From Asticcacaulis machinosus (GTDB lineage Bacteria; Pseudomonadota; Alphaproteobacteria; Caulobacterales; Caulobacteraceae): a DNA stretch of 64,000 nucleotides. The stretch's first letter is position 1. Every line of letters starts with the position of its first letter. Positions 1-64,000 of the stretch are shown here, piece by piece. The stretch covers positions 62,001 through 126,000 of the forward strand of contig NZ_JAQQKV010000001.1 in the NCBI RefSeq assembly GCF_028550435.1, in the 5' to 3' direction. The translations under genes were made by a program, and so were the position numbers. Under the pieces are notes generated by a model. That model made no database searches. It worked only from the letters and a program-made list of their open reading frames with translations, and had not been told where the DNA came from.

Positions 1-1
1 C

Positions 2-391
2 GGACCTTGGAGCCGGATATGCGCACTGCCTGCGCTGTGGGCCGGACTTCTGTATGATCAAACCTCACTTGAGGCCGCCTGGGATATGGTCAAGGGCTGG
101 AGCCTGGAAGATCATGATACCTTGCGCGGTATGGCCGCAAAAACCGGCCTGAAAGGCTCGATCGCCGGTCGACCGGTTCAGGAAATTGCGATTGAGACAC
201 TCAATATCGCTCGTGAGGGGTTAAAGCGCCGGAATCGTCTGTCTGGTGGTCTGGTCGATGAAACGGGCTATCTTGGCGAACTGTTCGAGATAGCCGAAAG
301 CGGAATCACCCCCGCCGAGCGGCTTTTGGAGGCCTATCACGGGCGCTGGGGCGGGGACGTATCTCACCTGTACCGGGAATATGCGTACTAA
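2..391 (+). CDS. gshA: Glutamate-cysteine ligase, C-terminal part (gene cut by window edge)
   Basis: The reading frame is open from the first bases and ends with TAA at 389-391. The visible 129 residues begin in the LPALWAGLLYD stretch and end in EEYAY-like HLYREYAY, which I recognise as the C-terminal end of the alphaproteobacterial (plant-like) glutamate-cysteine ligase. That enzyme joins glutamate and cysteine in the first step of glutathione synthesis in the cytoplasm. The catalytic N-terminal part lies outside the window, so activity cannot be judged. An ATG at 86 is internal and is not the start. Family assignment is from remembered sequence similarity. Confidence 0.8.
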   Translation, partial: GPWSRICALPALWAGLLYDQTSLEAAWDMVKGWSLEDHDTLRGMAAKTGLKGSIAGRPVQEIAIETLNIAREGLKRRNRLSGGLVDETGYLGELFEIAESGITPAERLLEAYHGRWGGDVSHLYREYAY

Positions 392-528
392 AATTATCTC
401 GATCGTCCCGATTGAAACAATCTGACTTGCCAAAATTTTATTTTGCTGTTCTTTTCGTGACGTATATACGACAAATTTCGTATAACGTATAAAATGTTGC
501 GTCAGCCTCACAAAGAGACCTAAGCAGA
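392..528 (+). promoter_or_regulatory. AT-rich intergenic region with short palindromic repeats upstream of the peptide transporter
   Basis: The gap between gshA and the transporter is AT-rich and has repeated CGTATA/TATACG words around 461-491, including the near-palindrome ACGTATATACG and a second CGTATAACGTATA. These could be an operator or part of a promoter for the transporter. No clear -35/-10 pair could be fixed by eye. Confidence 0.25.
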
Positions 529-2409
529 ATGATAAATATCGTTATCGCCGCCGGCATTATTATCACGATCCTGACGGCGATCCCCGTCATTAATCAGATG
601 CGCAGGCACCCTAAGGGGCTGTTTGTCCTGTTTTTTGCCGAAATGTGGGAGCGTTTTTCCTACTACGGTATGCGGGCGCTGCTGATCTTTTACCTGACCA
701 AGCATTTTCTGTTCAGTGATGAAAAAGCCAGCCAGCAATATGCGTCATATACGACTCTCGTTTATCTCCTGCCGCTGATCGGTGGGTTGATGGCCGATAA
801 ATATCTGGGTACACGTAAGGCGATTGTGTTCGGTGCGCTGCTTCTGGTGCTGGGGCACGGCGGGATGGCGCTGGAAGGCTCACCGAACGTGCAGACCCTG
901 ACGCATCAGGGCGCGACCTATGAGTTTGTCCTTGAGGGCAATCATATGTCCAACCCGCTGCTGAAGGTGGGGGATGAGGCCTATGCTGTGGCGCCGACCA
1001 AAACAGGTGGCCTTGAGATCGTGGGGCTGCCTGCCGGTTCGGCTCTGCCGCCGGTGCTTGAGGCCGGATCGTTTGAAACGGGTGTCAAGAAAATCACGCC
1101 GTGGGCTGAACATGCCTTCTTCCTGTCGATTTCGCTGATCATTATGGGGGTGGGTTACCTTAAGCCCAATATTTCGTCGATTGTGGGCCAGCTTTATCCT
1201 GACAAAGACCCCCGCCGCGATTCAGGGTTTACCCTCTATTATTACGGCATCAATCTGGGCGGCTTCTGGGCGGCTATTTTGTGTGGCCTTTTGGGGGAAA
1301 CCTATGGCTGGGGTTATGGCTTCGGTCTGGCCGGACTTGGGATGCTGGCGGGCCTTGTGGTGTTTGTCATAGGTAAGCCGTGGCTTCAGGGTAATGGTGA
1401 GCCGCCGGCCCCGGAGCAGCTTAAAAAACAGGTGGCCGGCCCGATTAATCAGGAATGGCTGATCTACGGCGTTTCCATTCTGGCCCTGCCGCTGATTTAT
1501 TTCATGGTTCAGCGCAACGATGTGGTCGGATGGGTGCTTGGTGCCGCGTCCCTGTTGATTCTTGGTTATGTTATTTTCTGCATGATCACGCGCTATTCAA
1601 AGGTTGAGAATTTCCGCCTTGGGCTGGCTTTTGTGCTGATCTTCGCATCGGTGATTTTCTGGACCCTGTTTGAACAGGCGGGGTCATCGCTGAACCTGTT
1701 TGCCGCGCGCAATACCAACCTCAGCCTGATTGATGCGCCTCTTGTCCTGAACCTGCTGGGTCATACGGTTGTGCTGGCGACACCTGACCAACTGGCAGCA
1801 CTTACGCTGCCTGCGGGCTATACCCTAGTCGATATGACCTTGACCGCGTCTCAGGTGCAGTCATTCAATTCGGGCTTTATCCTGATCTTCGCGCCGGTAT
1901 TTGCGGCCATCTTCACGTTCCTCGGACGCCGTGGCGCTGATCCCGATCCAGTCAAGAAATTCTCGTTCGGTCTGGTCAATGTTGGCCTTGGCTTCCTGCT
2001 TCTGGTGTGGGGCGCGAACTTTGCCGATGGTGCCTTCCGGGTGCCGCTGGTGTTTCTGGCCATGACCTATCTGCTGCATACCTGGGGTGAACTGGCCCTG
2101 TCGCCGGTCGGTCTGTCGCAGATCACCAAGCTGTCGCCGCCGGTGATTGTTTCGACCATGATGGCGATCTGGTTCCTGGCCTCATCGGCTGCTCAGTATC
2201 TGGCGGGTATCATTGCCGGCCATACCTCGACCGCTACCGTCGGCGGGCAGGTGCTGGATCAGGCAGCAGCCCTTAAATCGTCGCTGGATGTGTTCTGGAC
2301 CATCGGCCTTTGGGGCGTGGGCTTAGGTATTGGCCTGTTTGTGTTGTCGTTCTTTATCAAGCACTGGTCATATGGGGCCAATGACACAACTAGCGAAAGC
2401 ACCCACTAA
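529..2409 (+). CDS. POT/PTR2-family peptide MFS transporter
   Basis: A 626-residue integral membrane protein of the proton-dependent oligopeptide transporter family, which imports di- and tripeptides across the inner membrane. The family proton-coupling motif ExxER followed by FSYYG is at about residues 38-47, GGLMADKYLG at 85-94 matches PTR2 signature 1, and YYYGINLGG near residue 240 matches signature 2. Two extra hydrophilic segments, at about residues 116-190 and 395-450, make it longer than the usual 450-500 residues and probably sit in the periplasm. I have seen such long-loop forms in Caulobacterales and Xanthomonadales. The 3' end overlaps the convergent tag gene by four bases. Substrate range is not shown by the sequence. 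Confidence 0.9.
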   Translation: MINIVIAAGIIITILTAIPVINQMRRHPKGLFVLFFAEMWERFSYYGMRALLIFYLTKHFLFSDEKASQQYASYTTLVYLLPLIGGLMADKYLGTRKAIVFGALLLVLGHGGMALEGSPNVQTLTHQGATYEFVLEGNHMSNPLLKVGDEAYAVAPTKTGGLEIVGLPAGSALPPVLEAGSFETGVKKITPWAEHAFFLSISLIIMGVGYLKPNISSIVGQLYPDKDPRRDSGFTLYYYGINLGGFWAAILCGLLGETYGWGYGFGLAGLGMLAGLVVFVIGKPWLQGNGEPPAPEQLKKQVAGPINQEWLIYGVSILALPLIYFMVQRNDVVGWVLGAASLLILGYVIFCMITRYSKVENFRLGLAFVLIFASVIFWTLFEQAGSSLNLFAARNTNLSLIDAPLVLNLLGHTVVLATPDQLAALTLPAGYTLVDMTLTASQVQSFNSGFILIFAPVFAAIFTFLGRRGADPDPVKKFSFGLVNVGLGFLLLVWGANFADGAFRVPLVFLAMTYLLHTWGELALSPVGLSQITKLSPPVIVSTMMAIWFLASSAAQYLAGIIAGHTSTATVGGQVLDQAAALKSSLDVFWTIGLWGVGLGIGLFVLSFFIKHWSYGANDTTSESTH

Positions 2410-2981
2410 ATGAGCTTAAGGGTCTGGTGACGGTCACAGCTTATCAGATGATCATTGACCAGACCCACCGCCTGCATGAAGGCATAGACAATGGTCGGGC
2501 CGCAAAACTTATAGCCTTTGGATTTCAACAGCTTCGACAGGGCGACTGAGGCGTCAGTTTGCGCCGGGATTTGAGTGTTTTCGGTGTAGTGGTTGACCTG
2601 AGGCCTGTAGCCTTGCGCGCCCCAGATCAGATCGCACAGCTCAATCCCCTGATCGCGCAGTTTCAGGGTAACCCGCGCATTATGAATGGCTGAGTTGATC
2701 TTGGCACGTGACCGGATGATGCGGGCGTCATTCATCAATCGCTCGACATCCATCTCATCAAAGCGGGCGACAATCTGCGGATCAAAGCCCTGAAATGCCT
2801 CACGCAGAGCGTCGCGTTTACGCAAGACCGTGATCCACGATAGCCCCGCCTGAAAGCCATCCAGCACCAGCTTTTCATAGAGGGCGCGCGAATCATAAAC
2901 CGGCGTACCCCATTCATGATCATGGTAGGGGCCGTATTCGGGATGGGCTTCGGCCCAAGGACATCGTTTGAGGCTGGGCAT
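2406..2981 (-). CDS. tag: DNA-3-methyladenine glycosylase I
   Basis: A 191-residue base-excision repair enzyme that removes 3-methyladenine from alkylated DNA. The structural zinc ligands of the Tag family are in place: C7 in RCPW, H20 in YHDHEWG, H178 and C182 in NDHLISCDRH. The active-site region reads LDGFQAGLSW, so the residue matching Glu38 of the E. coli enzyme is Asp41; I believe this substitution occurs in other alphaproteobacterial Tag proteins. The gene starts five bases after the ygfZ-like gene ends, so the two are probably cotranscribed. It overlaps the convergent transporter end. Confidence 0.92.
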   Translation of the reverse strand: MPSLKRCPWAEAHPEYGPYHDHEWGTPVYDSRALYEKLVLDGFQAGLSWITVLRKRDALREAFQGFDPQIVARFDEMDVERLMNDARIIRSRAKINSAIHNARVTLKLRDQGIELCDLIWGAQGYRPQVNHYTENTQIPAQTDASVALSKLLKSKGYKFCGPTIVYAFMQAVGLVNDHLISCDRHQTLKLI

Positions 2982-2986
2982 AGGGT

Positions 2987-3835
2987 TTATCCAGCGGGGT
3001 TAGCGACCGCGATATGGGGCTGCAACCAGTCAGGGATGTCAAGTGAGGCGGCATGGCCATTGACCGTCAATTGGCCGTCGATGCGGTCCAGCCGCATCAG
3101 GCCCAAAGCACGCGGCGCCTGTGAGGCGACAATCTCACCAGCCCGGCGTTCACCGTTCAGGACTTCGGTTTCAAACGGCACATCGGTAATGGTTTTGAGG
3201 GGTAGAATACGGTTCTTGATCTGACCGCGGCGTTTCATCCGTGAGGTGGTTTCCTGACCGACAAAACAGCCTTTTTTGAAGTCGATCGCTTCCAAAAGAT
3301 CGAGATTGGCGTCGATGGGATACACATATTCACGCGGATAATCGAATACCGGATCACTCAGGCCATGCGTCAGGCGATAGTCTTTCCACACGCTGATGTC
3401 GGCCGTGGGCGTTTGTGGGGCATAGCTGAGGCCAAGGCCTCCGTCCTGACCGATAATGGCCGCGCGGGGGTCTTCGCTAAAGCCCCCGGGCAGGGGGCCG
3501 CCAAAGGCCGCAAACACAGGGTTATCCAATTTCGATAAGGTGATTTTGGCCCGCAGCTTATAAAGGTTCAGCCGCGTAAACATCTCATCACGCAGATCGC
3601 ATGGAATATCGAGCCAGGCTTCTTCGGCTGAGACCGTATAGATAAAGGCATCGGTGATCATCTTGCCCTGAGGGGTCAGGAAGGCAGCGTAATATAGCTG
3701 GTTCAGCTTACCGTCATCCACATCGGCCATAATCTTATCGAGATTGATCGTGGACTGGCCTTGTAAGAATTTAGCCCAATCCGGGCCGGTAAACCCGATC
3801 AGGGCGCGGTGGGGCAGGGCGGCAATCTGGGTCAT
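2987..3835 (-). CDS. ygfZ: YgfZ/GcvT-family folate-binding protein for iron-sulfur cluster assembly
   Basis: A 282-residue protein with the YgfZ signature KGCFVGQE at about residues 188-195, including the conserved cysteine C190. YgfZ proteins bind tetrahydrofolate and help maturation or repair of certain iron-sulfur enzymes in the cytoplasm; they resemble the T-protein of the glycine cleavage system but lack its role. It is the first gene of a two-gene minus-strand unit with tag. The roughly 150-bp region to 3985 separates it from the divergent dihydroorotase gene and should hold both promoters. Confidence 0.88.
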   Translation of the reverse strand: MTQIAALPHRALIGFTGPDWAKFLQGQSTINLDKIMADVDDGKLNQLYYAAFLTPQGKMITDAFIYTVSAEEAWLDIPCDLRDEMFTRLNLYKLRAKITLSKLDNPVFAAFGGPLPGGFSEDPRAAIIGQDGGLGLSYAPQTPTADISVWKDYRLTHGLSDPVFDYPREYVYPIDANLDLLEAIDFKKGCFVGQETTSRMKRRGQIKNRILPLKTITDVPFETEVLNGERRAGEIVASQAPRALGLMRLDRIDGQLTVNGHAASLDIPDWLQPHIAVANPAG

Positions 3836-3985
3836 TAGGTTATCCTGAAAATCTCAGCCTTATTTGGGCGTGTTCCGGCGTGACCGCAAGGCTTAAACGG
3901 CGGACTAAACACGGTAAAATGTCTGGCCTAGTCCCCCTCAAAAGGTGTAATACGCCGCCATAAATCAAACCGAACGGAGCCCGCC

Positions 3986-5311
3986 ATGCCCACTTACGAT
4001 ATGATTATCAAAAATGCCGATATCATCAATCATGCGGGGCGTGGCATGGGCGATATCGCCATCAAGGACGGCAAGTTCGCGGGCTTTGGCCATTTTGATG
4101 CGACAGACGCCGGTGAGGTGTTTGATGCTTCTGGTCTGCTGGCCATGCCCGGCGTGATCGACACGCAGGTGCATTTCCGTGAGCCGGGCCTTGAGTGGAA
4201 GGAAGATCTGGAAACCGGCTCTCAGGCCGCGGTCATGGGTGGGGTCGTGGCGGTGTTTGAAATGCCCAACACCAACCCCAACACCATCGACGTGGCGACC
4301 TTTGAGGATAAGCTGAAGCGCGCCCATCACCGCATGCACTGTGACCATGCCTTTTATGTCGGCGGCACCCATGAAAACATCCATCATCTGGCCGAACTGG
4401 AGCGCCTGAAAGGCTGCTGCGGCGTCAAGGTGTTTATGGGGGCCTCGACCGGCTCCCTGCTGATTGCCGATGACGCGGGGGTAGCGGCGGTGCTGAAGGC
4501 CGTCAATCGCCGCGCGACTTTCCACTCTGAGGACGAGTATCGTCTGGCCGAGCGCCGCCCGCTGGCGCGAGAAAATGACTGGACCAGCCATGACTATGTC
4601 CGTGATGCGGAATCTGCCATTCAGTCGACCCATCGTCTGGTGCGTCTGGCGCGTGAGGCGGGGAAGCGCATTCACGTCCTGCATGTGACGACTGCCGAAG
4701 AAATCGATTTCCTGTCCAAGAATAAGGATATCGCCACCGTCGAGATCACGCCGCAGCACCTGACTCTGGTGGCGCCGGAAGCCTATGAGCGCCTCAAAGG
4801 TCTGGCTCAGATGAACCCCCCGATCCGCAATCAGTACCATGTTGATGGCCTGTGGCGCGGTATCCTTCAGGGCGTTGCCGATGTGCTGGGGTCCGATCAT
4901 GCGCCCCATACGCTGGAAGAAAAATCAAAGCCTTATCCGGCCTCACCATCGGGTATGCCGGGGGTGCAGACCTTGCTGCCGGTTATGCTGACCCACGTTA
5001 ATAACGGTAAGCTGTCGCTGGAGCGGCTGGTCGACCTGACCTCGGCGGGCGCGCAGCGCGTGTTTGGTGTGGCGGGCAAGGGCCGTATGGCCGAAGGCTA
5101 TGATGCTGACATTACTCTGGTCGATATGAACCATAAGCGTATCTTAAAGCACGAAAATATGCGCTCACGCTGCGGCTGGACGCCGTTTGATGGTTTTGAG
5201 GCCCACGGCTGGCCCAAGGCGACCATCATCCGTGGCAAGGTGGTCATGCGTGACGACGAGATCGTTCTGCCGTCAAGGGGGGAGTCCTGCCGCTTCATGG
5301 AAACCCTGTAA
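3986..5311 (+). CDS. pyrC: Dihydroorotase-family amidohydrolase (pyrC-like, QxH metal motif)
   Basis: A 441-residue TIM-barrel amidohydrolase of the class I dihydroorotase/allantoinase superfamily, probably forming dihydroorotate in pyrimidine synthesis. The usual HxH metal motif reads Q61-V-H63-F-REP, so the first His is Gln. Other expected ligands are visible: K148 in GVKVFMG (possible carboxylated lysine), H180, H230 or H233 in the IHVLHVTT segment, and D304 in GSDHAP. I recall that a validated alphaproteobacterial dihydroorotase subgroup shares the Q, so this is likely a family trait. The start is supported by CGGAG nine bases upstream. Without a pyrB neighbour the exact substrate stays an inference. 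Confidence 0.8.
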   Translation: MPTYDMIIKNADIINHAGRGMGDIAIKDGKFAGFGHFDATDAGEVFDASGLLAMPGVIDTQVHFREPGLEWKEDLETGSQAAVMGGVVAVFEMPNTNPNTIDVATFEDKLKRAHHRMHCDHAFYVGGTHENIHHLAELERLKGCCGVKVFMGASTGSLLIADDAGVAAVLKAVNRRATFHSEDEYRLAERRPLARENDWTSHDYVRDAESAIQSTHRLVRLAREAGKRIHVLHVTTAEEIDFLSKNKDIATVEITPQHLTLVAPEAYERLKGLAQMNPPIRNQYHVDGLWRGILQGVADVLGSDHAPHTLEEKSKPYPASPSGMPGVQTLLPVMLTHVNNGKLSLERLVDLTSAGAQRVFGVAGKGRMAEGYDADITLVDMNHKRILKHENMRSRCGWTPFDGFEAHGWPKATIIRGKVVMRDDEIVLPSRGESCRFMETL

Positions 5312-5408
5312 ATCGTGGTCTTTGGTCATCTAATACGCAGCCTTCGCTAGCAGGTACCTAATGTACCTGCGTCGCTTGTCAGCTATTATATGACTCAAAT
5401 CTCACGAT
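5312..5408. repeat. Long imperfect palindrome (97 nt), copy A
   Basis: Begins right after the dihydroorotase stop codon. The outer ends ATCGTG (5312-5317) and CACGAT (5403-5408) pair, the inner arms GCAGGTAC (5350-5357) and GTACCTGC (5363-5370) pair exactly around a five-base loop, and the flanks TTTGGTCAT and ATGACTCAAA pair with a bulge. A similar element of almost the same length and layout follows petC at 15753-15848. It may be a mobile-palindrome (REP-like) family or a transcript-end structure. Confidence 0.5.
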
Positions 5409-5430
5409 TTACGGATCGTGACCTATAAAC

Positions 5431-5467
5431 AAAGACCCCCGCAGGATGTTGTCCTGCGGGGGTCTTT
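5431..5467. terminator. Strong bidirectional Rho-independent terminator
   Basis: A perfect 16-bp inverted repeat: AAAGACCCCCGCAGGA at 5431-5446 and its exact complement at 5452-5467, with a five-base loop. The GC-rich stem has A-rich and T-rich ends, so it can end transcripts from both the plus-strand dihydroorotase gene and the minus-strand cysteine-rich gene that converges on it. Confidence 0.85.
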
Positions 5468-5487
5468 GCTTAGCGAAATTGGCTGTT

Positions 5488-6861
5488 TTATTGAACGTCC
5501 GAAACATAGGTGCCGTTGCCGGGGATTTTGCAGGTCTCGTAACCCGGACGGTTCTTGGCGATATTACAGGCGACAATATCCTCATACGACGTGCGGGTCT
5601 TGCTGAGTGCGGCCACATAACCACGCTTATTAGTGCAGGCCAGTTCCACAAGAATGCCGTCTGAATCGGTCACGCCGGCATAACGGACTTCTTTGACGTC
5701 ACAATCCTTTTTGTCGGCCTTAGCCAGTTTATCAAGGTGAGCCGTCAGTACCGTGGCCGGCGTCAGGCTGCATTCGCGCTTACGGGCGACACCGGCATAA
5801 CAATCGAATATGTCGATCTTTGCGGTCGAGCCTTCATTAGGGATGAAGCCCATCAGACCATAGACCTGTTCCGGACATTTAAACTCAACAAAGTCACGAT
5901 TGGTCTGGGTTTGTGTGCCGATGACATTATATGACTCGACCGTGCATGGCTTGCCTGCAGCGGCCAGAACTTTGGTGTAGGTTGCGTTCTGAGAGGCGGT
6001 CAGGGATGCGGCATCCGTATATTGGCACGGGCCCAAAGTCCCCGCATTGGCACAACTGATTTTGGCGACATATTCGCCGCTGGATTTGGCGCGAACTAGA
6101 AAGCCCGGCTCATTGGCGCAGCCAAATTCATAGTAGTCTTCATTATCAGCTACTACGCGTCCGATCAGGCGTGAGTTGTTGACCTGACAGGAAGCTGACG
6201 CTTTTTCGGCCAAGGGCTTAATGACCGCCAGCGCCTGTTCGCGGGTGGTGAACTGGCAGGTCACTTTGCGCTGTTCCATGACAAGGCAGTTATCAAAGGA
6301 CGTCTTAGCCGTCGATCCGGTGCGTGCCAGATCAAGCACGCCGCCCACGCCGGATTCACAACCCAGCTCATAGCGGTCTAATTTCGCTTCATCGCTGCTG
6401 CCTATCCAGCGGGCATTGTTAACCACGCAGGGCGAACCCAGAGTCTGAACGGATGATTGCAGCCAGGCATAGTGCTTTGCATTACCCGGCAGAACGCACT
6501 TTGTGGCCTTGGGGTCGAGGGCATTTTGCGATGCTGCCTGAGTGCAGTTAAAGGCAGTGGCGGTATTGTCCGGATTTTTGGCCAGAATATAACCCGGCCC
6601 GGTCTGACAGGCGACTTCGTAGACCATCACCTTGCTTTTTTTGCCGTCGGCAGTGGTGACATTGCTTTCACCAACATGGTGGGCGTCGGCGATCTGGCAG
6701 GGCGCGCCGCTGGCACTAAGAATTGCAGGCGCATCGGCCATGCCCTTGGCACGGGTTTTATCCGTCACCTTCACGTCAGCGGCCAGTGCCTGACCCGCGC
6801 CCATGACGAGCACAGTGGCCGCAAGCATCGCCGGAAGTTTGCGGGCTATTGAGAAAATGTT
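5488..6861 (-). CDS. Secreted protein of five tandem four-cysteine modules, function unknown
   Basis: A 457-residue protein if started at ATG 6861, which gives a clean signal peptide (basic start, hydrophobic core, AQALAAD cleavage site). A longer frame to 6981 adds 40 residues before that signal and is unlikely. The mature protein is five repeats of about 80-95 residues. Each repeat has four cysteines: one in a C-x-V/I start, one in a YE-x-x-C strand, and two toward its end, giving 20 cysteines in all. The even count and export suggest two disulfides per module in the periplasm or outside. I do not recognise the family. It stands alone, ends at a strong terminator, and has no helpful neighbour. 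Confidence 0.8.
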   Translation of the reverse strand, partial: NIFSIARKLPAMLAATVLVMGAGQALAADVKVTDKTRAKGMADAPAILSASGAPCQIADAHHVGESNVTTADGKKSKVMVYEVACQTGPGYILAKNPDNTATAFNCTQAASQNALDPKATKCVLPGNAKHYAWLQSSVQTLGSPCVVNNARWIGSSDEAKLDRYELGCESGVGGVLDLARTGSTAKTSFDNCLVMEQRKVTCQFTTREQALAVIKPLAEKASASCQVNNSRLIGRVVADNEDYYEFGCANEPGFLVRAKSSGEYVAKISCANAGTLGPCQYTDAASLTASQNATYTKVLAAAGKPCTVESYNVIGTQTQTNRDFVEFKCPEQVYGLMGFIPNEGSTAKIDIFDCYAGVARKRECSLTPATVLTAHLDKLAKADKKDCDVKEVRYAGVTDSDGILVELACTNKRGYVAALSKTRTSYEDIVACNIAKNRPGYETCKIPGNGTYVSDVQ

Positions 6862-7071
6862 CATCGTAGTTTCCCGAGAGAGTGTTTTGAAATACCTCAG
6901 CGCAACGGCCTTGACCCGGCTTATAAGGGGTGGTGTTGTCATATTTATGCGCAGACTGCCTACAGGATATGGCCTAAGCATGGCAAGACCTTAAAGGCGC
7001 TGCGTAATGTTTAAAGACCGCTGAAAATAAAAATTCTATATCGGCATAAGCCGAAGGCTTTGGGAAACGTC

Positions 7072-7821
7072 ATGAGTGAGTGGATTCTGAGTGAAAATAC
7101 GGATGGCATCGTCCATGTGCGCCTCAATCGCGCATCGAAAAAGAATGCCCTGACGTCGGATATGTATCGGGCTCTGAGTGAGCATATTCATGCCGCGGCA
7201 GCAGATATTCAGGTGAAGGCTGTGGTTCTAAGCGCCGAAGGCAGTGATTTTTGCGCCGGCAATGACATCCTTGATTTTATGCAATCGGGCTTCATGAATG
7301 GCGGTGTTGAGGACTTGCCGGTTTTTCAATTCCTGAAAGCTATCAATTATTTCCCTAAGCCACTTGTGGCCGCGGTTCAGGGGCAGGCCGTAGGGGTCGG
7401 CACTACCCTGCTGCTGCATTGCGATCTGGTATATTTATCATCAGATGCGCGCTTATCCCTGCCGTTTGTGCAGCTTGGTCTGGTGCCGGAGGCGGGTTCT
7501 AGTCGTCTTTTGCCAAAACTTGTCGGCCACCAGCGGGCCTTTGCGTGGATGACCTTGGGTGAGGTGGTGACAGCCCCCGAAGCGCTGCGGCTTAATCTGG
7601 CGACGGCGGTTGTTGACGATGACGTTTTAGGGGCGGCTATGGTTGCGGCGCGGAGATTGGCCAAATTGTCGCCGTCGGCGCTTCGTCACACGAAATCCCT
7701 GATGCGCGATCCTGACGATCTGTGGGCCGTTATTGTAGAGGAGGGGCGCATTTTCCGGGAGCAACTGGCATCCCCCGAAGCGGCGCAAGCCTTTACCGCC
7801 TTTATGAAAAAATCCGCCTGA
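7072..7821 (+). CDS. Enoyl-CoA hydratase/isomerase (crotonase) family protein
   Basis: A 249-residue crotonase-fold enzyme; I chose ATG 7072 over an upstream TTG at 7060. The oxyanion-hole segments are visible: SDFCAGNDILDF near residue 62 and VQGQAVGVGTTLLLHCDL near residue 105. The segment LGLVPEAGSS carries the Glu that usually acts as one catalytic acid/base in hydratases, while the position of the other Glu is occupied by a different residue, as in several isomerases and PaaG-like enzymes. It probably acts on acyl-CoA intermediates in fatty acid or aromatic acid breakdown. Exact substrate unknown. Confidence 0.85.
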   Translation: MSEWILSENTDGIVHVRLNRASKKNALTSDMYRALSEHIHAAAADIQVKAVVLSAEGSDFCAGNDILDFMQSGFMNGGVEDLPVFQFLKAINYFPKPLVAAVQGQAVGVGTTLLLHCDLVYLSSDARLSLPFVQLGLVPEAGSSRLLPKLVGHQRAFAWMTLGEVVTAPEALRLNLATAVVDDDVLGAAMVAARRLAKLSPSALRHTKSLMRDPDDLWAVIVEEGRIFREQLASPEAAQAFTAFMKKSA

Positions 7822-7953
7822 TGGCCAAGGCTCACCATAGAGTTGTCACAGTTTGACGGTCTAATTGATTTGACGCGGATACCCGTGCGTTATAAATCGC
7901 GCGCTCCCGGCACCTGATAGTTTATTTGGCCGGATCAGGTTGAGGTTACGGAT

Positions 7954-8484
7954 TTGCCCTTGGACGCATATCTTTACAGCGACACGACAAACGCACTGGT
8001 GGTCATGCCGGAGGCGGCGCATCAGGAGTCGGCTATAAATAACCTTATCTATAAGGTTTTTGGTCCCGGTCGCTACGTCAAGACGGCTGAGCGTCTGCGT
8101 GAGGGTAATCACCCATGCCCCGACCTTAGTCTGGTCGCCATGAAGGGGGAAACCCTTATGGGCTCCGTCAGGTTATGGCCGGTAGTCGTAAAATCTGATG
8201 ATGGTGACACGGTCACCGAAGTGGCCTTTCTGGGGCCGATTACGGTCGATCCGGCCGTGCAGGGCGGGGGGATTGGCTCGCAATTGGTTGAAGCTGCACT
8301 GGATAAGGCATTCGCCAAAGGCCTGAGTGCAGTGCTTCTGGTCGGGGATTTTGACTATTTCAAGCGGTTTGGGTTTGAGCGGGCGCAGGTCTCCCTGCCG
8401 GGGCCTGCCGACCCTAAGCGTATCCTGATTGCCTATGCGCAGGGGGCGGCGCCGCTTACGGGTAAGGTCAGTGTCCGGCGCTGA
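7954..8484 (+). CDS. GNAT-family N-acetyltransferase
   Basis: A 176-residue protein of the GNAT fold, which transfers an acetyl group from acetyl-CoA to an amine. The acetyl-CoA binding loop is visible as VQGGGIGSQLVEAAL at about residues 106-120 (Q/RxxGxG/A motif). The TTG start at 7954 is preceded by GAGG at a good distance; the next in-frame ATG at 8005 would remove part of the first strand. It overlaps the DUF1285 gene by 14 bases, so the two are probably cotranscribed. Substrate is unknown; the annotation YhbS-like would be reasonable. Confidence 0.82.
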   Translation: MPLDAYLYSDTTNALVVMPEAAHQESAINNLIYKVFGPGRYVKTAERLREGNHPCPDLSLVAMKGETLMGSVRLWPVVVKSDDGDTVTEVAFLGPITVDPAVQGGGIGSQLVEAALDKAFAKGLSAVLLVGDFDYFKRFGFERAQVSLPGPADPKRILIAYAQGAAPLTGKVSVRR

Positions 8485-8977
8485 TCTGGAAAGCCGGTTC
8501 GCCCCGGTTGAGGGCTATCCGGTAGAGTTCTGGAACCCAAAGCTGTGCGGTGAGATAGATATTGTCATTCGCGCAGACGGTGCGTGGTGGCACGAAGGCG
8601 TGAGAATTGATCGTCAATCATTGATATCCTTGTTTTCCAAGCTATTGCGCCATGATAAAGATGGCTATTACCTGATCACGCCGGTTGAAAAACTGAAAAT
8701 TACGGTCGAAGATTTGCCATTTTCAGCGGTTGATTTCGATCGTGAGGGGGAAGCGCTGGTTTTCATCACAGACCAGAATGATCGTGTGACATTAGGGGCA
8801 GAGCATCCGCTGGCCTTTGATGGTGAAGATTTGCGACCACGGATCAGAGTGCGCCATAATTTGTGGGCGCGGGTGACGCGGGCTGCGTGGTACAGGCTGA
8901 TTGAGATGGCGGATGTGCAGGAGGATCAGATCGTTGTTGGCGCACAGTCATTTGATCTTAAACCGAGCCTGATTTAG
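8471..8977 (+). CDS. DUF1285 domain protein
   Basis: About 168 residues if started at GTG 8471, which has AAGG just upstream; an ATG at 8435 would add an arginine-rich leader lying wholly over the preceding gene and looks less likely. The sequence PVEFWNPKLCGEIDIVI and the later GYYLITPVEKLKITVEDLPF match the DUF1285 family, a two-domain cytoplasmic fold seen in many alpha- and gammaproteobacteria without a known reaction. It lies between an acetyltransferase and cca, and I recall a DUF1285 gene near cca in related genomes. Function unknown. Confidence 0.82.
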   Translation: MSGADLESRFAPVEGYPVEFWNPKLCGEIDIVIRADGAWWHEGVRIDRQSLISLFSKLLRHDKDGYYLITPVEKLKITVEDLPFSAVDFDREGEALVFITDQNDRVTLGAEHPLAFDGEDLRPRIRVRHNLWARVTRAAWYRLIEMADVQEDQIVVGAQSFDLKPSLI

Positions 8978-9009
8978 ACTCGTCCGATTATGTATCGGAA
9001 TCAATATTG

Positions 9010-10254
9010 ATGAAACTTGATCTGCCCGCCTCCATGTGCACCGGAGCGACCCTTGATGTCTTTACCGCGCTGGAGGCAAAGGGCGGGGCAGGGTGTGCGC
9101 GCTTTGTCGGCGGGTCTGTGCGTAATCTGATCATGGGTTTGCCGGTCAGCGATTTTGACCTGTCGACCCAACTGACGCCTGATGACACCGAAGCCGCTCT
9201 TGACGCCGCCGGTATTCGCAACATCCCGACCGGTAAGGCGTTTGGCACCATTACGGCGGTTGTGGATGGTGAAACCTACGAGATCACCTCTCTGCGGCGC
9301 GATGTGGAAACCGATGGCCGGCGGGCCGTGGTTAGTTTCACGACGGACTGGGCCGAAGACGCCCAAAGACGCGATTTTTACCTAAATGCGCTTTATGCCG
9401 ATATTCGTGGTCAGGTCTACGATCCGACCGGTAAAGGCCTTGAGGATGCTAGAGCCCGCGTGGTGCGCTTTATCGGTGAGGCTGAGCAGCGCATCCGCGA
9501 GGACTATCTGCGAATTTTGAGATTTTTCAGGTTTTCAGCGGCTTATGCGCAAACTCTTGATGCGAAGTCTCTGGAGGCCTGCATTCGACTGAGATACGGT
9601 ATCGATGGCTTGTCGGGGGAGCGCCTGCTTCAAGAGCTGATCAAGATGCTGGTCTATGATGGTGCGCCGACTGTGTTTAACCGAATATGGGACGCCGGTA
9701 TCATGTCGCACATCTTGCCGGGGCTTAGGTACGATCCGGCGCAATCGGATGTACTGGCGCGGATGGTTCAGGCGACCAGCGATATTGAGCGGCGGTTTAT
9801 GGCTCTGCTGGCCCAAAGTTATGACGGACTGGCGTATTTCAATGGGCATGTGTCAGCCGTCAACGATGTGCTTTCAAGGTTAAGAGTATCAAATCGCGCC
9901 CGGCAAAGATTTGAGTCTGTAGTTAAGGTGAGGCGGGCGATGGAGGAAGGCTATCCGCTGCGGCGCGTGCTCTATGATTACGGGCGCGAGGCTGTGACGG
10001 ATGAAGCCTATCTCACCCATGCGCAGACCGGGGCCGATCTTGCAGGGCCGATAGCGGCGATTGATAATATGACAGTTCCGGAATTTCCGCTGACGGCGCG
10101 GCATCTTATGGCTGCTGGCATTGAGGCAGGCCCTTACCTTGGTCAGACGCTTAAGCGCATCGAGGCGGAGTGGTGCGCACATGATTTCTCACAAACCGTG
10201 ATAGATCGCGCCCTTGACGAACTTGGCAAACCACCAAAAATAAGCGGCGAGTAA
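9010..10254 (+). CDS. cca: CCA tRNA nucleotidyltransferase
   Basis: A 414-residue class II nucleotidyltransferase that adds or repairs the CCA end of tRNAs. The head domain shows FVGGSVRNLIMG (GG and basic R turn) and DFDLST with the two metal-binding aspartates within the first 60 residues, then RRDFYLNAL and RIREDYLRILRFFRFSA, the nucleotide-selecting and RNA-binding signature. The ATG at 9010 follows directly on a TTG at 9007; either could initiate. It sits 32 bases after the DUF1285 gene. Activity could be full CCA addition or A addition only; nothing here argues for a split enzyme. Confidence 0.92.
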   Translation: MKLDLPASMCTGATLDVFTALEAKGGAGCARFVGGSVRNLIMGLPVSDFDLSTQLTPDDTEAALDAAGIRNIPTGKAFGTITAVVDGETYEITSLRRDVETDGRRAVVSFTTDWAEDAQRRDFYLNALYADIRGQVYDPTGKGLEDARARVVRFIGEAEQRIREDYLRILRFFRFSAAYAQTLDAKSLEACIRLRYGIDGLSGERLLQELIKMLVYDGAPTVFNRIWDAGIMSHILPGLRYDPAQSDVLARMVQATSDIERRFMALLAQSYDGLAYFNGHVSAVNDVLSRLRVSNRARQRFESVVKVRRAMEEGYPLRRVLYDYGREAVTDEAYLTHAQTGADLAGPIAAIDNMTVPEFPLTARHLMAAGIEAGPYLGQTLKRIEAEWCAHDFSQTVIDRALDELGKPPKISGE

Positions 10255-10280
10255 GCATTGCGGCTTTGGGTTGATGTGTC

Positions 10281-10991
10281 ATGAGTTATGTCGCCATTTT
10301 GGAAACCGGTATTCCGCCTGCAGGTCTTGATGCGACCTACGGCACCTATGCCGACATGTTTGCGAAAAAGCTGCATGAGCCGGAGCGCGCCTTTCGGGTG
10401 TTTAAGACGCTGGACGGCGAACTGCCGGATCTGAATGAGGACTTTCGCGGTGTGGTCATCACAGGATCACCTGCAGGTGTTTATGAAAGTGATCCGTGGA
10501 TTGCGGCCCTGATTGACTGGCTGAAAGCGCTGCGGGCCGATGTGCCGGTTGTCGGTATCTGCTTTGGCCATCAGGTTATGGCGCAGGCCTGGGGCGGCCA
10601 TGTTGAAAAATCCCACAAAGGCTGGGGTGTCGGGCTTCATGAATACACCATCCATGACGGCGATATCTGGAGTACCCTGACCGACGGCGCACATCGGGCC
10701 ATCAAGGTCGCGGTCACTCATCAGGATCAGGTGGTCAAAAAGCCGGACAATGCCATTGTGCTGGCGGGCTCTGAGTTCACGCCGCATGGGGCACTGTACT
10801 ACACCGACCGTAAGGCGATCTCATTCCAGTGCCACCCCGAGTTCTGTGCCGATTTTGCTAGTGATCTGCTGAAATCCCGCCGGGGTGTACGCATTACCGA
10901 AGAACTGGTCGATTCAGCCCTGATAACGCTTCAGGAACAGGGCCATAGCCAGGATATCTTAAAGCTGATTTCGCGGTTTCTAGCTGCGTGA
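10281..10991 (+). CDS. Class I glutamine amidotransferase-like protein
   Basis: A 236-residue stand-alone class I amidotransferase domain resembling the GMP-synthase glutaminase half. The triad is visible: C94 in VVGICFGHQ, and H185/E187 in FQCHPEF. Such free-standing proteins hydrolyse glutamine or gamma-glutamyl compounds (for example the PuuD or YfeJ-like groups), but the acceptor is not evident. It starts 26 bases after cca and its stop overlaps the GTG start of the next gene in a GTGA arrangement, suggesting translational coupling. Confidence 0.85.
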   Translation: MSYVAILETGIPPAGLDATYGTYADMFAKKLHEPERAFRVFKTLDGELPDLNEDFRGVVITGSPAGVYESDPWIAALIDWLKALRADVPVVGICFGHQVMAQAWGGHVEKSHKGWGVGLHEYTIHDGDIWSTLTDGAHRAIKVAVTHQDQVVKKPDNAIVLAGSEFTPHGALYYTDRKAISFQCHPEFCADFASDLLKSRRGVRITEELVDSALITLQEQGHSQDILKLISRFLAA

Positions 10992-11380
10992 GTTGGCGTC
11001 CCTATCATGAGGCAATTAAAGCCCTTGAACACGTCTATCTCGAAGATAGTTATGTTTCGGATATTGCAGAAGTTGGCGATAAGCTGGTTTTTAATTTAAG
11101 CGCGGTTCTTACCGAAAGCCACTGGCATTATCAAAAACCAAAGCTAGGTGAACGCTATTGTTATAGTGCGGGAAGTTTATGCTTTTCAAATATTGCCACG
11201 ATTGAATGGAGCCGAAAAACCCTTGACGCTGCAAGATCGGTAGATCCTGACGGAACAGTGGATTTTGGTGAAATAGATTCCTTTTTAGTCTGTGACGATC
11301 GGTACCATCTGGAAGGCAGTTGGGGGTGTGTTCATATCACCTGCAAACAGGTAGACTTTTTTCTTACGCCAACCGAATGA
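10988..11380 (+). CDS. Hypothetical protein, AT-rich, overlapping the amidotransferase gene
   Basis: A 130-residue ORF starting at GTG inside the stop of the amidotransferase gene (GTGA overlap). I do not recognise it. The protein is rich in aromatic residues and acidic patches, has five cysteines, and shows no signal peptide or membrane segment. Its DNA is clearly richer in A and T than its neighbours, with codons such as TTA, AAA and GAA common, which hints at acquisition by transfer. It ends 13 bases before the convergent hemF gene. The coupling supports expression; the role is unknown. Confidence 0.6.
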   Translation: MSWRPYHEAIKALEHVYLEDSYVSDIAEVGDKLVFNLSAVLTESHWHYQKPKLGERYCYSAGSLCFSNIATIEWSRKTLDAARSVDPDGTVDFGEIDSFLVCDDRYHLEGSWGCVHITCKQVDFFLTPTE

Positions 11381-11393
11381 AACCAATTTACGA

Positions 11394-12281
11394 TTATGGC
11401 CACTTCACCACGGGCGGCATAGACGACAGGATCGACTCGACATTGCCGCCGGTTTTCAGCCCGAACAGCGTGCCGCGGTCATAGAGCAGGTTAAACTCCA
11501 CATAGCGCCCGCGCTGGATCAATTGTTCTTCGCGCTCAGCCTCAGACCACGGTTCATTAAAGCGGTCACGCACAATTGCGGGATAGATGTTTAAGAACGT
11601 CTCGCCCACCGCCTGCGTGAAGGCAAAATCAGCCTCATGATCGCCGCTGTTGAAGTGATCATAGAATATGCCGCCGATGCCGCGTGGCTCATTGCGGTGG
11701 GGCAGGAAGAAGTATTCATCGCACCATTTTTTGAAGCGCTCATAATAGTCCGCGCCGTATTGATCGCAGGTGTGTTTGAACGCCTGATGGAATTTAGCCG
11801 CATCGGGCGCATCCTGTGATCTGTCAACCGCCAGCAGCGGCGTCAGGTCAGCACCGCCGCCAAACCAGCCCTTGGTGGTGCAGATGTAACGCGTATTCAT
11901 ATGCACCGCGGGCACGCGCGGATTGGTCATGTGGGAAATCAGGCTGATGCCGGTGGCGAAAAAGCGCGGATCATCCTCGGCGCCGGGAATGGTTTTGGCG
12001 AACTCAGGACTAAACGTGCCGTGAACTGTGGAGATATGAACCCCGACCTTTTCAAACAGGCGGCCGGTCATCATCGACATCTCGCCCCCACCGCCCTCAG
12101 CCCGTTGCCAGGGTGTGCGCACAAACCGGCCCGCATCCCCCGTGTAAAGCGATGGAGAGGCCTCATCCTCAAGGGCTTCGAACGCCGCGCAGATACGGTC
12201 ACGCAGCGACCGAAACCATGTCGCGGCGGCTTTTTGGCGTTCGGCTAAAACATCGGGGGCGGTGAGGGCAGCTTGGGTCAT
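11394..12281 (-). CDS. hemF: Oxygen-dependent coproporphyrinogen III oxidase
   Basis: A 295-residue cytoplasmic enzyme that uses oxygen to decarboxylate two propionates of coproporphyrinogen III in heme synthesis. The signature [20 protein letters not shown] at about residues 120-140 and the [18 protein letters not shown] segment near the C-terminus are both strongly conserved. Length matches the family. It is the aerobic route, consistent with the cytochrome bc1 operon nearby. It ends close to and converges with the AT-rich ORF and is followed upstream by trmL in the same orientation. Confidence 0.95.
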
Positions 12282-12323
12282 GGTCAGGCTCTGAGGTATA
12301 AATATGGGCGCTGTATAGGCCGA

Positions 12324-12794
12324 TCATGGCCTGACGGGAAAGGTGCTTGTTTGTCGCAGGGCTTCCCCCAGCGCCATAGAGGCTGAATTAATCACATTGA
12401 TTGATCGGGCCTGAGCGCTGATAGGGATAAACAGGCGGGCATCGGCATAGGCATGAACATCCTCCGGCACGCCCGCACTTTCGCGCCCGAACAGCAGAAT
12501 ATCATCAGGCTGAAACAAAAAGTCGCAGTAGGGCGCCGCAGATTTCGTGGTGAACAGGATTACCCGAGATGTCGGGGCTTCGGTTGCGCGCCAGATTTTG
12601 AATTTTTCCCACGAATCATGCCGCGACACATCAGCGCACCCCCCATAATCCATAGCCGCGCGCTTGATGGCTTTGTCATTAAGTGGAAAGCCGCAAGGCT
12701 CGATAATATCAAGGCTGACCTCAAGACAAGCCGCCAGACGTATGGCGCTGCCCAGATTTTGGGGGATATCAGGCTGGTATAAAACAAAACGCAT
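12324..12794 (-). CDS. trmL: tRNA (cytidine/uridine-34-2'-O)-methyltransferase
   Basis: A 156-residue SPOUT-fold methyltransferase if begun at ATG 12794, giving the typical MRFVLYQPDIPQN-like start; a longer frame to 12839 adds unrelated residues. TrmL methylates the wobble base of certain leucine tRNAs using S-adenosylmethionine. Expected motifs are seen: IPQNLGSAIRLAAC near the start, LLFGRESAGVPE in the middle and the C-terminal knot segment IPISAQARSINVINSASMALGE split around residue 130. Same strand as hemF, 42 bases away. Confidence 0.92.
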   Translation of the reverse strand: MRFVLYQPDIPQNLGSAIRLAACLEVSLDIIEPCGFPLNDKAIKRAAMDYGGCADVSRHDSWEKFKIWRATEAPTSRVILFTTKSAAPYCDFLFQPDDILLFGRESAGVPEDVHAYADARLFIPISAQARSINVINSASMALGEALRQTSTFPVRP

Positions 12795-13017
12795 ATTTCT
12801 GAAGCTTTTCCGGACTACGGGTTTGAATCCATCCCGCAATTGTGGTTATAGACGGATTTGAAAGCCGATAAATGTCGATTTGGGTTAAATTTTTAACGGA
12901 ATCGGTGGATGGACGGTTTGTGATTTTTTGCGCTTCGGCTATGAACGGGGCGGGCTATGGCTATTTGACGCTTTGTCGTTAAATCGTTGTGGCTGAGGAT
13001 TAATATGAGGTGGCAAG

Positions 13018-13560
13018 GTGAGCGAACCTGAAAATGCAGCCGCTGCGGGTCATGACGATCCGTCGCGCCGCGATTTTATCTACATAGCCGCAGGCGCTGC
13101 GGCCGTCGGTACGGTGGGCGCTATTGCCGTGCCGCTGGTGGCGCAGATGAACCCTGCCGCCGATACCCTGGCTCTGGCGTCGACCGAGTTCGACCTGACC
13201 AAGGTACAGGAAGGCCAGCAGGTCGTGATCAAGTGGCGCGGTAAGCCGGTATTTATCCGTAGCCGTAACGCTACTGAGATCAAGGCCGCGGAAGATACCC
13301 CGCTATCAGAGCTTAAGGATCCGCAAACCGATGCCGAGCGTGTCAAGGCCGGCAAGGAGCAGTGGCTCATTCTTGTCGGTTCCTGCACCCATCTGGGTTG
13401 CGTGCCGACCTTTGGTGCCGGTGATTACGGTGGCTGGTTCTGTCCGTGCCACGGCTCGCACTATGATACATCGGGCCGTATCCGCAAAGGGCCTGCGCCC
13501 ACCAATCTGGTCGTGCCGGAATATGACTTCCTGACCGATACCCGCGTCAAAATCGGTTAA
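13018..13560 (+). CDS. petA: Ubiquinol-cytochrome c reductase iron-sulfur (Rieske) subunit
   Basis: A 180-residue Rieske protein of the cytochrome bc1 complex. It starts at GTG 13018 with AAGG close by. The N-terminus has a twin-arginine motif SRRDF followed by a hydrophobic segment that stays as the membrane anchor. The [2Fe-2S] ligands lie in CTHLGC and CPCHGSHYD, with the disulfide cysteines also present. It receives electrons from ubiquinol and passes them to cytochrome c1. It opens the petABC operon; the 220-bp gap before it should hold the promoter. Confidence 0.96.
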   Translation: MSEPENAAAAGHDDPSRRDFIYIAAGAAAVGTVGAIAVPLVAQMNPAADTLALASTEFDLTKVQEGQQVVIKWRGKPVFIRSRNATEIKAAEDTPLSELKDPQTDAERVKAGKEQWLILVGSCTHLGCVPTFGAGDYGGWFCPCHGSHYDTSGRIRKGPAPTNLVVPEYDFLTDTRVKIG

Positions 13561-13575
13561 GGACAAGAGGACACC

Positions 13576-14868
13576 ATGAGCGATCATCCTTCTACCTACG
13601 TACCTAAGACCGGCATTGAGAAGTGGCTCGATTCCCGTCTGCCCATCGTGCGGCTGGCCTATGACAGCTTTGTCGATTATCCGACGCCGAAAAACCTGAA
13701 CTACTGGTGGACCTTCGGCGGTATTCTGTCCGTCTGTCTGGCGGTTCAGATCATCACCGGCATTATTCTGGCAATGCACTATACGCCGCATATCGATTAC
13801 GCCTTCAACAGCGTTGAGCGTATCATGCGCGACGTGAACTATGGCTGGCTGATCCGTTATGTCCACGCTAACGGCGCGTCGATGTTCTTCTTTGCCGTTT
13901 ACGTTCACATGCTGCGCGGTCTTTATTACGGCTCTTATAAGGCGCCGCGCGAAGTCCTGTGGATTCTGGGCTGCATTATCTTCTTCCTGATGATCGCCAC
14001 GGCCTTTATGGGCTACGTCCTGCCCTGGGGCCAGATGTCGTTCCACGGCGCGGTCGTGATCACTAACCTGATCGGGTCTATTCCGGTTATCGGCACGCCG
14101 ATCCTGACCTGGTTGCAGGGCGGCTTTGCGGTTGATCAGGCGACGCTGAACCGCTTCTTCTCGCTGCACTATCTGTTGCCGTTCGTGATTGCCGGTGTCG
14201 TTATCCTGCACATCTGGGCCCTGCATGTATCCGGTCAGAACAATCCGGCTGGCGTAGAAATCAAATCCAAAGAAGATACGGTTCCGTTCACACCTTATGC
14301 GACCGTTAAGGACGGTGTGGCGATCATTGCCTTCCTGTTCCTGTTCTCGGTATTCGTGTTCTTCATGCCGAACTCTCTGGGCCATGCGGACAACTATATT
14401 CAGGCCAATCCGCTGGTGACCCCTGCGCACATCGTGCCTGAATGGTATCTCTTGACGTTCTACGCCATCCTGCGCGCTATTCCGGATAAATTCCTCGGTG
14501 TTGTGGCTATGTTCGGGGCGATTGCGGTTATCTTTGCGCTGCCGTGGCTGGATACGTCCAAGGTCAAGTCCATGCGTTATCGTCCCGTCATGCGCTGGTT
14601 CTTCGTGATCTTTGTCGTCGTCTGCCTTGGTCTGGGCTGGTGCGGTGCGCAGCTTCCCGACGCTCAGGTCATTCCGGGTTTCCCGAGCTTCAATCTGATC
14701 GACGGTCAGTTGAACTCCTATCTGTGGCTGACCCGTCTGTTCACCCTGTATTACTTCGCTTTCTTCCTGTTTATCATGCCGTGGATCGGCCTGAAGGAAG
14801 ATCCTCTGCCGGTGCCTGCGTCGATATCCGAGGCTGTTCTGGCCGAACACAACAAGAAAAAGGGCTAA
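13576..14868 (+). CDS. petB: Ubiquinol-cytochrome c reductase cytochrome b subunit
   Basis: A 430-residue polytopic membrane protein binding two b hemes and forming both quinone sites of the bc1 complex. Haem-ligand histidines lie in the second and fourth membrane helices (for example [10 protein letters not shown]), and the Qo-site motif PEWY is present near residue 285. The length and uninterrupted eight-helix pattern indicate a single-chain cytochrome b rather than a split b6/subunit IV. It starts 15 bases after petA with an AGAGGA ribosome site. Confidence 0.96.
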
Positions 14869-14872
14869 GTTC

Positions 14873-15742
14873 ATGAAGTCCCTAAAAACGATCGGTCTTA
14901 AAACGGTTGGCGCGCTGATTGCCGCTACTGTCATGGCCAGTGCCGTTCCTGCACTGGCCGCCGGTGGCGCCCAGCATGCCCATGAGCCCAAGGAAGGCTT
15001 TAGCTTTACCGGGCCGTTTGGCACCTATGATCAGGCTCAGCTTCAGCGTGGCTATAAGGTATATCGCGAAGTCTGCGCTGCCTGTCACTCGATGAACCTG
15101 CTGTCGTTCCGCAATTTGGGCGAAAAAGACGGCCCGTTCTATGACCCCAAGTTTAAAAATCCGAACGACAACCCGGTCGTAAAGCAGATCGCCTCTGAGT
15201 TTGAGGTGGCGGATATCGATTCTGAGACCGGTGACGCCATTACCCGTAAGGCCACAACTTCGGATCGCTTCCCGGCACCGTTCCCGAATACGGCAGCGGC
15301 TGCGGCATCCAATGGTGGTGCGGTACCTCCTGATCTGTCGGTCATAACCAAGGCGCGTCATGGCGGGGCGTCATATGTCTATTCGCTGTTGACCGGCTAC
15401 AAGGCACCGCCGGCAGGGCTTAAGATTGCCGAAGGTCAGCACTATAATCCGTACTTCCCCGGTGATTTGACATCGGCGTGGTCTGGTGATCACAAGCATG
15501 TGCCGGCTGGTGGCGTTCTGGCTATGGCCCCGCCTTTGTCGGCCGGTCAGGTCACGTTCGATGATGGCCGTGAGTCGACCCTGAGCCATCAGGCGGCCGA
15601 TGTCGCAGCCTTCCTTGAGTGGGCGGGCGAACCCAAAGCCACGCTGCGCAAGAAAACCGGTGTCGCGGTTCTGGCCTACCTGTTGCTGTTTTTCGGTCTG
15701 ACCTATGCGTCCTACCGCATGGTTTGGCGCGGAAAGCACTAA
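14873..15742 (+). CDS. petC: Ubiquinol-cytochrome c reductase cytochrome c1 subunit
   Basis: A 289-residue periplasmic, membrane-anchored cytochrome c1. It has a cleavable signal peptide ending ALAAG near residue 31, a haem-binding CAACH near residue 70, the likely Met ligand in LAMAPPLS near residue 225, and a C-terminal transmembrane anchor ending WRGKH. It passes electrons from the Rieske centre to soluble cytochrome c. It starts four bases after petB. The operon ends in a palindromic element and a terminator. Confidence 0.95.
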   Translation: MKSLKTIGLKTVGALIAATVMASAVPALAAGGAQHAHEPKEGFSFTGPFGTYDQAQLQRGYKVYREVCAACHSMNLLSFRNLGEKDGPFYDPKFKNPNDNPVVKQIASEFEVADIDSETGDAITRKATTSDRFPAPFPNTAAAAASNGGAVPPDLSVITKARHGGASYVYSLLTGYKAPPAGLKIAEGQHYNPYFPGDLTSAWSGDHKHVPAGGVLAMAPPLSAGQVTFDDGRESTLSHQAADVAAFLEWAGEPKATLRKKTGVAVLAYLLLFFGLTYASYRMVWRGKH

Positions 15743-15752
15743 AAGAAGCCCT

Positions 15753-15848
15753 GATGGTCTGCAAATAACCGCCTTCCTGCGTTACGCTGCTCACGTACTT
15801 GAGTACGCTGCGCTGCGTTACTCGAAAGTCAGTCATTTTCGCCTCATC
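15753..15848. repeat. Long imperfect palindrome (96 nt), copy B
   Basis: Lies ten bases after petC. The centre is CGTAC-TTGA-GTACG (15794-15807) and the arms pair outward through GCGTTACGCTGC-like tracts to GATG (15753) and CATC (15848) with bulges. Its length, central GTAC pair and outer AAA/TTT-rich flanks match copy A at 5312-5408, so the two probably belong to one dispersed family. Confidence 0.5.
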
Positions 15849-15872
15849 ATGCCTCCTTTTAATCGTATTAAC

Positions 15873-15906
15873 AAAAAACCCGTCGAAGATTTCGGCGGGT
15901 TTTTTT
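15873..15906 (+). terminator. Rho-independent terminator of the petABC operon
   Basis: AAACCCGTCGA and TTCGGCGGGTTT pair (one G-T pair) around AGAT, followed by a run of seven T. It is well placed to end petABC transcription before apt. Confidence 0.8.
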
Positions 15907-15964
15907 GTTGTAAATATGCTGAAAAATAGTCGTATAAACTGCGCACAACTTTTGAGAGACTTTG

Positions 15965-16492
15965 ATGAAACTGGCGTCCAGCATCCGCACCATTCCTGAT
16001 TTTCCTAAGCCCGGCATAATATTTCGCGACATTACGACTTTGCTGGGAGATGCGCAGGCGTTTACTCTGGCTGTTGACGAACTGGTCGGTGCGTTCACCG
16101 GTGTCGACATTGATAAGGTCGCCTGCATTGAGGCGCGCGGCTTTATCTTAGGCGGCGCTGTGGCCCATATTCTGGGGGCAGGGGTGGTGCCCTTGCGCAA
16201 AAAGGGGAAGCTGCCCCATGACCGCATACAGAGCGCCTACCAGTTGGAATATGGCATGGACATCATTGAGATGCACTCTGATGCGATTGAGTCGGGTGAG
16301 CGGGTGCTACTCATTGATGACCTGATTGCGACTGGTGGCACGGCCATAGCCGGTATCGACCTGTTGCGTCGCGGTGGCGCGCAGATCGTGGGGGCGGCTT
16401 TTGTCATTGATCTACCCGATCTGGGCGGCTCAAAGCGGGTTGAGGCTGAGGGGGTTAAGGTGGTTAGCCTGGTGAGTTTTGACGGACACTAA
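15965..16492 (+). CDS. apt: Adenine phosphoribosyltransferase
   Basis: A 175-residue type I phosphoribosyltransferase that salvages adenine to AMP using PRPP. The start is taken as ATG 15965, preceded by GAGAG; a TTG lies directly before it. The family opening [18 protein letters not shown], the EARGFILGG segment and the PRPP-binding loop [14 protein letters not shown] are all present. It follows the petABC terminator, so it has its own promoter or depends on read-through. Confidence 0.95.
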
Positions 16493-16648
16493 CTGGGCAC
16501 TATCTAGGTGTGATGTGCGGGTGCGAACTTAATTCGCCGGAAAAGTGTATAGCGGCCTGACAAGTTGTGGCTTATAGACCTTACTGCGAAAGTGCCGGTA
16601 TACGATTCTTCGCATAGTGAAGCGTAAAATAGCGAAGAGACGGGGTCG

Positions 16649-17302
16649 ATGTCATTCGTACAATTGAGCGAAGCGTTCGCGCCATTTGAAGACTTGGCGC
16701 AGGATTTGTTGCCGCACGTCGTCATGACCAATGATGGCGCACATGATGCTGCCCACTTAATCCGTGTTTATAAGCTGGCGAAATCCTTGCAGGCTCTGGA
16801 AGGTGGATGCTTGCGGGTTCTGACCGCGGCCGTCCTGCTGCATGATTGTGTGGCGGTTGAGAAAAATTCACCTGAGCGGTCGCGGGCGTCACGTTTGGCG
16901 GCGGACAAGGCGCGTGAGATCCTGACCCGGCTGGGTTGGGATGAGGCTGATCTTGATGCGGTTGATCATGCTATCCATGCCCATAGCTACAGCGCCAATA
17001 TCCCGCCGCAGACACTTGAGGCCAAAATTCTTCAGGATGCTGACCGTCTGGATGCTCTGGGCTTTGTCGGTATCGCCCGCTGTTTTTACACCGCCGGACG
17101 CATGGGCTCATCGCTTTATGATGCCGCAGATCCGGTCGCAAAAGAACGCGATCTGGATGATGCAAGTTTTGCGCTCGATCATTTTACCACCAAGCTGCTT
17201 AAACTGACGGATGGGTTCAAAACCAAAGCCGGTAAGGATATGGCCGAATTGCGCCACGCCCGTATGCAGGCCTTTATTGAGTACTTCGTCGAGGAAATTT
17301 AG
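16649..17302 (+). CDS. HD-domain phosphohydrolase (YedJ-like)
   Basis: A 217-residue protein of the HD metal-dependent phosphohydrolase superfamily. The metal motif pattern is visible as HDAAHLIRVYKLA near residue 32, LLHDCVAV near 75 and QDADRLDALG near 128. It resembles E. coli YedJ and related housekeeping HD proteins of unknown natural substrate. The gene is alone between apt and the DUF1800 gene; the 156 bases before it show no clear promoter by eye. Confidence 0.85.
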   Translation: MSFVQLSEAFAPFEDLAQDLLPHVVMTNDGAHDAAHLIRVYKLAKSLQALEGGCLRVLTAAVLLHDCVAVEKNSPERSRASRLAADKAREILTRLGWDEADLDAVDHAIHAHSYSANIPPQTLEAKILQDADRLDALGFVGIARCFYTAGRMGSSLYDAADPVAKERDLDDASFALDHFTTKLLKLTDGFKTKAGKDMAELRHARMQAFIEYFVEEI

Positions 17303-17387
17303 CCAAACCTGACGCGACTGATTTTTGCCTGATTTGTATGATCTGTAATCCTGAATAACCTGACTACGCGCGTAGAAGGAGATAAGG

Positions 17388-18806
17388 GTGGAGGGATCAT
17401 TGCAAGCCCATATGGCGCTAAATCGCTTCGGTCTGGGCGCATCCAAAGCCGGCGCAGCATCGATTAAAGATGTTAAGGCGGCGCTCAAAGCTGAAATGGT
17501 GGTTCCGGATTTGCTGACGCATTTGCCGTCTTCCCCCCAACTGCTCGATGCGCTCTATGCCTATCAGGCCGCGCGCAAGGATAATCGATCTGCGCCCGAA
17601 GCTTCACGCGATATGTCCATGACGGATATGGCGCCTAAAGCGGCAGGGGCGTCGAATATGGCGCCAGTTAAGCCTAAGAAAGCGGCAAAATCAGCACCGG
17701 AAGGGCCGGAAAACCCGCGGCGTCAGATATTTATCGATGAGGTCGCTGCCCGTTATGACGGGACTTTGCGGGCGCCGATCATCGGGTTCAATGAGCGGCT
17801 GGTTGTGTTCTGGGCCAACCATTTCGCGGTCGCGGCCAATCGCTCTTTGCCGGTGGGGGTTCTGGCCGGAGCCTATGAGCGTGAGGCAATCCGCCCTCGT
17901 ATTTTTGGCAATTTCGCCGATCTGCTGGTCGCTGCCGAAAGTCATCCGGCCATGTTGATCTATCTCGATAACCAGCAGTCGATCGGCCCTAATTCCCGCG
18001 CCAATCGCAAAGGTGCGCGCGGTTTAAATGAAAATCTGGCCCGTGAAATCCTTGAATTACATACTCTTGGGGTGAATGGCGGCTATGCTCAGAGCGATGT
18101 CACCAGCTTTGCCAAGGTTATCACTGGCTGGGGCGTGGATCGTAAATCCGGCCAGTTTGGTTTTAATGCCAATCAGCATGAACCGGGCCCGCAGACGGTG
18201 ATGGGCAAAACCTATGACCAACCGGGGCAGGCGCAAGGTACTGCCGTGCTGCGTGATCTGGCGGGCCATCCGGCCACCGCAAAGCACATAGCCTACAAGC
18301 TGGCCCGTCATTTTGTGGCGGATACTCCGCCGCCGTCACTGGTAAGCAAGCTTGAGAAAAGCTTCGCTGAGAGTGGCGGAAATCTCACAGCCGTGTATGC
18401 AGCCCTTATCGATGCGCCTGAAAGCTGGGCCCCGCAACCGACCAAGATACGCTCCCCGCAAGAGCACATGATCGCTATGCTGCGCGCCAGTGATACCAAT
18501 ATGAGGCCGGCTGCGATTGTCGCGTCGCTTAAGGCTATGGGGCAGCCGCTGTGGGAGCCGCCGGGGCCAAACGGCTTTGCTGATACCGCTGATGTCTGGG
18601 CATCTCCCGAAGGTTTGAGCACGCGGCTTGAAGTCGCCAACAGCCTGTCGATCAATGTGGCCGAACGTCTGGATGCCCGTGAACTCAGCCAGTCTCTGTT
18701 TGGCGCGGCGTTAAGTGAGTCCACCCGCACAGCCATTGCCCGCGCTGAATCACGCACGCAGGGGCTGGCGATCCTGTTCATGTCTCCCGAATTTATGAGG
18801 CGCTAA
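17388..18806 (+). CDS. DUF1800 family protein
   Basis: A 472-residue protein starting at GTG 17388 behind a strong AAGGAG ribosome site. The opening HMALNRFGLGA-like segment, the middle NHFAV and GLNENLAREILELHTLGV segments and the late QEHMIAMLRA segment match DUF1800. A proline/alanine/lysine-rich linker lies at about residues 70-115. DUF1800 genes are nearly always paired with DUF1501 genes, as here one base downstream; the pair is widespread but its activity is not established. No signal peptide is evident in this member. Confidence 0.9.
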   Translation: MEGSLQAHMALNRFGLGASKAGAASIKDVKAALKAEMVVPDLLTHLPSSPQLLDALYAYQAARKDNRSAPEASRDMSMTDMAPKAAGASNMAPVKPKKAAKSAPEGPENPRRQIFIDEVAARYDGTLRAPIIGFNERLVVFWANHFAVAANRSLPVGVLAGAYEREAIRPRIFGNFADLLVAAESHPAMLIYLDNQQSIGPNSRANRKGARGLNENLAREILELHTLGVNGGYAQSDVTSFAKVITGWGVDRKSGQFGFNANQHEPGPQTVMGKTYDQPGQAQGTAVLRDLAGHPATAKHIAYKLARHFVADTPPPSLVSKLEKSFAESGGNLTAVYAALIDAPESWAPQPTKIRSPQEHMIAMLRASDTNMRPAAIVASLKAMGQPLWEPPGPNGFADTADVWASPEGLSTRLEVANSLSINVAERLDARELSQSLFGAALSESTRTAIARAESRTQGLAILFMSPEFMRR

Positions 18807-18807
18807 G

Positions 18808-19989
18808 ATGAGTATACACCGCCGTCATCTGTTGGGCCTGATGGGCTCAAGTGCTGCCTTTGGGGCCTTTGGCACCGCACATGCCGCCGGGGGACGCGAT
18901 CCGCGCTTTGTGACGATAATCTTAAGGGGCGCGCTCGATGGCTTAAGCGCCGTGCCTCCGGTGGGGGATCCCGATTTTGAGCGTGTGCGGGGCGATCTGG
19001 CGACGATAAAAGCTGATGCCGTGTCGCTTAATGATCTGTTTGCGCTCAATCCAGCCATGCCGCAGTTTGCCAGGTTGTATAAGGCAGGGCAGGGCGCGGT
19101 CGTTCATGCCGTGGCGTCACCGTATCGCGAGCGATCGCACTTTGATGGGCAAGACGTTCTGGAATCCGGCCATGAAAAGACCGGCTATACCCGATCTGGC
19201 TGGATGAACCGTCTGCTGACCGTCATGCCCAAAGGGCGAGCCATACCCATCAAAGGTCTGGGCGTAGGCGCGACCACACCACTGGTTATGCGGGGTGAGG
19301 CCGAAGTGCTGGGCTGGGCGCCGTCTAGTTTGGCGCCGGTGGATCCCGATCTGCCGCTGCGACTGATGGCGCTATATGAACAGTCCGATCCGCTGCTGCT
19401 CAAGGTGCTGACCGAGGGTATTGAAACCGGCAAAATCGCCGCCAACATGACGCAAACCAATGCGCGCGGCGGTTCGGCTGATCCGGCGGTTATGGTGCAG
19501 ATGGCGCAGGGGGCGGCCAATCTGATGGCGCAAGCCGAAGGGCCGCGCATGGCCGCGCTCGCCTTTGACGGCTGGGATACGCACACTCAGGAACTGCCGC
19601 GACTGGCCAGGCTCTTGGGCGGACTGGATCAGGCGATCGCCGCGTTCGAGACCACGCTTGGCCCTGTATGGCAGGATACGACGATTCTGGTGGTTACTGA
19701 GTTTGGACGCACGGTCAATATTAACGGCACCAAGGGGACTGATCATGGCACCGGGACCGTGGCTTTTCTGGCCGGTGGAGCGGTTAAGGGCGGACGGGTG
19801 ATCGGGAATTGGCCGGGGCTAAAGGACGCGCAGCTTTATGAAGGCCGTGACTTGATGCCGACCACAGATTTGCGGGCTGTTATCAAAGGCATTGCTGCAG
19901 ATCAGTTTGGTGTGTCGGGTGCGGCTTTGTCATCAACGGTATTTCCGGGATCGGAGCCCATAGCACCGATGAAAGGGCTTACGGCCTGA
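18808..19989 (+). CDS. DUF1501 family protein with Tat-like signal
   Basis: A 393-residue protein with an N-terminal double-arginine-like stretch HRRHLLGLMGSSAAF and AHAAGG cleavage site, so probably exported folded by the Tat system. The rest belongs to DUF1501, which has a sulfatase/alkaline-phosphatase-like fold; FDGWDTHTQ and VVTEFGRTVN..GTDHGTG are its conserved metal-site-like segments. It is one base from the DUF1800 gene and surely cotranscribed. The 3' end overlaps the convergent GH130 gene by 11 bases. Confidence 0.9.
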   Translation: MSIHRRHLLGLMGSSAAFGAFGTAHAAGGRDPRFVTIILRGALDGLSAVPPVGDPDFERVRGDLATIKADAVSLNDLFALNPAMPQFARLYKAGQGAVVHAVASPYRERSHFDGQDVLESGHEKTGYTRSGWMNRLLTVMPKGRAIPIKGLGVGATTPLVMRGEAEVLGWAPSSLAPVDPDLPLRLMALYEQSDPLLLKVLTEGIETGKIAANMTQTNARGGSADPAVMVQMAQGAANLMAQAEGPRMAALAFDGWDTHTQELPRLARLLGGLDQAIAAFETTLGPVWQDTTILVVTEFGRTVNINGTKGTDHGTGTVAFLAGGAVKGGRVIGNWPGLKDAQLYEGRDLMPTTDLRAVIKGIAADQFGVSGAALSSTVFPGSEPIAPMKGLTA

Positions 19990-21091
19990 ACAGCGATTTC
20001 GGGATATGGGTAATGCGGCAGGCCAGATCGGCTTCGCCAGATGCGACGATATAGTGATCGCCGCCATCGACAATGCCGGTCGTAAACACGATATCGTGCA
20101 GGTACATCTGATCGTTTAAGGGCTCCGTCAGAACGGGATTGGCCTCGATCAGCGGCGTGTTGCTGGTATGAATAATCTGGCTAGGGTCATCGGTTGCCAG
20201 TAGCGACCAGTAGGTGCGGTAAATACCGACCTTGCCGTGCGTTTCGACACCATGCCACAGGCTTAACCAGCCGTCAGGGGTAAGAATTGGCGGGGCGCCG
20301 CCACCCATGCGGGCATTGACCTGCGATCCGGCCCGGGGGCGGATGCCCGGACGACGGCAGGGCTTCCAATAGAGACTGTCTTTTGAGGTCGCCAGATTAA
20401 TAGACGGGCCGGCCTGCCAGGGACTATGTGGGGCGTAGGTGAAATAGTTGTCGCCCAAGGGCCGGGTCTGCGCCCAGTATTCACCGTCGATCAAGCCCTC
20501 AAAAATCAGCATGTCTTTATTCTGGTGATCCAGAACCATGTCCTCAAATTGCCAGTCGAGGCCATTGTCAGAGCTGTAAAGAGTCGTTGAATGCCGCTCC
20601 GGGCTGACCGAACAGGTGGTCATCAGCCAACGATTGCCAACCTTGCTGATGCGCGGGTCTTCTGTGCCATAACATTGAAAGCTGGCGTGAGGGGCTATGG
20701 CCTTGTCATAATGGAATGCCAGCACATTCAGGCCATCAGAGCTAAGCTCAACCGGCAACAGCCACGACAGCGATGTGAGGCCCAGAACATCCCACGCGCT
20801 GTTTTTGAGGCGAAATACTCTCGGATCGGTAGTGTCGACGTCACTAAGTGCCCAGCGATCAAGGTTATAGCCATTATCCCAGCGAATGCTGTGAACAAAA
20901 CCATCTCTTGCGGGGGGCTTAAGCGCCTCTGCCACCCGCACCATCAACAGCAGATTGCCATTGGCCAATCGGGTCAGGCCAGGATTAAACGCCCCCAGAA
21001 CATAGGTGTCGACCTCAAGCCCCGTCAAAGGCGAACGCGCCAGATCAATATCATCGGGTCGAATAATCAGAAGATCGGTCGCATACGGCAT
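19979..21091 (-). CDS. GH130-family glycosidase/phosphorylase
   Basis: A 370-residue five-bladed beta-propeller enzyme of glycoside hydrolase family 130, which includes beta-mannoside phosphorylases and some hydrolases. Conserved segments are AFNPGLTRLANGNLLLMVRV near residue 35, TEDPRIS near 140, KDMLIFEGLIDG near 190 and RMGGGAPPILT near 265. The start was set at ATG 21091, just after the preceding gene's stop; a GTG at 21112 would overlap that gene by 17 bases. No signal peptide, so it probably acts in the cytoplasm on imported mannosides. Phosphorylase versus hydrolase cannot be decided by eye. Confidence 0.85.
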   Translation of the reverse strand: MPYATDLLIIRPDDIDLARSPLTGLEVDTYVLGAFNPGLTRLANGNLLLMVRVAEALKPPARDGFVHSIRWDNGYNLDRWALSDVDTTDPRVFRLKNSAWDVLGLTSLSWLLPVELSSDGLNVLAFHYDKAIAPHASFQCYGTEDPRISKVGNRWLMTTCSVSPERHSTTLYSSDNGLDWQFEDMVLDHQNKDMLIFEGLIDGEYWAQTRPLGDNYFTYAPHSPWQAGPSINLATSKDSLYWKPCRRPGIRPRAGSQVNARMGGGAPPILTPDGWLSLWHGVETHGKVGIYRTYWSLLATDDPSQIIHTSNTPLIEANPVLTEPLNDQMYLHDIVFTTGIVDGGDHYIVASGEADLACRITHIPKSLFRP

Positions 21092-21095
21092 GGTC

Positions 21096-21383
21096 TCAAT
21101 GCGTGGGTTCACGGCGGTCAGTAGTATTGGTCAGGGTTTCGCGCAGGCTTTGCAGGCTGCGATCTGCTGCATGACGCCGCTCATAGCTGCCGCGGTTGTA
21201 GGCGTCGATTTCCTGACTGAGATAGGTCGCCAATTGCGGATCGCTCTGAGCCGCGGCCCTGATGACATATAAAATCTTTTCGCGTGTATCGCTGTGCAGA
21301 CGCTTGCCCGTCGAAAAAGCGTGCAAGACGACATCGAGATACTGATCCAACATGCGATTGGTCGCGTCCGGTAGTTCGGTCAT
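21096..21383 (-). CDS. Small hypothetical protein coupled to the GH130 gene
   Basis: A 95-residue, mostly helical, charged protein. I chose ATG 21383 because AAGGAGGAGG lies right before it; an ATG at 21413 would lack such a site. No signal peptide, membrane segment or known motif is visible. It ends four bases before the GH130 start codon, so the two genes are likely translated together. Function unknown; it could be a regulator or partner of the GH130 enzyme. Confidence 0.7.
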   Translation of the reverse strand: MTELPDATNRMLDQYLDVVLHAFSTGKRLHSDTREKILYVIRAAAQSDPQLATYLSQEIDAYNRGSYERRHAADRSLQSLRETLTNTTDRREPTH

Positions 21384-21581
21384 GTCCTCCTCCTTATATG
21401 ATTTTGAGACCATAGAGTGTCAGTCTGATCGCATAAGGGAACAATCGGTAAATTAACCTTTGAGGCGATTTTAAGGGTATCTCTCGTTAAGTTTACTGAG
21501 GGTGAATGGATTTTTCGCCTTTTTGGAGATAAAACCTTACCGGGAACTTTGGCGTCCTGATGGGCAATCGGGAGACGGGAC

Positions 21582-21788
21582 ATGACGCAAATGTATGGCC
21601 TTTACCGGGCTAAGGCCGGTGAGGGGAGCCGTGATCTGGTGTGTTATGGTGACGGCGAGGTCGAGTTTATAACTTCGCGCGCCGCCTATGAAGCGACAGG
21701 GATGACACCGCTGTTTAGCCGCTTGCCGTGGAGACCACCTCTGGATGATCGATATCAGGGGCTTGAGCATTATGCCGTGTCACCGTGA
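21582..21788 (+). CDS. Small hypothetical protein
   Basis: A 68-residue ORF divergent from the previous gene, with a GGGAGACGGGAC ribosome site before ATG 21582. The compact sequence with several glycines, aromatics and prolines looks like a real small soluble protein. A GGAAC word at 21543-21547 lies at the place of an EcfG/SigT-type -35 box, but the expected -10 CGTT is not at the right distance, so general-stress control is only a guess. Confidence 0.55.
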   Translation: MTQMYGLYRAKAGEGSRDLVCYGDGEVEFITSRAAYEATGMTPLFSRLPWRPPLDDRYQGLEHYAVSP

Positions 21789-21808
21789 TGTGAGCGCGGC
21801 ACTTTGGC

Positions 21809-24193
21809 TCAGGCTACCGTCAGGACTGTCGATTTAAGGCTTGTGCTGCTTTGGCCTGATGAAATCGTGAAGGTGCCGGGTTCGACCACGCGTTTCATCT
21901 CCAGATTATAGAACTGAAGATCGGCGGGGGTGATCTCAAAGCGGACGGTGGCTTTTTCGCCCGGCTTTAAGGCGAGGCGCTTAAAACCTTTCAACTCCAT
22001 AACCGGGCGGGTGACCGACGACAGGTCATCGCGGATATAAAGCTGCACCACCTCATCACCGGCGCGGCTGCCGGTATTGGTCACATCAATTTCGACACCC
22101 ACACTGTCGCTGACCCCAATCGTCAATTTGGCCAGACGCGGTGCCGACATCTCAAAAGTCGTGTAGCTCAGGCCATAGCCAAACGGATAAAGCGGCTTGG
22201 TCTCGCCGTCGATATAGCCACGTCGGGCGGTAGGTTTGTGATTATAAAACACTGGCAACTGGCCGACATTGCGGGCAATCGTCACCGGCAGCTTACCGCC
22301 TGGATTGACACGGCCAAACAGGACGTCGGTTACGGCATGGCCGGTTTCCTGACCCATATACCAGCCTTCGACCAGAGCATCAGCCTTTTCGGTCAGAAGG
22401 TTGACCGACAGGGGGCGGCCGTTGAGCAGCCACACGACGGTTGGTTTTTTGAGCGCGAAAATGGCCTGCGCCAGATCGTTCTGCTGTCCAAATAGATCCA
22501 GAGACTGCCGGTCACCCAGATGGGCTTCTGAAAAGCCTTCGCGGGCGGTCATCTCGTTATCCCCCAGCACCATGATGATGGTATCGGCCGATTTAGCCGC
22601 CTCTACCGCTTCCGCGATCAGGCGGGCATTGACTTCGGGCCGAGTGAATTCGATCAGGTCGGCGCTGCGGTTGGCGGATTCCGTGATGCGCACGCCCTCA
22701 CTGTAGGCGACGTCAAACCCTTGGCGTTTGCCTTCGGCCTGCAGGCCCTCAAGCACTGAGACTACATGGCGCGGCTTGTTGGAATAGCCCCCAAGCGGGG
22801 TGTCGCGGGCATGGGTGCCCAGCACCAGAACCTTACCCACTTTTTTCGGATCAAGCGGCAGCAAACCCCGGTTTTCGAGCAGCACCACGCTGCGACCGGC
22901 GGCCTTGCGCGCCAGAGCGACCGCATCAGGAGCGGCGGTCAGTTTCTCGGCCTTTTTGACATCGACATAAGGGGTATCGAACAGGCCGGAATTGAACTTC
23001 ATTTCGAGGATGCGCCGGACGGGTTCATCGAGCGCACTTTCCAGGATTTTGCCGGATTGGACAAGGCCCACCAGCCGCGGATAGGCCTGCGGATCGGGCG
23101 TTTCGATATCAACCGTGGCATCCAGCGCGCGGGCGGCGGCCACGTCCAGATCATCGGTTAGGCGGTGGCGAGTGATCATTTCATTGATGGCGAAATAATC
23201 ACTGACGGTTACGCCTTTAAAGCCCCATTCATCGCGCAGGACGGTTTTCAGCAGCCAGCGATTGCCGTGCGACGGCACGCCGTCAATTTCGTTGTAGGAG
23301 GGCATGACAGCGGCGATTTTGGTCTCGCGAACGATCTTTTCAAACGGCGGGAAAAAGTCTTCGCGCAGGCTGCGCTCACCCAGATCAGCCGGGCCGACAT
23401 TGATACCGTTCTGCGGCTGACCGTGGCCCGTCATGTGCTTCAGCGTGGCAAACACCTTATCCTTAGCCAGGGGCAGGGTATCGCCCTGAAAGCCGATCAC
23501 TGCGGCCTTACCCATAACACCGCAGACGTGCGGGTCTTCGCCGTAGGTTTCCTCAATCCGGCCCCAGCGCGGGTCGCGAGCGATATCGACCACAGGCGCC
23601 AGCGCCACATTGGCTCCACGGGCGCGCATTTCGCGAGCACAGATACTGAAAATTTCAGTCACCATGTCTGGATCAAAGGATGAGGCCAGACCGATCGACT
23701 GCGGGAACGAGGTCGCATCCTTAGCCACATAGCCATGCAGACTTTCTTCGTGCATGCTGACGGGGATGCCGAGCCGGGTTTGTTCTATTGCCCATTTCTG
23801 AACGGCATTGATATAGGTGGCGGTTTCCGTCGCATTACGATTGGGCGAAAAGCTGACATCACCGGCCTGACCCATTGGCATACCGGTGCGGTTTTGCGGG
23901 CGGGCGATCATGCCAAAGCCGTGCGGAAAATTGGATTTCGCCATGTCTGTCACAAAATCACCAGCTTCGGTCTGGATTTTAGCCTTGTCTTTCCAGATGC
24001 AGACCATTTGGGCGACCTTTTCCTCCAGCGTCATGCGCTTAAGCAGGTCGTCAACACGGGCGGGGATGCTGGCTTTGGGGTCTTTGTAAAGCGGGCGGTC
24101 TTTTGAAATCGTCTGCGCGGTCGCGGGCGCGGTCATAAGGGCAGCGGCGGCGGCACTGAGCGTAAAACTCCGCCGGGTCGTTGAAGCGGTCAT
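21809..24193 (-). CDS. bglX: Glycoside hydrolase family 3 beta-glucosidase (BglX-like)
   Basis: A 794-residue exported enzyme that releases terminal beta-linked sugars. The N-terminus TRRSFTLSAAAAALM..ATA is a Tat- or Sec-type signal peptide. The GH3 N-domain has KHMTGHG near residue 252 and the nucleophile in VSDY (D332). The C-domain acid/base candidate is E556 in GFSEAHLGDR, and a fibronectin III-like domain fills the last 100 residues. It probably works in the periplasm on oligosaccharides, in keeping with the GH130 gene beside it. A candidate LacI-type operator lies upstream. Confidence 0.93.
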   Translation of the reverse strand: MTASTTRRSFTLSAAAAALMTAPATAQTISKDRPLYKDPKASIPARVDDLLKRMTLEEKVAQMVCIWKDKAKIQTEAGDFVTDMAKSNFPHGFGMIARPQNRTGMPMGQAGDVSFSPNRNATETATYINAVQKWAIEQTRLGIPVSMHEESLHGYVAKDATSFPQSIGLASSFDPDMVTEIFSICAREMRARGANVALAPVVDIARDPRWGRIEETYGEDPHVCGVMGKAAVIGFQGDTLPLAKDKVFATLKHMTGHGQPQNGINVGPADLGERSLREDFFPPFEKIVRETKIAAVMPSYNEIDGVPSHGNRWLLKTVLRDEWGFKGVTVSDYFAINEMITRHRLTDDLDVAAARALDATVDIETPDPQAYPRLVGLVQSGKILESALDEPVRRILEMKFNSGLFDTPYVDVKKAEKLTAAPDAVALARKAAGRSVVLLENRGLLPLDPKKVGKVLVLGTHARDTPLGGYSNKPRHVVSVLEGLQAEGKRQGFDVAYSEGVRITESANRSADLIEFTRPEVNARLIAEAVEAAKSADTIIMVLGDNEMTAREGFSEAHLGDRQSLDLFGQQNDLAQAIFALKKPTVVWLLNGRPLSVNLLTEKADALVEGWYMGQETGHAVTDVLFGRVNPGGKLPVTIARNVGQLPVFYNHKPTARRGYIDGETKPLYPFGYGLSYTTFEMSAPRLAKLTIGVSDSVGVEIDVTNTGSRAGDEVVQLYIRDDLSSVTRPVMELKGFKRLALKPGEKATVRFEITPADLQFYNLEMKRVVEPGTFTISSGQSSTSLKSTVLTVA

Positions 24194-24215
24194 AGACGTC
24201 TCCCGAAATTTATAT

Positions 24216-24250
24216 GGCCCAAAGGCACTTATTGGCCAAAGGCGCTTATT
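24216..24250 (-). repeat. Tandem direct repeat upstream of the GH3 gene
   Basis: Two 17-18-bp copies of GGCC(C)AAAGGC-A/G-CTTATT lie head to tail at 24216-24233 and 24234-24250, between the GH3 start and the candidate operator. They may be part of the promoter region or a chance short duplication. Confidence 0.5.
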
Positions 24251-24268
24251 GGTAAGACCATTGCTATC

Positions 24269-24284
24269 ATGGTAGCGCTAAAAT
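24269..24284 (-). promoter_or_regulatory. Candidate LacI-family operator
   Basis: ATGGTAGCGCTAAAAT has a TAGCGCTA palindromic centre typical of operators of LacI-type sugar repressors in Caulobacter and Xanthomonas relatives. It lies about 75 bases before the GH3 start codon. No lacI-type gene is in the window. Confidence 0.4.
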
Positions 24285-24384
24285 GCCAGAAGAATGCTGG
24301 CGTCTGGGGATAATTTTTTGATGAAGCAGACCCGAATCCCGAATGGGGTTAAGGCCATACCAAACACGTGGCGGAGCCCAAACG

Positions 24385-24732
24385 ATGAGCATTACCCTTT
24401 ATGGCATTAAAAACTGCGACACGATGGTCAAGGCCCGGCGGTGGCTGGACGCGAAGGGGATAGGCTATACGTTTCATGACTATAAGGCTTCAGGCATCAC
24501 GCAGGATATTCTCGAAGACTGGGCGGCACGCATTGGATGGGAAACGCTGATCAACAGATCTGGTCAGACGTTTCGGAAACTGCCGGACGAAGACCGCGCT
24601 GATGTGGATGAGGCCAAGGCGTTACGGCTGATGCAGGCTCAACCGTCGATGATCCGCCGGCCCGTACTGGATACCGGTGAGAAGTTGGTCGCCGGGTTCA
24701 AACCGGAAATATATGAGAGCCTTTTCAAATGA
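24385..24732 (+). CDS. ArsC/Spx-like family protein (YffB type)
   Basis: A 115-residue thioredoxin-fold protein of the ArsC/YffB family. The start ATG 24385 gives the usual ITLYGIKNCDTMVKARRWL opening, with the single conserved cysteine C11; an upstream in-frame start at 24343 adds unrelated residues. The C-terminal RRPVLDTG segment is the ArsC-family basic motif. YffB proteins are thought to be glutathione-dependent thiol reductases, but their true substrate is unknown and arsenate reduction should not be assumed. Confidence 0.9.
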   Translation: MSITLYGIKNCDTMVKARRWLDAKGIGYTFHDYKASGITQDILEDWAARIGWETLINRSGQTFRKLPDEDRADVDEAKALRLMQAQPSMIRRPVLDTGEKLVAGFKPEIYESLFK

Positions 24733-24738
24733 TCTGAC

Positions 24739-24765
24739 AAGCCCGCCAAACCGGCGGGCTTTTTC
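24739..24765 (+). terminator. Rho-independent terminator after the YffB-like gene
   Basis: GCCCGCC (24741-24747) pairs with GGCGGGC (24753-24759) around AAACC, preceded by AA and followed by TTTTTCGTTTT. It begins six bases after the stop codon. Confidence 0.85.
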
Positions 24766-24806
24766 GTTTTGAGGTGAACATTACAAATGCGTTATGTATC
24801 GATAGG

Positions 24807-24837
24807 TATCTTGCAATAAATGGTAGCTTGCTATAAG
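24807..24837 (+). promoter_or_regulatory. Candidate promoter/operator with direct repeat before the PadR operon
   Basis: TATCTTGCAATAA (24807-24819) and TAGCTTGCTATAA (24824-24836) are near-identical 13-bp words one and a half helical turns apart. TCTTGC and TATAAG could be the -35 and -10 boxes with a 17-base spacer. The repeat could be the binding site of the PadR protein encoded next, as members of this family often control themselves. Confidence 0.4.
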
Positions 24838-24899
24838 TAGGTAATCAGGCGGTGAGGTTGATCATCGCCACCTGAACGCTTCGGCGGAAGGATGGGAAA

Positions 24900-25253
24900 A
24901 TGCCTGAACCTATTGATATACAACTTAAAAAGGGCGTGCTGGGCCTGTGTGTCCTGGCCGTGCTCGCGCGCCGCGAAAACTATGCCTATGAGATCGCCAG
25001 CCTGTTGTCAGGCGCGATCGGCATGGGCGAGGGGACGATCTACCCCCTGATGCGGCGGATGCAGACAGACGGTCTGGTGGAAACCTATCTGGTCGAATCG
25101 TCATCCGGCCCGTCGCGCAAATATTACCGTCTGACCCCGGCGGGTCATCAGGCGCTCAAGGCACAAAGCGACGAATGGCGCGGGTTTGCCCGCGCCGTTG
25201 ACGCCCTGCTTGAGCCTGTTCCTGCCGACCCGCAACCCGTCACAGAGGTATAA
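24900..25253 (+). CDS. PadR-family transcriptional regulator
   Basis: A 117-residue regulator with the PadR winged-helix domain. The pattern LGLCVLAVLARRENYAYEI, then GEGTIYPLMRRMQTDGLVE, then RKYYRLTPAG covers helices, recognition helix and wing. The start has GGAAGGA upstream. It opens a three-gene unit with a HAAS-domain membrane protein and a GIN-domain protein, a combination found across many phyla in which PadR is thought to control its own operon. The ligand or trigger is unknown. Confidence 0.93.
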   Translation: MPEPIDIQLKKGVLGLCVLAVLARRENYAYEIASLLSGAIGMGEGTIYPLMRRMQTDGLVETYLVESSSGPSRKYYRLTPAGHQALKAQSDEWRGFARAVDALLEPVPADPQPVTEV

Positions 25254-25256
25254 TCC

Positions 25257-25826
25257 ATGACCCGGACTGAATTTATAGATAAACTGAAAATCGGCCTGTC
25301 GGGCCTTCCGGCCTCGGCCATTGCCGACATCGTGGCTGATTACGAGACCCACTTTGCCGATGGCACCGCCGCGGGCCGCTCCGAAGCCGAGGTGGCTCAG
25401 GCTCTGGGTGATCCGGAGCGTCTGGCCCGCGAACTACGCACCGAGGCCGGCATGAAGCGCTGGGAAGACACCAAAACGCCGTCGTCGGCTATGGGCGCGT
25501 TGTTTGCGCTTCTGGGGCTGGGCGCGATTGATATCCTCATCCTGCTGCCGATTGTCATGGGCATTGCCGGGGGATTGGCCGGGACATTCATTGGGGCCAT
25601 TGGCGCGTTTTTCGGCGGCGGGGCCCTGTTTGCCGCCGGGCCGTGGATGCCGTTGCCGGGCCAGCCGTGGGCTGCTTTGCTGGGCGGTCTTGGCCTGATG
25701 GCGGGATCGGTCGCTGTGGCCGCGCTGGTGGCGATCTTCACCATCTGGTTTGTGAATGCGCTGGTCTGGTACGGGCGTCTGCACTACCGCCTGCTGAAAC
25801 CTGCGCTTGACGCGCGCAACGCTTAA
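25257..25826 (+). CDS. HAAS-domain (DUF1700-like) membrane protein
   Basis: A 189-residue protein whose first 70 residues form a HAAS signalling domain: FIDKLKIGLSGLPASAIADI, DYETHFADG and EAEVAQALGDPERLARELR. Three or four transmembrane segments follow from residue 85 to 175. HAAS proteins are encoded beside PadR regulators and may sense the membrane and act on the regulator. It starts three bases after the padR stop, so translation is coupled. Confidence 0.88.
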   Translation: MTRTEFIDKLKIGLSGLPASAIADIVADYETHFADGTAAGRSEAEVAQALGDPERLARELRTEAGMKRWEDTKTPSSAMGALFALLGLGAIDILILLPIVMGIAGGLAGTFIGAIGAFFGGGALFAAGPWMPLPGQPWAALLGGLGLMAGSVAVAALVAIFTIWFVNALVWYGRLHYRLLKPALDARNA

Positions 25827-25839
25827 GGGAGACTAAACC

Positions 25840-26619
25840 ATGATACGCAAACTCTTTATCGTGGCGGGCGCAGGTTTTGTACTGTCGGTCGCGTGTTTGT
25901 CGGGGGCGGCGGCGCTGGCATCAAAGGATATGGCTGCGGGCGGCTGGAACTGGAGCCTGGTTGAGCATGGCGACAATATCCGCTTTTTGAAACGCACGAC
26001 TGCGGAGGCCGAGCCATCCGTGACGCGCACGCTGGAATGGGGCGGGAGTAAAGCTCTCAGCATCGATATTCCGGCAGAGGTAATCTATAGCCAATCGCCT
26101 ACGGTGTCGGTCAGTGTCACCGGCCCGAAGTCCTTGACCGATCGGGTGCGGATTGACGGCGACCGGCTTTATCTGATGGATGGTGCGGACGCGCAAAACG
26201 TGGTCAATTTCAAATGGGGGCACGACGGCTTTAACGTTCAGACGTCGGACGATGATCTTAAAATCGTGATCTCTGCGCCGGAGGTCGAGCGGTTTACTGT
26301 ATCGGGGATCAGTGATCTGGATATCAAGGCGTACGACCGGCCTTCACTTGAGTTGACGGTGTCCGGCACCGGCGATGTTGATGCGGTGGGCCGCACCCAG
26401 GCGCTTAAACTCGATATGTCCGGCACCGGCAATGCTGATCTGGAGGGGTTGCGCACTCAGGATGCCGACGTCACCTTGAGCGGCACCACATCGGCGCGCA
26501 TAGCGCCTACGGGTAAGGCAATGGTCACGGCGTCGGGCATGAGTTCAGTTGATGTCAAAACCCTGCCCAAAAGTCTGACGAGCAATATTTCCGGTACGGC
26601 GACCGTCAATCAGGAGTAG
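25840..26619 (+). CDS. Exported GIN-domain (DUF2807) protein
   Basis: A 259-residue exported protein with a signal peptide ending near residue 27 and a beta-helical GIN domain (head domain, auto-transporter-like adhesin) from about residue 140 on. The repeated strands VSGISDLDIKAYD, LTVSGTGDVDAVG and LDMSGTGNADLEG show the periodic S-G-x-x-x-D/N pattern of the family. The role is unknown; the context suggests an envelope function under PadR control. Confidence 0.88.
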   Translation: MIRKLFIVAGAGFVLSVACLSGAAALASKDMAAGGWNWSLVEHGDNIRFLKRTTAEAEPSVTRTLEWGGSKALSIDIPAEVIYSQSPTVSVSVTGPKSLTDRVRIDGDRLYLMDGADAQNVVNFKWGHDGFNVQTSDDDLKIVISAPEVERFTVSGISDLDIKAYDRPSLELTVSGTGDVDAVGRTQALKLDMSGTGNADLEGLRTQDADVTLSGTTSARIAPTGKAMVTASGMSSVDVKTLPKSLTSNISGTATVNQE

Positions 26620-26625
26620 CGCAAG

Positions 26626-26660
26626 ATGGTCTTCATCTGGTGATTTCAGATGAAGACCAT
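26626..26660. terminator. Perfect hairpin between convergent genes
   Basis: ATGGTCTTCATCTG (26626-26639) and its exact complement (26647-26660) form a 14-bp stem with a seven-base loop. It lies between the convergent GIN-domain and YqjI-like genes. It has no long T run, so termination is likely but not certain. Confidence 0.55.
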
Positions 26661-26710
26661 ATTATTTAAGGACGCTCTTTCTGATCCATCATCACTGATG
26701 GGACAATGCT

Positions 26711-27313
26711 TTATGTGCGCTCCAGCTTTTTGGCGGCGTCATCCAGAATGTCGGCGATGGCGTCAACCTCAGAGGAGGTGAGGGGCTGACGCTCAAGCCG
26801 TAAGCTCAGGGCTGTTTTGAAGTTCTCAATGGCGCGCACGATCTGAGGCGGGCGGCCGGCTGATTTGGCCTGACCGCGTTCAAGGCGGGACATGGATTCA
26901 GCCACAGCTTCGGCGTTTTCGGCCAGAAACGCCTGACCGGCTTCGGTTATACTGTAGCGCTTGCGGCCATCTTCGGTCGCCGTCACCGTGGCATAGCCCA
27001 GTTCTTCGATCCAGGTCAGGATCGGATAGACTACGCCGGGGCTTGGGCTATAGGCGCCGTCGAGTTTATCTTCGATAGCCTTGATCAGTTCGTAACCGTG
27101 GCTGGGTTTTTCGCTGATGTAGGTCAAAAGCACCAGCCGCAGGCCGCCGTGACCGAACATGCGACCGCCCCGCCGGCCACCGTCACGGCCATCTGCTGCG
27201 CTGTCTTTCACGCCGCGCCGACCCTGACGGCCACGGCCGAAGCCTCCGAATATATCGTCGCGCTGACGCAGGGGGTGAGTGCCGCCGTGGCGCATATGTG
27301 TAAATTTGTTCAT
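26711..27313 (-). CDS. PadR-family regulator of YqjI type
   Basis: A 200-residue regulator. After a glycine- and arginine-rich leader of about 55 residues comes FGHGGLRLVLLTYI, PSHGYELIKAIEDKL and SPSPGVVYPILTWIEELG, which match E. coli YqjI closely in arrangement. YqjI has a His/Cys-rich metal-binding leader; here the leader has few His and no Cys, so a nickel/iron response is doubtful. A C-terminal helical dimerisation region follows. It is divergent from the DUF6249/sigma operon, with a perfect palindrome between them near its own start. Confidence 0.9.
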   Translation of the reverse strand: MNKFTHMRHGGTHPLRQRDDIFGGFGRGRQGRRGVKDSAADGRDGGRRGGRMFGHGGLRLVLLTYISEKPSHGYELIKAIEDKLDGAYSPSPGVVYPILTWIEELGYATVTATEDGRKRYSITEAGQAFLAENAEAVAESMSRLERGQAKSAGRPPQIVRAIENFKTALSLRLERQPLTSSEVDAIADILDDAAKKLERT

Positions 27314-27342
27314 ATCTATATCTTTCTTAATTTAAGACAATG

Positions 27343-27358
27343 TTTAGATATATCTAAA
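27343..27358. promoter_or_regulatory. Perfect 16-bp palindrome, probable PadR operator
   Basis: TTTAGATATATCTAAA is fully self-complementary and lies 30 bases before the YqjI-like start codon in an AT-rich stretch, with further TTTAGACTTAA-like partial copies beside it. The position and symmetry suit autorepression by the PadR protein, and it may also touch the divergent operon that begins at 27498. Confidence 0.65.
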
Positions 27359-27497
27359 TTAAGTCTAAATCAAGATGGCTCAGATGAATTTTATTTAATG
27401 TGTCTGACTGCATCCAAATGGCGCACCCACGGCCTCTAATCATCAAAGGGCCGGTTGCAGGAACCGCTCAGTTTTTGGATCTTAAGGAGAGTTGATT

Positions 27498-27878
27498 ATG
27501 GGATTTGATATGGGGCTACTTGTGCCCATCATAGCCTTACTGATGCCCATCGCCATTGTGGGCCTTGTTATGTACTTCCGCGCCAAAAGCCGTGTTGAAG
27601 TGCAAAAAACCATCCGGCTGGCGATCGAAAAAGGCCAGCCTCTTCCGAAGGAATATCTGGATAGTCTGCAAAAAGCAGATATCCGAAAGGTAAAATCGCC
27701 AATGGACGATGTTCGCTCCGGGCTTATCCTGATGGCGGTTGGCGTTGGCATGGCGGTGTTCAGCTTTGTGAAGGAAGGCTATATCGGCGGCAATCTGGCC
27801 GGTGTGGCCGCTATTCCGGGCTTTATCGGCGTGGCGCTGTTTGTGCTGGGCCTTATCGGCCTGAACCGTAAAGCCTGA
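27498..27878 (+). CDS. DUF6249-type small membrane protein
   Basis: A 126-residue protein with an N-terminal membrane helix (LLVPIIALLMPIAIVGLVMYF), a short cytoplasmic stretch with AIEKGQPLPKEYLDSL, and two more membrane helices toward the end. I recognise this as the DUF6249 pattern that often precedes ECF sigma factors. ATG 27498 is chosen because AAGGAG sits nine bases before it; a TTG at 27492 is too close. The sigma factor gene starts 13 bases downstream. Confidence 0.82.
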   Translation: MGFDMGLLVPIIALLMPIAIVGLVMYFRAKSRVEVQKTIRLAIEKGQPLPKEYLDSLQKADIRKVKSPMDDVRSGLILMAVGVGMAVFSFVKEGYIGGNLAGVAAIPGFIGVALFVLGLIGLNRKA

Positions 27879-27891
27879 ACAAAGACGGATC

Positions 27892-28491
27892 ATGTCGCTC
27901 GCACCCACCCCAACCCAATTGCGCGACCAGTCGGACATAGACCTTATCGGTCTGGCCGTTGCCGGGTCGCAAGCGGCCTTCGGCGAGCTTGTCCGCCGTC
28001 ACGGGGCCGCTCTGCGCACGCATTTGCGGCGTATGGGGGCACAAGGTGCAGATGCGGATGATATGGCTCAGGATGCGTTTATTATTGCCTATGAGCGACT
28101 GAATGAGTTCCGCCATGAAGGCACGCTCATTGCCTGGCTTAAAACGATCGCCTCGCGCCGCTACCTGAAGCGGCTGAAGGCCACGCAAAAATACCTGTTT
28201 ACTGATGACCAAAGCCTGTTTGAAACGGCGGACATAAGGATTGAGGCGCCTGCGATCCCCAATCTGGATGCCGCTCTGACGCAACTTAAACCTTTGGTGC
28301 GGGTGTGCGTGACGCTGAATTTCAGCGCAGGGTTCAGCCATCAGGAAATCGCCGATGAGACGGGACTTCCGCTGGGGACGGTCAAGAGTCATATCCGGCG
28401 GGGGCTTGATCAACTCAGGGCCATTCTGTCCGTAAAAGCGTCGCCCGCCCCGTCAGTAAGTTTGTCAGTAATGGATGCCGATAATGGATAA
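27892..28491 (+). CDS. ECF-type RNA polymerase sigma factor
   Basis: A 199-residue sigma-70 family protein of the extracytoplasmic function class. Region 2 is seen at residues 25-90, with DADDMAQDAFIIAYERLNEFRHEG split over the DNA-melting helix, and region 4 at about 140-185 with SHQEIADETGLPLGTVKSHI as the helix-turn-helix. Members next to DUF6249 genes are common in Caulobacterales and others. It is flanked by two membrane proteins, so it probably responds to an envelope signal. Its target promoters are not evident. Confidence 0.92.
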   Translation: MSLAPTPTQLRDQSDIDLIGLAVAGSQAAFGELVRRHGAALRTHLRRMGAQGADADDMAQDAFIIAYERLNEFRHEGTLIAWLKTIASRRYLKRLKATQKYLFTDDQSLFETADIRIEAPAIPNLDAALTQLKPLVRVCVTLNFSAGFSHQEIADETGLPLGTVKSHIRRGLDQLRAILSVKASPAPSVSLSVMDADNG

Positions 28492-28497
28492 ACGACC

Positions 28498-28920
28498 ATG
28501 AAAGACGAAGATCTTAAATCGCTTTTCGATATTACCCCTGCCTATGACGATGAGGCGGCGTTTCAGCAGCGCGTCGTGATGGGGATCCGGCTTAAAGCGG
28601 CCTTCCGTCAGGGCCTGATTGTCGTCTCAGGGTTTGTGGGCGGGCTATATGCGCTCATTCAGTTTATTCGCATACCGGGTTGGGCCCTGAACAGCGAACT
28701 GGGGGGCTCCGTGCGTGCGGCGACGCGGGGTACAGATGCGACGCTTGAGGCGGGTGTGGAGTTTGCAGACCTGATCGCCAGCGGATTTGCTGATTTTCTG
28801 CAATCCATAGGTGGTTATATACAGTGGATGCAAACGCCCCTCTTTTTTTGGGTCAGTTTTGCTTTATGTTCCACCATCCTTGCGCTGTACCTGATCAATG
28901 GCAGCGAAGAAATATTATGA
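28498..28920 (+). CDS. Small membrane protein in anti-sigma position
   Basis: A 140-residue protein with two predicted membrane helices at about residues 38-56 and 114-133. It begins six bases after the sigma factor gene. It lacks the HxxxCxxC zinc motif of ZAS-type anti-sigma factors, so its role as a sigma antagonist is inferred from position and topology only. The N-terminal 35 charged residues could bind the sigma factor in the cytoplasm. The following panB gene begins 22 bases later and may share the transcript. Confidence 0.7.
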   Translation: MKDEDLKSLFDITPAYDDEAAFQQRVVMGIRLKAAFRQGLIVVSGFVGGLYALIQFIRIPGWALNSELGGSVRAATRGTDATLEAGVEFADLIASGFADFLQSIGGYIQWMQTPLFFWVSFALCSTILALYLINGSEEIL

Positions 28921-28942
28921 TGGTAACCTTAAGGTAGCGGCT

Positions 28943-29758
28943 TTGAGCATTCACTCCAAGGTCAAGCGTTTGACCGCCCCTGAGATCTACGCCCGCAAAG
29001 GGCAGGTGCCGCTGGTGTGCCTGACGGCCTACACAGCGCCAGTGGCGGAAATTCTGGATGAGCACTGCGATGTCCTGTTGGTGGGCGACAGTGTCGGCAT
29101 GGTGGTGCACGGTCTGCCATCGACGATTGGCGTGACGATGGAGATGATGATCCTGCATGCTCAGGCGGTCATGCGCGGTTCGGATAAGGCCTTTGTGGTC
29201 GTGGACATGCCGTTTGGCTCTTATGAGGCCGGGACGGAAGAGGCCTTTCATAATGCGGCACGCCTCCTGAAAGAAACCGGAGCGCAGGCCGTGAAGATAG
29301 AAAGCGGCCCGACTGTGCACGAAACCGTCGCCTATCTGGTGCAGCGCGGCATTCCGGTCATGGGCCATGTCGGTTTGCGGCCGCAGGCGGTTAATGTCGA
29401 TGGCGGTTTCAAAGCCAAAGGGCGGACTGAGGCTGAGCGTAAAAAGGTCATTCAGGAAGCGCTCGATACCGATGCCGCTGGTGCTTTTGCCATTGTCGTC
29501 GAAGGGGTGGCCGAAGATCTGGCGCGTGAGATTACGGGGCTGGTTAAGGCGCCGACCATTGGTATCGGCGCATCAGCTGGTTGCGACGGTCAGGTGCTGG
29601 TGACGGATGATATGCTGGGGTTGTTCGACTGGTCGCCCAAGTTTGTACGCCGTTATGCCGATGTGCGCACGGCTATCGCTCAGGCGGCTGCCGATTATGC
29701 CAAAGATGTCCGCGATCGCAGCTTTCCCGCCCCACAAGAGACATATTTTACCAAATAA
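28943..29758 (+). CDS. panB: 3-methyl-2-oxobutanoate hydroxymethyltransferase
   Basis: A 271-residue TIM-barrel enzyme that makes ketopantoate for pantothenate and coenzyme A synthesis. The signature segments LTAYTAPVAEILDEH, LLVGDSVGMV, DMPFGSYE and the late VQRGIPVMGHVGLRPQ are present. I choose TTG 28943 (reading M-S-I-H-S-K-V-K-R-L) because AAGG lies eight bases before it and the family usually begins there; the upstream ATG 28898 lies inside the previous gene and would add 15 unusual residues. Fully conserved catalytic and metal residues suggest an active enzyme. Confidence 0.9.
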   Translation: MSIHSKVKRLTAPEIYARKGQVPLVCLTAYTAPVAEILDEHCDVLLVGDSVGMVVHGLPSTIGVTMEMMILHAQAVMRGSDKAFVVVDMPFGSYEAGTEEAFHNAARLLKETGAQAVKIESGPTVHETVAYLVQRGIPVMGHVGLRPQAVNVDGGFKAKGRTEAERKKVIQEALDTDAAGAFAIVVEGVAEDLAREITGLVKAPTIGIGASAGCDGQVLVTDDMLGLFDWSPKFVRRYADVRTAIAQAAADYAKDVRDRSFPAPQETYFTK

Positions 29759-29801
29759 ATGGCCCAAACCGATGGGGGCGGGGGCTTAAGCGCTAAATTC
29801 G

Positions 29802-29830
29802 TTGCGCAACCGTGTGCTTGCCGCTAGGTT
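29802..29830 (+). promoter_or_regulatory. Candidate housekeeping promoter before the yfgM-like gene
   Basis: TTGCGC (29802-29807) and TAGGTT (29825-29830) are separated by 17 bases, a pattern common in alphaproteobacterial promoters. It lies about 55 bases before the GTG start of the YfgM-like gene. Confidence 0.35.
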
Positions 29831-29883
29831 CGCGCGCAAAACAGGGTTAAACACACCCGCAGTAATACAACAGAGGACTGTTC

Positions 29884-30687
29884 GTGAGCGATATTTTTGA
29901 AGAAGCCGAAGAGGGGCTTCGTACGGAAAAATGGACCCAAATCGCTAAAAAGAGCGCGCCCTGGGTGGGCGGCGGACTGGCGTTGGCCTTGGTGATTGCG
30001 CTTGGTGTCTGGGGCTTTACCCATACGCAGTCCAAGAATGCCGCTGAAGCCTCCGAAGGCTATGCCGCAGGCCTTGAGGCGCTGCAATCAGGTGATAAGG
30101 CCAAGGCTTCGCAAAGCTTTGAGGCGGTGGTGAAGAAGGGTTCGGACGCCTATGAGAACATGGCTCTGACCCAGTTGGCGGCTATATCCCTGAGCGATGA
30201 CAAACCGGCGGAGGCTCTGGCCAAACTGGATCAGGCGGCGGCCGCTACCGGTGATCCGCTGTTGAAAGATCTGGCATCCTTAAAGGCCGCCTACATCGCA
30301 CTTGATCAGAAAACGGCCTTTGCTGACATGGAAAAGCGTCTGGTGCCGCTGACCAAGGACGGGCGTCCTTATCAGGCGCTGGCCAAGGAAGCGCTGGCTA
30401 TGGCCAAGCTTCAGAACGGCGATCTGAAAGGGGCGCGCAGCGACCTTGAAACTCTGGCCATAACCTTGGGCACACCTGATGGTGTCAAAGAACGGGCTCA
30501 ACAGGCGGTTCAGGCGATTGATTCGGGGGCGGCTGATCTGGCGCGCAAAATTGTTGCCATGCCGCAACCGTCTGATGAGCAACTGCGTGAGCAGATGATG
30601 AAGCTTCAGGCCATGCAGCAGGCACAAATGCAAGCGCAGATGCAGGCTCAGGCCGCCGCTCAAGGGCAGGCGCCTGCACCGCGCTAA
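29884..30687 (+). CDS. Membrane-anchored TPR protein (YfgM/TPR_21-like)
   Basis: A 267-residue protein starting at GTG 29884 with AGAGGA upstream. A single membrane helix lies at about residues 27-47 (WVGGGLALALVIALGVWGF), followed by periplasmic TPR-like helices at 50-210 and a Q/M/A-rich tail. In E. coli the gene at this spot, yfgM, lies before bamB and der and acts as a SecYEG-linked periplasmic chaperone; the same order here supports the match. The low-complexity C-terminal tail is not part of the known domain. Confidence 0.82.
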   Translation: MSDIFEEAEEGLRTEKWTQIAKKSAPWVGGGLALALVIALGVWGFTHTQSKNAAEASEGYAAGLEALQSGDKAKASQSFEAVVKKGSDAYENMALTQLAAISLSDDKPAEALAKLDQAAAATGDPLLKDLASLKAAYIALDQKTAFADMEKRLVPLTKDGRPYQALAKEALAMAKLQNGDLKGARSDLETLAITLGTPDGVKERAQQAVQAIDSGAADLARKIVAMPQPSDEQLREQMMKLQAMQQAQMQAQMQAQAAAQGQAPAPR

Positions 30688-30737
30688 TCGCTTTAACACT
30701 ATAATATCGAACTCCAGACCCTATCCACACGGAAACA

Positions 30738-32156
30738 ATGATGCACACTAAGGCTTATACGAAGATGGCGGCTTATACGAAGACCGCAAGCGTGATGGCT
30801 TTGGCCTTGGCTATGTCGGGTCTGGCGGCGTGTTCGACCCTCAACCGCCTTAATCCGCTGGCTAAGGAGGACGCGCCGGAGTCGGTGGCGACACAGGGAG
30901 AGCGGATTTCGATTGTCGCTTTCGATCAGAAAATCGCCCCTTCGGAAAGTCTGGCCGGCATAGATTTCTACATCCCCGAAGCCAAAACCGTGGCGTCTTG
31001 GCCACGCGCCGGTGGGCCAGAAGGGGCGGAAATCGATCACGTAGATGCCGCCAAGGATTTTAAAGTCGCCTGGACGAAATCGATTGGCGAAAAATCCAAG
31101 GGCCTGTCGCAGGTTCTGGCCCCGCCGGTGTCTGACGGTAAGCTGATCTATGTCATGGACGGTCAGGCCCACGTCAGCGCCTTTGACGTCAATTCGGGCG
31201 AACGTGTATGGGCGCAAGATCTGAACCCGGATATCAAGCGTGACAAGGATGCCTTTGGCGGTGGTCTGGCCTTAAGCGGGGACAAGCTGTTTGTGACCTC
31301 AGGCTATCGGCTGGTGGTGGCGCTGAATGCGCAAACGGGTGCCAAAGAATGGGAAAAAACCCTTGAGTCACCGGCCCATGCGGCGCCGGTCTATAATGCT
31401 AAATACGTGTTTGTCACCGATGTCGATAATCAGTTGATGGCGTTTGATACTGCCACTGGCGATCCGATGTGGACCTATCAGGCGATTGTCGAGCCTGCGC
31501 GTATTCTGAAATCATCATCGCCGGTCGTCGGCGGCAATGTGCTCTATGCGCCGTTTTCGTCGGGTGAATTGATAGCGCTCGACACCAATACCGGCAGCCC
31601 CGTCTGGCAGCAGGTTTTGGCACGCACCAGCCGCACAAACGCCTTATCTGAGATTCGTGATATTTCCGGCCATCCGGTCGTTTATCGCAATGAAGTGTTT
31701 GCTGCCTCCCATTCGGGCGTTTTCGCCGCTATGGATCTTAAAACCGGCCAGCCGCGCTGGACCGTTGCGGCGGATAGCATCAATACGCCATTGCCGGCGG
31801 GGGATGTGGTTTATCTCGCCACCGTTCAGGGTGAATTGATGGCCGTCAACCGCGATTCGGGCCAAGTGTACTGGCTGGCCGACCTTAACGAAGGTGAGGC
31901 AAAGACCAAGAAAAGCTTCTTTGGTCTGGGCAAGGAAAAGAAGATCGGTATCCGCACCGTCTGGACGGGGCCCATTCTGGCGTCGGGACGTCTGATACTG
32001 GTCAATTCCGATGGCAAGGCTGTGGCGTTTGACCCCAAGACCGGCAAAAAAACCGAAGAGCTTAAGATCGATGGGGCGGCCTTTATCGCGCCTGTGCCGG
32101 TCGGTGATAAGCTGTTTGTCGTGACCAATGACGCCAAGCTTGTAGCGATACAGTAA
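30738..32156 (+). CDS. bamB: Outer membrane protein assembly factor BamB (PQQ-repeat lipoprotein)
   Basis: A 472-residue beta-propeller lipoprotein of the BAM complex that inserts outer-membrane proteins. The lipobox is LAAC with C32 as the lipid site. The repeats show the PQQ/YWTD-like pattern, for example FDVNSGERVWAQDL, LNAQTGAKEWEKTL and FDPKTGKKTEEL. A 13-bp direct repeat (30753-30765 and 30771-30783) in the signal-peptide region makes the AYTK motif appear twice. It sits between the YfgM-like gene and der as in E. coli. Surface loop 385-400 is basic and longer than usual. Confidence 0.92.
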   Translation: MMHTKAYTKMAAYTKTASVMALALAMSGLAACSTLNRLNPLAKEDAPESVATQGERISIVAFDQKIAPSESLAGIDFYIPEAKTVASWPRAGGPEGAEIDHVDAAKDFKVAWTKSIGEKSKGLSQVLAPPVSDGKLIYVMDGQAHVSAFDVNSGERVWAQDLNPDIKRDKDAFGGGLALSGDKLFVTSGYRLVVALNAQTGAKEWEKTLESPAHAAPVYNAKYVFVTDVDNQLMAFDTATGDPMWTYQAIVEPARILKSSSPVVGGNVLYAPFSSGELIALDTNTGSPVWQQVLARTSRTNALSEIRDISGHPVVYRNEVFAASHSGVFAAMDLKTGQPRWTVAADSINTPLPAGDVVYLATVQGELMAVNRDSGQVYWLADLNEGEAKTKKSFFGLGKEKKIGIRTVWTGPILASGRLILVNSDGKAVAFDPKTGKKTEELKIDGAAFIAPVPVGDKLFVVTNDAKLVAIQ

Positions 32157-32169
32157 ATACTGGCATTTA

Positions 32170-32195
32170 GGCCCGTCTGTCTGTAAAGACGGGCC
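32170..32195 (+). promoter_or_regulatory. Hairpin touching the der start codon
   Basis: GGCCCGTCT (32170-32178) pairs exactly with AGACGGGCC (32187-32195), and the der ATG begins at the next base. The stem covers the place where a Shine-Dalgarno site would be, and no good one is otherwise visible. It could act as a weak terminator of bamB transcripts or reduce der translation. Confidence 0.5.
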
Positions 32196-33818
32196 ATGAC
32201 ACTTAAAATTGCTATTGTCGGGCGTCCGAACGTCGGCAAATCCACCCTGTTTAACCGTTTGGCGGGCAAAAAACTGGCGATCGTTGACGATCAGCCAGGG
32301 GTTACTCGCGACCGCCGCTATGCTACCGGCCGCATCGGCGATATCGACCTGATGCTGATCGATACGGCAGGCTTTGAATATGCCGACGATGAATCCTTAG
32401 AGTCGCGTATGCGCCAGCAGACCGAAAAGGCGCTGGACGAAGCCGATGTCGCCCTGTTTATGGTCGATGCCCGCGACGGGGTTTTGCCGCTGGATAAGAT
32501 TTTCGCGGACCTGTTGCGCCACCGCGATGTGCCGGTGTTGTTGATCGCCAACAAGGCCGAAGGGCATGGTGCGCAGGCTCTGGCCGAAGAAGCCTATTCG
32601 CTGGGTTTTGGCGAGCCGCTTCATCTGTCGGCTGAGCACGGCGAGGGCATGTCCGACCTTTATGAATCGATTGAGAAATACCGCCAGCTTATCGAAGGCG
32701 ATCATGTCGAGGGCGATGACGACGAAGAGGACGACGACAAAAAGCCGATTCGCATCGCCATTATTGGCCGTCCTAATGCCGGTAAATCGACCCTGATCAA
32801 TAAAATGCTGGGCGAAGACCGTCTGCTGACCGGGCCGGAAGCCGGGATTACCCGCGATTCGATTTCGGTAGATTGGGAATATGAAGGCCGCCAGATCCGT
32901 CTGGTTGATACGGCGGGGCTGCGCCGCAAGGCCCGCGTGCAGGAAAAGCTGGAAAAACTTTCGACCGCTGACACCATCCGCGCCATTACCTTTGCCGAGG
33001 TCGTGGTGCTGGTCATGGATCACGCCAACGCCTTTGAAACTCAGGATTTGCAGATTGCAGACCTTGTGGAACGCGAAGGCCGCGCCCTGATTTACGTCAT
33101 CTCCAAATGGGATACGGTCGAGGAGCCGCAGGCCAAGCTCAAAGAGATCATGGACGAGTCCGACCGCATCCTGCCGCAGCTTAAAGGCACGCAGATTGTA
33201 GCCCTGTCGGGGGCAACGGGACGCGGGATTGAGCGGTTGATGCCGACCATTCTTAAGACCTATCGCAACTGGTCGGCCAAGGTGAAGACGCGTGACCTAA
33301 ATGACTGGCTGGCCTTGGCTATCCAGCGTCACCCGCCGCCCGCCGTTGATGGCAAGCGCATCCGCCCGAAATATATGGCGCAGACCAAGGGACGTCCGCC
33401 GACCTTTGTTTTGTTCGCGTCGCGCGCCTATGCCATGCCGGCCCATTATCAGCGTTATCTTATCAATAGCTTGCGCGAATCTTTTGACATGCCGGGTGTG
33501 CCGATCCGTCTGACGGTTAAGGCCAATTCCAGCGTCAATCCATACGATGAGAATAGTGGTACTGCCGGCACCAGCGGCCCGGCACGAACGCGCGCCAAGG
33601 CCAAGGTGAAAAAGCCGGGTGAAAAGCCCGCGCACCCTAACCGTGTCAAGCAAAAGCCAAAGGGTACCGTCGTGGCCCCAAAAGTGAAGGCTAAGCCGCG
33701 TACCGAAGCGGCGAAGCTGAAAACCTTTAAGGCCAAGGCTGCGGGCCCCAGCACCAAGCCGGGTGCGGCGGGACCGGGGGGGCGCTCAACCAAACCGGCC
33801 GGACGGGGAAAGCGCTGA
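32196..33818 (+). CDS. der: Ribosome assembly GTPase Der (EngA)
   Basis: A 540-residue GTPase with two G domains in tandem, needed for 50S subunit maturation. P-loops are GRPNVGKST near residue 9 and GRPNAGKST near 191, with DTAG motifs in both and NKAE/SKWD as the guanine-specificity motifs. An acidic linker (EGDDDEEDDDKK) joins the two. A KH-like domain lies around 380-455, followed by a tail of about 85 residues rich in Lys, Ala and Pro, longer than in E. coli (490 residues) and likely RNA-binding. Confidence 0.96.
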   Translation: MTLKIAIVGRPNVGKSTLFNRLAGKKLAIVDDQPGVTRDRRYATGRIGDIDLMLIDTAGFEYADDESLESRMRQQTEKALDEADVALFMVDARDGVLPLDKIFADLLRHRDVPVLLIANKAEGHGAQALAEEAYSLGFGEPLHLSAEHGEGMSDLYESIEKYRQLIEGDHVEGDDDEEDDDKKPIRIAIIGRPNAGKSTLINKMLGEDRLLTGPEAGITRDSISVDWEYEGRQIRLVDTAGLRRKARVQEKLEKLSTADTIRAITFAEVVVLVMDHANAFETQDLQIADLVEREGRALIYVISKWDTVEEPQAKLKEIMDESDRILPQLKGTQIVALSGATGRGIERLMPTILKTYRNWSAKVKTRDLNDWLALAIQRHPPPAVDGKRIRPKYMAQTKGRPPTFVLFASRAYAMPAHYQRYLINSLRESFDMPGVPIRLTVKANSSVNPYDENSGTAGTSGPARTRAKAKVKKPGEKPAHPNRVKQKPKGTVVAPKVKAKPRTEAAKLKTFKAKAAGPSTKPGAAGPGGRSTKPAGRGKR

Positions 33819-33830
33819 CCCTATATGGGT

Positions 33831-34574
33831 TTAGTGCTTTATTTCCGCCCATTCACGGAAATTGATCGTTTCCAGTGTTGGCACCTTATTGGGATCGGCC
33901 AGCTCAAGGATTAGCGGGACGATCTCTTCCGGTGCGGGCAATGTCGCTGGGTCTTCGCCGGGAAAAGCTTCGGCGCGCATACGGGTGCGCATGGCACCGG
34001 GATTGACAATGGCCGGACGAATGGAGGTAATCTCCGTCTCATCGGCCCAGGTGCGTACCAGCGCCTCAAGGGCGGCTTTCGAGGCCGCATAAGGCCCCCA
34101 AAAAGCGCGCGGTTTGGCGGCAACGCCTGACGTGAAAAAGATCGCGCGGGCGCCGTCAGACAGACGCATCATCGGCTCAAGCGCGCCGATCAACCGATGA
34201 GTGGCCCCCAGATTAAGCGCGATCAGGCGGCTGAAGTCCTTGGGTTCGTAGTGCGAAACGGGGCTGAGTGTACCCAAGGTTGCCGCCGCATGGACGAAGA
34301 CATCAACCTTGGCGAAGCGTTGCGCCAGAGCGTTGGATAGTCGGGTTAGGGCGGCGCCATCAATCAGGTCAAACGGAATAAGCGTGGCATGTTGACCGGT
34401 GGCCTTGAAAATTTCGTCGTCCAGTTCTTCGAGTGCGCCCTGACTGCGGGCGCAGGCGATGACATGTGCCCCCGCCTTGGCCAGCCCCAGAGCACTGGCA
34501 CGGCCAATACCGCGTGAAGCGCCCGTGACAAAGGCCACACGGCCCTGCTGAGGGCCGGTGATCGTCGTATCCAT
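33831..34574 (-). CDS. SDR family NAD(P)-dependent oxidoreductase
   Basis: A 247-residue short-chain dehydrogenase. The cofactor motif TGASRGIG is at about residues 18-25, the active-site Tyr and Lys are in YAASK near 158-162, and the preceding Ser lies in FFTSGVA. The C-terminal substrate region gives no specific clue. It lies 11 bases after purF on the same strand, and I recall an SDR following purF in Caulobacter, so a shared transcript is likely. The substrate is unknown. Confidence 0.88.
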   Translation of the reverse strand: MDTTITGPQQGRVAFVTGASRGIGRASALGLAKAGAHVIACARSQGALEELDDEIFKATGQHATLIPFDLIDGAALTRLSNALAQRFAKVDVFVHAAATLGTLSPVSHYEPKDFSRLIALNLGATHRLIGALEPMMRLSDGARAIFFTSGVAAKPRAFWGPYAASKAALEALVRTWADETEITSIRPAIVNPGAMRTRMRAEAFPGEDPATLPAPEEIVPLILELADPNKVPTLETINFREWAEIKH

Positions 34575-34585
34575 ATCAAAACCCC

Positions 34586-36106
34586 TTAAACGTTGACCAG
34601 AAGCGACAACTGACCGTTGCCTTCTTTTTCATTCACGGCGTCTTCTTTGTCCGTGAGGCGGGTCGGATAATCGCCGGTGAAATAGTGGTCGGTATATTGC
34701 GGGGTGTCGGGGTTACGGCCATTGTGTCCCATCGCCTTATAGAGGCCATCGACCGACAGGAAGCCCAAACTGTCGCACTCAAGCTTTTTGCGCATCTCTT
34801 CCATAGTATGGGTCGCGGCCATCAGTTTGTCACGGTCCGGCATGTCGATACCGTAGTAATCAGGCCACATGATCGGCGGGGAGGCTGAACGCAGGTGCAC
34901 TTCCTTGGCACCGGCGGCACGCACCATGCGTACGATCTTCACCGAAGTGGTGCCGCGCACGATGGAGTCATCGATCAGGATGACGCGCTTGCCTTCCAGC
35001 ACAACCCGGTTGGGGGAGTGCTTTTTACGTACGCCCAGATCGCGGATGTTCTGGGTGGGTTGGATGAAGGTGCGGCCGACATAGTGGTTGCGGATAATGC
35101 CCAGCTCAAACGGCAGGCCTGACTGCTCGGAAAAACCAAGGGCCGCTGGCACGCCGGAGTCCGGCACAGGCACGATAATGTCGGCATCGGCGGCATGTTC
35201 GATCGCCAGTTGCCGGCCCATGGCCTTACGCACTTCGTAGATCGATTTGCCGTTCACGACTGAATCAGGACGGGCAAAATAGACATATTCAAACAGGCAG
35301 GGGCGGGCGGCTTTGCGTTCAAACGGTTTAAAGGATTTCAGGCCGTCCTGATCGATTTGCACGACTTCGCCATGTTCGACGTCGCGCACGAAAGTGGCCC
35401 CGATCATATCCAGCGCACAGGTTTCTGACGCCAGCACATAGGCATTGCCCAGGCGACCGATGACCAGCGGGCGAATGCCAAGCGGATCACGCGCGCCGAT
35501 CATCATGGTTCGCGTCAGGGCCACAAGGGCAAATCCGCCTTCGATATGGCTCATGGTCTCGATGAAGCGATCCATAATCTTGATGCCGCGTGAGCGCGCA
35601 ATCAGATGCAGAATAACTTCGGAATCAGAGGTAGACTGGAAAATCGAGCCGCCCGCCACCAGTTTGGTGCGCAGGTGCATGAAATTGGTCAGATTGCCGT
35701 TGTGGGCAATGGCGATGCCGCCGGTATCAAGATCAGCAAACATCGGCTGGACGTTACGGATAAAGGCGCCGCCCGCTGTCGAGTAACGGGTGTGGCCGAT
35801 AGCGGCGTTGCCCTGAAGGCGCTGAGTCAAATCCGGGCCGGTGAACACATCGCCAACCAGACCGTGGGAGCGTTCAGTATAAAACCGTTTACCGTCGCAG
35901 GAGGCGATCCCGCAGGCTTCCTGACCGCGATGTTGCAGAGCGTGTAGCCCCAGCACGGTCACCGCGCTGGCATCTTCCATGCCATAGATACCAAAAACGC
36001 CGCACTCAAGGCGCGGCGTGTCATCGTCAGGATCGCGTTCCACCCAATTATCAATTTCATGATAAGTGTGTTTGGGACCGGTCGGGCGCATATGGGGGCT
36101 CTGCAT
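34586..36106 (-). CDS. purF: Amidophosphoribosyltransferase
   Basis: A 506-residue enzyme of the first committed step of purine synthesis: it makes phosphoribosylamine from PRPP and glutamine. The N-terminal propeptide ends at E34, before the nucleophile C35 of CGVFGIYG. The PRPP loop VILIDDSIVRGTTS is intact. Of the four iron-sulfur cysteines of the Bacillus subtilis type, only the one in CLFEYVYFARPDS remains; PDYYGID and DHYFTGDYP replace the others, so this enzyme probably lacks the cluster. It is cotranscribed with cvpA upstream in the common cvpA-purF order. Confidence 0.95.
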   Translation of the reverse strand: MQSPHMRPTGPKHTYHEIDNWVERDPDDDTPRLECGVFGIYGMEDASAVTVLGLHALQHRGQEACGIASCDGKRFYTERSHGLVGDVFTGPDLTQRLQGNAAIGHTRYSTAGGAFIRNVQPMFADLDTGGIAIAHNGNLTNFMHLRTKLVAGGSIFQSTSDSEVILHLIARSRGIKIMDRFIETMSHIEGGFALVALTRTMMIGARDPLGIRPLVIGRLGNAYVLASETCALDMIGATFVRDVEHGEVVQIDQDGLKSFKPFERKAARPCLFEYVYFARPDSVVNGKSIYEVRKAMGRQLAIEHAADADIIVPVPDSGVPAALGFSEQSGLPFELGIIRNHYVGRTFIQPTQNIRDLGVRKKHSPNRVVLEGKRVILIDDSIVRGTTSVKIVRMVRAAGAKEVHLRSASPPIMWPDYYGIDMPDRDKLMAATHTMEEMRKKLECDSLGFLSVDGLYKAMGHNGRNPDTPQYTDHYFTGDYPTRLTDKEDAVNEKEGNGQLSLLVNV

Positions 36107-36217
36107 TAAGGTTACGCGAAAAGGCCAGACATCACTATAAGGCCTTATGATTTACGATGGGTTTAGTCGTTAAACCTTGCCCATATATAGTTGGCGCGCC
36201 CTGAACTTAAAGAGGCG

Positions 36218-36736
36218 TCAACTCGTCGAATCTTCCACAGATGGTGCCACCTGATCTGCAAAGACCGCCAGCTTTGGGGCCACGGCTTGCAGTGTTTTAG
36301 CGGCCTTGACGCCCAAGGGGTAGACCTTGGCCTCGGTGAACCATTCTGCACGGCTCCCAATAGGGAAGATGGCAGCAAAAAGCAAATGGAATACGCCCAA
36401 AAACACCAGTGCACGGAGGATTCCAAACCCAAAGCCCAAGGCGCGGTCGACATAATCGAGCGCTTTCTGCTTGTGCATCTTTTCTGACAGATTATTCCCG
36501 AACATGCGGATGCTGAGATAAATGATGACGAAGATGATGCCAAAGGCGATGAAGGCCGTCATGTTCTTAAGGTTAAACACGTCCTTCAACCAGGGCATGA
36601 TCCAGATCGCAATCAGGAATGAGGCCAGAAACGACACCAGAGTGACCAGTTCGCGTGTCCCCCCCCGCATCAGACCGACAATGACTGAAAACAGCAAAAC
36701 GCCCAGAAAGATCAGGTCATACAAGGTCATGGTCAT
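36218..36736 (-). CDS. cvpA: CvpA family membrane protein
   Basis: A 172-residue inner-membrane protein with four predicted helices, matching the CvpA family (colicin V production; envelope maintenance). The opening LYDLIFLGVLLFSVIVGLMRG and the IRMFGNNLSEKMHKQKALDY segment after the third helix are typical. The start has a GAGGG site just before ATG 36736. Placement between radA and purF is conserved in alphaproteobacteria. Its molecular role is still unsettled. Confidence 0.92.
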   Translation of the reverse strand: MTMTLYDLIFLGVLLFSVIVGLMRGGTRELVTLVSFLASFLIAIWIMPWLKDVFNLKNMTAFIAFGIIFVIIYLSIRMFGNNLSEKMHKQKALDYVDRALGFGFGILRALVFLGVFHLLFAAIFPIGSRAEWFTEAKVYPLGVKAAKTLQAVAPKLAVFADQVAPSVEDSTS

Positions 36737-36837
36737 TTTCCCTCAGCTAAGAGGGCCCCCGCAGAAATGGCCGGATGTGTATTTGTGGCGGCACCATACA
36801 TTAACCTTAACTTGTGCGCCAGAGGTCAATCAGCGTC

Positions 36838-38208
36838 TTAGTCTGTGGTCTCCAGCCCTTTGATGGCTTCCAGCAGATAGTCGTAAGATTTGACCTCGAA
36901 CGGGGCATTATCGGCGGCGGCTTTGGGAGCGATGGCCGAGGCAAAGCCCAGTTTCAGCGCTTCTTTCAGGCGCGAATCCATGCGCGACACGGACCGGATG
37001 TCACCGGACAGGCTGATTTCACCAAAAACAACGCAGTCCTTGGGTAACGCAACATCCAGCAGGGACGACATTAGCGCCATAGCGGCGGCCAGATCGGCGG
37101 CCGGTTCATTGATTTTCAGGCCGCCGGCGACATTGAGATAAACGTCTTTTTGGCCAAAACCGACGCCGCAGCGGGATTCGAGTACCGCCAGCAGCATGGC
37201 CAGCCTGCCGGAATCCCAGCCGACAACCGCCCGTCGCGGGGTTCCGTAGGCCGATGGCGCCACCAGTGCCTGAAATTCGACCAGCACCGGACGCGTGCCT
37301 TCAATCCCGGCAAAGACCGCTGAGCCCGCCGTGCGCTCACCCGATGTCAGGAACAACGCCGATGGGTTTGGAACTTCGCGCAGGCCGATGTCGCCCATTT
37401 CAAACACGCCGATCTCATCAGTGGCGCCAAAGCGGTTTTTGGAACCGCGCAAGATGCGGAACGGATAGCCGCGTTCACCCTCAAACGACAACACTGCATC
37501 GACCATGTGCTCAACCACACGGGGGCCTGCGACCTGACCTTCTTTGGTAACGTGTCCCACTAAGATCATGGCGATGTTCTGCTTTTTCGCCAGTCGCACT
37601 AACTCACCGGCACAGGCGCGTACCTGCGACACCGACCCCTGAGCGGCATCGATCGCGTCGCTCCACAGGGTCTGGATCGAGTCGATGATGACCAGATCGA
37701 ATTTTTCGCGCTTAAGGGCATCCAGTATCGTACGAAGCGAGGTTTCCGCTGCCAGTTCGACGGGGGCCTTTGACAGGCCCATCCGAAACGCGCGGCCCCT
37801 GATCTGTTCGGCTGATTCTTCGCCGGAAATATAGGCGACCCGTAACCCGCCGCTGGCCGCCTGAGCGGTCACTTGCAACAACAGCGTTGATTTCCCGACC
37901 CCCGGATCACCGGCCAGCAATATGGCTGACCCTGGCACAATACCGCCGCCGCAGACGCGGTCAAATTCAGCGATGCCGGTTTCCATGCGGGGCGGCGTCT
38001 TATCTTCGGCCTCAAGAGTTTGAAAATTAAGCTTTGTAAGTCTTGAGATTTTCGACGGCGAAGTTTCAGGCTTTAGGCCACCGGGCGGCGTCGAAAAGCT
38101 TTCCTGAACCAGCGTATTCCAGAGTCCACAACCCGCACATTGCCCGGCCCACTTGGAATGCACTGAACCACATGATTGACATATGAATACCGCCTGATCT
38201 TTCGCCAC
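36838..38208 (-). CDS. radA: DNA repair protein RadA
   Basis: A 456-residue RecA-like helicase that helps branch migration during recombination. The N-terminal zinc finger has C10, C13, C24 and C27. The Walker A motif GDPGVGKST starts at residue 100, the RadA-specific KNRFG lies near 253, and the C-terminal 150 residues form a Lon-protease-like domain (LPKDCVVFGEISLSGDIR). All key residues are present. It lies between cvpA and dnaB on the same strand. Confidence 0.96.
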   Translation of the reverse strand: MAKDQAVFICQSCGSVHSKWAGQCAGCGLWNTLVQESFSTPPGGLKPETSPSKISRLTKLNFQTLEAEDKTPPRMETGIAEFDRVCGGGIVPGSAILLAGDPGVGKSTLLLQVTAQAASGGLRVAYISGEESAEQIRGRAFRMGLSKAPVELAAETSLRTILDALKREKFDLVIIDSIQTLWSDAIDAAQGSVSQVRACAGELVRLAKKQNIAMILVGHVTKEGQVAGPRVVEHMVDAVLSFEGERGYPFRILRGSKNRFGATDEIGVFEMGDIGLREVPNPSALFLTSGERTAGSAVFAGIEGTRPVLVEFQALVAPSAYGTPRRAVVGWDSGRLAMLLAVLESRCGVGFGQKDVYLNVAGGLKINEPAADLAAAMALMSSLLDVALPKDCVVFGEISLSGDIRSVSRMDSRLKEALKLGFASAIAPKAAADNAPFEVKSYDYLLEAIKGLETTD

Positions 38209-38290
38209 GAGTCACCCCACTTGATTTCGGGCAAGCCTAGCGTGATCTGCATTCATTGGCCAGAAAAAAAGAACAAAAAAAGAACAAAAT

Positions 38291-39808
38291 CTATTCCTGT
38301 ATTTCTCTGAAGTCGTTGTAACGCTCCGGCGCCAGATTGCCGAAGCGGGTGACGTTTTCATCGAACGCCAGCCGTACCGTACCGATCGGGCCGTGACGCT
38401 GCTTGGCCAGAATGACTTCGGCCGTGCCGCGGGTGCGGTCCATTTCTTCCTGCCAGGTCAGGTGTTCCGGCGTGCCCTCCTTGGGCTCTGACCGGCCAAG
38501 ATAATAGCTTTCGCGGTACACGAACATCACCATATCGGCGTCTTGCTCGATCGAGCCGGATTCACGAAGATCGGACAACATCGGACGCTTATCATCGCGG
38601 CTTTCGACCTGACGCGAAAGCTGCGACAGGGCGATGACCGGGATTTGCAGTTCTTTGGCCAGCGATTTCAGCCCCATGGTGATGGTCGAGACTTCCTGCA
38701 CGCGGTTCATACTGCCGCCGGTATCGCCCAGGGTCACAAGCTGAAGGTAGTCGACGATCAGGCAGTCAAGGCCGGCTGTACGTTTCAGGCGGCGGGCCCG
38801 CGCCGTCAGCTTGGCCAGAGAAATACCGCCGGTGTCATCGATATAGAGCGGAAAGGAGGCGATATCCATCGCGGCGTCTTTGAGGCGCGCAAACTCAGAG
38901 GCGTCGATTTCGCCTTTACGCAAGCGGTCGCCGGATACGCCCGACGCATCGGCCAGAAGACGGGTCGCCAACTGATCCGCCGACATTTCAAGTGAATAGA
39001 AGGCCACGACCCCGCCATCGACGGTTTTGCGCTCTCCGTCCGGCTGCATTTCCATGCGGTATTTTCGGGCGACATTCATGGCGATATTGGTGGCCAGCGC
39101 GGTCTTACCCATCGACGGACGTCCGGCCAGAATAATCAGGTCGGATTTGTGCAGGCCGCCGATTTTCTTATCCATATCAATCAGGCCTGTGGATATCCCC
39201 GACAGGCCGCCGTCACGGTGGAAGGCTTCTTCGGCATGTTCCAGTGCGCCGGAGACCGCTTCGCCAAAGGTTTTAAAGCCGGTCGAGGAGGTGCCTTTTT
39301 CAGCCATGTCATAAAGGCGCGCTTCGGCGGCTTCGATCTGGTCGCGGGCGTTTTGTTCGTCGATGGCGGCCTTAGCGATTTCACCGCCCAGCCGGATCAG
39401 GTCACGGCGCAGGGCGAGGTCATAGATGATGCGCGCATAGTCCGACGCATTGGCGGCGGGGGGCGCACGGTCAACCAGATCGGCCAGATAGCGGATGCCG
39501 CCCAGATCCTGAAAAGCCTGATCGCTTTTGAATTTATCAACTAAAACAAGGGGATCAGCCAGGTGCCCGACGCGGATATTGTCCTCGATGACCCCAAATA
39601 GCTTGGCATGAAACGGCTCATAGAAATGCCGCCCCTGCAGGCCGTCATACAACCGCTCATAGGCCCCGTTGTCGAACATCAGACACCCCAACAGCGCCTG
39701 TTCGGCGTCAAGGTTGTGGGGCATGGTTGATATCGCGCCGGGGGTATCAGCGGTCTGATCGATCGGCGGGAAAGCGAGGGCTAAAATATCTGAAGACATG
39801 GTACGCAT
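38291..39808 (-). CDS. dnaB: Replicative DNA helicase DnaB
   Basis: A 505-residue hexameric helicase that opens the replication fork. The N-terminal DnaB helical domain begins with the LDAEQALLG motif near residue 33, and the C-terminal RecA-like domain has GRPSMGKTALATN near residue 230 and the DYLQL walker B near 355. No intein interrupts it. It is the first gene of the dnaB-radA-cvpA-purF run and is separated from rplI by the inserted TonB-dependent receptor gene. Confidence 0.96.
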   Translation of the reverse strand: MRTMSSDILALAFPPIDQTADTPGAISTMPHNLDAEQALLGCLMFDNGAYERLYDGLQGRHFYEPFHAKLFGVIEDNIRVGHLADPLVLVDKFKSDQAFQDLGGIRYLADLVDRAPPAANASDYARIIYDLALRRDLIRLGGEIAKAAIDEQNARDQIEAAEARLYDMAEKGTSSTGFKTFGEAVSGALEHAEEAFHRDGGLSGISTGLIDMDKKIGGLHKSDLIILAGRPSMGKTALATNIAMNVARKYRMEMQPDGERKTVDGGVVAFYSLEMSADQLATRLLADASGVSGDRLRKGEIDASEFARLKDAAMDIASFPLYIDDTGGISLAKLTARARRLKRTAGLDCLIVDYLQLVTLGDTGGSMNRVQEVSTITMGLKSLAKELQIPVIALSQLSRQVESRDDKRPMLSDLRESGSIEQDADMVMFVYRESYYLGRSEPKEGTPEHLTWQEEMDRTRGTAEVILAKQRHGPIGTVRLAFDENVTRFGNLAPERYNDFREIQE

Positions 39809-39929
39809 CTAACTGTGGGTGGCGTTAACTTTTAAGGTCAAAAGTACCCCATCCACCGGGCGACTTTCCACAGCCTGTTATTAATGGGGATAAGCGTGGT
39901 TTATCTTACGAATCGCTTCAAACAAAAAC

Positions 39930-39953
39930 GACGCCAGAATGAATTCTGGCGCC
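39930..39953 (-). terminator. Terminator of the TonB-dependent receptor gene
   Basis: CGCCAGAAT (39932-39940) pairs exactly with ATTCTGGCG (39943-39951). On the minus strand the stem is followed by TCGTTTTTGTTT, as expected for a Rho-independent terminator about 30 bases after the receptor stop codon. Confidence 0.75.
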
Positions 39954-39980
39954 GCCTTAGTCGTTTGTCAAAACGATCGC

Positions 39981-42404
39981 TTAGAAGTTATGGCTGACCC
40001 GCGCATAGACATAGCGGCCATTAAAGCCGAACGGTGAAAAGCGGGTGAAGCCCAGAGTTCCTGTCGAATTGAGGCGTGCCGGGGTCGCCGTGGGATAGGT
40101 ATCGAGCAGGTTATTGACCCCCAACGTGACCGTGGTCTTTTCCGCAAAGGTGTAACGGCCTTCGAGGTCTAGAATGGTCTTATTGCCGGTCGTGATATCA
40201 TCGGCAGGCGTGGCCGCCGGTTCATAGGCATCGCCGTAATAGTTGGCGCGGGCGGTGATGCCCCAGGGGCCACCGGTCCAGTCAACCCCAAAGCTGGCGC
40301 GGTTTTCAGGCGTACTGTTGGTGATGATAAGCTGGCGGATACGATTGAGCAGCACCGGCGGCGGCGTAAGTGCCGTCAGCGTGCCATTGGTCGGCAGTTT
40401 GTCGATCGTCGTGTTGGCGCTGGTGGCGCTGAAAGTAAAGTCATAGCGACCATAGCTTTCAGTGCTCAGACGATAGGCGGCCACCAGATCAATACCGGTT
40501 GTGGTGGTATCCAAGCCGTTGGTGAAGAAGCGCGCCTGAGTGACATTGTATGGGGCCAGAAGGGCTGTGATATCGGCCCGCCCGCCCAGATTTTCGGTAA
40601 GCGCGATACGATCCTGAATTTCGATCTGATAGCCATCGATGGTCAACTCAAACGGCCCTTTTTTCGCAACAAAGCCAAGGGCATAGTTGGTCGAGGTCTC
40701 AGCCTTGAGGTCCGAGGCCCCAAGCGCTTGAGCTACGTTACTGCTGGCCGGGAAGGTGCCGGTTTCGAACGGCACGCCGGCGGTGAAATTGGTCGAGGTT
40801 GCTGTGAAATACTGCTGTTGCAGCGACGGCGCCCTAAAGCCCGTCGAGACTGATCCGCGGACTGCAAAGATGTCATTAAGCGCATATCGTGCTGACAACT
40901 TACCGGACAGGTTCGAGCCGAAGTCAGAGTATTTTTCCGCGCGGGCCGCACCACCTACGGTTAGCTTTTCGGTTACCTCAGCTTCGAGGTCGATATAGGC
41001 CCCGATGCTGTCGCGATTGACATCAACTGCGTTGGCCGGAAGGAAGCCGCCAAAGCCCTGTGCGCCTAGTGGAGCCGCCGTGATCGGGCCGCGGGCATAG
41101 GATTGTTCCTCACCTGCCTTGATTTCAAAGCTTTCGTGACGGGCTTCGATGCCGAGCGCCAGATTGAGCGGGCCGTGCAGGCCATTAACCTCGAACGGCT
41201 TGGCGATCGATCCGTTCAGAACGATCTGATCATAGGCCAGGCTGCCGTCATTAAAGCTGCGCTTGGAGTTGGTGCCATAGGACGCGTTGACGCTGTTGGA
41301 GGTGGTATAATCCAACTCATTGCGGCCATAGGTCAGGCTGAGGTCGGTGGCCCAATCGCCCCAATTGCCACGAATGCCGCCGGTGGCCGAATAGTCCTGG
41401 GTATCGACACCGATCAGCGGCAGGAAGCCGTTAGGATATATAGAGGCGATATTGGCAGCGGCGGCCGACGGCGCGTAAACGCCAGTGCCATTATTGGGGC
41501 GGAAGAAGGCCGCGCTCTCAGACTCGCGCTTTTGATAACCGGCATTGCCGTAAAGCTCGAAACCGTTGTCGAGTGGCAGGCCCGCATTGGCAAACAGGGT
41601 CGCATCTTCGACCGCGGGGTCGCCGTAACGTGAGGTGACCGAGGCGGGCGTTACGCGGGGATCATTATCGCCGCGGCTGGTCGGGCGGCGCTTTTTCAGT
41701 TCGCCGGAGACGGTCAGGTAGCCGTCTTCGCCCAGCGGCAGGCCTTTCCAGCCACTGACGACATAGGTTTGGCCGTCGCGGGCATCGCGGCTTTGGCGGG
41801 CAGTTTCGACTTCTGTATAGTATTGACCAAAGCTGGCGGTGACATTGCCGCCGTCGCGGGCTTCACGAAGTCGCAGGTTGACCACACCGGCAATGGCGTC
41901 AGAGCCGTATTGAGCCGAAGCGCCGTCGCGCAGAATTTCAATGGTGCCCAGCGCTGAGGTCGGGATGGTGTTCAGGTCCACGGCAGCGGAACCACGACCG
42001 ACCGAGCCATTGATGTTGACCAGAGCCGAGGTGTGCCGGCGCTTACCATTGACCAGCACCAGAGTTTGATCCGGCGACAGACCGCGCAAGGTGGCCGGGC
42101 GGACATTGTCGGTGCCATCCGTGGCTGACGGGCGCGGGAAAGTCAGGGCGGGGGCGAGGGTAGACAGGGCCTGCGCCAGTTCGGTTGAGCCCTGACGGTT
42201 CAGGCTGTTGCTTTTGATGACATCAACGGGTGCCAGGGTATTTAGGCGCGACCGCGGGGCAGCGCGCGAGCCGGTGACGACCACTTCGGTGACCACTTCA
42301 TCAGCCGGGGCGACGTCCTGGGCCGTGGCGGTAAACGCGGTTAAAGACAGCACAAGGGCGGTGGAAACGATAAGGGATTTGGATGATTTGGATGATTTGG
42401 GCAT
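39981..42404 (-). CDS. TonB-dependent outer-membrane receptor
   Basis: An 807-residue receptor if started at ATG 42404, which gives a basic SKSSKSSKS start and a signal peptide ending ATAQD; a longer frame to 42512 is unlikely. A TonB-box-like EVVVTGSR precedes the plug domain (LRGLSPDQTLVLVNGKRRHTS split over residues 100-120, ILRDGASAQYGSDAIAGV), and the beta-barrel ends in the expected C-terminal Phe of RVSHNF. Such receptors import siderophores, vitamins or sugars; the substrate is not evident. It lies between dnaB and rplI, which are often neighbours, and has its own terminator, so it was probably inserted. Confidence 0.92.
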   Translation of the reverse strand: MPKSSKSSKSLIVSTALVLSLTAFTATAQDVAPADEVVTEVVVTGSRAAPRSRLNTLAPVDVIKSNSLNRQGSTELAQALSTLAPALTFPRPSATDGTDNVRPATLRGLSPDQTLVLVNGKRRHTSALVNINGSVGRGSAAVDLNTIPTSALGTIEILRDGASAQYGSDAIAGVVNLRLREARDGGNVTASFGQYYTEVETARQSRDARDGQTYVVSGWKGLPLGEDGYLTVSGELKKRRPTSRGDNDPRVTPASVTSRYGDPAVEDATLFANAGLPLDNGFELYGNAGYQKRESESAAFFRPNNGTGVYAPSAAAANIASIYPNGFLPLIGVDTQDYSATGGIRGNWGDWATDLSLTYGRNELDYTTSNSVNASYGTNSKRSFNDGSLAYDQIVLNGSIAKPFEVNGLHGPLNLALGIEARHESFEIKAGEEQSYARGPITAAPLGAQGFGGFLPANAVDVNRDSIGAYIDLEAEVTEKLTVGGAARAEKYSDFGSNLSGKLSARYALNDIFAVRGSVSTGFRAPSLQQQYFTATSTNFTAGVPFETGTFPASSNVAQALGASDLKAETSTNYALGFVAKKGPFELTIDGYQIEIQDRIALTENLGGRADITALLAPYNVTQARFFTNGLDTTTTGIDLVAAYRLSTESYGRYDFTFSATSANTTIDKLPTNGTLTALTPPPVLLNRIRQLIITNSTPENRASFGVDWTGGPWGITARANYYGDAYEPAATPADDITTGNKTILDLEGRYTFAEKTTVTLGVNNLLDTYPTATPARLNSTGTLGFTRFSPFGFNGRYVYARVSHNF

Positions 42405-42690
42405 TGGGGGGAGGCTCCAAATGTGAAAAAAACGTGACGATAAGATGGCCTTAAGGTGTGTGGTCATAGGCCGATTTAAAGGGACGCGTATGTCCAATTG
42501 TTTTGTGATCACAGATTAGAATTTCTAATCGTGATGTGCGTTTGTTTTGAAAATTATTTAATTTCAGTGAGTTGTATTTTTATTGCTGAAAGGTTTGTCT
42601 ATTTGGAGATTAATATAAAACTAAAAAAGTAGGAAATTGTGGCAAATGAGTAACGGTGTGCCCTAAGAAAGGTGTGCAGGAAAAACGCCC
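42405..42690 (-). promoter_or_regulatory. AT-rich region with interrupted palindrome upstream of the receptor
   Basis: The stretch before the receptor gene is strongly AT-rich, especially 42520-42640. It contains an interrupted inverted repeat: GATTAGA (42514-42520) and TCTAATC (42524-42530), extended by ATCAC (42508-42512) and GTGAT (42531-42535) with one bulged base. It could be an operator for the receptor gene. I see no gene in it. Confidence 0.45.
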
Positions 42691-42728
42691 AATAAAAAAC
42701 CCCTGAAACCGCAAGGCTTCAGGGGTAA
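42691..42728 (-). terminator. Rho-independent terminator of the rpsF-rpsR-rplI operon
   Basis: ACCCCTGAA (42699-42707) pairs exactly with TTCAGGGGT (42718-42726). On the minus strand the stem is followed by TTTTTTATT. It lies about 25 bases after the rplI stop codon. Confidence 0.85.
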
Positions 42729-42751
42729 TTTAGTACGTTAAGCCTTAAGAC

Positions 42752-43339
42752 TTAAGCGTCGTAATCGGCGTCGGCACCGGCCTGACCGGCACCGCCTTCG
42801 ATCATGTCGGCCGCAGCGGCTTCATCAGCCAGGCGGTCTTCTTCGAATTGCGACGCGATGACGTTTTCGCCAGCGGCCTGACGCTCAGCTTCATCAGCCG
42901 AACGTGCAATATTGACGGTGACGGTGATCGACACTTCGGAGTGCAGGCGAACCTTGATCGCATGGATACCCAGAGTCTTGATCGGGGTATCGAGGCTGAT
43001 CTGGCTGCGCTCGACCTTGCCGCCGGCCTCAGCGATGGCCTCAGCCACGTCGCGGGCGGTAACCGAACCGTAAAGCTGGCCGGTTTCGCCAGCCTGACGG
43101 ATCAGGATGTATTGCGAACCGTCAAGCTCAGAGCCTTGCTTTTCAGCAGCAGACTTTGCCGCAGCGTTACGGGCAACGATCTGTTCCTTCTGGGCCTCGA
43201 AGACCTTCAGGTTGGCAGAGGTGGCGCGCAGAGCCTTGTGGCGGGGCAGGAGGAAGTTACGGGCAAAACCGTCCTTAACGGCGACAACGTCACCGATATG
43301 GCCAAGGTTTTCAACGCGTTCCAGCAGAACTACTTTCAT
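42752..43339 (-). CDS. rplI: 50S ribosomal protein L9
   Basis: A 195-residue L9. The N-terminal signature MKVVLLERVENLGHIGDVV and GFARNFLLPRHKA are followed by the long connecting helix and a C-terminal globular domain. An extra acidic, alanine-rich tail of about 45 residues (ending ADADYDA) makes it longer than the 148-residue E. coli form, as is common in alphaproteobacteria. It is the last gene of the S6-S18-L9 operon. Confidence 0.97.
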   Translation of the reverse strand: MKVVLLERVENLGHIGDVVAVKDGFARNFLLPRHKALRATSANLKVFEAQKEQIVARNAAAKSAAEKQGSELDGSQYILIRQAGETGQLYGSVTARDVAEAIAEAGGKVERSQISLDTPIKTLGIHAIKVRLHSEVSITVTVNIARSADEAERQAAGENVIASQFEEDRLADEAAAADMIEGGAGQAGADADYDA

Positions 43340-43351
43340 GTGGGGCGCTCC

Positions 43352-43627
43352 TTACTTCACAACGTATGGCAGCAGGGCTAGGAAGCGGGCGCGCTTGATG
43401 GCCTTGGCCAGTTCACGCTGCTTCTTTTGCGACACTGCGGTGATACGCGAAGGGACGATCTTGCCACGCTCAGAGATGTAGCGTTGCATCAGCTTAACGT
43501 CCTTGTAGTCAATCTTCGGTGCGCCTTCACCCGAGAACGGGCAAACCTTGCGGCGACGGAAGAACGGGCGGCGGGCCGGAGCGTTGCCGACGGGGGTGCC
43601 GATAGTTGGGTTGGTATCATCAGACAT
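43352..43627 (-). CDS. rpsR: 30S ribosomal protein S18
   Basis: A 91-residue S18. The [28 protein letters not shown] and [10 protein letters not shown] segments are typical. A basic N-terminal extension (RRPFFRRRK) is present. It binds S6 on the platform of the small subunit. It lies between rpsF and rplI with short gaps, as in most bacteria. Confidence 0.97.
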
Positions 43628-43641
43628 CTGTCAAAGCTCCC

Positions 43642-44022
43642 TTATTCTGCGAATTCGCCGGCCGGGGCACGGTCAGAACGCTCAGGGCGTTCCGGACGGT
43701 CACGACGGGACAGGACGGGCGACAGTTCGAGGTCAAGTTCCTCAACGCGAATGGTCAGGAAGCGGATAACGTCTTCGTTGATCGACAACTGACGTTCCAT
43801 TTCCTTGACGGCAGGCGCCGGAGCGTCGATCGCCAGCAGCGAATAGTGCGCTTTGCGGTTCTTCTTGACGCGGTAGGTCAGGTTGCGAAGACCCCAGTAT
43901 TCGATCTTGGCGACGGAACCGCCGCCTTCTTCGATCAAAGCTTTCAGGGTGTCGTTGAGAGCTTCCGCCTGCTGAGGCGAAATATCTTGTCGTGCCATGA
44001 CGACATGTTCGTAATAGGCCAT
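43642..44022 (-). CDS. rpsF: 30S ribosomal protein S6
   Basis: A 126-residue S6. The start [20 protein letters not shown] and the motif [21 protein letters not shown] are conserved, while the last 25 residues are a charged R/D/E/P-rich tail. It pairs with S18 in the small subunit. It is the first gene of its operon and is preceded by a structured leader that may be bound by S6-S18. Confidence 0.97.
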
Positions 44023-44042
44023 ATCTATCCTCTTCCGTAGGG

Positions 44043-44110
44043 GCGAGGGGTGGCACGCAGGGCGGACGGAAGGTTCCGCCCCTCGCGACGGTTCATAGCC
44101 GCATACGGCT
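44043..44110 (-). promoter_or_regulatory. Structured leader of the rpsF operon, possible S6:S18 autoregulatory element
   Basis: On the minus strand, GCGAGGGG and CCCCTCGC (44086-44079 and 44050-44043) close a hairpin holding an inner GCGGA/TCCGC stem and CCG-containing loops; upstream is a second small hairpin AGCCG-TATG-CGGCT (44110-44097). Known S6:S18 leaders have a stem with a CCG bulge or loop, so this is a good candidate. Confidence 0.4.
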
Positions 44111-44194
44111 TATGACCACCTCTCAGGGAGCGCGGGCTTTACTGCATAAGGCCCGGTTTGGCAAGGGGCGGGCAGGGTTTATGTCGCCAACCTC

Positions 44195-44731
44195 TTATTT
44201 TTTCAGTTTCTGAGCGGCTTCCAGCATCTTCATAGGGTGGGATACACCATCTCCGGCTTCGTGTACGGCGGCCACCTTATGATCGGGGGTGATCAGATAG
44301 GACACGCGCGCCGCCATGTTCACGGCAGCCATCTTGGTATCATAGGCCTTGGCAACCTTGGCGTCCGTATCGGCGGCGACCGGGAACTTACCCTGACAGT
44401 CAGCCGTGGAAAACTCGGTGACTTTCTGGATGGTGTCGGTGGAGACGCCAAGGACGGTCACGTTCATGGCTTTGAATTTTGGCATGTTATCGGCAAAAGT
44501 GCGCGCTTCGAGGGAGCAGGTGCCGGTAAAGGCCTTGGGGTAGAAATAGACAACTACCGGGCCTTTTTTCAGGTGATCTTTGAGTGAAAACGCGCTGACC
44601 TTGCCATCAGTGGCGGTTTGCAGCTTAAAATCAGGCGCTTTGTCGCCCGCCTTAAGGGCCGCTAAGGCCGGGGTGGCGCTGGTCGTGAGGGCTAAGGCGG
44701 CCAGCAGGCTTGCAGATTTGATCAGGGACAT
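44195..44731 (-). CDS. Exported peroxiredoxin (AhpC/TSA, Bcp-like)
   Basis: A 178-residue thiol peroxidase with a signal peptide ending ALAAL near residue 25, so it acts in the periplasm. The peroxidatic cysteine is C72 in FTGTCSLE, and C112 in STADCQGKFP may resolve it. The start ATG 44731 has AGGAA upstream; an ATG at 44749 would place extra charged residues before the signal. It probably removes hydrogen or organic peroxides near the respiratory chain. It is divergent from fabD. Confidence 0.9.
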   Translation of the reverse strand: MSLIKSASLLAALALTTSATPALAALKAGDKAPDFKLQTATDGKVSAFSLKDHLKKGPVVVYFYPKAFTGTCSLEARTFADNMPKFKAMNVTVLGVSTDTIQKVTEFSTADCQGKFPVAADTDAKVAKAYDTKMAAVNMAARVSYLITPDHKVAAVHEAGDGVSHPMKMLEAAQKLKK

Positions 44732-44896
44732 GTCGTGTTTCCTTTGCAAGTGATAATATAGTCATACGATCTGTATACGTTTCGGACGATTCTAAAGTTA
44801 CATTTTCGAGCAGATTTATTGACCTGATTTGACATAGTGCCTATCCCCAACTATTCGCACACCCACAGACTCGTCATCGTCAAGCAGAGAGTGTTC

Positions 44897-45838
44897 ATGA
44901 CATTAGCCTTTGTATTTCCCGGTCAGGGCAGCCAGGCCGTCGGTATGGGATCAGATCTCGCCGATAATTTTCAGGCCGCGCGTGAGGTTTTCGCGGAGAT
45001 CGATGACGCGCTGGGGCAAAAGCTTTCTCTGCTCATGCGCGAAGGACCCGAAGGCGACCTGACCCTAACCGAAAATGCGCAGCCGGCCCTGATGGCCGTA
45101 TCTATGGCGGTGGTGCGCGTGCTCAAGGCCGATTTTGGCGTGGATATCGCAAAGGCCGCGTTTGTGGCAGGGCATTCTTTGGGCGAATATTCAGCCCTTG
45201 CCGCAGCAGAGGCCTTTAGCCTGACCGATACGGCGCGTCTGTTGAAGCTACGCGGTCAGGCCATGCAGCGGGCCGTGCCGGTGGGAGTAGGCGCTATGGC
45301 CGCTCTGATCGGTAAGGCTGACCTTGAACTGGCCGAAGCCGCCTGTCAGGCTGGATCATCCGCAGGCGTGGTGGTCGTTGCCAATGACAATAATGCTGGT
45401 CAGATCGTTATCTCCGGTGCCAAGGCGGCGGTCGAACTGGCCATTGAAAAGGCTAAGGAACTGGGCGCCAAGGCCATGCTGCTCAATGTATCAGCACCGT
45501 TCCATTGTCCGTTGATGCAACCGGCTGCCGATGAAATGCAGGTGGCGTTGGGTAAGGTCGCGATTGTGCAGCCAAAATCGACATTAGTTGCCAATGTCAC
45601 CGCCCGTCCGGTGAGCGATGTCAGCCAGATCGCGCCGCTGCTGGTCGAGCAGGTTACAGGCCGCGTCCGCTGGCGCGAATCCGTGCAGTGGCTGGCTAAT
45701 GAGGGCAGTGTGACCCAGTTTGCCGAACTGGGGTCGGGTAAGGTTCTGACCGGTATGATCAAGCGGATTGCGCCGGACGCCGCGGCAGTAGCGCTCAATA
45801 GTGCGGCTGATTTTGAAGCCTTTGCGGCTTCGCTCTAA
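44897..45838 (+). CDS. fabD: Malonyl-CoA:ACP transacylase
   Basis: A 313-residue enzyme that loads malonyl groups onto acyl carrier protein. The start is ATG 44897, giving TLAFVFPGQGSQAVGMG; the longer frame to 44837 has no support. The nucleophile Ser is in GHSLGEYSALAAA near residue 96, and the catalytic His is in SAPFHCPLM near 204. It opens the fabD-fabG-acpP-fabF cluster. Confidence 0.96.
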   Translation: MTLAFVFPGQGSQAVGMGSDLADNFQAAREVFAEIDDALGQKLSLLMREGPEGDLTLTENAQPALMAVSMAVVRVLKADFGVDIAKAAFVAGHSLGEYSALAAAEAFSLTDTARLLKLRGQAMQRAVPVGVGAMAALIGKADLELAEAACQAGSSAGVVVVANDNNAGQIVISGAKAAVELAIEKAKELGAKAMLLNVSAPFHCPLMQPAADEMQVALGKVAIVQPKSTLVANVTARPVSDVSQIAPLLVEQVTGRVRWRESVQWLANEGSVTQFAELGSGKVLTGMIKRIAPDAAAVALNSAADFEAFAASL

Positions 45839-45855
45839 GATTTGTGAGGGATACT

Positions 45856-46596
45856 ATGTTCGATCTTTCAAACAAGACGGCGCTGGTCACTGGCGCTACG
45901 GGCGGCCTTGGGGCCTCAATTGCCCGCGCTTTGCATAGTCAAGGTGCTACTGTCGTGCTGTCCGGTACCCGCGAGGCGGTGTTGCAGGAACTGGCGTCTG
46001 AACTGGGTGAGCGCGCCTTTGTGGCATCGTGCAACCTGTCTGATTCTGCCGAAGTCGACGGTTTGATGGCTAAGGCCGAAGCGGCGGCTGGTTCGCCGGT
46101 TGATATTTTGATCTCCAATGCCGGCTTGACGCGTGATGGCCTTCTGATGCGCATGAAGGACGAAGACTGGGAAACGGTCATCAAGGTCAATCTTGAAGCC
46201 TATTTCCGCCTGTCGCGTGCGGCCATGAAGGGTATGATGAAGCGCCGTTTTGGCCGTATCATCGGTATTGCGTCTGTGGTGGGCGTGACCGGTAATCCGG
46301 GGCAGGCCAATTACGCCGCCTCAAAGGCTGGCATGATCGGCTTTTCCAAGGCCCTGGCTCAGGAAGTGGCGTCACGCAACATTACCGTCAATACTGTCGC
46401 CCCAGGCTTTATCGCGTCTCCGATGACGGATGTTCTCAATGACGCGCAGCGCGACGCCATTCTGACCAAAATCCCTGCCGGAAAGCTGGGTGAGGGCAGC
46501 GATATCGCCGCAGCCTGCGTTTATCTGGCAAGCGAGGAAGCCGGTTATGTCACCGGCCAAACCCTGCACGTCAATGGTGGTATGGCGATGATTTAA
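45856..46596 (+). CDS. fabG: 3-oxoacyl-ACP reductase
   Basis: A 246-residue NADPH-dependent reductase of fatty acid synthesis. The cofactor motif TGATGGLG is at residues 12-19, and the catalytic Ser, Tyr and Lys lie in GIASVVGV and NYAASKAG. The C-terminal TGQTLHVNGGM is typical of FabG. The start ATG 45856 follows GAGGG. It begins 17 bases after fabD. Confidence 0.95.
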   Translation: MFDLSNKTALVTGATGGLGASIARALHSQGATVVLSGTREAVLQELASELGERAFVASCNLSDSAEVDGLMAKAEAAAGSPVDILISNAGLTRDGLLMRMKDEDWETVIKVNLEAYFRLSRAAMKGMMKRRFGRIIGIASVVGVTGNPGQANYAASKAGMIGFSKALAQEVASRNITVNTVAPGFIASPMTDVLNDAQRDAILTKIPAGKLGEGSDIAAACVYLASEEAGYVTGQTLHVNGGMAMI

Positions 46597-46776
46597 GCCT
46601 TGTGTGCCCGCTCATTTCATCAAAGGCTTTTGCATAGCAACAGAGTGTGGTACGCAGCGCAGTTAAATTTGCTTGAATCCTTACCCCATGTATGGCTACA
46701 AGCAACGCCTAGAATCTTAATCAGTTTCTAAAAGCGGCCCTCGCGGCCAAGTTTTTAAACCTCTAGAGGGCCTAAA

Positions 46777-47016
46777 ATGTCTGAAGTTCTTGAACGTGTT
46801 CGTAAGATCGTAATCGACCATCTGGATGCCGATCCGGACAAGGTCACGGATAAGGCGAGCTTTATCGACGATCTGGAAGCCGACAGCCTCGACATCGTCG
46901 AGCTGGTCATGGCTTTCGAAGAAGAGTTCGACATCGAAATTCCCGACGATTCCGCTGAGCACATCCTCACAGTCGGTGATGCGGTGAACTATATTCAGGA
47001 AAAGCTCTCTGCTTAA
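46777..47016 (+). CDS. acpP: Acyl carrier protein
   Basis: A 79-residue acidic four-helix protein that carries growing acyl chains. The phosphopantetheine attachment site is S37 in [12 protein letters not shown]. The second helix and acidic surface are fully conserved. The 180-bp gap after fabG suggests a separate promoter, as is usual for this highly expressed gene. Confidence 0.97.
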
Positions 47017-47037
47017 TCCTGTTAAGGTGAAATAGGG

Positions 47038-47065
47038 CGCGGCTCTGCTTAGGTGCAGGGCCGCG
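47038..47065 (+). terminator. Hairpin between acpP and fabF
   Basis: CGCGGCTCTGC (47038-47048) and GCAGGGCCGCG (47055-47065) form an 11-bp stem with one G-T pair. It lacks a T run, so it may be an attenuator or 3'-end stabiliser separating acpP from fabF rather than a full terminator. Confidence 0.4.
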
Positions 47066-47175
47066 TCATGTCTATCGGGCATATCTTTGCCCAAAGTTCT
47101 ATATTTATATTTTAACGCATTTTTTGACGACGAACCGGCGTCCGCTTTGTCGAAAAATGCTTTAGGGATACGCAT

Positions 47176-48459
47176 ATGGCTCGTCGCGTCGTGATTACTG
47201 GCGTTGGTTTGCTGACCCCGCTGGGGCATGGGACCGAAATTTCGTGGAAGCGTCTGCTGGAAGGCAAATCCGGCGCAGGCCCGATCACCGCTTTCGATAC
47301 GACCGATTATGCCTGTAGCGTCGCCTGTGAAATCCCGACCGTAGACGGTCGCGGCGGTGGCGGCCCGGACATCGAGGGTTCATTTGATGCCTCGAAAGTC
47401 CTGTCCAACAAAGAACGTCGCAAGGTCGACGACTTTATTCTGTACGCTATTGCAGCGGCTGATGAGGCATTGAACGACGCCAACTGGCATCCCGAATCCG
47501 AAGAAGATCAGACCCGCACCGGTGTCATGATCGGTTCCGGTATCGGCGGTTTGGGCGTTATCGCCGAAACCGCGCTGGAGCTTAAGGAAAAGGGGCCTAA
47601 ACGGATTTCCCCATTCTTTATTCCGTCGTCCCTGATCAATCTGGCGTCGGGCCAGGTTTCGATCCGTCACGGCCTTAAGGGGCCTAACCATTCGGTGGTT
47701 ACCGCCTGTGCGACGGGGGCTCACGCTATTGGCGATGCCGCCCGTCTGATCAAATATGGCGATGCCGATGTCATGGTTGCCGGTGGCGCTGAATCGGCCA
47801 TTGTGCCGGTCGGCATTGCGGGCTTTATCGCTTGCCGCGCCCTGTGCACCGCTTTCAATGAGACGCCGGAAAAGGCGTCGCGGCCCTATGACAAAGACCG
47901 CGACGGTTTTGTCATGGGTGAAGGCGCGGGTATTCTGGTGCTCGAAGAATATGAACACGCCAAGGCGCGCGGCGCCAAGATCTATGCCGAAGTGCTGGGC
48001 TATGGTCTGTCGGGCGACGCCTATCATATTACGGCCCCGTCCGAAGATGGTGATGGCGGCTTCCGGGCTATGTCGATGGCGCTGAAGGATGCGGGAATCA
48101 AGGCCGAAGAGATCGATTACGTCAATTCACACGGCACATCGACTATGGCCGATGGTATTGAACTGAAAGCGATTGAGAAATTCCTGGGAGAGCGTGCAGC
48201 GACCGGTACGGTGTCGTCGACCAAATCCGCTATCGGCCACCTTTTGGGGGCTGCCGGTGCGGTCGAGGCGGCGTTCTGCGTGCTGGCGATCCGCGATCAG
48301 ATCGCTCCGCCGACCATCAACCTCGACAATCCGGATGTTGAAACCCCCATCGATCTGGTGCCCAATAAGGCCAAGCCTATGAAGATCGATAAGGTTATGT
48401 CAAACTCCTTCGGATTCGGGGGCACTAATGCCGCGCTCATCCTGGGTAAGGTTGACTAA
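47176..48459 (+). CDS. fabF: 3-oxoacyl-ACP synthase II
   Basis: A 427-residue condensing enzyme that elongates acyl-ACP. The active-site Cys lies in TACATGAHAIGDA near residue 178, and the two His in NSHGTSTMADG near 317 and SAIGHLLGAAG near 353. The final SFGFGGTNAALIL is the usual phenylalanine-glycine turn. About 15 extra residues near 55-70 (GGGGPDIEG) extend the first domain. It starts with ATG 47176 and mltG follows after two bases. Confidence 0.96.
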   Translation: MARRVVITGVGLLTPLGHGTEISWKRLLEGKSGAGPITAFDTTDYACSVACEIPTVDGRGGGGPDIEGSFDASKVLSNKERRKVDDFILYAIAAADEALNDANWHPESEEDQTRTGVMIGSGIGGLGVIAETALELKEKGPKRISPFFIPSSLINLASGQVSIRHGLKGPNHSVVTACATGAHAIGDAARLIKYGDADVMVAGGAESAIVPVGIAGFIACRALCTAFNETPEKASRPYDKDRDGFVMGEGAGILVLEEYEHAKARGAKIYAEVLGYGLSGDAYHITAPSEDGDGGFRAMSMALKDAGIKAEEIDYVNSHGTSTMADGIELKAIEKFLGERAATGTVSSTKSAIGHLLGAAGAVEAAFCVLAIRDQIAPPTINLDNPDVETPIDLVPNKAKPMKIDKVMSNSFGFGGTNAALILGKVD

Positions 48460-48461
48460 CC

Positions 48462-49520
48462 ATGACGAAAAAAGGCAGGCCGGCCAAACCGCGTAAGACT
48501 AAGCGTTTGATTGCGCCGGTTGCGGGCCTGTTGTCGGGTTTGTTTCTGCTGTTTCTGGCCGTGCTGCTGGGCGTGTATGCCCAGGCGTTCGGGCCGGGAC
48601 CGGTGGCGCGTGATAATGCTGAGGTGACCTCTGTGTCGCTTAAGCAGGGCATGGGTGTTATCGCCATTGCCAAAACCCTGAAAGAGGCGGGCGTCATTCG
48701 CTCCGAGACGGCCTTTCGTCTGGCCGCCAAGGTCAGTGGCCGCGATAACGCCATGCGCGCGGGTACCTACGAATTCGACAGCCGCCAGCCCTTGTTCAGC
48801 GTTCTGAAACAGATTCAGGACGGTAAGGTCGTGCAGCACTTTGTCACTATCCCCGAAGGCCGCACATCAGCTCAGGCCGTGCGGATACTCATGGCGGTTG
48901 AGGCATTGAAAGGCGATGTCGACATCCCGCCCGAAGGTTCAGTGTTGCCGGAGACCTATCAGTATGAACCGGGCGAAACCCGTCAGGCCGTGCTTGACCG
49001 GATGCTGGAGGCAGGGCGTAAGACTTTGAACGATCTGTGGGCTAAGCGTCAGCCGGGCCTGCCGATCAATACGCCTGAAGAAGCGTTGATACTGGCGTCT
49101 GTGGTCGAAAAAGAAACCGGCCTTGCCGAGGAACGCCCGCGGGTCGCGGCTGTGTTCGTCAACCGTCTGCGCAAAGGCATGCGCCTTGAGTCCGATCCGA
49201 CTGTGGTTTACGGCGTCTCCAAAGGTGAACCGCTGGGGCGGGGCCTGCGTCGGTCGGAACTGGATACGGCGACACCGTGGAACACCTATCTGATTTCGCG
49301 CCTGCCGATTACGCCGATTGCCAATCCGGGTAAGGCGTCGATTGAAGCCGTGCTTAATCCGGCTCAGACCAATGATATATTCTTTGTCGCTGATGGCACC
49401 GGCGGTCATGTCTTTGCTGAAACCTATGATCAGCATCTGGTCAATGTCGCCAACTGGCGCAAGATCGAGAACCAGCCGCGCGATTCTGCCGTCACGGCCC
49501 TGAGCAGCCAAGCCAACTAA
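48462..49520 (+). CDS. mltG: Endolytic murein transglycosylase
   Basis: A 352-residue inner-membrane enzyme that cuts nascent peptidoglycan strands and sets glycan length. A single membrane helix lies at residues 18-40 (GLLSGLFLLFLAVLLGVYA), then a LysM-like region and the YceG domain with the catalytic Glu in VEKETGLAEERPRVAAVF. SDPTVVYG and NPGKASIEA are further conserved. It begins two bases after fabF, a common alphaproteobacterial order. Confidence 0.95.
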   Translation: MTKKGRPAKPRKTKRLIAPVAGLLSGLFLLFLAVLLGVYAQAFGPGPVARDNAEVTSVSLKQGMGVIAIAKTLKEAGVIRSETAFRLAAKVSGRDNAMRAGTYEFDSRQPLFSVLKQIQDGKVVQHFVTIPEGRTSAQAVRILMAVEALKGDVDIPPEGSVLPETYQYEPGETRQAVLDRMLEAGRKTLNDLWAKRQPGLPINTPEEALILASVVEKETGLAEERPRVAAVFVNRLRKGMRLESDPTVVYGVSKGEPLGRGLRRSELDTATPWNTYLISRLPITPIANPGKASIEAVLNPAQTNDIFFVADGTGGHVFAETYDQHLVNVANWRKIENQPRDSAVTALSSQAN

Positions 49521-49550
49521 AAGGCCAGACAATTAAAAAGGAAAGTGCGC

Positions 49551-50447
49551 ATGGCGCTTTATAGCATGACTGGCTTTGCCAGACGCGATGGCCGTCATAG
49601 CGATGATTTGGGTGAGACGCGCTGGACGATTGAGGTGCGTTCGGTCAATGGGCGCAGCCTCGATGTCAAATGCCGGTATCCTGCGGGCTATGAGCATCTG
49701 GATCGGCTGGCCAAGGAACTGTGTAAGGTCAAGTTTCAGCGCGGACAGATTGCGGTGAATTTTCAGATCACCACAGATGCCCCCAGAGCCGCGGTGACCA
49801 TTAATGAGTCAATGATTGATTTTTATCTGGCCGCTGGAGAATCTCTCATCAAAAGCGGGCGCGTTAAGCCGCCGCGCTGGGACGGGTTATTATCTCTGCG
49901 TGGGGTGTTAGAAACCGCATCGGATGAAGATACCGCAGACGATGGCCGGGCGTTTGAAGCTAGTCTGATTGACGATCTCAATAGTGTGCTTGAAGACCTT
50001 AAAGCCGCGCGTGGCCATGAGGGCGAGGCGCTGTTGCACATCCTCAACCACCATCTCGAAACCCTGACCATTGCCCGCCATGACGCCGAGGCCTTGGCAG
50101 GACAACAGTTGACGCACATCCGCGAACGCTTTGAGCGAAGGCTTAGTGAACTTATGGGGGATACGGCTGAACTTCAGGATCGAATCCTTCAGGAGGCGGC
50201 GGTGCTGGGGGTTAAGGCGGATGTCACCGAAGAACTGGACCGACTGCGCGCCCATATCGAGGCGGCCCATGCCTTGTTGGGGGCTGAGACCTCACAGGGC
50301 CGAAAGCTCGATTTTCTGGCGCAGGAGTTCATGCGCGAAGCCAACACCCTGTGCTCCAAATCGGCCCTGACAGAACTTACAGCTATTGGCCTGAATTTAA
50401 AATCAACGATTGATCAGTTTCGAGAGCAAATCCAGAATGTTGAATAA
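49551..50447 (+). CDS. yicC: YicC family endoribonuclease
   Basis: A 298-residue cytoplasmic protein. MALYSMTGFARRDG at the start and RKLDFLAQEFMREANTLCSK near the end are the YicC/DUF1732 signatures. YicC in E. coli is an endoribonuclease affecting small RNA turnover. I chose ATG 49551 with AAGGA upstream over GTG 49545. Its last bases overlap the start of gmk, and yicC-gmk is a well-known pair. Confidence 0.94.
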   Translation: MALYSMTGFARRDGRHSDDLGETRWTIEVRSVNGRSLDVKCRYPAGYEHLDRLAKELCKVKFQRGQIAVNFQITTDAPRAAVTINESMIDFYLAAGESLIKSGRVKPPRWDGLLSLRGVLETASDEDTADDGRAFEASLIDDLNSVLEDLKAARGHEGEALLHILNHHLETLTIARHDAEALAGQQLTHIRERFERRLSELMGDTAELQDRILQEAAVLGVKADVTEELDRLRAHIEAAHALLGAETSQGRKLDFLAQEFMREANTLCSKSALTELTAIGLNLKSTIDQFREQIQNVE

Positions 50448-51078
50448 TCCCCGAATCCGTCGTGGCCTTATGCTGATCGTGGTCGCACCCTCCGGGGCGG
50501 GTAAGACGTCTCTATGTCGTCGGCTTATGGCTGATCACGATGATCTGGATTTGTCGATTTCGGTGACGACGCGCGCCGCCCGACCGGGCGAGGAACACGG
50601 TCGCGACTATCACTTTATCGGCGATGCCCAAATGGATGAGCTTGTGGCCAACGATGCCTTGCTGGAAACGGCATCGGTGCATGAGTTCCGTTATGGAACG
50701 CCACGTGAGCCGGTCGAGAAGGCTTTGTCACAAGGTAAGAACGTTCTGTTCGATATCGACTGGCAGGGGGCGCAGCGTATTTCGGTTAAGGCGCCGTCGG
50801 ATGTGGTGCGGGTATTCATTTTGCCACCGTCAATGTCTGAGCTTAAGCGCCGGTTGGTAGCGCGGGCTCAGGATGGCATGGATGTGATTGAGCGCCGCCT
50901 AAGCCGCGCCAAGGGCGAGATCGCCCATTGGGCCGAATATGACTATGTCATTCTTAATGATGATTTTGACCGGTCTTATGCCGAACTGGCGCATATCTAT
51001 CACGCCGAAGCGGCGCGACGGTCGCGCGGTTTGTGGATTGCGCCGTTTGTCGATGAACTGATGAATGAGAGTTTATAA
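50437..51078 (+). CDS. gmk: Guanylate kinase
   Basis: A 213-residue enzyme that phosphorylates GMP to GDP. The P-loop is APSGAGKTSL near residue 17; TTRAARPGE and GRDYHFI form the GMP-binding part. The start ATG 50437 overlaps the yicC end by 11 bases. Its 3' end overlaps convergent ksgA by six bases. No extra domain. Confidence 0.95.
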   Translation: MLNNPRIRRGLMLIVVAPSGAGKTSLCRRLMADHDDLDLSISVTTRAARPGEEHGRDYHFIGDAQMDELVANDALLETASVHEFRYGTPREPVEKALSQGKNVLFDIDWQGAQRISVKAPSDVVRVFILPPSMSELKRRLVARAQDGMDVIERRLSRAKGEIAHWAEYDYVILNDDFDRSYAELAHIYHAEAARRSRGLWIAPFVDELMNESL

Positions 51079-51900
51079 CAGGCTGGCGAGTTTCAGAAAC
51101 CGGTCTGGCGAAACTGTCTCCGCCCGTGCGGTCGGATCAATGCCAGCCTTTTCCAGCAGGGCTTCGCCCCCCAGCGGTTTAAGTGACGCCCTGAGCATCT
51201 TGCGGCGTTGGCCAAAGGCGGCGGCGGTGATTTTTTCCAGATTTCTGATCAGGGCTGCATCCGGCCGGTTGGCCTTGGGCGTCATTTTAACCACAGCGCT
51301 GTCAACCTTTGGCGGCGGGGTAAAGGCGCGGGCGGGCAAGTCCATGATCTTTTCGCAGTCACACAGAACCTGCGCGATGACGCTCAGGCGGCCATAGTCA
51401 TTATCATTGACGGGGGCGACCACGCGCAGGGCGACTTCAAGCTGAAACATCAGGGTCATGCTGAGCGGCTGCCACGGCCCGGTCAGCCATTTGATCAGCA
51501 GCGGTGTGCCGACATTATAGGGCAGGTTGGAGACCAGATGGGCGGCCTCGCCAAGGCCGCGTTTGGCCAGTAAGGCGCGTTCATCGGCCTTGACCGCATC
51601 GGCTTCGATCACATCAAAGCGTGCGCCGTAGGCGTCATTGAGTTCGCTCAAAAGCTCAATAAAACGGGCGTCTTTTTCGATGGCCAGAACGGATCGGGCT
51701 CCACTTTCCAGCAGAGCGCGGGTCAAGCCGCCGGGGCCAGGGCCGACCTCAATCACTACGTCGCCGTCAAACGGCCCACCTAGACGTACGATTTTGCGCG
51801 TGACATTGAGATCAAGCAGGAAGTGCTGGCCAAAGCTCTTCTTGGCCATCAGTCCGTGCTGTTCAAGGCTTTCACGTAAGGTTGGTAGCTCAGGCGTCAT
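51073..51900 (-). CDS. rsmA: 16S rRNA (adenine1518/1519-N6)-dimethyltransferase
   Basis: A 275-residue methyltransferase (KsgA) that dimethylates two adenines at the end of 16S rRNA during 30S assembly. The SAM-binding segment VIEVGPGPGGLTRALL and the catalytic NLPYNVGTPLL are intact, as is the FGQHFLLDLN opening. Its start overlaps the pdxA end by 11 bases, so the two are cotranscribed, as in many proteobacteria. Confidence 0.96.
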   Translation of the reverse strand: MTPELPTLRESLEQHGLMAKKSFGQHFLLDLNVTRKIVRLGGPFDGDVVIEVGPGPGGLTRALLESGARSVLAIEKDARFIELLSELNDAYGARFDVIEADAVKADERALLAKRGLGEAAHLVSNLPYNVGTPLLIKWLTGPWQPLSMTLMFQLEVALRVVAPVNDNDYGRLSVIAQVLCDCEKIMDLPARAFTPPPKVDSAVVKMTPKANRPDAALIRNLEKITAAAFGQRRKMLRASLKPLGGEALLEKAGIDPTARAETVSPDRFLKLASLL

Positions 51901-52888
51901 GACGCTTCATACTCAAATCATGGGCCGCGTGGATCGCGGCAATCAGGCTGTCGGCTCGGGCGATGCCCTGTCCCGCAATCCCAAAGCCGGTGCCGTGGTC
52001 GGGCGAGGTACGCACAATCGGCAAACCCAGTGTAATATTGACACCGCCCCAGAAATCCAGCGTCTTCAGCGGGATCAGGCCCTGATCATGGTAAAGGCAA
52101 ATACAGGCGTCATAGGTCCCGCGCGCCTCATCATGGAACAAAGTATCGGCGGGGAAGGGGCCTTTGATATCAACGCCCTGCGCCTGTAAATCCGCGATTA
52201 CCGGCTTTAGCAGATCGATTTCTTCACGGCCGATGGTGCCATCTTCGCCGGCATGAGGGTTCAGGCCCGCCATGACCAGCCGTGGCGAGGGGATACCGAA
52301 ATCGCTTTTCAGGGCCTGATGGGTGACGTGCACTGTGTGAGCCAGATCATCGGCATTAAGACGGGCCTTAACCTGTGACAGCGGGATATGGATGGTGGCC
52401 AGCACAACCCGCAGGTCTTTGGCCGTCAGCATCATGATGGGGCCGCGCGCACCGTCGTAGGGGGCGGTGGCAGTCAGGTTCCCCAGATATTCCGTATGGC
52501 CTGGGAAGCTAAACCCCGTGGCATAGAGTACGGATTTGGCGATAGGGGCCGTAATCAGACCGCGCGCCTTACCTTCAAGGCAAAGCGTGACCGCCTCTTC
52601 GATCCAGCGCACAATATGCGGGCCGTGGAGGCTGTCGGGGTGGCCCGCAATGGCTGGCGCGGTCAAGGGCCGGTCAAGCACCGGCAGGCTGGCCGCAAAC
52701 ACCTTATGGGCCTCGGAAGCATCCCGAATCGCCGCAATATCAGCCCCGGCGGCCTTGAGCGCTTGCGCATTCCCTATCATGCAAAAACAAAGCTCAGGAA
52801 ACCGCTTTAAGGTGTCCCAAGCTTTGAGAATAATCTCAGGGCCGATACCGCACGGATCGCCCATAGTGATGACAAGCGGTTTGAGAAT
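51890..52888 (-). CDS. pdxA: 4-hydroxythreonine-4-phosphate dehydrogenase with probable non-AUG start
   Basis: An enzyme of pyridoxal phosphate synthesis that oxidises phosphohydroxythreonine using NAD. The first in-frame ATG is at 52864, but it falls within the conserved opening PLVITMGDPCGIGPEI and would remove the first beta strand. The frame is open upstream to a stop at 52901-52903. An AAAGGA site (52902-52897) lies eight bases before an in-frame ATT at 52888, giving (M)-L-K-P-L-V-I-T; an ATC at 52891 is the alternative. Metal-binding histidines and the YHDQGLIPLK segment are present. It is 19 bases after surA and overlaps rsmA. Confidence 0.85.
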   Translation of the reverse strand: MLKPLVITMGDPCGIGPEIILKAWDTLKRFPELCFCMIGNAQALKAAGADIAAIRDASEAHKVFAASLPVLDRPLTAPAIAGHPDSLHGPHIVRWIEEAVTLCLEGKARGLITAPIAKSVLYATGFSFPGHTEYLGNLTATAPYDGARGPIMMLTAKDLRVVLATIHIPLSQVKARLNADDLAHTVHVTHQALKSDFGIPSPRLVMAGLNPHAGEDGTIGREEIDLLKPVIADLQAQGVDIKGPFPADTLFHDEARGTYDACICLYHDQGLIPLKTLDFWGGVNITLGLPIVRTSPDHGTGFGIAGQGIARADSLIAAIHAAHDLSMKRHDA

Positions 52889-52902
52889 GATCCCAATCCT
52901 TT
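52886..52902 (-). promoter_or_regulatory. pdxA: Shine-Dalgarno and probable ATT start of pdxA
   Basis: AAAGGA on the minus strand at 52902-52897, then an eight-base spacer to ATT at 52888-52886. No ATG, GTG, TTG or CTG is in frame between the stop at 52903-52901 and ATG 52864, and no ribosome site precedes that ATG. An error in the sequence at this spot is the main alternative. Confidence 0.5.
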
Positions 52903-52907
52903 AAAGC

Positions 52908-54245
52908 TTATTTGTTCTCAATGGTCGCCTGATTGCGGACATCGCGCAGATAGCGGCGGCCCAACATCGACAGGCGCTGATTGACGAGGCGGTCTTCGAT
53001 CTGTTCCCGCGTCGGTGCGTTTTCACCCGCCAGGCGTTTGTCGCAGACCACCAGCACGTTCATATTGGCGTCATTACGCATGGGTGCGGTCATTTGCCCC
53101 ACTTCAAGGGGTTTAAGTGCCGCCGCATAGTCATCACGCAGTTCGCTTAAGGGAGATTCCCCAAGGTCGGTCACCACGACATTGCCGTCCAGTGTCGAAT
53201 CCGTCAGGGCACCACAGCCTTTTTGACTGTTACGGAAGGATTCCAGAGCCTTTTGCGCGGCCTCAACCCGTGAGGCCGGAGCGTCTGCACCCAGCGATAT
53301 AGCGGCCTGTTTCAGCGACATAACCGAGTCAGAATTACCATCGGTTTTTTCACGCAGATAATAGATATAGACCCCTTCGTCCGTCGTGATCGGCTGGGTC
53401 ATCTGACCGCCACTCATGGTTTGCAGGACGGTTTCGATCTTGGGGTCGATGGTGCCGGAAATCAGCCAACCGGCATCACCGCCATTGGCGGCAGACGGGG
53501 CGTTGGAAAATTGACGGGCCACCGATTGAAACGGCGCGGCGCCACTGGCGATCTGCTGGAACAGTTGCTGGGCACCCGCTTGGGTCTCAGCTAAACCACC
53601 AGCCAGATTGGGGTCGAGAAAGATTTCAGCGACCAGATATTGCGGTTTTTGACTATCGGCCGTGATCTTGGCCATATACGAATCGACCTGATCCTTACCG
53701 ACGCGGGCCTTGGAATTGAACCGACCGCCAACCAGGCGTTGCCAGCCGGTTTCGGCGCGGATCTGGTTGCGCAGGGTTTCCGGGTCTACGCCCGCCCGCT
53801 GTAGTTCGGCCACAAGCTGATCGTAGCTCAGGTTGCTCTGGGCGGCCATGCGGGTAATTTCTTCGGTGATTTCTTCTTCTTCGACCTTCAGTTCCCAGCG
53901 CTTGGCTTCCTGGAGTTCCAGACGCTCATCGATCAGGCTGCGCAGAGCCTGCTGCTGAAAAGCTTCGTAATTTTGTTCAGTGACCTGCACGCCGGAGGTC
54001 ACGATCAGCAGTAACATGCGCTGGCGAAGATCGTAGGATGATATCAGTTCATCATTAACGACAGCAATAATACCTTCGCGCAGGGCCGGACGCTGTGCCT
54101 GTGCCTGTGCTTGTGGTTGAGGGGCTGCCTGCGCTTCAGGTGCGGCCTGAGCCATGACAGACGGTGCCATCATGCCTATGAAAATACCCGTGCCCAGTCC
54201 CAGAACAGTCGTCTTTAACGTCATTTTTTTAAGGCTCTTATTCAT
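52908..54245 (-). CDS. surA: Periplasmic peptidyl-prolyl isomerase / chaperone (SurA-like)
   Basis: A 445-residue periplasmic chaperone that escorts outer-membrane proteins. I chose ATG 54245 (MNKSLKKM) because it gives a basic start and signal peptide ending VMAQAA; ATG 54272 is possible. A Q/A/P-rich stretch (PQPQAQAQAQ) follows. The SurA N-domain (EGIIAVVNDELISSYDLRQR) is at about 55-75, and one parvulin domain follows at about 205-300 (LVAEIFL...GDAGWLISG). The single parvulin domain is usual in alphaproteobacteria. It lies between lptD and pdxA. Confidence 0.9.
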   Translation of the reverse strand: MNKSLKKMTLKTTVLGLGTGIFIGMMAPSVMAQAAPEAQAAPQPQAQAQAQRPALREGIIAVVNDELISSYDLRQRMLLLIVTSGVQVTEQNYEAFQQQALRSLIDERLELQEAKRWELKVEEEEITEEITRMAAQSNLSYDQLVAELQRAGVDPETLRNQIRAETGWQRLVGGRFNSKARVGKDQVDSYMAKITADSQKPQYLVAEIFLDPNLAGGLAETQAGAQQLFQQIASGAAPFQSVARQFSNAPSAANGGDAGWLISGTIDPKIETVLQTMSGGQMTQPITTDEGVYIYYLREKTDGNSDSVMSLKQAAISLGADAPASRVEAAQKALESFRNSQKGCGALTDSTLDGNVVVTDLGESPLSELRDDYAAALKPLEVGQMTAPMRNDANMNVLVVCDKRLAGENAPTREQIEDRLVNQRLSMLGRRYLRDVRNQATIENK

Positions 54246-54335
54246 AAGGCAGGCAGATCCCGGACGGTGCATGAGCGCATCACATGCTTTGAGTGACCGA
54301 TAGCGCAGTTGGTTATGAATGTGAAGTCACGCCCA

Positions 54336-56813
54336 TCAGCGAATATCATTAAAGTCAGAACCTGATGACCCTAATATGGCAAGGTTAAGGCGCAAAGATA
54401 TTCCGCTTGACGCTTTTCCGTTGGTGTTGCGCAAAATCGCCGTTTCGTCCCGTTCATAGACCACTTCTATCCAGGTGCAGTCGTCGCGGTAAATCGCGCT
54501 GATTTCTGACCTGCGCCAGGCGTCGGTTTTCATGTCACGGTTGATCCGCATCGATGCACCCCAGTTCTTCGTAAAGAAGTGGCGGGCATATAGTTGCAGG
54601 TCTTCGTAGCGCTTCCCTTCAAAACCGGTCACCAGCGTGTTGGTCGCATCCCATTCAACCGCTGTGTTATCAACGATATAACGAACCGTTGCCACGGAGT
54701 TAGGGCGGTTAACCGTAAGGCCGATTTCACCCCGGCGAATGGCTGTGCTTTCGGAATCAAGGCGTAGTTTGGAATAGCCATAATAGGTGCCGTCACCGGT
54801 GCGGAAGTCAGAGGTCACAACCCAGTCCGACTTGGTTTTCGCCAGTCCTGACGGATCGTAGCTTGTTCTTACGCCCGTGACAGGGTTAGTGGCGGTCAGA
54901 AGATAGGTGTCTTCAACTTCGGTGCGGAACGTGCGGCCGACTAAGGCTTTGAAGCTCGTGCCACCATCAAGGCTTACCTGAGCCTTGAGGCCGAGGCTGG
55001 CGCGCGCGCCGCCTTCATAAAGGTCATAGCCTGGCGATTTATTGGCCTTGAACAGGGTGGTTTCGTCATATTCGAAGACCTGACTGTCTTCGTTGGGAAT
55101 AAGGCTCGATGATTTCGATTTTGGTGAGACGGCCAGTTGAGCAATGGGGGTGAGCAGCACATCAAACCCGTCAAACTTGCGAATCATCGGATAGCTGAGA
55201 TCCAGACCGGCGGTGGCCAGGCTGCGGGAGACATTGGCGCTGCGTCCGGCTGAATCCAGATCGTCGATGCGGTACTGGTCATGGCGCGCCGACAGGAAAG
55301 GGGCGGCTTTGATACCGTTAGATGCCACAAAATCACGCCGCCATTCCGCCCCCAGCGTCACACGGGCCGAATCGTAACCCGATGTGCCATCGGCATCATC
55401 AGGCGCCACAGGCGTGCCGACATAGTCTTCGCGGAAAAGCGCCACACCCGACGCATTGAATTTAAAGCGGCCACCCGCAAATTCATTGATCGGGTTCCAT
55501 TGGGCTTCAAACATGGGCGCCACCAGAGGGTAGCGCTTGCTTGAGGCCGCGATCGGACGATTGCCCTGAGTTGTGTCCAAAGCGCCAATCTGAAGATTCT
55601 GGAAGCTGGCCATCGTGACGGACATGAAGGCGGTATCGGTCTGGCGCGTCAGATTGGCCTGACTGATAAGCTGACGTGACCCTGCGGTGAAGACGCCGCG
55701 ATATTCGTAGACATCGCCAATCTTATAGCGTTCAAACAGGTTGGCATTATCGGAATCGGAAACCCGCTCCGCCGTGAAACTCCAGCGCCAGTCCGTGTTG
55801 ATCTTGAACGCGCCGTCAGCCAGCAGGTACGAGCGATGATCCTTATCGCCCCATTTGTTCCCATCATTGTCGAAAAAGGCTTCGTTCGTGTAACCCGCAC
55901 GTACCGTGATATCACCCGAATAGAATCGCTTGCGCCAGGTCGTATTCAGGAACGGTGCCACCTTTTGATTGAATTGCGGTGATACGACCAGATCCTGATG
56001 GGGCGAAATCACCCATAGGTAGGGCTGTTCATAAGACACGCCCCGCCGCCCCGATGTTCCGATTTTGGGCATCAAAAGCCCGGATGTTGCCGCCGCACTA
56101 GGGTCAGCGTGCCACAGGATCGGCGTGTAAAATAAAGGCACGCCGCGCATCTTGAAGATGGCGTTCTTGTAGATCACCACATTGCGGCTTTTATCCTGAA
56201 TGATTTCACCGGCTTGGAAAGACCAGGTCGGGCCCTTAGTGGGTTTGCCCGGCTCCACGCAGATTTCGCACGGCGTGTAGAGCGCATTATTGAGGACGTT
56301 GGTATTTTCATCGCGCCGTTCGACCCGTTCAGCAAATATCTTGGTATTATCAGGCTGAACAGAGGCGAAATTTGTACCGTAGCCAGCGGTCAGGTCTTCG
56401 TTAACCTCCAGCGTGTCGGCATATTGCACCGAGCCATCGGGATTGATCATCACCGCATTGCCCTGAGCCAGCGTCTTGCCGGTCGTTTTATTGTAGCGCA
56501 CTTCGTCGGCACGAATAATGCGGCCGTGGTGACGCACCTCGACATTGCCGCGGGCGACGATGACATTCTCGTCTTCGGTTACGACTTCATCGGCTTCGAC
56601 ATAGGCGCCGTCCTGCCCCAAACCATCTTCGCCGATGACATAGGTCTGGGCGGGCTCGGTAATCAGACGATTTTGAGGGCCACTGCTCAGCACAGGGTTT
56701 GACGCCGCATCCTGCGCCAGAGCTGCCGCGGGCATCAGTACGCCAGCGGCTACCAAAGGCGCTATGCCCACGCTCACAAGATAGGTCAGTTTTTTGAACA
56801 TGAGCTTTGGCAT
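54336..56813 (-). CDS. lptD: LPS assembly protein LptD
   Basis: An 825-residue outer-membrane barrel that places lipopolysaccharide in the outer leaflet. From ATG 56813 (MPKLMFKK) there is a signal peptide ending AALAQDA; a longer frame to 56897 exists and no start has a good ribosome site, so the start is uncertain. The LptA-like jellyroll lies at about residues 60-180 (VIVARGNVEVRHHGRIIRADEV split), then the barrel with the conserved GVPLFYTPILWH segment. A CEICVEPGK loop holds two cysteines that could form one of the assembly disulfides. Confidence 0.93.
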   Translation of the reverse strand: MPKLMFKKLTYLVSVGIAPLVAAGVLMPAAALAQDAASNPVLSSGPQNRLITEPAQTYVIGEDGLGQDGAYVEADEVVTEDENVIVARGNVEVRHHGRIIRADEVRYNKTTGKTLAQGNAVMINPDGSVQYADTLEVNEDLTAGYGTNFASVQPDNTKIFAERVERRDENTNVLNNALYTPCEICVEPGKPTKGPTWSFQAGEIIQDKSRNVVIYKNAIFKMRGVPLFYTPILWHADPSAAATSGLLMPKIGTSGRRGVSYEQPYLWVISPHQDLVVSPQFNQKVAPFLNTTWRKRFYSGDITVRAGYTNEAFFDNDGNKWGDKDHRSYLLADGAFKINTDWRWSFTAERVSDSDNANLFERYKIGDVYEYRGVFTAGSRQLISQANLTRQTDTAFMSVTMASFQNLQIGALDTTQGNRPIAASSKRYPLVAPMFEAQWNPINEFAGGRFKFNASGVALFREDYVGTPVAPDDADGTSGYDSARVTLGAEWRRDFVASNGIKAAPFLSARHDQYRIDDLDSAGRSANVSRSLATAGLDLSYPMIRKFDGFDVLLTPIAQLAVSPKSKSSSLIPNEDSQVFEYDETTLFKANKSPGYDLYEGGARASLGLKAQVSLDGGTSFKALVGRTFRTEVEDTYLLTATNPVTGVRTSYDPSGLAKTKSDWVVTSDFRTGDGTYYGYSKLRLDSESTAIRRGEIGLTVNRPNSVATVRYIVDNTAVEWDATNTLVTGFEGKRYEDLQLYARHFFTKNWGASMRINRDMKTDAWRRSEISAIYRDDCTWIEVVYERDETAILRNTNGKASSGISLRLNLAILGSSGSDFNDIR

Positions 56814-56973
56814 ATTGGACGCTGAAGCGTGACCTTTCGGGCTGTTGGCGGGGCGCTCAAAAGCGCGAAGGGCCGCTTGGATACGGGTAATCGGCATAAA
56901 GAAATATGATCAACAGGAACTTAATATTTAAAGCGCAAATCCTGACAAGGCAATATGGCCTGATTGCGGCAGC

Positions 56974-58116
56974 TTAGCCATCTTCGGTGTAGACCAGCAA
57001 GGTCATAGCCGTCAAAAGCGCTATGATCGGCGGGGCCCAGCCCGCCATAAAGGCGGGAATAACCTCCGCCTTACCCATAGCCGAGCACAACTGGTTGAAG
57101 AAGAATACCGCAAACCCAAGGCTGACCCCATATATCGCCAGTTTAGCCATGCCGCCCAGACGCATCAGCCTGAGAGAGAAAACCGCCCCCAGCGCTGACA
57201 TGGCGGCAAACATCAGCGGTGTCGACAGCAACTGATGAAGCCTTAAGCGATAGGCCGTGGCTGAAAAGCCTGAGCGTTCTATTTCTCCGATCGTGGGCAC
57301 CAGTGACCAGAAAGGTGTCGATTGCGCCGTAATATATTTCTCAAAAGCGGTGTCGGGATTGAGATTGGAATCGATCGACAGGGCATTGTAAAATAAGGCC
57401 GGTTCACCGGCCGAAGCTTCGCGGGCATTTTTGAGGTCCCACATGCCAGGGCGCAGTATGGCTTCGCGGGCATCGATGCGCTTGGTAAAACTGGGCACGC
57501 CGGTCGAGTCGATATTGTAGACCCAAAAGGTCGCATCGATCAGGTGGCCAATATTCTTTTGTGAGGCGGCGCGGATAACGGTCTGGGTCTTGCCCTCAGA
57601 ATCGCCCTGCCGCAGATAGATATCGCCCTCTTTGGCCATAGCCGTGCCTTCGATACCCGCACGCACTCGCTCATAGCTGTCCGACAGATAGGTGGCCAAT
57701 GGGTTGAGTGCGGTCACCGTTATCACCCCGATCATGAACGCTGTCATAGACGCGGGGGTTACAAACCGCCACGCTGACATGCCGGCCGCCCGCATGGCGA
57801 TAAGCTCTGATCGTCTGTTCAGGTTCACAAACGCCGCCAAAGTCCCAAATAGAAATGCAAAAGGCAATAAAATCAGTATGATGTTTGGTGATTTTAACAG
57901 CATTAAGCCTAAAATCTGCAGGCTTGATAATTCAGTTCTGACCCCTAGGGATTTTGAAATTTCCACAAAGTCGATCAGGAAAATAATGCTGGAAATCACC
58001 GCCAGCGCCACGCCGGCCATGATAATGCAGCGCGTCATGACGTAGTTTTCCAGCCGCCCGCGTTTAATCGGGTTTATGTAGCGCAGCCAATTCATGCCGA
58101 TCATGCCCGTGCTCAT
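56974..58116 (-). CDS. lptG: LPS export ABC transporter permease LptG
   Basis: A 380-residue inner-membrane permease of the LptB2FG machine that pulls lipopolysaccharide from the inner membrane. Six predicted helices frame a periplasmic jellyroll domain of about residues 130-285. NRRSELIAMRAAGMSAWRF near residue 100 is the coupling helix that contacts LptB. It overlaps lptF by four bases. lptB is not in the window. Confidence 0.94.
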   Translation of the reverse strand: MSTGMIGMNWLRYINPIKRGRLENYVMTRCIIMAGVALAVISSIIFLIDFVEISKSLGVRTELSSLQILGLMLLKSPNIILILLPFAFLFGTLAAFVNLNRRSELIAMRAAGMSAWRFVTPASMTAFMIGVITVTALNPLATYLSDSYERVRAGIEGTAMAKEGDIYLRQGDSEGKTQTVIRAASQKNIGHLIDATFWVYNIDSTGVPSFTKRIDAREAILRPGMWDLKNAREASAGEPALFYNALSIDSNLNPDTAFEKYITAQSTPFWSLVPTIGEIERSGFSATAYRLRLHQLLSTPLMFAAMSALGAVFSLRLMRLGGMAKLAIYGVSLGFAVFFFNQLCSAMGKAEVIPAFMAGWAPPIIALLTAMTLLVYTEDG

Positions 58117-59264
58117 CGCGATTGACCTCCCGATGAAAGCGGTGACAGTTCAACCAGTTGTGTGGAGGATTTTGCACCTTTCACCCGGTCGTTTTTGTAA
58201 ATGGCCTTGGCGCACATGAAGATCAGCGCCAGCGGAACCAGATACTGCATGAAGTTCATACCGGCGGAGTTGTTACAGGCGGCCTCAACCCCAAAACCCA
58301 GTATGCGCACACCCGCAGCGATTGCCGATACGATCATGATGCGCTTGGTGTAGCCTGAGCGACTGAACCTCCCGCCCAGGACCCCAAGGGTTGCCAGCAT
58401 GACAAAGGCGATATTGTAAAGCGGAGAGGCGAGGCGACTGTGACCTTCGGCAAACAGTTTCTTCCAGTTGCCGCGTTCCCAGTCCATAGCCATGTTGGGA
58501 TAAAACAATTCGTGCATCCAGCGGTCAGATTCTTTGTAATGCAAAAAATCATCTGACGAAAAATAGTTGGTGATATCAAACGCATATTCTTCAAAGGTCA
58601 GGTGGTTTAGCACGCCCTTATCGGATACCTGCTGCATCGAGCCCTTACGCATGACAAGGCTTGAGGTGCCGTCTTTGCGCAAGATTCGGCCTTCCTTGGC
58701 GCTGTAGGTGCGATCCATACCATCACCACCGGGCGTTCGGATAAAAATCTGGCGCAGCAGCCCGTTCTGGTCGATGCGCTGAACGTAAATGGTCAGACCC
58801 GATTGGGTAGTGGAGAAATCACCTTCCCGGATCAGGGATGACGCCAGATCCGTCTTAACGGCATAAAGTTCCTGCCGCATCAGGCGTGAGGCTGCGGGCT
58901 GAATGAACAGGTTCACCGCCAGACTCAGCATGGTGATATAGACGCCCAATCTTAATACCGGCGAGGCGATCCGCCACAAACTCATGCCTGAGGCGTAGCA
59001 GGCCACGATTTCATGCTCATTGTGCAACCGGTTGAGTGCCACCAGTGTGCCAACGAATATCGCGATCGGAAACACCAGGCTGGTCAACTGGGGCAGCGCC
59101 AGAAACGTGATTTTCAATAACACCCACGCACTTTGTCCCCGCTCGACGATGACATCGAGTTGGTTGAGGCTTTGCGACAACATGGCGACCGCCGTGAGCG
59201 CCAGAATGGCGGCGATCACAGGGAACCTCAGTTGACGGGAAATGTACCGTTCAACGGTGCGCAT
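58113..59264 (-). CDS. lptF: LPS export ABC transporter permease LptF
   Basis: A 383-residue partner of LptG with the same layout: helix pairs at both ends and a periplasmic domain between. The start ATG 59264 gives MRTVERYISRQL, the usual family opening; a longer frame to 59372 is unsupported. The coupling segment LHNEHEIVACYASGMSLWRI is near residue 85. It is the first gene of the lptF-lptG-lptD-surA-pdxA-rsmA run and faces pepA across a 272-bp divergent region. Confidence 0.94.
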   Translation of the reverse strand: MRTVERYISRQLRFPVIAAILALTAVAMLSQSLNQLDVIVERGQSAWVLLKITFLALPQLTSLVFPIAIFVGTLVALNRLHNEHEIVACYASGMSLWRIASPVLRLGVYITMLSLAVNLFIQPAASRLMRQELYAVKTDLASSLIREGDFSTTQSGLTIYVQRIDQNGLLRQIFIRTPGGDGMDRTYSAKEGRILRKDGTSSLVMRKGSMQQVSDKGVLNHLTFEEYAFDITNYFSSDDFLHYKESDRWMHELFYPNMAMDWERGNWKKLFAEGHSRLASPLYNIAFVMLATLGVLGGRFSRSGYTKRIMIVSAIAAGVRILGFGVEAACNNSAGMNFMQYLVPLALIFMCAKAIYKNDRVKGAKSSTQLVELSPLSSGGQSR

Positions 59265-59536
59265 AGGGTTGGGATATCCGGATGAAATGGGCGTTGGGAA
59301 TAAAAGCTTTAAAACAGACGCTTTTTTGACGACTTCGGACACTAATATCAAGCTGAAAACCAAAAAACGCACCCAAAACCTGAGCTTGCGTGATTATCGT
59401 CAGGTACGGGGCATTTATGCACGAAAAAACACTTAACCTTTGCGGGCGTTTGTGGGCATAAACCCTCACATAAAGGTGTTGAAGCGCACATGCCGCGCTG
59501 TTTTACGCCCAGATTCTGGATACCGGAGTACATATA

Positions 59537-61012
59537 ATGCACATTCAACTGGCCACCCAATATCCCGAAAACCATGCCTTGGCCGTGCTGATCGGTGATG
59601 GTGATGCGCTGAGCGCCGGGGCTGAAAAGCTCAATACCATTTCGTCGGGCTACATTCTGGGCAGTCTGAAAAAGCTCGGCTTCAAATCCGCCAAAGGTAA
59701 GGTGCAGATATTAAGTGCGCTGCCGGATCAGCCCTATACTGCATTGGCGGTACTGGCGGCGGGGGACTTACCGGGCCTTAAAGCCGCAGATGTCGAATCG
59801 GTGGCGGGCAGCCTTTATCACGCGACTAAATCAGCGGGCTTTGCGGATCTGGCGATTGATATGGGCGGGTTTCCGGCTGAGCAGGTCGCCCATGCCATGT
59901 TTGCACTGACACTGGCCAGCTACCGGTTTGACAAATATTTCGGTGCCGCCAAGCTTGAAAAGGCTCCGACGCTGAAATCCGTGACCCTGATCTGTGACGA
60001 TGTGGCGGCGGTTGAGGCTGCCTTCGGCCCGCTGAAAGCAATTGCCGATGGCGTGATCGTGGCCCGTGATCTGGTCTCAGAGCCCGCCAATGTCCTTTAC
60101 CCACAATCCTATGCTGACCGCATTAAGGGCTTTGAAGCTCTGGGCCTCAAGGTTGAGGTTTTGGGTGAAGACGAGATGACAAAGCTTGGTATGTTCTCGC
60201 TTTTGGGCGTGGGCTTGGGGTCGCGCAAAGAGTCCAAGCTGGTTGTCATGCAATGGCTAGGGGCTGATGATAAATCGGCGCAGCCTGTGGCTTTTGTGGG
60301 CAAGGGTGTCACCTTCGATACCGGCGGCATTTCGATCAAGCCGGCCGAAGGTATGGAAGACATGAAGTGGGACATGGGTGGGTCGGCGACCGTCGTCGGC
60401 ACCATGATCGCACTGGCGGGTCGCAAGGCCAAGGTCAACGCCATTGGTGTGGTGGGTCTGGTCGAAAACATGCCTGATGGCAATGCCCAGCGTCCAGGTG
60501 ATGTGGTCACCGCTATGTCCGGCACGACGATTGAAGTCATCAATACCGATGCCGAAGGCCGCCTCGTTCTGGCCGATGCGTTGTGGTACACGCAGGATCG
60601 CTTCAAGCCGCAGTTCATGATTGATCTGGCAACTTTGACAGGAGCCATGATCATCGCGCTTGGCATGGATTATGCCGGTGTTTTCAGTAACAACGACGAT
60701 TTAGCTGAGAAAATATCTGAAGCGTCTAAGTCAGTTTCGGAAAACACCTGGCGGATGCCGTTGCCGACCCAATACGAAAAGCAGATCGATTCTAAAATCG
60801 CTGATATCCGCAATATCGGTGGGCGTCCGGGTGGTTCGATTACGGCCGCTCTGTTCCTGCAACGCTTCGTCAATAATGTACCGTGGGCGCACCTTGATAT
60901 CGCGCCGACCGCCTGGACCAATGAGCAGCGCCTGCCAACCGTGCCGGAAGGTGCCACCGGCTGGGGCGTGCGCACGCTCGATGCGCTGGTCAAGGCCCAT
61001 TACGAGGTCTAA
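59537..61012 (+). CDS. pepA: Cytosol (leucyl) aminopeptidase
   Basis: A 491-residue hexameric metallo-aminopeptidase of family M17. The metal-site segments GKGVTFDTGGISIKP near residue 254 and the family signature NTDAEGRLVLADAL near 335 are complete. The N-terminal 160 residues are the variable macro-like domain. It trims N-terminal residues from peptides in the cytoplasm and in some bacteria also binds DNA. It lies before holC, as in many proteobacteria. Confidence 0.96.
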   Translation: MHIQLATQYPENHALAVLIGDGDALSAGAEKLNTISSGYILGSLKKLGFKSAKGKVQILSALPDQPYTALAVLAAGDLPGLKAADVESVAGSLYHATKSAGFADLAIDMGGFPAEQVAHAMFALTLASYRFDKYFGAAKLEKAPTLKSVTLICDDVAAVEAAFGPLKAIADGVIVARDLVSEPANVLYPQSYADRIKGFEALGLKVEVLGEDEMTKLGMFSLLGVGLGSRKESKLVVMQWLGADDKSAQPVAFVGKGVTFDTGGISIKPAEGMEDMKWDMGGSATVVGTMIALAGRKAKVNAIGVVGLVENMPDGNAQRPGDVVTAMSGTTIEVINTDAEGRLVLADALWYTQDRFKPQFMIDLATLTGAMIIALGMDYAGVFSNNDDLAEKISEASKSVSENTWRMPLPTQYEKQIDSKIADIRNIGGRPGGSITAALFLQRFVNNVPWAHLDIAPTAWTNEQRLPTVPEGATGWGVRTLDALVKAHYEV

Positions 61013-61050
61013 CCCCTTTGACCTGTGCTCAAGGAGCGAAGCGTTAGCAC

Positions 61051-61500
61051 ATGACAGAAATCTGGTTTTATCATCTGGAGACCACAGCGTTAAAGGCGGC
61101 GCTGCCCGATTTGCTGGAAAAAACCTTGCAACGCGGGTGGCGCGCTTATGTGCTGGGGCAGGATGATGATCTGCTGGAGGAACTGAACACACACCTGTGG
61201 GCCTATCGTGATGAGGCGTTTCTAGGCCACGGTCTGGAGACCGCTGAGTTCGCGGACCGGCAGCCGATTTTGCTAGGTAAAACCGGCGGACGGGCGAATA
61301 ATGCGCAGGTGCTGTTTTCGGTCACAGCCGGTGAATTACCAGACTTGACGGCTTATCAGCGCTGCCTGATTGTATTTGAAGGGCGCGATGACGCCCATAT
61401 TGGCTGGGCACGTGCGCAGTGGAAGCAATTGAAAACGCAGAATTTTGACATGGCCTACTGGAAGCAGAATGATCTGGGCCGCTGGGAGAAGATGCAATGA
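61051..61500 (+). CDS. holC: DNA polymerase III chi subunit
   Basis: A 149-residue protein that links the clamp loader to single-strand binding protein. The WFYHLETTALKAALPDLLEKTL opening (split here around the first helix), LNTHLWAYRDEAFLGHG and FEGRDDAHIGWARAQWKQLK segments match HolC. It lies just after pepA, the common arrangement, and its stop overlaps the next start (ATGA). Confidence 0.93.
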   Translation: MTEIWFYHLETTALKAALPDLLEKTLQRGWRAYVLGQDDDLLEELNTHLWAYRDEAFLGHGLETAEFADRQPILLGKTGGRANNAQVLFSVTAGELPDLTAYQRCLIVFEGRDDAHIGWARAQWKQLKTQNFDMAYWKQNDLGRWEKMQ

Positions 61501-61853
61501 CACTCAAACTTAAGCTTATCATGGCGGTAGCTGCGCTCGCTATGGCGTCCTGCGCAAGCCCAACACCCGCACCACAACCCGCACCTGCCCCTAACCAAAC
61601 CATGAAGCCGATTCCCAATCCACCGACGCCTAAACCAGAGCGTCCGCGCGCTGATAACGATGATCAGTGCGGCGCCAAACCGTTGCAGTACCTGATCGGC
61701 AAGCCCCGCACCGAAATTCCCGTACCGGTTAATCCGTCAAAACGGCGGGTGTTGTGCTCGACCTGTGCGGCGACAATGGATTTCCGGCCCGATCGTCAAA
61801 CCATCACTTTCGATGTGAATACTGGCATCATCCAGTCCATCAAATGCGGATGA
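61497..61853 (+). CDS. Lipoprotein with I78-type peptidase inhibitor domain
   Basis: A 118-residue lipoprotein: signal peptide and lipobox LAMASC with C19, then a proline-rich spacer at 22-55, then a C-terminal domain from CGAKPLQYLIGK to SIKCG that matches the I78 inhibitor family (C at both ends, YLIGK, TMDFRPDR). I78 proteins inhibit serine proteases in vitro, for example potential host or self proteases. An extra CSTC pair lies in the loop before the reactive-site strand, which is unusual. It overlaps holC by four bases. Confidence 0.85.
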   Translation: MTLKLKLIMAVAALAMASCASPTPAPQPAPAPNQTMKPIPNPPTPKPERPRADNDDQCGAKPLQYLIGKPRTEIPVPVNPSKRRVLCSTCAATMDFRPDRQTITFDVNTGIIQSIKCG

Positions 61854-61854
61854 C

Positions 61855-62022
61855 CTTCTCCTCCCTGTGCTGATGGCATGGGGAGGGGAACCATCGAGCC
61901 CTGCGATGATGGTGGAGGGGGATAACTTGCAAGACGTTACGAGATGAAGGTTTAGCTTTATCCCCCTACGTCACTTCACTGCGTTCAGTGCCTCCTCCCC
62001 AGCAAGCTAGGGAGGAGATTTA
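61855..62022. repeat. Imperfect inverted-repeat element between the I78 gene and the ABC-F gene
   Basis: The left end reads TCTCCTCCCTG and the right end TAGGGAGGAGA, complementary to each other. Further in, GAGGGGGATAA (left) and TTATCCCCCTA (right) pair, and GGGGAGG and CCTCCCC tracts match. The whole 168-bp stretch can fold into one long stem. I recall similar C/T-rich palindromes scattered in Caulobacter and Brevundimonas genomes. Its right end reaches the last codons of the ABC-F gene. Confidence 0.6.
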
Positions 62023-63915
62023 AATTCCGGCTTCAGATTTTGCCGTCTCATAGGCTTCGGCGGCATCCATCCAGCGCGCCTCTAAAGTTACCATATCTTC
62101 TTCCAGCTTAGCCTTTTCTTTTCCATAAGATATGGCCTTAGCCTGATCTTTCACATAAAGATCAGCGTCGCCCAGCTTAAGATCCAGAAGCTTGATCTTA
62201 TTGCTGGTGGCTTCGATCTGGCGCTCAAGGTCGTCGGCGGCTTTCTTGAGGGGCGCGATGGCATTACGAGCCGCGGCAGCAGCTTTACGCGCGTCTTTTG
62301 AATTAACACCAGCCTGCTTTTTCTCGACCGGTTCATCGCCTTGTGTGGCGGTTTTGGCGCGTTCGATCACCAGTTTGGAATATTCATCCATAGTGCCGCT
62401 ATAAGGCTTCACTGTGCCATCATTGACCAGCCACAGCCGGTCGGCGACCATTTCGATCAGTGAGCGGTCGTGGGTAATGATCAGCACAGCACCTTCGTAG
62501 TCGTTGAGCGCATCTAACAACGCGCGGCGGGAGTCGATATCAAGGTGGTTGGTCGGTTCATCGAGGATCAGCAGGTGCGGCGCATCCATCGCCACCATAT
62601 TGAGCAGAAGGCGGGCGCGTTCACCCCCGGACAGGTCCTTACATTTGGTCTCAACCTTTTCGACCCGCATGCCGAATGACCCCAATCGCGCGCGGCGTTT
62701 GGATTCGGTCTCATCCGGCCGGGCGCGGCGCATCATCTCCAGCGGCGTGTCTTCGGGATCGAGCGCTTCGATCTGATGCTGATGGAACCAGCCCACCGTC
62801 AGGCGACGGTCACGCCAGTGCGTACCGTGGCTTTCTTTCAACGCGCCGGCGATCATCTTGGCAAAGGTCGATTTACCGGCGCCATTGACGCCTAAGATTC
62901 CAATCCGGTCATCGAGATCGAGACGCAGGGTGATATCACGCAGGATGATCTTTTCGCCGTAACCGACACTGGCATCTTCCAGACGCAGGATCGGCGGGGC
63001 CAGAGGCTTTTCTGGCGAGGGCAAGATAAACGGGGCTACCCGATCTTCGATGGTGTCGGCAATAGGGGGCAGTTTTTCCAGCCGCTTCATGCGTGACTGG
63101 GCCTGTGCGGCCTTGGAGGCCTTAGCGCGGAAGCGATCCACAAAGCTTTGCAGGTGGGCGCGTTCGGCTTCCTGTTTGACACGGCTGGCGGCTTGCAGGC
63201 GGGCTTTTTCGGCACGCATCCGCTCGAAATCGTCATAGCCGCCAGTATAAAGTTCAAGCTTCTGACCGGCTACGTGCACGATGGCGTCGACTGACTCGTT
63301 CAGCAGGTCACGGTCGTGGGAAATGATCAGGGCGGCATTAGGATAGCGTTTCAGACGGGCCTCAAGCCACAGCGCGCCTTCGAGATCGAGATAGTTGGTC
63401 GGTTCATCCAGCAGCAGCAGATCGGGTTCGGCCAGCAGCGCCCCCGCAAGGGCTGCCCGCATCCGCCAGCCGCCTGAGAACGCTGAAATCGGCCGCGTCA
63501 GATCGGCGGTCGAAAAGCCAAGACCGGACAGGATTTCTGCGGCGCGCGACGGGGCACGATCAGCGCCAATCGCATAGAGATCAGCGTGAATTTCACCCTG
63601 ATGGATCGGGTCGGCGGTTTCCAGCGCTTTCAGCAGGTTTTCGCGGCGGGTGTCGATGCTGAGCACCGCATCAATCAGGTGCTGAGGGGAGGCGGCCATT
63701 TCCTGCTCAACCGAGGCCACGCGCCAAGCCTTGGGCGTGGTGATGTCGCCGCCACCGGCCTGATAATGCCCCTGAATCAGCTTGAACAGAGTGGATTTGC
63801 CGACACCGTTTAACCCGACCAGACCCGCCTTGGTCCCTGGCGTGAGGGTCAGGGTCGCGCCGTCAAAAAAACGGCGCCCGTAGGCGTCAAACGTCAGGTT
63901 GGTGATCTGCAACAT
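62020..63915 (-). CDS. ABC-F family ATPase
   Basis: A 631-residue soluble protein with two ABC cassettes and no membrane part. The first has GLNGVGKST near residue 34 and SAFSGGWRMR near 145; the second has GVNGAGKST near 345 and LSGGERARLL near 435, each followed by LLDEPTNYLDLE or LILDEPTNHLDID. A charged linker lies between and a C-terminal coiled coil at about 560-631. ABC-F proteins act on the ribosome; this one resembles the YheS/Uup groups rather than antibiotic-resistance members. The start ATG is 63915; 85 bases beyond it show nothing. Confidence 0.93.
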   Translation of the reverse strand: MLQITNLTFDAYGRRFFDGATLTLTPGTKAGLVGLNGVGKSTLFKLIQGHYQAGGGDITTPKAWRVASVEQEMAASPQHLIDAVLSIDTRRENLLKALETADPIHQGEIHADLYAIGADRAPSRAAEILSGLGFSTADLTRPISAFSGGWRMRAALAGALLAEPDLLLLDEPTNYLDLEGALWLEARLKRYPNAALIISHDRDLLNESVDAIVHVAGQKLELYTGGYDDFERMRAEKARLQAASRVKQEAERAHLQSFVDRFRAKASKAAQAQSRMKRLEKLPPIADTIEDRVAPFILPSPEKPLAPPILRLEDASVGYGEKIILRDITLRLDLDDRIGILGVNGAGKSTFAKMIAGALKESHGTHWRDRRLTVGWFHQHQIEALDPEDTPLEMMRRARPDETESKRRARLGSFGMRVEKVETKCKDLSGGERARLLLNMVAMDAPHLLILDEPTNHLDIDSRRALLDALNDYEGAVLIITHDRSLIEMVADRLWLVNDGTVKPYSGTMDEYSKLVIERAKTATQGDEPVEKKQAGVNSKDARKAAAAARNAIAPLKKAADDLERQIEATSNKIKLLDLKLGDADLYVKDQAKAISYGKEKAKLEEDMVTLEARWMDAAEAYETAKSEAGI

Positions 63916-64000
63916 AAAACGGATACTTAAACAGGTTATAGGGCTTGGCGAAATCAGATTGCCTCGCTATAAGCCAGCCAAACCCAAACGCCAAACGAAT

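Follow-up and report, generated by a model that had tools for sequence, protein, structure and literature searches.

The pdxA reading frame and its start region

The pdxA gene of Asticcacaulis machinosus raises the question of where its translation begins, as ATG, GTG, TTG and CTG are all absent from its frame between an in-frame stop and an ATG that lies inside the conserved part of the gene. On the minus strand of the window (the whole stretch of 64,000 nt that was analysed) the codons of this frame read TAA (52903-52901), AGG, ATT, GGG, ATC (52891), ATT (52888), CTC, AAA, CCG, CTT, GTC, ATC, ACT, ATG (52864), GGC, GAT and CCG, which agrees with the preliminary description that no ordinary start codon precedes 52864. 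The identity of the product as PdxA, 4-hydroxythreonine-4-phosphate dehydrogenase, was given by the profiles TIGR00557 (NCBIfam; 391.1 bits vs. a cut-off of 290.35) and NF003699 (445.8 vs. 378). The CDS as proposed here occupies positions 51890-52888 of the minus strand, with 332 codons from the ATT at 52888 and a stop. Its neighbours on the same strand, which on gene order and sequence we take to be surA (upstream, 52908-54272) and rsmA/ksgA (downstream, 51073-51900), are close: the TAA of surA ends 19 nt before the ATT, and rsmA/ksgA overlaps the end of pdxA.

Two non-canonical codons are candidates for the start, ATT (AUU, 52886-52888) and ATC (AUC, 52889-52891), with the predicted N-termini M-LKPLVITMGDP and M-ILKPLVITMGDP, respectively. 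Upstream of both lies AAAGGA (52897-52902), a putative Shine-Dalgarno (SD) sequence that agrees over six consecutive bases with AAAGGAGGT, to which the anti-SD core is complementary. In the GGA register of this motif the ATT follows at 8 nt and the ATC at 5 nt, and the spacing described earlier was thereby confirmed. Neither an Rfam model nor a 3′-end pattern detected any 16S rRNA, and so no 3′ end, in the whole assembly (completeness given as 100); the anti-SD was therefore taken from Caulobacter crescentus, for which CACCUCCU is given in the accessible part of the source (PMC4117421). The 16S model search gave matches in 9 of 14 controls, Caulobacter vibrioides not among these, and either the search or the assemblies may be at fault. 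The internal ATG (52862-52864), codon 9 counted from the ATT, has no SD sequence, the longest run of matches being 3.

Distribution of the start arrangement

A pdxA match was present in each of the 25 Asticcacaulis genomes of the genus set. A script count of start codons, over the interval that opens at the preceding stop (no further back than 25 codons) and closes five codons before the GDP motif, gave ATG in 7 genomes, TTG or GTG in 13 and none of these in 5. The five without an ordinary start are all the members of a clade of five species (the window's genome, G013, G005, G020 and G017) with 90-93% pairwise PdxA identity, and none of the 20 other genomes of the genus shares this property. 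At the pdxA start the clade species have TTTAAAGGATTGRGATCATTCTCAAACCGCTTGT in common, in which only R, a G or an A, varies; AAAGGA, ATT, ATC and the TAA at 52901-52903 (minus strand) are all kept in 5/5. In a tree of 31 rows the clade had a support of 100/100. On this tree a single change, in the ancestor of the five species, accounts for the missing ordinary start; the relatives use ATG, TTG or GTG. At the position of the internal ATG the other 20 genomes carry a Leu codon.

A reading of 95 of 96 loci (all but L075; some species are present as both named and unnamed copies), which took in the clade and extended beyond the genus, revealed no further pdxA that lacks ATG, GTG and TTG before the first strand. 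The only rows without all three are seven, all from the five clade species, and the C. vibrioides locus (L046) has a GTG. Comparison with the pdxA of relatives had been proposed as a check, and the finding that the arrangement is common to a five-species clade, with the assemblies of G020 and G017 being single contigs, removes the reading as a base-call error.

Two further observations were made in the genus. In 13 of the 25 genomes (L006-L009, L011-L014, L016-L019 and L021) pdxA has a TTG or GTG and no ATG before the first strand, and some of these starts directly follow or overlap the surA stop; pdxA in Asticcacaulis may thus have had weak and coupled starts for a long time. In one genome (L025 and L026, G003:C4:710402-711378) the pdxA match falls into two overlapping pieces, by a frameshift or an assembly error.

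Selection and the protein N-terminus

The frame is intact, with 332 codons from the ATT, in all five clade species, and dN/dS is 0.09-0.15 at dS of 0.27-0.62 (332 codons, ten pairs). Among these codons 180 vary between the five species, 58 of them with a change of amino acid, and the eight codons from ATT to ACT hold two changes, both synonymous. In the profile alignments the fourth residue from the ATT falls on position 1 of TIGR00557 and the second on position 4 of NF003699; among 22 aligned PdxA sequences the conservation of P4 and of L5 is 90% or more. These results bear out the earlier statement that the residues after the ATT fit the start of the PdxA family. A product begun at the internal ATG would miss the first 5 (TIGR00557) and 10 (NF003699) model positions; it still scores above the cut-offs (382.5 vs. 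290.35 and 435.5 vs. 378 bits).

An AlphaFold2 model was built from 22 sequences; the best model had a mean pLDDT of 86.5 (the other four averaged 72-74), with 93 and 95 in the N-terminal blocks. Strand beta-1 is predicted at residues 5-8 from the ATT and the internal ATG corresponds to residue 9, which is in line with the preliminary description, where initiation at 52864 was said to cost the first beta strand. Of 15 hits against solved structures of PdxA, 13 start between residues 2 and 6, counted from the ATT. As the window's genome has a single copy of pdxA and also contains pdxJ, PdxA is probably needed, and weak expression would therefore have to suffice. Purifying selection, together with family-matching residues ahead of the internal ATG, makes a truncated start unlikely. 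The main claim made for this locus, that pdxA starts at a non-AUG codon (ATT or ATC), is thus supported by clade conservation, the family N-terminus and SD spacing, and from these comparisons we consider it likely that translation of pdxA in the clade begins at a non-canonical codon, AUU 52888 or, with less probability, AUC 52891.

infC of the same genomes and the choice between AUU and AUC

In all 25 genomes of the genus an ATT, followed by CGT CGC or CGT CGT, stands at the infC start position, after a GGAG SD sequence (own-genome site L101 1468-1470, on G000:C2; the others at L116-L139). Its spacing, measured in the SD register used for pdxA, is 9 nt in 24/25 and 8 nt in 1/25. In 12 of the 25, including the window's genome, infC has no in-frame ATG, GTG, TTG or CTG before the DGPR motif. 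An in-frame ATG follows the ATT in 8/25 genomes, and a GTG, TTG or CTG lies upstream of it in 5/25, one of which belongs to the clade (G017). The conservation argues for an infC start at ATT throughout the genus. The classical IF3 AUU start thus looks fixed in Asticcacaulis.

For comparison we took the longest-frame starts of the window ORFs of at least 150 aa (n=51). An SD run of at least 5 was found in 7 of these, with spacings of 2, 7, 8, 9, 10, 10 and 11 nt, and since only 7/51 have such a run, SD spacing can guide the choice of a start only weakly in this lineage. In our judgement AUU 52888 is nonetheless clearly to be preferred over AUC 52891, because its spacing of 8 nt matches both that of the infC ATT (8-9 nt) and the SD spacings of the window.

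Alternative readings

Within the confidence given to a non-canonical start, a minor share goes to AUC 52891, or to the use of both codons. AUC is as invariant as AUU (5/5) and also a near-cognate codon, but its distance of 5 nt from AAAGGA departs from the 8-9 nt of infC and from the 7-11 nt of six of the seven window ORFs whose SD is clear (2 nt in the remaining one). Initiation at the internal ATG with a functional truncated enzyme would use the first ordinary start codon, which occurs in all five species and gives a product above the family cut-offs. We regard it as improbable, as it would delete the modelled strand beta-1 and has no SD; moreover, the codons before it fit the family and change only synonymously, and the other 20 genomes have a Leu codon in its place. 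Conservation of the start region could also come from a DNA operator, the palindrome TTGAGA-TCAT-TCTCAA, bound by a transcription factor and not from translation. With at most 2 mismatches this palindrome occurs 13 times in the genome, twice within pdxA, compared to 1 for a reversed-pattern control. Nine of the occurrences have 2 mismatches; the two outside pdxA that have 1, to which inspection was confined, sit in ORFs and not in promoters, and an operator appears quite improbable as the explanation.

It is very improbable that ribosomes enter pdxA from surA, be it through readthrough of the stop, a frameshift or a fusion, or that they start at the TTG at 52896, which is out of frame. The end of surA is just 19 nt upstream and the TTG (52896-52894) comes after the SD, but the surA-pdxA distance varies by one base within the clade, so that the two genes do not keep a constant relative frame, the in-frame TAA is retained in 5/5, and the TTG, besides being out of frame, is too close to AAAGGA (0 nt). 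For a sequencing error or a dead gene the missing ordinary start is the only point in favour. Given the agreement of five species genomes (two of them single contigs), dN/dS of 0.09-0.15 and the intact 332-codon frame in 5/5, we attach practically no weight to it.

The base-call error, the dead gene, the internal ATG (by profile, model and SD), the surA fusion or frameshift and the out-of-frame TTG were rejected.

Predicted hairpin, conserved block and repeated sequence

The start region is predicted to fold into a hairpin, GGAUUGRGAUCAUUCUCAAACC (52878-52899, minus strand), with the loop UCAU, in 5/5 species. The stem takes in the GG of the SD, and AUU begins in the loop, with its first two bases unpaired. 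The single variable pair of the hairpin (R) remains paired as G-U or A-U. Compensatory changes were found in 0 of 49 predicted pairs of a 160-nt consensus of the five species; covariation of the hairpin is not demonstrable because these species hardly differ there. When compared with shuffles, the 34-nt start region was equalled by 5/200 (window version) or 1/200 (GAG version), and the 161-nt region by 9/200. Folding at least as stable as -8.1 kcal/mol was found at 5 of the 51 window ORF starts, and hairpin stability alone is therefore not exceptional. A stem over the start would be a hindrance to initiation rather than a help.

The segment from the tail of surA to about codon 25 of pdxA is the most conserved stretch of 51110-54050 at lengths of 90, 120 or 150 nt; at 60 nt the best-conserved place falls inside surA. 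A codon scan over surA (its last 370 codons) and pdxA gave 7 variable codons in 40, compared to 20.7 expected. The shuffle p values were 0.13, 0.01, 0.001 and 0.003 for 20, 30, 40 and 50 codons, and these are generous, as the shuffle ignores uneven constraint on the protein sequence. The one observation that points to coupling of surA and pdxA is their closeness, the 19 nt from the surA TAA to the ATT. Masking the bases covered by a ribosome stopped on surA left the computed pairing of AUU unchanged and gave no support for coupling.

We also observed that GRGATYATTCTCAAA is present twice, in or at the start of pdxA, 57 bases apart. The first copy lies at 52880-52894 and the second, GAGATTATTCTCAAA, at 52823-52837 (minus strand). 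The two match at 13 of 15 bases in the window and at 14 of 15 in three relatives with GAG; the window as a whole contains 4 pairs of 15-mers at most 100 nt apart with no more than 1 mismatch. It is suggestive only that a small duplication may have created a new pdxA N-terminus and displaced the old start codon.

Proposed mechanism and significance

With AUU as the preferred start, AAAGGA located 8 nt upstream would position the ribosome at 52888. By analogy with E. coli infC, initiation there would be inefficient and sensitive to IF3. Ribosomes terminating on surA, 19 nt upstream, would sit on the SD or close to it; they could assist in unfolding the hairpin and reinitiate, and the outcome would be that PdxA is kept low yet coupled to surA. 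Regulation of pdxA by IF3 is plausible, since infC has the conserved ATT at its start position in 25/25 genomes of the genus. The more extended proposal is a tentative one, to which we give a low probability: that pdxA may be a second IF3-controlled AUU gene in Asticcacaulis, in which surA-terminating ribosomes would open the hairpin (GG in the stem, AUU in the loop), so that vitamin B6 synthesis would be linked with translation capacity as well as with the upstream envelope genes.

AUU-started bacterial genes are already known, and few are documented in the literature examined; new is a probable start of this type in pdxA, a core metabolic gene, with conservation across species. A gene caller limited to ATG, GTG and TTG would trim the first beta strand clade-wide. 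As infC of the clade genomes is also apparently started at AUU, these offer a natural test of IF3 levels on a second gene, with the 20 relatives that have ordinary starts as built-in controls.

Comparison with known systems

Caulobacter crescentus belongs to the same family as Asticcacaulis, Caulobacteraceae, and 0.25% of its mapped CDSs are stated to start with other near-cognate codons (PMC4117421); AUU, pdxA and infC do not occur in the main text of that paper. Among titles and abstract openings of open-licence PMC text, we found no report of a non-AUG pdxA start or of Asticcacaulis start codons. In Staphylococcus aureus, conserved non-canonical starts, AUU in cvfC1 and AUA in ccpN, are described as positioned by a strong SD, and in poor medium the activity of AUU and AUA reporters was about 10% of that obtained with AUG, according to the portion of the source available (PMC13009471). 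SD pairing is extended in cvfC1 and ccpN, whereas that of pdxA comprises six bases, two of them in the stem.

A metabolic parallel is pncA (BBE22) of Borrelia burgdorferi, where an AUU start restores a conserved N-terminus that is lost with a later start, and this start is said, in the text accessible to us, to have been established by genetic and biochemical work together with a crystal structure (PMC13398362). Both genes encode metabolic enzymes, and for pdxA the AUU start is proposed from sequence comparison. The E. coli genes named with AUU are infC and pcnB, and in E. coli the AUU start of the IF3 gene is discriminated against by IF3 itself, as stated in the available part of the source (PMC9410913). 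The Asticcacaulis pdxA resembles infC in having ATT at the presumed start with a similar SD spacing (8-9 nt for infC). Unlike infC, it is a metabolic gene in a cluster after surA, has a predicted hairpin over its start, and shows AUU in one clade of the genus only. Binns and Masters reportedly found in 2002 that E. coli pcnB, outside infC, is limited by its AUU start. Both pcnB and pdxA would thus be AUU genes other than infC, differing in gene, organism and context.
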